Source: a virus
Direction: 5' to 3' (one strand)
Length of the DNA stretch: 20,526 nt
Virus record (IMG/VR): IMGVR_UViG_3300027686_000049
Coordinates: 1-20,526 of that record
Shown here piece by piece: positions 1-20,526 of this stretch; position 1 is the first letter of the stretch, and each line of letters opens with the position of its first letter. The notes beneath the pieces were generated by a model. It searched no databases and had not been told where the DNA came from. It saw nothing but the letters and a program-made list of their open reading frames with translations. Made by a program: the position numbers and the translations under genes.

Positions 1-2
1 AT

Positions 3-1550
3 TTAATGTAAATCTACCCAAGAACCATTTGCACGGCCTTGAAATTTGTGTGTTGTTTCGTTGTATATTGTTACACCATCAGTAATACCAGATAGTGCAT
101 TTCTTTCTGTGGTTGTGTAACTTGCTAGTCTCCAAGGAACATTAACTTGTCCTCGCTGTGGACTAACATCAATTTGTCCATTAGTACCACTGCCATTGTG
201 TACAGCAATTAGTTTCATTTTGTTAGTATCAACTGCATCAGGATCGTATTCAGCATTAAAGCGTCCTACTGTATCTGTATGTGCGCCACCACCTGAATCA
301 TGGTTAACACTAAATGTAATACTATTTTGTTTATTATCACCACCTGCTAGATCTACTGCTTTGTAATCAAGATTAACTGTTAAGCTGTTGTGTAAATCAT
401 CACTTTGATTAGTCATATCTGTTATTACATTAAGAGTACTGGTATCTGATTGTAGTCCGTTTATATCCATTCTCTTTGTGCATATAGCTTTAGTTTCTAA
501 TAAATTAAATACGGCTACACCATGTCCATTAAATAAATCTGTGCTTGAGTTTTGAGTATGTTTTAAAATGTCTTTGGTTGTGTTACCATCATCACTTAGA
601 TGCGAAATACGAAATTCATCAGCACCATTAGTTCTGTGTCTAAAGCCAAATATACCTTGAAAGATTTGATTGCTTCCATCATCTTGTTTAAAGCCTAGTT
701 CTGTTCGTCTTTGTGCATTATAGTTTGTGTTAGCACCTGTCAGAATAAATTGGTGATGACTGCCACCGTTAACACTTAGCTTAATATCTCTATCATCACT
801 ATGACTGTTATCAAACAATATACTGCTTACATTGTTAATTGAATGAGTGTTTTGTAAATCTATATTACCATATACATTCATACCATCATTTTCACTGGCG
901 TCAAATAATAATGTTGTACTGCTTGCATTATCACTGGTATAACCCACTTGGAATTTCTTGCCTTGGCTACTATGATCTTCAAAAGTATGAGTGCCTAAAA
1001 ATGTTGTAGTGCTTCCATCAAGTACATTGTATACTGCTCCGCATCTTCTAGCTAAACTTCCGCCTGAACCTACATTGCGGCTTAGTAATAAACCTGGTGC
1101 ATTGCTGTTACCAGTTCTAGTTATTGTTGTAATGTTAGCATTGCTTATGTGTACTGCTCCAGTAAGATTTAGTGTAGCTTCACCTTCTACTGCGGCAATT
1201 GCGGCTGCATCACTGTAACCAGCACTATCATTTGCTTCTAAACTTATTTTACCAGTTGAATGGTCGTATGTTAATACATAATTATCTAGTCCGCTAGCCA
1301 TAGCTTGATCTACATCAAATTTGTATGTTCCCAAATTAACATCACCAGTTCCGTTTGGACTAATACTAATACTTCTATTACTAGTGCTTACTAAACTGTG
1401 TGTTACAACATCTAAGTTACCACCTAATTGTGGACTTGTATCTTCTATAATGTTGGCTAACTTACCACTGTCAATTAATTTAATTTCATCTTCACTGCTG
1501 GCGCTTAGGCCTGCTGTTCCATTGATTAACGGTTGACTTGATATTATCAT
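3..1550 (-). CDS. Tail fibre / receptor-binding protein, probable
   Basis: This 515-residue protein is the last gene of the tail cassette, directly downstream of the tail-tip gene. Early in the protein lies a stretch with SPQLGGNLD, then repeated Ser/Asn/Thr-rich segments and PNGTGD, a composition I associate with beta-structured fibres of marine phages. The C-terminus (about residues 475-515) contains TERNALSGITDGVTIYN and ends in GSWVDLH, a short Trp-containing cap typical of fibre tips. No signal peptide, enzyme motif or intramolecular chaperone is evident. The start is supported by an AAGGAG ribosome binding site 8 nt upstream, and 12 nt separate it from the preceding gene. The role as host-recognition fibre is inferred from position and composition; the middle of such proteins diverges fast, so a structural tail protein without receptor binding remains possible. 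Confidence 0.7.
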   Translation of the reverse strand: MIISSQPLINGTAGLSASSEDEIKLIDSGKLANIIEDTSPQLGGNLDVVTHSLVSTSNRSISISPNGTGDVNLGTYKFDVDQAMASGLDNYVLTYDHSTGKISLEANDSAGYSDAAAIAAVEGEATLNLTGAVHISNANITTITRTGNSNAPGLLLSRNVGSGGSLARRCGAVYNVLDGSTTTFLGTHTFEDHSSQGKKFQVGYTSDNASSTTLLFDASENDGMNVYGNIDLQNTHSINNVSSILFDNSHSDDRDIKLSVNGGSHHQFILTGANTNYNAQRRTELGFKQDDGSNQIFQGIFGFRHRTNGADEFRISHLSDDGNTTKDILKHTQNSSTDLFNGHGVAVFNLLETKAICTKRMDINGLQSDTSTLNVITDMTNQSDDLHNSLTVNLDYKAVDLAGGDNKQNSITFSVNHDSGGGAHTDTVGRFNAEYDPDAVDTNKMKLIAVHNGSGTNGQIDVSPQRGQVNVPWRLASYTTTERNALSGITDGVTIYNETTHKFQGRANGSWVDLH

Positions 1551-1562
1551 ATTGCTGACTCC

Positions 1563-3038
1563 TTATTGATTTTCTATATACACGCTATCTGGTGCATATT
1601 CTTGTAGTGTTACATCTACTGTACTATCACTATTTAGTACTAATGCACTCACTCTCATTTTCTTCTTGTCATTACCAGTCCAACCAGGTACTGCATGATC
1701 TACATATACTGTATCATTAACATCTAACTTCAGTGCTTGATGTGTACTTTTAAATGTAACCATTGTCATGTATCTGCTTGAATCCAAGTAAAAGTTACCA
1801 AGTTTAGTAGCCATTGCTTCGTTTGCAATAAATGTAATATCAATAGTTCCTTCATTAACAATATTGTTATCTGCACTTAGATATGAACTCTTCTGCAGTT
1901 TTAAACTGTTTGGTTGCCAATCTAATGCAGGATCAAAGTAGTTAACTTTAACTGTATTGAATCTATTTTTCTTACTACCTAAACTAATAGTCCATTCACC
2001 TATAATGTTGCTGGTGTTGAATTCAAATGCATTACTAAAACTTTCTTGCTTGTGTACTTTAATACTGTACTGTCCTCTGCTGTAGTACATGTTTGTGTTA
2101 CTACTTCCTAAAATGTTTTGTACATTATTGAATAGTGTATCTGATGTTTCTACAACTCCATCAAATGTCATGCTAATTGCATCAAAATAGACACTTGCAT
2201 CATGGAAACTATCTATGTCTATGTCCGCTGTAGCTAGTCCTTTTCCATAAGTAGAATTTGTTAAATAATCGAATAACACATTAGCAGGGTTTGAATGTCT
2301 GCTGTGTGATCTTAATGTATCTGCGTTTGTAGTTCCTGCTTTAATCTTAGTTACATCTGCTACTCGCATACCATTTGCTTCTATTAGTATTGTTGGTGCA
2401 CCAGGAAACGCATCTCTGTCAAACTTCAATCGAGCGTAAATATATGCCACGCCTCTTAGTCTGTGATTGGAAGTCCATTCGTCACTTATTTCATTTGCAA
2501 AATCCGAACCAAATGTATTGTATTCTCGTCCTACAGTATGTGATTGGTCTGTTGGTCCTCTATATGTAGCAATGTCTAATACACCACTAAATTCACTGTC
2601 AATACCACCACTACTTGTCCAAGCTGGTTTGTCATTGAATATAATTTTAGTAGCACTTGGTCCATCCATGTTGAATGAAGCATCAGCTAGGTTACCACCA
2701 TTGGCATATGCCATTATTACATGTAAATATTCTGTTCCACTTACTGCACCAGCAGCATCTGTGCTTTGTAGATATATCCTAGTACCACCCAAACGCCTTG
2801 TACCATAAATTACTGGTAATGAAGCTGTGTTTGATGTTTTATTAACTAATAATCCACTGTCAGCAACTCCGCCACCGCCGCCACTTTTTGCTTTGCTACT
2901 TAACAAACTGCTGGCTGCAAATTGTAATCCAATACCAAATGCAGTTGCTGCAAATCCACTTAATCCCAATGCGGCGGCCGCATATGGAGCAAATATTGCA
3001 ATACCAATACTAATTATAGTTCCAAGACTTTTACCCAT
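1563..3038 (-). CDS. Tail tip / host-specificity protein (central fibre family)
   Basis: This 491-residue protein lies between the NlpC/P60-like gene and the fibre, the position of lambda gpJ and of the gene transfer agent host-specificity protein. Residues about 5-46 form a long hydrophobic Ala/Gly-rich stretch, followed by a Gly run (SGGGGG) and then VIYGTRRLGGTRIY, an entry typical of tail-tip hub proteins. The C-terminal part (NDTVYVDHAVPGW, then RVSALVLNSDSTVDVTLQEY) resembles the end of the phage tail hub domain. It is much shorter than lambda J (about 1100 residues), so it probably keeps the hub and lacks long fibronectin-like extensions, leaving receptor binding to the downstream fibre. 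The N-terminal hydrophobic stretch could contact the host membrane during ejection, which is inference. The ribosome binding site (GGAAG) is weak and the gene starts 3 nt after the previous stop codon. Confidence 0.7.
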   Translation of the reverse strand: MGKSLGTIISIGIAIFAPYAAAALGLSGFAATAFGIGLQFAASSLLSSKAKSGGGGGVADSGLLVNKTSNTASLPVIYGTRRLGGTRIYLQSTDAAGAVSGTEYLHVIMAYANGGNLADASFNMDGPSATKIIFNDKPAWTSSGGIDSEFSGVLDIATYRGPTDQSHTVGREYNTFGSDFANEISDEWTSNHRLRGVAYIYARLKFDRDAFPGAPTILIEANGMRVADVTKIKAGTTNADTLRSHSRHSNPANVLFDYLTNSTYGKGLATADIDIDSFHDASVYFDAISMTFDGVVETSDTLFNNVQNILGSSNTNMYYSRGQYSIKVHKQESFSNAFEFNTSNIIGEWTISLGSKKNRFNTVKVNYFDPALDWQPNSLKLQKSSYLSADNNIVNEGTIDITFIANEAMATKLGNFYLDSSRYMTMVTFKSTHQALKLDVNDTVYVDHAVPGWTGNDKKKMRVSALVLNSDSTVDVTLQEYAPDSVYIENQ

Positions 3039-3041
3039 TTT

Positions 3042-3626
3042 TTATTCTTCCGGTCTATCACACTCGCATGGAAACTCTTTACAGTTCTCACAAGTGTTAT
3101 CGTCAATCCAATCAGCTTCTTCTTCGGCTAATGCAGTTTCTGATTCTTCAACAGTAGCATAAGCTACATCTTCTTCTTCAACTAGTTCTGCTGTATCTTC
3201 ACCACCCAGTTTACGCCAAGCACTTGTCATAGCTTTTTCTACTGCGCCTGTTGTGTATGTTTTTAGTCCGTGACCTTCAACCATACTCCAAAACACACCA
3301 TTGTGAAAGATAAATGCACTGTTGTACCAAGGCTTTAGTGTTTGAATAGCTAAATCGCCTTCTCTCCAACCTTTGTTTTTACCCTTACTAGGTTTGTTAG
3401 AATATTCATGAATGTTCATCCACTGTTGTAGTCCCATGTAACCTTTTTGAAACTTCATTGCGGCTCTAGGGTCTCTGTATTTTATTAAACTCATCATGTT
3501 TGTTCCGTATGCACTGTCATGGAACTCGAATACAAATGTATTGCAATCGTTAATGCCCCATTCATAATCTACATTTTCTTTATTAGCAATGTATTGTGCT
3601 AATGCAAACTTTTGTTGTAACTTCAT
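3042..3626 (-). CDS. NlpC/P60-like tail peptidase with Cys-rich acidic tail
   Basis: I chose the start at 3626 (194 residues) because an AAAAGGAG ribosome binding site lies just before it; the longer reading to 3707 has none and would overlap the preceding gene. Residues 21-28 are YEWGINDC, matching the catalytic-Cys motif of compact NlpC/P60-like peptidases found in phage tails (nucleophile Cys28). GDLAIQ (90-95) and HNGVFW (108-113) fit the later beta strands, but the catalytic His is not certain. After AWRKLGG (136-142) the protein changes to an acidic Glu-rich linker and ends with four cysteines, CENCKEFPCEC (179-189), spaced CxxC-x4-CxC, suggestive of a metal site. Its place after the DUF2163-like gene matches the cell-wall peptidase of gene transfer agent tails, where it would cut peptidoglycan during DNA entry. 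The C-terminal extension is unusual. Confidence 0.7.
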   Translation of the reverse strand: MKLQQKFALAQYIANKENVDYEWGINDCNTFVFEFHDSAYGTNMMSLIKYRDPRAAMKFQKGYMGLQQWMNIHEYSNKPSKGKNKGWREGDLAIQTLKPWYNSAFIFHNGVFWSMVEGHGLKTYTTGAVEKAMTSAWRKLGGEDTAELVEEEDVAYATVEESETALAEEEADWIDDNTCENCKEFPCECDRPEE

Positions 3627-3648
3627 AATATTACTCCTTTTGTTATGG

Positions 3649-4209
3649 TTATTTCCATTGTATATCTTTGAGTTGTTCTTTTGCAAATGCAAAACCAACA
3701 TCGCCACTATACAATCCTTGTTGTCTATTATCGTTTGTTATTAATCCATTCTCACGCTCATAATCAACCCAATGACTACTACATGTAGCCGCTAGTGTTG
3801 TTGTGCCTGCAGGATCGTCTTGTATAACAGGACTGTCAACACGCCCTTTGAACATTAAAAAACTATCAATGTATGTTGAGTGATCAAAGAAGCTTCTAAA
3901 AATACTTACATCTTTGTCCACATAATCGTACTGTAGTATATCACTAATAAAGTTTGTACCCAGTTCATAACTTGGTAGTCCACTTAAACTAATAGTGATT
4001 TCACTAGTTGTAAATATTCTATTCTCTTCAATTGAACTAAAGCCTAAAAACTGGCCTACACTTAAATAGGTGTTACCAGCATGTGTAATGTTCATTGGTG
4101 CATTTGTAATGTACACACCATCATCAATATCCATGTATACACTTTCGTAGCATTGAATTACTTTCTTTGCTACTGCTGCTTCTAGTGCTGTGTTTAATCT
4201 ATCTGCCAT
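3649..4209 (-). CDS. Tail hub/baseplate protein, DUF2163-like
   Basis: This 186-residue protein starts in a TAATG overlap with the upstream 804-residue gene, so translation is coupled. The N-terminus reads as a baseplate beta-domain (VYMDIDDGVYITNAPMNI) and the C-terminus has SHWVDYERENGLITND followed by QQGLYSGDVGF, resembling the segment found in DUF2163 / gene transfer agent hub proteins, where a D-x-x-F strand closes the first domain. It is shorter than the roughly 290 residues of typical DUF2163 proteins and appears to keep only the first domain. The neighbours (distal-tail-like gene before, NlpC/P60-like gene after) match the gene transfer agent order, which is the main support. It would sit at the tail tip, joining the distal tail ring to the central fibre. 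Confidence 0.6.
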   Translation of the reverse strand: MADRLNTALEAAVAKKVIQCYESVYMDIDDGVYITNAPMNITHAGNTYLSVGQFLGFSSIEENRIFTTSEITISLSGLPSYELGTNFISDILQYDYVDKDVSIFRSFFDHSTYIDSFLMFKGRVDSPVIQDDPAGTTTLAATCSSHWVDYERENGLITNDNRQQGLYSGDVGFAFAKEQLKDIQWK

Positions 4210-6623
4210 TATTTGTACTCATCTAAGTCAAATATTACACTGAATCTATATAATCCATCAGTGCCAACAGTGTACTCAATGTTGTCTTCTCCCAGTGTTA
4301 CTATTAAGTGGAATGGGTTCTTGTATATTCTATTGTATGCACTCAGTGATCCATTGGAACCATGTGCTATTCTAAATTTAGCTTCGCCAAAAATGTTTGA
4401 ATCTACATTATCATTTATTACTTGTACAATGTTACCATTTGCACTTCCTACACCACCCACAATAAGAGCTTCACCTCTAACAAACACATCTGGTTTACTA
4501 GCTTCAAAGCCTTCAACTGTTATTAGTTTATCACCTGTAGTTACTGTATTTCTTATTGTAAGAGTACTAGTGTTGTAAGTATCTTTGTATTGATCTGTTC
4601 TAGCAAATATTAAGTTGCCTTGGTCATTCTGTGATCGTATGTTAAAGTAAAAAGGTGTTGCTTGACCTCTAGCCGCTTGTGCTACAGCTTCGTATTCTCT
4701 AAACTTATCATATGTCATTGCTGGATAACTTACTTCTAATTGGTGTTTGATAATACCAGTAGCTCGTACATACTTTGTTCCGTTCTGACTTCTAGTAGTA
4801 CTAGTTGGTTGTACCATTGTTACTTTTATACCGCTTGGTGCTACAATAGTAGGCCAGTTTTTGGCTCCACTAGCAAACCCATCTGAATCCCATTCATCAT
4901 CTGTATCAAATACATCTGGTGCATAAGGAGTTGGTGTTACATAATCGTCTGCTTTAAACTTTATTTTAAAAGCACCTACAATTGGTGAACAGTCTGTAGT
5001 ACTAGAAAATACTCCATCTACTGCACCACTTGATGCTATTTTAAAACGCCCAGGGTTTGTAATTGTGTATGTGTTATCTAAGTAACCTGTGCTGTTTACA
5101 TCTGCACCTATTACTGGTGCTGTTAGGTATGTTGGTGTTAACACATTACTACTGGTGTATGTGTAACCTGTTCTGTATAATTTAGTAAAATCAAATTTAT
5201 CATTGCCATATATTTTTACATTGCTTGAGTTTTGATAATTGTATGAATGTATACCTGGCCAAAACATTGTGGGATTGGTATTCATTTTATAAAACAATTT
5301 ATTTGTATTTGCACTATAAGCACCGTCATACACTGTGCCTGCAGGACCTAATATAGGTTGTTGATCCCAATCACTTGATAGTCTAGGAATAGCACTGCCA
5401 GTTTTAGTATATGGATTAAAAAACTTACCTGGACTGTTACGGTGTGTCCAAAAGTTTATAATTTCAATATTACCTGTAATGGGTCCACTACCGTGAACTA
5501 GTGTAACAGGAACTGGGCTTCCACTTATTCCATGATCTTCAAATATGCTTATAGTGTTATTAGCTGTATTAAATTCATATGCAAAGAACTCCGCAGTGTT
5601 TATTGCTGTAGGTACAGCTTTACTTGATACCATTGTACCATTAATCTTTTTAACTCTGCAAAATCCAAAAAACTTGTTTGAAGCAGCATTTCCTTCGTCT
5701 GTTTGTACACTTTGGATCTGTCCTCTTAGAGTTGCAAATCCACTGGCACTCAAATTGACAGCTATTGCAGCATTAGTTCCACTGCTGGCTATACTAAAGG
5801 GAATGTCTGTACTAAAGTTAACCTGGTTAGTTATAGTTGCTGGTGTGCTTCTATCTGCGTTTGTAAATACTTTATATACATTATTACTTCTTTTTTCTAA
5901 GTGATAAACTGTATCTACTGCACCATCAATTGTACCAGTAAGGGAACCGTGGTTTATTAATACGCTTATTGTAGCGCCGGTAGCAAATGTTTCTACATCT
6001 CCATCAAAGTGTAACAGTACACCATTATAACTTCCATCATTAAGTGCTGTCATGTAGTGATCAGTTTGTTCAAAGTTAGTACCACTAACTTGTGCAAATA
6101 CTGCGTTGTCCGCAGTAGTTACTAATTGAACTACTGTAGTACTAATAACTTTAGCATCAATGTTGTTTTTTCCATTCATTGTTAAGTGTGGTGCACCAAA
6201 GCCTGCAAAGTTTACATTATCACCGTTGCTTAATCCATGTGCTGTAAGGGTTGTTAATTCAATAATTGCGTCACTGCCAATACGCTTTACTTGTATAGTT
6301 TGAATTTCATCTGAATCTGGTTGACCTTTCCATTGTATTAATGGATGCTTTTGTATTTGGTTAAATGTTAAATGTGTATCATCGCTGTAACTAGTAAGTA
6401 GTCCCATGTAGTTACTGATGGCTTGTGAACCTACAGTACTACTAATACTTAAATTTGTTCTAGGGTTTAATGCACCTGTTGGCCATGAACGATATGCACC
6501 AGTTAACATGTCTTCTACTCTTTTATCTACACCAAAGCTGTTGTTACCACTCCAGTTAGCAGTGTCTGCTACATTTCCTTGTGCGGCGTTTGATGCTGAC
6601 CATATGTCTTTTAATGTTGCCAT
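4209..6623 (-). CDS. Distal tail / baseplate protein, very large (DUF2460-like position)
   Basis: This 804-residue protein directly follows the tape measure, the position of the distal tail protein (DUF2460 in gene transfer agents). An AAAGGAG ribosome binding site 7 nt before the ATG supports the start. The C-terminal third carries features of a tail-ring domain: a segment with VRATGIIKHQLEVSYPAMTYDKFREYEAVAQAARGQ (read in pieces) precedes PFYFNIRSQND, and the protein ends with YRFSVIFDLDEYK, like the closing strand of distal tail proteins. The first 500 residues are Thr/Ser/Asn/Gly-rich and look like inserted beta-sandwich or carbohydrate-binding domains. The family is usually 200-300 residues, so this is a strongly expanded version. 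Domain assignment is by context; it could also be a baseplate protein with glycan binding. Confidence 0.6.
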   Translation of the reverse strand: MATLKDIWSASNAAQGNVADTANWSGNNSFGVDKRVEDMLTGAYRSWPTGALNPRTNLSISSTVGSQAISNYMGLLTSYSDDTHLTFNQIQKHPLIQWKGQPDSDEIQTIQVKRIGSDAIIELTTLTAHGLSNGDNVNFAGFGAPHLTMNGKNNIDAKVISTTVVQLVTTADNAVFAQVSGTNFEQTDHYMTALNDGSYNGVLLHFDGDVETFATGATISVLINHGSLTGTIDGAVDTVYHLEKRSNNVYKVFTNADRSTPATITNQVNFSTDIPFSIASSGTNAAIAVNLSASGFATLRGQIQSVQTDEGNAASNKFFGFCRVKKINGTMVSSKAVPTAINTAEFFAYEFNTANNTISIFEDHGISGSPVPVTLVHGSGPITGNIEIINFWTHRNSPGKFFNPYTKTGSAIPRLSSDWDQQPILGPAGTVYDGAYSANTNKLFYKMNTNPTMFWPGIHSYNYQNSSNVKIYGNDKFDFTKLYRTGYTYTSSNVLTPTYLTAPVIGADVNSTGYLDNTYTITNPGRFKIASSGAVDGVFSSTTDCSPIVGAFKIKFKADDYVTPTPYAPDVFDTDDEWDSDGFASGAKNWPTIVAPSGIKVTMVQPTSTTRSQNGTKYVRATGIIKHQLEVSYPAMTYDKFREYEAVAQAARGQATPFYFNIRSQNDQGNLIFARTDQYKDTYNTSTLTIRNTVTTGDKLITVEGFEASKPDVFVRGEALIVGGVGSANGNIVQVINDNVDSNIFGEAKFRIAHGSNGSLSAYNRIYKNPFHLIVTLGEDNIEYTVGTDGLYRFSVIFDLDEYK

Positions 6624-6634
6624 TTGTTGCTCCT

Positions 6635-9457
6635 TTAGCTTGTTATACCTGCTCGGCCTCTTTGATTGAAGCCTTGCGTAACCATGTTAATAATTGCTGG
6701 CTTGTTCTCTAATAAGAACTCAATGCCTGTTTGTGTTGAGATAGCATTTAGATTGAAATTAATGATAGGCGCTGTCCCACCAGTATTTAGCTCTTCGTTT
6801 GCCACTACTTTTCCAGTTGTGTTGGGAACAAATAGCTCTGGTCCTCTTTCGCCAACTAAGTATGGGCTTCCACCTTTAGCTGGTCCACCATTAGCTCTTC
6901 CAGGTAATGTAAATCCACCCATTGGAGCACCTACTGTAGGAGTTCCAAATCCACCTGTTAATCCACCAATGATACTACTTAAGAATCCACCTCCACCACT
7001 GCCTCCACCGCTAACACTAAACAAGCTGGCTAAAGCACTATTGATTTGTGATTCTAATATTTGTTGTAGTATGTTATCTAGTGTTCTGTTAAACACATTG
7101 CTTAATGCATCCATCATTGATTCACCAGTACGGATTGCTGTAGCAAGTTCTTTACTAATGCTAGCACTCATACCTTCAAAACCTTGTTCAATAATCTCTG
7201 CTGTTGATAGTGCTTTTTCTTGATATAGGCCTAAACTTGTTTCTAATACTTCTTGTTGTTCTTTTAAAGATTCAGTTAAGAACTTTTCATTTACACCAGC
7301 TTGTTTAGCTAGTACACTAACATTTTGTAGTGCAACAGTTACAGCTTTAAGTTTGTCGGCTTTTTCAGTGTATTGTTTTGTTAGTTCTTGTTCGAAGGTT
7401 AATTCAGCATCTTTTGTATCAAACCCTAACTCTTTACGCAGTTTGTCTCCGCCGCCTCCAAGTTCTAATACTGCTTTCTTTCTTTCAAGCAATGCATCTT
7501 GTGCTGCAATTTCTTTTTGCACCATTGCTAAACTTTGTTGACTACTTAATCCAATTTTAAATGCATCAGTATTTTCTTTAACTGCTTTAGCTGCACCTTC
7601 AGTTGCATCTTTGATCCTCTGCATAGCAAATGCATATTCATCAATATTAATCTTCTTAGCATTTAACATATCTAATAATGCTTCTGATGCCATCATAAAG
7701 TGTGTTTGTTCAGTTGCAGCAGCACTAGCTGAATCTACTAAGTCTTTCATAAACTGAGCAAAGCTACTCAATGGGTTTAGTAATTTGTTTACTTCTTCTT
7801 TGGCCTTTTTAGTTGCCCCTACTAAAGTTAACATAGCTTGTGCATATACATCAATGCTCATACTCTTACCTACTTTAGAATTGAGTATTGCAATTGCTTG
7901 TTGTGCGAACATTAGTTCATTTGCTGCTTTAGTTGAATTAACTGTTAAGTTGTGCATGAATAAATCAAGCCCACTTAATCCAGCTCCAGCTCCCAATGCA
8001 GTAGTTTCTAATTTTTTAAGATTTGCTTCTGTAACAATAATTGATTCACTTAGCCCTAGCATTTTCTTATCAAAGTTTTCTACTTTAACACCAGTATTGT
8101 CTTTGGCTGCTTGAAGTGCTACCATTGCTGCTTTTAATTCAGCAATTTTCATTTTTGCTTGGTCTATAGGACCTGCTAATTCAAATACACTATTTGTACC
8201 AATTGATGCAGTAATTAATTTTAAGTATGGCTCTAAGCCACTTGTTATCAACTTACTAAGAGCTTCTTCTTGTGCTTTAGCTGCTTCTGCTATAAGCATA
8301 ATCTGATCTTTGTAATTTGCTAATGCTTCAGCATCTGCAGTCTTTTGGAATACAATTAACTGCTTTTCCATTCTTTTAAGCTCAACTGCGAAGATATCAA
8401 GTTTTCGAACTGTATCCATTACATTGGAACCTATTTTGTCAAAGAAACTCATTGAATCAAGCTCATCTTGCAGACCTTTAATAGTGCCTTTTAGTATTTC
8501 AATAGCTTTAGTCATTCCATCAACAGTTGTTGAATCGCCTAACTTAGCAAAGCTATCTTCACCTTTAACAGCGGCTGTAAACGCTTTCATTAGGTTAATA
8601 GTAGTTGCTAAGAAGCTGTTATAACCTTCAGTAGCTCCACTTGCAACACCTATTTCAACTGCTAGTTCACTAAACACATCACCAAACATCTGTTCCATCT
8701 GTGAAATGGTAGTATCCATCTTAGCAAATGATTCTGTTAGTGCGTCTGACTTTAACAACATGTTAGCAAATACTTCAGCTGTTAATTCACCGTTCATTGC
8801 CATCTTACGCAATTCGCCAACAGTATTACCTGACTCTCTAGCCATAATTGCTAGTGCAGGGCCTAATCCTTCAACAATACTGTTGAATTCATCGCCTCTT
8901 ACAACACCAGATGCCATTGCTTGTCCAAACTGTTTAATAACACCAGCACTTGTGCCAGCATCTGCACCAGCAACTTGTAATGCTTGTGATAGTTTGGTTG
9001 TAATCTCTTCTACATCACTGGTACTCATGCCCAGTTCTTCTGTAGATACTTTTAATTTTGTATATAGTTCAGCTGTAGCCGCAAAACTTGTTCTGTTTGC
9101 CACAGCCATGTTACGCAACTTATCAGTTGTTCTTGCTAAGTCCTCTGTGCCATTGGTTACTAGCTTTAATTGGTTTTGAAGTGTTTGAAATTCTCTTGTA
9201 GAGTCAATAACTGCCTTAAAGGCAATACCTACAGTGGCCGCAGCAGCAGTTACACCCAATAACTTAGGGCCTATCTTGCTAATGCTACTACCTACAGCAG
9301 CAAAACCAGCAACTTGTGCACCACCTGATACACCTCGCATGCTTTTACCAGCACCTTTACTGCTTTTGTTTACTTTGTCTAGATTTCGTTGTATTTTATT
9401 AAGAGGACCGCTTGTTTGGTCCACTGCTTTAATAATTAACTCATATGTTGAAGCCAT
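6635..9457 (-). CDS. Tail tape measure protein
   Basis: This 940-residue protein is the longest in the window and sets tail length while occupying the tail lumen. The N-terminus (YELIIKAVDQTSGPLNKIQ) is followed by a hydrophobic Ala/Gly segment at about 48-85 and by a conserved tape-measure domain containing NRTSFAATAELYTKL and GVVRGDEFNSIVEGLGPAL. Long helical, Lys/Glu/Ala-rich stretches follow, then a Gly-rich linker near 815-835 and the widespread C-terminal signature YLVGERGPELFVP (866-878). At the known ratio of about 0.15 nm per residue, the tail would be near 140 nm long, consistent with a siphovirus. The ATG follows the stop codon of the frameshifted chaperone with no gap (TAAATG). 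No lysozyme or peptidase motif is visible inside it. Confidence 0.93.
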   Translation of the reverse strand: MASTYELIIKAVDQTSGPLNKIQRNLDKVNKSSKGAGKSMRGVSGGAQVAGFAAVGSSISKIGPKLLGVTAAAATVGIAFKAVIDSTREFQTLQNQLKLVTNGTEDLARTTDKLRNMAVANRTSFAATAELYTKLKVSTEELGMSTSDVEEITTKLSQALQVAGADAGTSAGVIKQFGQAMASGVVRGDEFNSIVEGLGPALAIMARESGNTVGELRKMAMNGELTAEVFANMLLKSDALTESFAKMDTTISQMEQMFGDVFSELAVEIGVASGATEGYNSFLATTINLMKAFTAAVKGEDSFAKLGDSTTVDGMTKAIEILKGTIKGLQDELDSMSFFDKIGSNVMDTVRKLDIFAVELKRMEKQLIVFQKTADAEALANYKDQIMLIAEAAKAQEEALSKLITSGLEPYLKLITASIGTNSVFELAGPIDQAKMKIAELKAAMVALQAAKDNTGVKVENFDKKMLGLSESIIVTEANLKKLETTALGAGAGLSGLDLFMHNLTVNSTKAANELMFAQQAIAILNSKVGKSMSIDVYAQAMLTLVGATKKAKEEVNKLLNPLSSFAQFMKDLVDSASAAATEQTHFMMASEALLDMLNAKKINIDEYAFAMQRIKDATEGAAKAVKENTDAFKIGLSSQQSLAMVQKEIAAQDALLERKKAVLELGGGGDKLRKELGFDTKDAELTFEQELTKQYTEKADKLKAVTVALQNVSVLAKQAGVNEKFLTESLKEQQEVLETSLGLYQEKALSTAEIIEQGFEGMSASISKELATAIRTGESMMDALSNVFNRTLDNILQQILESQINSALASLFSVSGGGSGGGGFLSSIIGGLTGGFGTPTVGAPMGGFTLPGRANGGPAKGGSPYLVGERGPELFVPNTTGKVVANEELNTGGTAPIINFNLNAISTQTGIEFLLENKPAIINMVTQGFNQRGRAGITS

Positions 9458-10014
9458 TTAACGCCTCCCCCTCTTCTTTTTAGCTAGGTCTTGTGCTTCT
9501 TTTTCTTGTTTGTTCATCCAAACATAGAAGTCGACCCAGCCTTTAATTTCAAATGTTGTAAGTTGTAATACTTCTTCAACACTTTTTCCAAGATCCTTTG
9601 CTAGCTTGTAAAGAAATCGAATATCGGGAAGGTCTACTAGTTTCCCGAGATTTCTTCCTCTTCTGCAATGCCTGATTTCATGCTTGTTACTACACGCAAG
9701 ATAACGGCAGGATCTACTCTATTCATTAACGATAGTTTGTCACCCATATCAAATAGGGCCACTCCATCGATATCAACACATTTAATAATTAACTGTACAA
9801 CCAGTCCTTCAGTTGTTTTGCCAGCTTGTGTTAGTTCAATTACACGGGCTTCTTCAGCCATAGTGCTTGTTGTTTTATAATATACATCTTGATCCCATTC
9901 AGGAACATGTATAGGTCCTTGCAATCCACCAGCAATAATTGTTTCAAAATGTGCTGTTGCTCTTGCAATTAATCTGTTTTTCTCTGCTTTTCTAGCTTCT
10001 ACTTTAGTGTTCAT
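9458..10014 (-). CDS. Tail assembly chaperone, -1 frameshift fusion (gpGT-like)
   Basis: Reading starts at 10014 as in the shorter chaperone and slips back one base on the heptamer at 9640-9646 (G GGA AAC), then continues to a TAA at 9458-9460. The fusion is 185 residues: the 125 of the short form plus 60 more. The extension begins LVDLPDIRFLYKLAKDLGKS, contains FEIKGWVDFYVWMNKQEKE and ends in a basic tail (AKKKRGRR). Its stop codon touches the ATG of the tape measure, just where lambda gpT ends. In lambda the G and GT proteins bind the tape measure and recruit tube subunits; a minority of ribosomes shift, and the ratio of the two forms matters. The extension has no start codon or ribosome binding site of its own near the junction, which supports frameshifting over a separate gene. 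Confidence 0.87.
9637..10014 (-). CDS. Tail assembly chaperone, short form (gpG-like)
   Basis: This 125-residue protein is the unshifted product and ends in EEEEISGN at the TAG directly after the slippery heptamer. It lies between the tail tube region and the tape measure, the invariant site of tail chaperones in long-tailed phages. The sequence is mostly helical and has a core (VYYKTTSTMAEEARVIELTQ) like gpG-type chaperones, with an acidic C-terminus. Its ATG overlaps the stop of the upstream neck-protein gene by four bases (ATGA), implying coupled translation. It is not expected in the mature virion. The functional call rests mainly on position, size and the frameshift signal. Confidence 0.82.
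   Translation of the reverse strand: MNTKVEARKAEKNRLIARATAHFETIIAGGLQGPIHVPEWDQDVYYKTTSTMAEEARVIELTQAGKTTEGLVVQLIIKCVDIDGVALFDMGDKLSLMNRVDPAVILRVVTSMKSGIAEEEEISGN
9640..9646 (-). promoter_or_regulatory. Programmed -1 ribosomal frameshift site, G GGA AAC
   Basis: The minus strand reads TCG GGA AAC TAG in the frame of the short chaperone, giving a textbook X XXY YYZ heptamer (lambda uses G GGA AAG). The stop codon immediately follows, so a slip of one base reads through into 60 more codons. An inverted repeat CGGGAA/TTCCCG with an 11-nt spacer begins within the heptamer (arms at about 9642-9647 and 9625-9630 on the plus strand) and may form a hairpin in the mRNA. Confidence 0.88.
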
Positions 10015-10328
10015 CTTATACTTCTCCGTCTGGTTAGAACCTTATTCAAAGTAGGAACAACAATACCGTCGGGTGCTTTCTTAGAGGTTGGTCTCCCAAG
10101 TTCTCCATCAAGCAATCCTATATATTTGGCTTTGTTGTCTATCACCGTCTTGGTGTCTCCTAACTTATATTTCCCTACAGTACGCCATTGCCTTTGAGCA
10201 AAGCCTGTAAGGACAGGGGTTTTTGTTTTCGCAATAGTATTTATCTCTTGCAATACATCGTGAATAGTACGCTCAAGTGCCTTTTCAATATCTCTAAAGA
10301 TAGTTTTCGGGTTACTTGAGCGTACCAT
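10011..10328 (-). CDS. Neck / tail completion protein, HK97 gp10-like
   Basis: This 105-residue basic protein resembles the HK97 gp10 family: an N-terminal amphipathic helix (DIEKALERTIHDVLQEINTIAKT) followed by the hallmark TPVLTGFAQRQWR, and a later strand-rich segment (KYIGLLDGELGRP) in which the subunits usually pack. It would join the tail to the head-tail connector during assembly. It lies between the tail tube gene and the chaperone rather than before the tube gene, a small departure from HK97 order. An AAGGA ribosome binding site lies about 10 nt before the ATG, and the gene overlaps the next by four bases. It ends in RRRSIR, a strongly basic terminus. Confidence 0.68.
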   Translation of the reverse strand: MVRSSNPKTIFRDIEKALERTIHDVLQEINTIAKTKTPVLTGFAQRQWRTVGKYKLGDTKTVIDNKAKYIGLLDGELGRPTSKKAPDGIVVPTLNKVLTRRRSIR

Positions 10329-10339
10329 AATTTTAGTCC

Positions 10340-10780
10340 TTAGCTCGTTTTATCATAAGCTAAATCGCCAGTACCTTCAAATGACATTGAGTATTCTGTT
10401 ACTCCGTCAAATGACTGTGATCTAGATATGCTTGTTACGATTGCTGAACCTTTATACATTGCTAAGTTTGCAACGCTTAGGCCACCTGGATAAACTTCAA
10501 AGTCTATCTTGTCGCCGGCTTGTACTACTGGTGCAGTTGGTGAGTTGTCGTGGCCAATAGCCGCGTCATCAATGTCCCAATAGCCATCAACGGTTCCTGA
10601 AAAACCCTTGAAAGTTGCAACTATTTCTCTTGAAGCATCGCCCATTGATGTTGTATCAATAGTCTCTGATGTTTCTTCTAAAGAAAAAGCTGTTACATTT
10701 AGCATGTTATGAGTAGCACTTAGTGATGTACCAGTGTCTGATAATCGTACTATTCCATTTAAACCTAATGTTTCTGCCAT
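10340..10780 (-). CDS. Major tail tube protein
   Basis: This 146-residue protein has the composition and motif order of siphoviral tail tube subunits: an N-terminal strand (GLNGIVRLSDTG), then FSLEETSETIDTTSMGDASREIVATFKGF in pieces, YWDIDD, and a closing GVTEYSMSFEGTGDL, where the final strand of the tube barrel is usually found. The ETIDTTSMGD / EFEGTGDL pattern is common among TP901-1 and gene transfer agent tube proteins. The start has an excellent ribosome binding site (TTAGGAGAAT) 8 nt upstream. It would assemble as stacked hexamers around the tape measure. There is no extra Ig-like C-terminal domain. Confidence 0.85.
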   Translation of the reverse strand: MAETLGLNGIVRLSDTGTSLSATHNMLNVTAFSLEETSETIDTTSMGDASREIVATFKGFSGTVDGYWDIDDAAIGHDNSPTAPVVQAGDKIDFEVYPGGLSVANLAMYKGSAIVTSISRSQSFDGVTEYSMSFEGTGDLAYDKTS

Positions 10781-10823
10781 CTTATATTCTCCTAATAGCT
10801 TCTGTTACTTAGTGCAACAGTTG

Positions 10824-11249
10824 TTAAACATTACCACGGGTGTAATAATATTCAACAGTGTAGATTATTGCTGCCTGTCCATATGGTGCAGTTTCACCTA
10901 TTTCTCTAATAACGATTTCCGCCACACCGCTGTTAATAGCTTTATTTCCTAATGTTACATCTAGTGCAAGTTTCTCTTCAACCTTTTCCATAATAGTATT
11001 ACGACTTTGGTCTCTGTTGTTACTGTACACTACAATATTAAGAATAATATCCATTGTAGCTTTGCGTCTTATCTCATTACCATAACTTGAATCTTCGCGT
11101 CTTTCATTAGCACTTTCCACTAGTACATGTGGGTAACTTGTGACTGCTAATTCTGTCAACACTTTAGGTTCTCTAGTTACTGTTTTGACTTCAGTGATTG
11201 CATTTATCTGACTGACAATGTGTGCTGTAATGTCTTCTCGGATACTCAT
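10824..11249 (-). CDS. Tail terminator / minor tail protein, probable
   Basis: This 141-residue protein follows the connector gene with a TAATG overlap and precedes the tail tube gene, the usual site of the tail terminator that caps the tube. It has an N-terminal helix (REDITAHIVSQINAI), a strand-turn region (YPHVLVESANERRED), then MDIILNIVVYSNN and a C-terminal strand IIYTVEYYYTRGNV. Alternating strands around a long helix fit the lambda gpU-type fold, but I cannot assign a family with certainty. A role as a second connector or minor tail protein is possible. Confidence 0.5.
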   Translation of the reverse strand: MSIREDITAHIVSQINAITEVKTVTREPKVLTELAVTSYPHVLVESANERREDSSYGNEIRRKATMDIILNIVVYSNNRDQSRNTIMEKVEEKLALDVTLGNKAINSGVAEIVIREIGETAPYGQAAIIYTVEYYYTRGNV

Positions 11250-11698
11250 TATCTATAAACCCTATCTGCTCTTTGTCTATGTACTTCACCTTTAGATATA
11301 GTACCATCATCGTCCGCATCATATTCAACTCCTTGAGCCATTTCCATGTCCATCTCTTCGTTGAATCTTGATTTGTAAAATGTGATCATTTCTCTAAATG
11401 TGTCCCCACCGACTGTGAATGGTGATAGGGAAGGTAGGATATGAGTACTCAATGCACGAAATATAGTAGCTCTACGCCACTGTGCTTCGGTCAATAGAGA
11501 AGCATCGTATGCACTTCCTACAGCGGAACCAACCTGATTGTATCCCCCTGAATAAGTCTTGTTGTACCAATTTACTTCTAAATATCGTTTAACATCTTTT
11601 TCTGCTTCAGCTAAATCTGAAGTGAAATCAGTTATACCGTGATTTATAATAGTCGGTAAAACTTCAACTAGTTGTGCGTTTGTAGCAAATGCTGCCAT
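11249..11698 (-). CDS. Head-tail connector (gp6-like) with EF-hand loop
   Basis: This 149-residue protein directly follows the major capsid gene, where the first head-tail connector normally lies. It is largely helical: a segment DLAEAEKDVKRYLEVNWY (29-45) fits the opening helices of gp6-like adaptors, followed by EAQWRRATIFRALSTHIL and FREMITFYKSRFNEEM. Residues 127-138 read DADDDGTISKGE, which matches the canonical 12-residue EF-hand calcium loop at every key position (Asp at 1, 3 and 5, Gly6, Ile8, Glu12). Metal binding could stabilise the connector ring, as inference. The ATG has AGGAG upstream, and the stop overlaps the next start as TAATG. Confidence 0.68.
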   Translation of the reverse strand: MAAFATNAQLVEVLPTIINHGITDFTSDLAEAEKDVKRYLEVNWYNKTYSGGYNQVGSAVGSAYDASLLTEAQWRRATIFRALSTHILPSLSPFTVGGDTFREMITFYKSRFNEEMDMEMAQGVEYDADDDGTISKGEVHRQRADRVYR

Positions 11699-11724
11699 AT
11701 CCTATCTCCTATTTAATTATATGA

Positions 11725-12576
11725 TTACAGAGTTGCGTCTGAAGTCATCTTAACAATTTTAGTATTGTCTAAAAGTGCTGCACCAAAGGCTGCTGAAGCA
11801 ACAACTTCAAAGCCACGGATTGATTCGTCACGCTGTGTAGCAATACGAAGATCTCTCTTCATTACCATACCAATAGCTGCTGGATGGAATACTGCTGAAA
11901 TAGCGTCACCTGAACCGTCAACATCTACTGAAGCTGATTCAAAGATTTTAATTCCAGATACTGTACCTAAGAAGTAATCTCTTGCTGCTGTGTTAACTAG
12001 ATCATTTGCACTCGGGTTAGTACCTGAGTTCAATAGTGCTTTTTTAACATTAAACGCTGCTAATGGGTTTAGTACTGCTACTAGACCTTGCATAGGTACA
12101 CTTGCGTTACGCAATGTAGCTGCTGCTTTTAAGATGTGTTCAATTGTTAGTTCTGCACCTGCACCTGGACCAGTGTCAATTGAAGCGCCTGTAAATAGGT
12201 CAACAATAACTTCGTCCATAGCTTGAGCAACACCACCACCTAATACTGCGCCAGCATCTTGTGCTACTGCTAGTGGTGAAGATTCCATGATAATATCTTG
12301 AATAGTTGTCATAGAACCAAATTCTGCTGCTGTAATGTTTACGGCTGTTGCCGCAATGTTTTCGTTTGAAAGGTCAGCGCCAGCTGCTAGAGCTGTCATT
12401 GCTGCCGCTTTCGGCCATACTGGAACACTAGCTGTTAAGCCAGGTGTGCCTTGCATGTTGTAGATTGTTACTAAGTTTCTTAGTAATGCGTTCTCGTTCA
12501 TTGTAAACTGAGCTGCTTGAGTTACATTTTCAAATAGTTCACCAGCTGAGTTACCTGTGTCGATTTCGTTAGCCAT
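11725..12576 (-). CDS. Major capsid protein
   Basis: This 283-residue protein lies between the scaffold and connector genes. It is Ala-rich and lacks the long N-terminal delta domain of HK97 gp5, consistent with a separate scaffold. A central VIVDLFTGASIDTGPGAGAE segment, the helix TIEHILKAAATLRN, VAVLNPLAAFNVKKALLN and SGIKIFESASVDVDGSG follow the order of spine helix and P/A-domain strands in HK97-fold capsid proteins; the end (FHPAAIGMVMKRDLRIATQRDES and GFEVVASAAFGAALLDN, in pieces) is the typical C-terminal A-domain region. The ribosome binding site is AAGGAA. A strong call from position and pattern; I cannot say which phage group it is closest to. Confidence 0.85.
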   Translation of the reverse strand: MANEIDTGNSAGELFENVTQAAQFTMNENALLRNLVTIYNMQGTPGLTASVPVWPKAAAMTALAAGADLSNENIAATAVNITAAEFGSMTTIQDIIMESSPLAVAQDAGAVLGGGVAQAMDEVIVDLFTGASIDTGPGAGAELTIEHILKAAATLRNASVPMQGLVAVLNPLAAFNVKKALLNSGTNPSANDLVNTAARDYFLGTVSGIKIFESASVDVDGSGDAISAVFHPAAIGMVMKRDLRIATQRDESIRGFEVVASAAFGAALLDNTKIVKMTSDATL

Positions 12577-12611
12577 TTTATTTTTTCCTTATAAAAATGA
12601 CAATAACCAGA

Positions 12612-13307
12612 TTACTGATTATTGCTAAACTTTCTTGAATTACCAATTTTATGTTTCTGAGCGTAAATTGCTCTATGTTCCGGATTAGCCATATCAAGAT
12701 CGGATAATTTAACTTCTCTTGAAGTTGTATGAGTTGCATTTCCCGTTGCACCACTTCCTGATGGTTGTGCTGCTTTGAAATATGCGTTTTGAGACATAAA
12801 CTCTTGTACTGCTTGATCCAGTGTTACTGGTTCTGCTGTATTAGTGTCATATCTCTGATTGCCATCTGCGTCAATAACTTCCACTGTTCCGTTGTTATAA
12901 CGAACCTGTGCTTTAAGCAAGTTAGATACATGTTCAGGGTTAACTGCTTTATGCTTTGATGCTGCACTTAATAAGGCACCATCTACATGAACTTTTTCAA
13001 GTTGTGCTTGCATAGTAGCTAACTTAGAATCAGCGTCTGACTTTTGCTTATGAAGTAATTCTTCAAATTGCTCTTTTTTCATCATCTGTTGTTCTTTAGC
13101 TTGCTCAGCTGCGGACTTCAGATTATTATACTCTTCTAAGTCAATGTTCTCAAATTTACGCTCGACTTGTTTAAGTCTGTTAGCGATGATTCTATCAACA
13201 TCTTCTTGTTTGAAAAGTTTCTCAGCCTGGTTTGATTGTGTATCCTGAGTTTCTGTTGTTCCAGTATCAACAGCTTCAGTGTTTTCTATGATTTGTTTTT
13301 CGTCCAT
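12612..13307 (-). CDS. Capsid scaffolding protein
   Basis: This 231-residue, highly charged protein lies just upstream of the capsid gene. Residues about 30-105 (LFKQEDVDRIIANRLKQVE, then EEYNNLKSAAEQAKEQQ) form an uninterrupted predicted coiled coil, typical of scaffolds that build the procapsid. A compact domain with DGALLSAASKHKAVNPEHV follows, then a Gly/Ser/Thr linker (PSGSGATGNATHTTS) and a short basic tail (GNSRKFSNNQ) that could bind the capsid protein. No Ser-His-Asp protease signature is visible, so maturation cleavage in cis is not supported. The ribosome binding site is AAGGGAGA. The expected role is transient, with the protein absent from mature virions. Confidence 0.83.
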   Translation of the reverse strand: MDEKQIIENTEAVDTGTTETQDTQSNQAEKLFKQEDVDRIIANRLKQVERKFENIDLEEYNNLKSAAEQAKEQQMMKKEQFEELLHKQKSDADSKLATMQAQLEKVHVDGALLSAASKHKAVNPEHVSNLLKAQVRYNNGTVEVIDADGNQRYDTNTAEPVTLDQAVQEFMSQNAYFKAAQPSGSGATGNATHTTSREVKLSDLDMANPEHRAIYAQKHKIGNSRKFSNNQ

Positions 13308-13338
13308 ATTACGATTCTCCCTTGCAAGGATAATTATT

Positions 13339-13370
13339 AGGATATTGGGGGGTTGTCATCAACCTATCCT
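13339..13370 (-). other. Inter-gene hairpin between portal and scaffold
   Basis: The 73-nt gap between the portal stop and the scaffold start can fold as AGGATA/TATCCT (6 bp), a 6-nt bulge, and GGTTG/CAACC (5 bp) around a 4-nt loop. No U-run follows on either strand, so it is not a simple terminator. A 10-bp palindrome CCTTGCAAGG (13320-13329) overlaps the scaffold ribosome binding site. Possible roles are mRNA processing, stability or tuning scaffold translation; this is inference. Confidence 0.5.
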
Positions 13371-13380
13371 ATAAAGCTAT

Positions 13381-14847
13381 TTATGCCTTATACCCATTAC
13401 CATCATTTGGCAACGCTGGTATGTTCATATTAGCATGATCTTCAGCTATACCATCTAGTACACGCTGTAGATCTGATTCATCTTTGATCATCAATCTCGC
13501 AACTTCGTTATGCATGTAATGCACAAACCCATCATGTGGTACTGCTCCTAGTGCGGCAGTAATCAATGCTAGTTCCTGATGCTTGTCTCTTAGATCAAAC
13601 TTCTTTTCATATTCAATATGGAATTCATCTGTTGGTTCAACTCCTTGAAGATCAAACCACATGTTCCACATTTTCTTTTCTGCTGACTCTAATACACCAG
13701 CAGTATCTGCTAGTTTAGCGTTCAGCATTTCCTTTTCCACTTGTAGTGAAATTCCTGACTGGGCACCCTTCTTAGCTTTAATAGCTGTAAGGTGACTCAA
13801 TTCATCTATAGCATCTACTTTTTGTTCAATGCTTCTTAGTATGCCATCAACACTGGCACCTGTTGGTTGTAGCAAATAGGGCGCAGTATTAGTATCTTCT
13901 GGGATAGTAATAATAGCACCTGCTCCACCTGAAATTTCAGCAGCGGGTTCGGCCACAATACTTGGATGACTACTTAGTCTTATAGTGGCATACAATTCCG
14001 ATGACAAGTTGTATATTTCTCTTTGCAGATCACATACATCACCCACTGCACTTGTACCCACTCCCTTGTGGAAACTCTTATCTGTTTGTACATGTATAAA
14101 AGGAACATATCCAATAGGATTAGGATATTCTTCATAGTTCAATATTTTGCCATATTCCAGGCTCAAATTGTCTCTCTGTGAAGCAGGTTCACTAATTTGA
14201 TTTCCATCATAGTGGTGAGCTCCGCCTTTTGCTACTGTGTATACTTCTATCATATCAGGATGCCAACAACGAACTACATCATAATCTTCATATGACTCAT
14301 CAATTACTTTTACATAATCCAATGTTTTTTGTCCGTTAGTTTTCTTACTGTAACTCCAGTCTCTTACATTAGTAGGACTGTAAAGTGTTGAGTATGTTCT
14401 GATATCTTCTGCTATTTCTTGTGCTACTGTTTCTACTTGGTATGCTGGACGGTCCATGCCAATCCATGCTCCACCGTAAATAGTAACCATGTCGTTAACT
14501 TCTCTCATGAAGTCATCTAGTGTTGAATAGTCTAAATCTGCGTTACTTAAAAATTGCATTGCAAACGGGTTATCTACTAGTACACCCATAGTTCTTTTTG
14601 GTGGGTTCCTGAATAGAAAACTTCTGTATGCATCAACGATTTGACGCACATGATTTTGTAATGCTGTGTCTACTAGCCTTTGTTGGTATTGGTTACCAGG
14701 TGCTTGATCTTCTGCAATGTATTTGCGTAAGTATGCACCATCTCTATATTCTTCTGCACCCATGTAACTACGCATGTAGTAGTCCCAACGATACGCATAT
14801 TCTTGATATCCAGGGTGTATAGAACTTAATTGTTTTGATGTTTTCAT
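13381..14847 (-). CDS. Portal protein
   Basis: This 488-residue protein sits between the large terminase and the scaffold. The N-terminus (SIHPGYQEYAYRWDYYM) and the stretch RQIVDAYRSFLFRNPP, with MGVLVDNPFAMQFL after it, are characteristic of the DUF4055-type portals I know from marine and enterobacterial siphoviruses. A stem/clip region contains GVGTSAVGDVCDLQREIYNLSSELYA, and a later SGISLQVEKEMLNAKLADTAGVLESAEKKMW (in pieces) matches the tunnel-loop and long alpha-helix of portals. Twelve copies would form the vertex channel through which DNA is packaged and later ejected. The ribosome binding site GGAGG lies 9 nt upstream of the ATG. Length is normal for the family. Confidence 0.9.
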   Translation of the reverse strand: MKTSKQLSSIHPGYQEYAYRWDYYMRSYMGAEEYRDGAYLRKYIAEDQAPGNQYQQRLVDTALQNHVRQIVDAYRSFLFRNPPKRTMGVLVDNPFAMQFLSNADLDYSTLDDFMREVNDMVTIYGGAWIGMDRPAYQVETVAQEIAEDIRTYSTLYSPTNVRDWSYSKKTNGQKTLDYVKVIDESYEDYDVVRCWHPDMIEVYTVAKGGAHHYDGNQISEPASQRDNLSLEYGKILNYEEYPNPIGYVPFIHVQTDKSFHKGVGTSAVGDVCDLQREIYNLSSELYATIRLSSHPSIVAEPAAEISGGAGAIITIPEDTNTAPYLLQPTGASVDGILRSIEQKVDAIDELSHLTAIKAKKGAQSGISLQVEKEMLNAKLADTAGVLESAEKKMWNMWFDLQGVEPTDEFHIEYEKKFDLRDKHQELALITAALGAVPHDGFVHYMHNEVARLMIKDESDLQRVLDGIAEDHANMNIPALPNDGNGYKA

Positions 14848-14879
14848 CTATTTATTTCCTCCATTGAGTAAATTTAAAC

Positions 14880-14891
14880 TGTCCTAGGACA
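14880..14891. repeat. 12-bp perfect palindrome TGTCCTAGGACA
   Basis: A perfect dyad lies 33 bp upstream of the portal start codon, between the portal leader and the plus-strand small RNA promoter. It could be a protein-binding site or a chance palindrome. The rest of 14848-14978 has no convincing minus-strand promoter; it holds the portal ribosome binding site and imperfect repeats CATTA/TAATG (14904-14929). Confidence 0.45.
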
Positions 14892-14978
14892 TTGCCATAA
14901 GGCCATTAACTGAGCAATTGTTAACTAATGTTATTTATCATCTGAGAACCAACGCCTTATCCAGGAAACTTTAAAAGG

Positions 14979-15007
14979 TTGACAAGTGTAGAAAGTTGTT
15001 GTATAAT
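14979..15007 (+). promoter_or_regulatory. Perfect sigma-70 promoter, opposite strand to all genes
   Basis: TTGACA (14979-14984), a 17-bp spacer and TATAAT (15002-15007) match the sigma-70 consensus exactly. Transcription would start near 15014 and run into the short unit ending at the terminator at 15056-15099. No protein gene on the plus strand follows, and the flanking genes both lie on the minus strand. Confidence 0.9.
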
Positions 15008-15013
15008 ATAGTT

Positions 15014-15099
15014 AATGTTGAGTAACAGAGGTACATGCGACTGTATGTGCCAACTAACTCCTATATGGTTTCTCCTATGAAGCATATAGGAGTTTTTTT
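15014..15099 (+). ncRNA. Candidate phage small RNA (about 86 nt)
   Basis: A perfect promoter, about 86 transcribed bases and a strong intrinsic terminator make a self-contained plus-strand unit in the gap between portal and large terminase. The RNA would fold into hairpin 1 at 15030-15051 (9 bp including two G-U pairs, loop GACU) and the terminator hairpin at 15056-15094 (12 bp, 15-nt loop). The terminator loop holds UUUCUCCUAU (15069-15078), an anti-Shine-Dalgarno-like sequence complementary to several ribosome binding sites in this genome. The unit ends 4 nt before the stop codon of the large terminase, so it is barely antisense to it. An alternative is a leaderless 21-codon ORF (15015-15080, encoding MLSNRGTCDCMCQLTPIWFLL without the stop), which has no ribosome binding site and ends inside the terminator loop; I consider this less likely. 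I recognise no known RNA family. Confidence 0.72.
15056..15099 (+). terminator. Intrinsic terminator of the plus-strand small RNA
   Basis: A 12-bp perfect stem (AACTCCTATATG with CATATAGGAGTT) with a 15-nt loop is followed by a T-run (15093-15099, the first two T pairing in the stem). On the minus strand it has no T-run downstream, so the terminator is directional for the plus strand. Confidence 0.9.
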
Positions 15100-15103
15100 A
15101 TGG

Positions 15104-16336
15104 TTAAAATGCACCATACACTTTAGCTGTACGCTGTGTATATTCTTTACGCAATGGATACAGGTAACTTACCATATAACCCCAACTATCATTAACACCA
15201 TCATATCCATGTTCAGCATCTTTAATAGGAATGCTTGTTCCTGGCTTGTACTGTTGTTTGCTAATAGCTGTAATAGTTTCTCTGCAAGTTGGATCCACAA
15301 ACAAGTGTCTGCTTCCTTCTGCATTACACATCAACCTATTGCCTGCGTTTATTCTGTCTTTAACTAGTGGATGACTTCTTGGTGCTCTAAGTTCCATGCC
15401 CCATTGCTTTACTATAAGGTGATCAGTGTTGTCTCTAGCACTAGTACGCCTTTGATTACCAGCAGGATCAGCATATAGGAATATCTTCTTATTGGGATAC
15501 TTTTCTTTTATTGCACTGCATATCTCATCAGTATTGGTATTGTTTAATACTATCTCATCAAATATATGTAAGCCATCTGTGTACTTGGCGGCTACGATTG
15601 CGGCCATTTTACTTACATTGAAGTCTAAGCCTACATGCAATTGGTTAGGTACAACTTGTTCAAACTTACGAATGTTAGCTGGCTTGAATGCATAGTATAT
15701 AACATTACCACTTGATTGGAAACTTGCTTCGTATTCTTGTAAGTATGTTTTTTGATCTAAGTCTCTTTTGGCAGCTTCTATTTCTTCTTCAGGTACATTA
15801 CCACCTTCTGCTGTAGTATATTGATGACTGCTCCAACCATCTATAGTGTGGCCTTGCTGATATAAATCATAGAACCAGTTGCCCATACCTTGTGGTGTAC
15901 TAATAAACAATGCACTACCTTGTCTATCACTTAGTGTTGGTCTAATAATGTCTGTCCATACTTTTGAATCATTAATAAAGAATGCACACTCATCTAATAC
16001 CACAAAGTCACAACTAATACCACGGATACTATCTCCAGCATCAGCACTACGCAATGTAATACTACTGCCATTAACTAGAAGTATGCTTAGTTCTGATTCA
16101 TTAATCTTCTTAACCCAGCGTTTGCTTATTAGTTGGCTTTTAAGTTCATCCCATATAATGCTTTTGGCTTGTCTATAACTAGGAGCAACATACATTACTT
16201 TCTGATTAGGCATTCTAGCTGCTCTAGCCATTTCCCATATACTCAAGAAACTTTTACCAAAGCGTCTACCCGCACTAACTACTCTAAATCTATTAGTGTC
16301 TGCAAATATCTGTGCTTGTGGTTTACTTAGTGGCAT
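15104..16336 (-). CDS. terL: Terminase large subunit
   Basis: This 410-residue DNA-packaging motor has an N-terminal ATPase and a C-terminal nuclease. Walker A is SAGRRFGKS (21-29, Lys28), Walker B is FVVLDE (111-116, Asp115/Glu116), and the coupling motif is FISTPQG (144-150). Nuclease residues fit Asp238 in GLDFN, Asp290 in YADPAG and the DGVNDS segment (379-384) near the C-terminus, all expected to bind divalent metal. It pumps DNA through the portal encoded next door. The length is slightly short but complete. It overlaps the upstream gene by 14 nt, and the small terminase lies about 1.7 kb upstream with five genes between, which is not the usual adjacent arrangement. Confidence 0.95.
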   Translation of the reverse strand: MPLSKPQAQIFADTNRFRVVSAGRRFGKSFLSIWEMARAARMPNQKVMYVAPSYRQAKSIIWDELKSQLISKRWVKKINESELSILLVNGSSITLRSADAGDSIRGISCDFVVLDECAFFINDSKVWTDIIRPTLSDRQGSALFISTPQGMGNWFYDLYQQGHTIDGWSSHQYTTAEGGNVPEEEIEAAKRDLDQKTYLQEYEASFQSSGNVIYYAFKPANIRKFEQVVPNQLHVGLDFNVSKMAAIVAAKYTDGLHIFDEIVLNNTNTDEICSAIKEKYPNKKIFLYADPAGNQRRTSARDNTDHLIVKQWGMELRAPRSHPLVKDRINAGNRLMCNAEGSRHLFVDPTCRETITAISKQQYKPGTSIPIKDAEHGYDGVNDSWGYMVSYLYPLRKEYTQRTAKVYGAF

Positions 16337-16523
16337 CTGTAGCTAATAACTCTACACTGTGACTATCAAAGTAATCGTTGTTTGGATAGTACACTCTGGT
16401 TGTTGTAATTACACTAACACCTCGTTCTACAGTTCTGTACTGTGTGAATACTTGTTTAATTAATCCACTTTCTGGTTGATCAAACAATTGATCGTTAGTG
16501 TAGTCTGCATCTTTAATCTTCAT
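16323..16523 (-). CDS. Small hypothetical protein
   Basis: This 66-residue protein of unknown function overlaps the large terminase start by 14 nt and has an AAGGAT ribosome binding site. The sequence (ESGLIKQVFTQYRTVERGVSVI, in pieces, then TTTRVYYPNNDYFDS) is acidic and probably two-stranded with a helix. No motif, signal peptide or membrane segment is visible. Its overlap suggests coupled expression with terminase; a packaging-related role is possible but unsupported. Confidence 0.65.
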   Translation of the reverse strand: MKIKDADYTNDQLFDQPESGLIKQVFTQYRTVERGVSVITTTRVYYPNNDYFDSHSVELLATDATK

Positions 16524-16538
16524 TGGGGGTATCCTTAA

Positions 16539-16829
16539 TTAATATTTTCCAGATTTTGTATCTGTAATTACTGGTTCTGTCCTGGTGTTGGGCTTGGCAG
16601 CTATGGGTTTAGCTGGTAGGTTGTTGTTACTTCTTGAGTTAACATACAATCCAAACCATGCTGCACCTGCGCCTACTATAACACTAATAAACCCTGCTTG
16701 TGCGTTGTTAGGATCCTCAAGAGCCATAAACCAATTGATACTTTGATAAAATACTATCATGTATGTAATGATTAAGGCTCTTGGGATAATTCTCCAAGCA
16801 TCTAAATGTTGTGGAGTTAGTCCACTCAT
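16539..16829 (-). CDS. Two-helix membrane protein, holin-like candidate
   Basis: This 96-residue protein starts in a TAATG overlap with the preceding gene. It has two hydrophobic segments, about 15-36 (IPRALIITYMIVFYQSINWF) and 44-63 (AGFISVIVGAGAAWFGLYVN), joined by an acidic loop, and a Pro/Lys/Thr-rich soluble tail (PAKPIAAKPNTRTEP). Short N-terminus, two membrane helices and a charged C-terminus are typical of small class II holins. A lysis role is inferred from topology only, with no endolysin in the window; the acidic-loop/amphipathic arrangement could equally be an unrelated small membrane protein. Confidence 0.6.
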   Translation of the reverse strand: MSGLTPQHLDAWRIIPRALIITYMIVFYQSINWFMALEDPNNAQAGFISVIVGAGAAWFGLYVNSRSNNNLPAKPIAAKPNTRTEPVITDTKSGKY

Positions 16830-17584
16830 TAGTTTGCTTCAAATATTAATTGAAAGTCTGCTGCAACTGCTACATCAGCATCGCCTAATCTCTTAGCACG
16901 GAATTCAATGATTCCACCTGCTGGTATCTGAAAAGGATTTGGTAATGTATATGTTGCTGGTGAGCCTATACCCACAATAGTAGTTACTACTTGTCTAAAT
17001 GGTGCGCCTGAATCTGGTGCTTTGTTTAGCCAAATACTTACTTGTGCTGGTCCTGTTGCACTCATCATAAAAGTAGTGATGTATGCATTAGTATCTGCTG
17101 GTACTGCAAAGCTGGCTGACTGTTGTTGTCCTTCACCGGCTGCAATTTGGTATAATACAGCATTATCTGCGTTATTGCTAATACTGATAGCACCTGTGTT
17201 TACACTGTTACCTGAGCCTACTTTGTTTACAAATACATTGTTAACATGTCTAAATGCTGCAACAGTAACTACTGCTGTTGTACCATTAAGGTTAACATTT
17301 TCTTCAATTAATGCACCGTTAGCATCAATACCTTTGATCTTAACTCTTCGTGCATGGCCTGAACCACTGTTAGCATCACTAGTGCTGCTTGATTTAATTT
17401 TTAATATTTCTGCACTACTAAGTAGATTTCTGATTCCACCTTGAGTACATATTGTTTCTAATGCTGCACCAACCGCTGGGTTGATACCACTTGTTCCTTT
17501 AAGACTTAGTTTGTCTATTCTTCCAGCTGATAACTCTAATCCACTTGGTAGAGTCGTAACCTGGTTTCCACTTGACATTGGCAT
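16829..17584 (-). CDS. Probable virion structural protein, beta-rich
   Basis: This 251-residue protein starts with a strong AAGGAG ribosome binding site 7 nt before the ATG. It is Ala/Asn/Ser/Thr/Gly-rich, low in Lys and Cys, and reads as a beta-sandwich: SSSTSDANSGSGHARRVKIKGIDANG (in pieces), LIEENVNLNGTT, a FRHVNNVFVNKVGSG strand, AAGEGQQQSASFAVPADTNAYITTF (in pieces) and PFQIPAGGIIEFRAK. This pattern is widespread in uncharacterised virion proteins of marine phages. It could be a capsid decoration, a short fibre or a head spike. Context between terminases gives no more. No catalytic motif is seen. Confidence 0.6.
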   Translation of the reverse strand: MPMSSGNQVTTLPSGLELSAGRIDKLSLKGTSGINPAVGAALETICTQGGIRNLLSSAEILKIKSSSTSDANSGSGHARRVKIKGIDANGALIEENVNLNGTTAVVTVAAFRHVNNVFVNKVGSGNSVNTGAISISNNADNAVLYQIAAGEGQQQSASFAVPADTNAYITTFMMSATGPAQVSIWLNKAPDSGAPFRQVVTTIVGIGSPATYTLPNPFQIPAGGIIEFRAKRLGDADVAVAADFQLIFEAN

Positions 17585-17599
17585 ATTGTTTCTCCTTGA

Positions 17600-17701
17600 T
17601 TAATAAGACTTTTTCTTCTTATCTTTTTTAGTTGGTTTCTTCTTAGTAGAATAACCTGTGCTTTTTACAGCTTTTGATTTTTTAGGTTTATTATAAGGCA
17701 T
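17600..17701 (-). CDS. 33-residue lysine-rich peptide
   Basis: This small ORF lies in the gap between the 251-residue gene and the coiled-coil/membrane gene, overlapping the end of the latter by 11 nt. It begins MPYNKPKKSKAVK and ends KKKKSY; 14 of 33 residues are Lys, with no acidic residue except one Asp. An AGGAG ribosome binding site (17713-17717) is 12 nt upstream, an acceptable spacing. Such short basic peptides recur in marine phages and may bind nucleic acid, but no function is known. Its ribosome binding site is perfectly complementary to the small RNA loop over 10 nt (17711-17720). Confidence 0.6.
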   Translation of the reverse strand: MPYNKPKKSKAVKSTGYSTKKKPTKKDKKKKSY

Positions 17702-17993
17702 TTAGTACTTTTTCTCCTATCATTCCAACTACTGTTGATGCTACCAGTAACATTAAGATCCACCATAGACGCTTGTCCATTGCATCTACCTTTTTATGAA
17801 TATCACACACATCCTTTTCAAGATGGTGAAGATGATTGTTCTTTATTACATTCAAATCGTTTTTGATTTCTGTAATGCTTTCAGTATTGCGGATTGTACG
17901 CTGTTCTACTTCGTCTGTAATCTCAGCCCAATCTCTAATGTTTATTGGATCAGCTTGCTTTAGTTTTGCTGTTTGTTTACTGGTTAGTGCCAT
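17691..17993 (-). CDS. Coiled-coil plus C-terminal membrane-anchor protein
   Basis: This 100-residue protein has a soluble N-terminus, a predicted coiled coil around 25-75 (TESITEIKNDLNVIKNN, then HHLEKDVCDIHKKVDAMDK) and a single C-terminal hydrophobic helix, WWILMLLVASTVVGMIG (77-93). This layout resembles XhlA-type or spanin-like lysis accessory proteins, but family membership is not certain. It lies just downstream of the small terminase and upstream of a small ORF whose ribosome binding site is in its own coding end. The ribosome binding site is AGGAA. Confidence 0.6.
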   Translation of the reverse strand: MALTSKQTAKLKQADPINIRDWAEITDEVEQRTIRNTESITEIKNDLNVIKNNHLHHLEKDVCDIHKKVDAMDKRLWWILMLLVASTVVGMIGEKVLNAL

Positions 17994-18017
17994 TTGTAGT
18001 TTCCTGTTCTCTTAAAC

Positions 18018-18374
18018 TTATTTATCTGATCCGGGTTCTTCCCATGGTAATATCACAGACTCTTCGCCTTGATTTACTGGATCATTGCTCATTCCCAGGA
18101 TGTTTTTCGCTAAGAAGATTTGCATTACTGCATTGTCATTATCAGTAGCATTACGGAACATTGCTCGACGAAGCTTGACTTTGCCTACAGCGTTCCCTTT
18201 GTCTATATAGCTGGCATAATTACGCTTTAGTGTATCAACACTACAGTCCATTACATATGCAATCTCTTTCCAATTGCATTGTAGTTCACTTAGCTTTACC
18301 AACATGTCTACATCTAATTCAATCTTCTTGCGTCCAGCACCTTTGGGGTTGCTTGACTTTTCTTGGTCTTTCAC
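18018..18374 (-). CDS. terS: Terminase small subunit
   Basis: This 118-residue protein has an N-terminal basic, Gly-rich stretch (NPKGAGRKK, 9-17), a helix-turn-helix (CNWKEIAYVMDCSVDTLKRN, 33-52) and a helical middle (VKLRRAMFRN, then NAVMQIFLAKNILGM) consistent with ring oligomerisation. The C-terminus is acidic (LPWEEPGSDK), where small subunits contact the large subunit. The start is GTG at 18374, supported by GGGAG upstream; no ATG is better placed. It would recognise the packaging site, perhaps in the non-coding stretch 18374-18636. Confidence 0.85.
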   Translation of the reverse strand: MKDQEKSSNPKGAGRKKIELDVDMLVKLSELQCNWKEIAYVMDCSVDTLKRNYASYIDKGNAVGKVKLRRAMFRNATDNDNAVMQIFLAKNILGMSNDPVNQGEESVILPWEEPGSDK

Positions 18375-18405
18375 TCTATTATCTCCCTGGTTAACGCCTC
18401 AGTGG

Positions 18406-18549
18406 CTAAAATATCCAGTTGTACACTTGTACTGTTAGATATACGAAATAGTGCATAAACGCTAATCCCAACAAAGCATTGACTAATACTAGGCAATTCT
18501 TCTTTGATGATACTATTTGTTCTTCAACACTTTTAGTTTCTATTGTCAT
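18406..18549 (-). CDS. 47-residue membrane peptide
   Basis: This small ORF (48 codons with its TAG) is preceded by AAGGA 10 nt before the ATG and lies 31 nt before the small terminase. The N-terminus is polar (MTIETKSVEEQIVSSKKN), followed by one long hydrophobic segment, CLVLVNALLGLAFMHYFVYL (19-38), ending NWIF. It is too short for most gene callers. It may be a single-pass membrane or holin-accessory peptide; no family is recognised. The alternative is a chance ORF, but the ribosome binding site and the amphipathic boundary argue for a gene. Confidence 0.62.
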   Translation of the reverse strand: MTIETKSVEEQIVSSKKNCLVLVNALLGLAFMHYFVYLTVQVYNWIF

Positions 18550-18605
18550 GTTTTACATCCTTATTTATCTATAAATAGCTAGTAGTCAGAGGGGGTTTGG
18601 CTATA

Positions 18606-18638
18606 GGGGAGTTCAGTCCGTCTGTCTCCCCTTTTTTT
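18606..18638 (+). terminator. Plus-strand intrinsic terminator near the small terminase
   Basis: GGGGAG (18606-18611) pairs with CTCCCC (18626-18631), with an inner CAG/CTG, followed by seven T. It has no T-run on the minus strand. No plus-strand gene precedes it; the best promoter I see upstream (TTGTCA at 18543, TATCTA at 18566, 17-bp spacer) is weak. It may stop antisense transcription, or end a second small RNA of about 60 nt. The rest of 18550-18605 shows an ATAGC/GCTAT repeat (18576-18604), with no gene. Confidence 0.75.
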
Positions 18639-18993
18639 ACGACTTATTAGGTCGTGTACTAGCGCCTCTGAATACTCGCTTTGTTGTGGTCTTATGAAGT
18701 ATAACCGGTCCACTTGGTAGTGACTTACGCTTATAATCAGTTCCTCTTGTTTCTTGTCTGTGTGCTATTTGTTTGTGGTTAATAATATCAAACACTCGTT
18801 TAGCCATATACTTGGGCATTCTGTATTTGCTCTTTTGATATCTCTTGCTTACTGCATGAACAAACGCTTGTTCGTCTTGGTTGCCTCGTCTGCTTACAGT
18901 AATAGTTGCATAGTACAACCATTTGTCTGTTTCTGATTTGGGTCTAGTATTAATCTTTTCCCACCAGTTGTGAAAGCTATTCTTTCTTGCCAT
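18637..18993 (-). CDS. Hypothetical basic protein
   Basis: I place the start at 18993 (118 residues, MARKNSFHNWW) because AAGGAG (19003-19008) lies 9 nt upstream; the longer reading to 19047 lacks a ribosome binding site and overlaps the previous gene. The protein is very basic, with several Arg/Lys clusters (SKRYQKSKYRMPKYMAKR, TRGTDYKRKS, TTTKRVFRG) and a WW pair at the N-terminus. No motif or membrane segment is visible. Nucleic-acid binding is possible from charge alone. It overlaps the upstream gene by 17 nt. Confidence 0.65.
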   Translation of the reverse strand: MARKNSFHNWWEKINTRPKSETDKWLYYATITVSRRGNQDEQAFVHAVSKRYQKSKYRMPKYMAKRVFDIINHKQIAHRQETRGTDYKRKSLPSGPVILHKTTTKRVFRGASTRPNKS

Positions 18994-19219
18994 TGATATA
19001 TGCTCCTTTGTCAAATTTTTGAAACTGGACACTATTGGCTTTTTCAACAGGTGTCATTCTATCAAACTTTTGTTTAGTTGTGTTGTATATTTTATGTCCA
19101 ACCCATTCATCACTTATTTTAAGTAACATGTAATCTTTTTCCCAATCACACAATTTACTGTAGTCTTTAATTTCTATGTGGCGGAAGTTGTCTTCATATG
19201 TGTATAGTTCTACGATCAT
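18977..19219 (-). CDS. Hypothetical protein, 80 residues
   Basis: This 80-residue protein begins MIVELYTYEDNFRHIEI and has mixed charge with several Tyr/Trp residues (KLCDWEKDYMLLKISDEW). It starts with AAAGGAG 7 nt before the ATG and overlaps the upstream zinc-ribbon-like gene by four bases (ATGA). The sequence gives no recognised motif; an alpha/beta fold is plausible. Function unknown. Confidence 0.65.
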   Translation of the reverse strand: MIVELYTYEDNFRHIEIKDYSKLCDWEKDYMLLKISDEWVGHKIYNTTKQKFDRMTPVEKANSVQFQKFDKGAYINGKKE

Positions 19220-19395
19220 GCTTTGCTCCTTTCAATTGCAATAGTATTTATGCCTATCTTAATTGCTTGTTTTGTACTAATCCATTGTGTATGCTGATTA
19301 CATACCTTACACCAAAGCTGATACTTGTGTGGACCTTTACCTAATCTAAGTTGTTGTTCATGTGTACCACAACTCCATAGTCTACCTTTAATCAT
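19216..19395 (-). CDS. 59-residue zinc-ribbon-like protein
   Basis: This short ORF fills a stretch with no other gene, between the 98-residue and the 80-residue ORFs. It overlaps the upstream gene by 8 nt and its TGA overlaps the next ATG (ATGA), so it fits the coupled gene chain perfectly. It carries two potential metal pairs, CGTH (9-12) and CKVCNQH (29-35), spaced C-x2-H-x16-C-x2-C, with WISTKQAI after. This is like a small zinc ribbon, possibly nucleic-acid binding. No strong ribosome binding site; translation probably depends on coupling. Confidence 0.68.
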   Translation of the reverse strand: MIKGRLWSCGTHEQQLRLGKGPHKYQLWCKVCNQHTQWISTKQAIKIGINTIAIERSKA

Positions 19396-19684
19396 ACGGA
19401 CCTACCGCTTTCTTGTAAGTTGCATAATTTTTATAACCGTTGCTTCTAGCCGTTATGTCTGCTTGATCAGTATCTTCATCCCAAGGAACATTATCTTCTA
19501 TTACATTAAAAATGTATTGCCCGGATAATTTATGTTGTAATTCCTCTATTATCATTATTTTCTCACCACTTAACTTGTTTAAAAACTTCCACTGTTCTAG
19601 TGCTTTCACATCTTCAAGCTCAACTTGATAATCTTTACGCTTTTCAGTTAGCTCTACTTCAGTTATTATATTATACTTTTTCAT
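19388..19684 (-). CDS. Hypothetical protein, 98 residues
   Basis: I chose the start at 19684 (MKKYNIITEVEL), where TAATG overlaps the stop of the preceding gene and AGGAAAAG lies just upstream; an ATG at 19702 has no ribosome binding site. The protein is helical and acidic (KALEQWKFLNKLSGEKIM, then EDNVPWDEDTDQAD), ending YKKAVGPYD. No recognised domain or membrane segment. Function unknown. Confidence 0.65.
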   Translation of the reverse strand: MKKYNIITEVELTEKRKDYQVELEDVKALEQWKFLNKLSGEKIMIIEELQHKLSGQYIFNVIEDNVPWDEDTDQADITARSNGYKNYATYKKAVGPYD

Positions 19685-20223
19685 TATTCTTTTCCTGCCC
19701 ATGTATACTGTAATCCTTTTGCACCTTGAGTTTCTAAATTAAGTTGTAGTTCAACATGATTTGCCCAAAAGTCAATACGCCCATTTGGCTTTTCTTCAGG
19801 AATAGTTACTTGTAATAGTGCAAGATGTGTCACTGGATCATAACTAAACCAAGTGAATGGGATAGTGTGATATCTGCTGTGAAATCTATATCCTAGCTTT
19901 GTGTGGCAATTACTACTAGTGTATTTGTTAAACTCTCTGGCTTTGGCTATAGCGGCGTCATACCAATCTTTTGCCCAATCAAACTCTGCAGGCATTTTGT
20001 ATGCTATGTTGTTTATTCTGCTTAGGTTGTTTGTTAGTTTAACTATATCAGTTTCCCAACCAGGTTGTTGCACATCAAAGCCAAATTCAATTTGTGCTGT
20101 GAGCATATCTTGATTGTGAAAAACACCTAGCTTGATGCTCCGGATCAGAGTAGTGTCTATTACTTTGTCACTTATTGGTGTTTGTATTACTGGTTTCTTT
20201 ATTTGTTGTTTGAATTTAATCAT
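19684..20223 (-). CDS. Hypothetical protein, 179 residues; first gene after promoter
   Basis: This is the first full gene after the minus-strand promoter at 20412-20440. The ribosome binding site is AAAGGAG, 8 nt before the ATG. The protein begins with a Lys/Gln-rich N-terminus (MIKFKQQIKKPVIQTPISDK) and continues as mixed alpha/beta, with strands QIEFGFDVQQPGWETD, WFSYDPVTHLALLQVTI and HVELQLNLETQG. It has no catalytic motif or membrane segment that I recognise. The strand pattern could suit a structural or nucleic-acid-binding fold; the function is unknown. Confidence 0.7.
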   Translation of the reverse strand: MIKFKQQIKKPVIQTPISDKVIDTTLIRSIKLGVFHNQDMLTAQIEFGFDVQQPGWETDIVKLTNNLSRINNIAYKMPAEFDWAKDWYDAAIAKAREFNKYTSSNCHTKLGYRFHSRYHTIPFTWFSYDPVTHLALLQVTIPEEKPNGRIDFWANHVELQLNLETQGAKGLQYTWAGKE

Positions 20224-20290
20224 TTGTTATTCTCCTTTATATATTTGTAAGTACATTGTTGTTGTTGTGGTTCTCTTGTCTTCCTTTGAC

Positions 20291-20326
20291 TCAAAGAGGG
20301 TCTGAAAGACAAAGTTCCTGTTTCAT
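20291..20326 (-). CDS. 11-residue leader peptide candidate
   Basis: A mini-ORF encoding MKQELCLSDPL ends in TGA within the leader. AGGA lies 7 nt before its ATG, a proper ribosome binding site. Its coding part overlaps one arm of the leader stem, so its translation could alter the fold. Chance occurrence is possible. A second, 9-codon ORF (MYLQIYKGE) ends 3 nt before the start of the next gene, but has no ribosome binding site. Confidence 0.4.
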   Translation of the reverse strand: MKQELCLSDPL

Positions 20327-20349
20327 TGCTAATTCCTGTTAATTAACTA

Positions 20350-20367
20350 CTTTAGTTCCTTTAGTTC
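20350..20367 (-). repeat. Tandem 9-bp direct repeat in leader
   Basis: CTTTAGTTC occurs twice in perfect tandem on the plus strand (GAACTAAAG in the mRNA). It lies in the 5' leader, downstream of the predicted start of transcription. Confidence 0.8.
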
Positions 20368-20409
20368 ATTAAGTTACTTAATAGCGGCCAACATTTACAA
20401 ACAATAAAA

Positions 20410-20437
20410 ACAGTATAACATTAGTATGCTATACTGT
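20410..20437. repeat. Inverted repeat spanning the promoter, possible operator
   Basis: ACAGTATA (20410-20417) and TATACTGT (20430-20437) are exact inverted repeats separated by 12 bp. They overlap the -10 and -35 boxes of the minus-strand promoter, and a smaller AGTAT/ATACT pair lies inside. This is the geometry of a dimeric repressor operator. Confidence 0.6.
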
Positions 20438-20440
20438 CAA
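20412..20440 (-). promoter_or_regulatory. Sigma-70 promoter of the minus-strand operon
   Basis: On the minus strand TTGACA (20435-20440) and TATACT (20412-20417) are separated by 17 bp; only one base of the -10 box differs from consensus. Transcription would start near 20405 and drive the small genes and probably the whole structural operon, as no minus-strand terminator was found. The stop codon of the upstream gene lies inside the -35 box. Confidence 0.85.
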
Positions 20441-20526
20441 TCTTCTTGTGGGTAGCAATCATCAAGTATAGTTCTAACTTTAACCATACCAGTTTTAATC
20501 GCTGGGTCTTTGCTTTGATACTGTTC
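20437..20526 (-). CDS. 3' end of an upstream gene (partial)
   Basis: The last 29 codons of a gene running in from beyond the window encode EQYQSKDPAIKTGMVKVRTI followed by LDDCYPQED and a TGA at 20437-20439. The frame is open to the window edge. The stop codon is embedded in the -35 box of the operon promoter. Function cannot be judged from this fragment; an ATG inside it is unlikely to be the start because no ribosome binding site precedes it. Confidence 0.6.
   Translation of the reverse strand, partial: EQYQSKDPAIKTGMVKVRTILDDCYPQED

Follow-up and report, generated by a model that had tools for sequence, protein, structure and literature searches.

A predicted small RNA gene with a putative ribosome-site-masking loop in the terminase-portal spacer of a phage clade

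The virus record IMGVR_UViG_3300027686_000049 is a 20.5-kb fragment that was analyzed at its full length of 20,526 nucleotides (hereinafter, the window). The source is an uncultured, probably marine phage, with a portal protein that is ~34% identical to the portals of the Pelagibacter phages HTVC026P, 111P, 112P and 202P. A scan of genome contigs for a host returned a single contig, a phage-like fragment within a Bacteriovoracaceae MAG, which is uninformative as a host clue and probably results from mis-binning. All large ORFs of the window lie on the minus strand, including the genes for the large terminase subunit (terL) and the portal, and the spacer between these two genes of the late operon contains a compact series of features on the opposite strand:

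13381..14847, minus strand, portal gene (phrog_145, E 6e-57), the downstream neighbour of the RNA unit in the late operon
14979..15007, plus strand, sigma70 consensus promoter TTGACA-17-TATAAT (TTGACA at 14979-14984, TATAAT at 15002-15007)
~15013/15014..15099, plus strand, predicted small RNA of ~86 nt, antisense to all genes (folding energy and z-score)
15016..15027, plus strand, short 5' hairpin UGUU-GAGU-AACA with a GAGU loop, carrying the GUUGAGUA string that is common to relatives at the equivalent place after the promoter
15030..15051, plus strand, second hairpin of 9 bp with a GACU loop (from the fold)
15056..15099, plus strand, intrinsic terminator, with a 16-bp interrupted stem (12 + 4 bp, 15056-15094) followed by a T-run
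15069..15075, plus strand, UUUCUCC anti-Shine-Dalgarno motif, with UCC within the apical loop
15104..16336, minus strand, terL (phrog_2, E 2e-48; PF03237), the upstream neighbour in the late operon

The promoter is the only exact match to TTGACA-17-TATAAT in the window, with 0.01 matches expected from dinucleotide shuffles. The start of the RNA is placed ~7 nt past the -10 box and its end is taken from the T-run, with the terL stop codon located 4 nt past the predicted 3' end. The region 15013-15099 folds with a minimum free energy of -32.5 kcal/mol, compared with -15.9 +/- 3.1 kcal/mol for shuffled sequences (z -5.4), and is more stable than all 200 of the 200 shuffles. Thus, the perfect promoter, the RNA region of ~86 bases and the terminator that a previous sequence-only reading had located between portal and terL, on the strand opposite to the genes, are all present. 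The terminator stem had been given as 12 bp in that reading but these base pairs are just the lower part of the 16-bp stem, the apical loop of which bears the anti-Shine-Dalgarno motif. By these sequence features, an own promoter and an own intrinsic terminator, the spacer holds a predicted independent transcription unit. The UUUCUCC apical loop, the conservation of the unit among relatives and its inverted orientation in some of them, which are described below, are additions to the previous account.

The unit contains no conserved ORF. An ATG ORF (15035-15367) crosses the terminator and continues into the antisense strand of terL, and small ORFs on either strand were rejected as the product of the unit because they are not conserved. 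ARAGORN detected no tRNA or tmRNA at the RNA unit, and a search with the Rfam 15 covariance models, including that for the c4 antisense RNA, gave no match at the gathering score, with none in a permissive scan either, in line with the earlier impression that the RNA belongs to no described family. A direct DNA similarity search in phage records produced only four marginal matches to phages of Gram-positive bacteria, all limited to promoter-like sequence.

The terL-portal spacer of the window differs in length from that of more distant phages. The gap does not exceed ~130 nt in HTVC111P, HTVC026P and HTVC202P. The same is true of most of a set of ~80 additional contigs whose portals share ~35-55% identity with the query set; exceptions, with larger gaps despite low portal similarity, are L019 (313 nt), L254 and L255. 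In the clade of the window, defined by portals at least 59% identical, the gap ranges from 259 to 2338 nt and, as judged from this comparison, the insertion is specific to the clade. The insertions hold accessory ORFs that often come with sigma70-like promoters of their own, plus an RNA unit adjoining the portal; nearly all contain such a hairpin-plus-terminator unit, in most cases preceded by a separate sigma70 promoter. In the window, the insertion takes its minimal form, with the RNA unit alone and no cargo ORF.

Several other elements are found in the same region. The cargo of L009 (1171-2118) and L005 (1613-2563) includes an accessory gene of ~315 amino acids with a DAQHR-like stretch resembling ParB/DGQHR proteins, for which a Pfam search with the L009 copy gave no match. 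A second short promoter-hairpin-terminator unit with CUCUCC in a stem-loop is located at the terL-proximal end of the insertion in L158 (4922-5040; contig G002). The portal leader (14860-14960, minus strand, in the window) is strongly conserved in the clade, independently of the adjoining RNA unit, and consists of GATGATAAATAAC..TAATTAAC, a short hairpin and then GTCC..GGAC; an ATAAATA element in this leader may be a late promoter element.

The comparison with relatives, most of which are assembled viral contigs representing partial genomes, shows that the unit is kept in both orientations. Promoter, structured RNA and terminator are antisense to the portal in the window, L005, L018 and L009, and sense to the portal in L003, L006, L015 and L016. 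L088, L090 and L187 have TTGACA-17-TATAAA in the antisense direction; L089, L091 and L177 possess an antisense hairpin and terminator with a poor promoter; the orientation tally also places L088-L091 antisense to the portal, and a good promoter is absent in L084 and L089. The GUUGAGUA string follows the promoter by ~7-12 nt in the window, L003, L005, L006, L009, L010, L011, L014, L017, L018 and L021. A scan of the collection for a promoter followed by GUUGAGUA finds full units only in the clade of the window; the remaining matches are leaders or coding sequences of unrelated phages. In some unrelated phages (L041, L052, L054, L066, L071), a sigma70 promoter is followed within ~20 nt by TGTTGAGTA ahead of other genes, which may reflect a common 5'-leader motif. 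The retention of promoter, hairpins and terminator in related phages is the outcome on which the sequence-only reading had staked its view of a self-contained small RNA gene. One relative, L013 (contig 3300044219_002721), contains two portal regions in opposite orientation and is probably a chimeric assembly.

Because the orientation is not conserved, a conserved role as an antisense to the late mRNA or as a leader is ruled out and a trans-acting product is indicated; the antisense direction in the window appears incidental given that the unit runs in the sense direction in several relatives. It is therefore improbable that the unit functions as a cis-antisense RNA, or through transcriptional interference, to tune the terL-portal late transcript. 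The RNA does oppose the late genes in the window, L005, L018 and L009, where it shows full complementarity to the terL-portal spacer. However, the units of L003, L006, L015 and L016 have the sense orientation, the RNA of the window misses both the portal ribosome site (about 14850-14862) and the terL gene, and what is conserved is the loop motif rather than the overlap.

UUUCUCC is present in 9 of the 13 non-redundant lineages, compared with 0.11 expected from shuffles, and UUCUCC in 10 of the 13 (0.28 expected). In most folds, UUUCUCC occupies an apical or internal loop, and in the window and L084, it lies inside the terminator hairpin; CUCC is unpaired in nearly all folded units that bear the motif, less clearly so in L003 and L018. 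The folds and the motif enrichment thus reveal an accessible, conserved seed of the kind that characterizes trans-acting base-pairing sRNAs. The sequence flanking CUCC is conserved as (CG)ACAUU(A)UGUAUUUCUCCA among hairpins whose stems are unrelated, and its complement, UGGAGAAAUACAAUGUCG, comprises a Shine-Dalgarno sequence, a spacer, AUG and the second codon. CUCC is missing from the units of L014/L021 and L085-L087/L094; in the antisense RNAs of L010, L011, L014 and L017, which are also without CUCC, the loop complements AGGA(U/A)...AUGAGC, again a Shine-Dalgarno sequence and a start codon. Over 16 units, a Shine-Dalgarno sequence followed at 4 to 11 nt by AUG is found on the complement strand in 9, compared with 1.5 expected (P 1.6e-6, a value that, like those for the motifs in general, assumes independence and is inflated by shared ancestry), and on the RNA strand in 0; the contrast between the two strands does not depend on this inflation. 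Thus, complementarity of the seed to the initiation region holds across the 16 units, with the loop of the window complementary to the Shine-Dalgarno part and not to the Shine-Dalgarno sequence plus AUG. Outside the clade, the matches to UUUCUCC that were examined are, for the most part, coding sequences or ribosome sites that belong to the opposite strand, with no family members in other phages among them; the presence of ordinary ribosome sites in this set fits the motif being their complement.

In group B (L010, L011, L017), the CUCC hairpin is located in an apparent 3' UTR of the cargo operon and has no clear promoter of its own. In the same phages (L010:2700-2880 and the equivalents in L011 and L017), two RNAs converge on a shared two-way terminator, namely, an antisense RNA that has a sigma70 promoter and an anti-AUGAGC loop, and a sense CUCC-loop hairpin after the cargo operon.

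The loop could instead be part of a protein-binding or sponge RNA, in which arrays of GAGU-type hairpins together with the CUCC loop would bind a protein of the host or the phage, and the repeated C-GARU-G or similar loops in L003, L005, L006, L009 and L015 are compatible with such a function. We assign this explanation a low probability because a protein site does not predict a loop that complements Shine-Dalgarno, spacer and AUG far above chance on the complement strand only, and because the number of hairpins varies from one to several.

Compensatory changes on both sides of the stem affect 12 of the predicted pairs in six groups of homologous units, and a broken cell occurs in four pairs; these counts are modest, reflecting the small size of the groups (2-3 sequences each). 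In L088, L090 and L187, neither the promoter hexamers nor the CGAACGACATTATGTATTTCTCC loop varies, and the spacer and the stem do; between L088 and L090, changes in the stem are matched on the partner strand and the CGAACGACATTATGTATTTCTCC loop is identical. This pattern of substitutions indicates that the RNA structure is under selection. Accidental juxtaposition or decay of a promoter-terminator pair left behind after the loss of a cargo gene is hard to reconcile with these compensatory changes, the invariant loop and the maintenance of the unit across portals that are 59-89% identical, and is accordingly very unlikely, notwithstanding that the neighbouring cargo genes of relatives have sigma70 promoters of their own and that the window has no cargo ORF. 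The least credible reading is that the conserved string works on the opposite strand, where it would serve a tiny ORF for ribosome binding: the complement does read as Shine-Dalgarno, spacer and ATGTCG in L083, L017, L088 and L090, but the resulting ORFs, of 2-43 codons, are conserved neither in length nor in sequence, the window, L003, L005 and L015 have no suitably spaced AUG, and the promoter and terminator sit on the RNA strand.

Taken together, the comparative evidence makes it reasonably probable that the unit is a gene in its own right for a small phage RNA that acts in trans, a moron-like but RNA-only insertion between terL and portal, with a loop that masks ribosome binding sites. Since the loop complements the ribosome site, the RNA probably blocks translation of other messages. 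Under the proposed mechanism, the host RNA polymerase with sigma70 would transcribe the RNA early in infection, independently of the late operon, and the intrinsic terminator would end the transcript. The RNA would display the UUUCUCC loop atop a long stem, and the loop would pair with Shine-Dalgarno sequences of the GGAGAAA type and, in many relatives, with the Shine-Dalgarno sequence together with the start codon, such that ribosome loading on target mRNAs would be prevented. The self-contained small RNA gene of the sequence-only reading is well supported, and its suggestions for the role (a switch, host control or a decoy) give way to a more specific proposal, the masking of ribosome binding sites in trans. 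A more speculative extension, to which we attach distinctly less than even likelihood, is that the clade reserves its terL-portal spacer for RNA-only cassettes, where lineage-specific anti-start-site RNAs diversify like an arsenal and silence messages of the host or of competing phages early in infection.

With regard to the targets, the best duplex in the window (-17.6 kcal/mol) involves the start region of the gene at 16829-17584 (Shine-Dalgarno context ggagaaacaat-ATG) and consists of the 8-bp match GGAGAAAC and 5 further pairs. This gene was rejected as a specific target because RNAs of other phages reach equal or better scores at this site (G010, -21.6). For the RNAs of G003 and G006, the best duplex within the own genome is formed with the first cargo gene of the cassette that carries the RNA. 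A swap test with ten phages, represented by partial contigs, showed no preference for own genomes (mean residual +0.9 kcal/mol, permutation P 0.94), so that the target is likeliest to be a host message, a phage gene not covered by the partial contigs or a large number of messages that carry GGAGAAA sites. The likeliest targets appear to be messages of the host or, in some relatives, the cargo gene that comes first in the own cassette.

A second, larger structured RNA unit is found in relatives between the tail genes and the early accessory genes: L156:5307-5560 (plus strand), L170 near 8521 (minus strand; contig G007) and the right end of L159 (G002, 23072, plus strand), with a weaker relative in contig G008 (5934, minus strand). 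It spans ~220 nt, with the core UAUGAUGACAGACGAAACACA..AUGUUCCGACUCCUUUC, a terminator, a fold z-score of -6.9 and, in two copies, a 12/12 promoter, and has no match in Rfam. The window ends before the corresponding position.

To our knowledge, few phage sRNAs are known outside the model phages of enterobacteria, and literature searches brought up no account of an RNA like this, either in pelagiphages or in phages of this group. Among bacterial sRNAs, RNAIII and RsaE of Staphylococcus, RepG of Helicobacter and CcsR of Rhodobacter pair through C-rich loops with G-rich Shine-Dalgarno sequences or leaders. The same mode of pairing, through a C/U-rich hairpin or terminator loop, is described for the mycobacterial B11 and 6C RNAs (PMC10470900). 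These C-rich-loop sRNAs are chromosomal, whereas the RNA described here is phage-encoded and its UUUCUCC is often extended over the complement of the spacer and AUG; no sequence relation between the phage RNA and the bacterial ones was found.

Among phage RNAs, lambda OOP is a cis-encoded antisense to its target. Both OOP and P22 sar are encoded in this manner, unlike the present unit, the orientation of which flips between relatives. OOP, sar and lambda PreS resemble it in being small phage RNAs with promoters of their own; sar prevents the initiation of translation via base pairing, and PreS targets the host dnaN (PMC12197685). The c4 antisense RNA of P1 and P7, an immunity switch directed at the ant mRNA, is likewise a phage RNA with loops that are thought to complement the region around the ribosome binding site of the target, blocking translation (PMC12197685). 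In contrast to c4, the present unit comes without an ant target or an Rfam match and has its own terminator, a variable orientation and a different structure.

Phage morons are described as coding regions (definition quoted in PMC4378225). The present unit is similar to morons in having its own promoter and terminator between genes that are adjacent in relatives (PMC4378225), and related phages lack it at the corresponding position, where most of the gaps are ~130 nt or less. It is not classed as a moron because it encodes no protein. Comparative sequence analysis alone thus yields a conserved, structured, orientation-independent RNA gene with an anti-ribosome-site loop. If the proposed role is correct, an accessory cassette inserted in a phage structural operon can consist of nothing but an RNA gene, and small phages could have a protein-free means of silencing messages; should the clade indeed maintain an arsenal of such RNAs, these would be an RNA counterpart of early host-takeover proteins. 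In its apparent mode of action, the candidate belongs to a known kind, the phage antisense sRNAs, and its unusual aspect would be the existence of an RNA-only accessory cassette.
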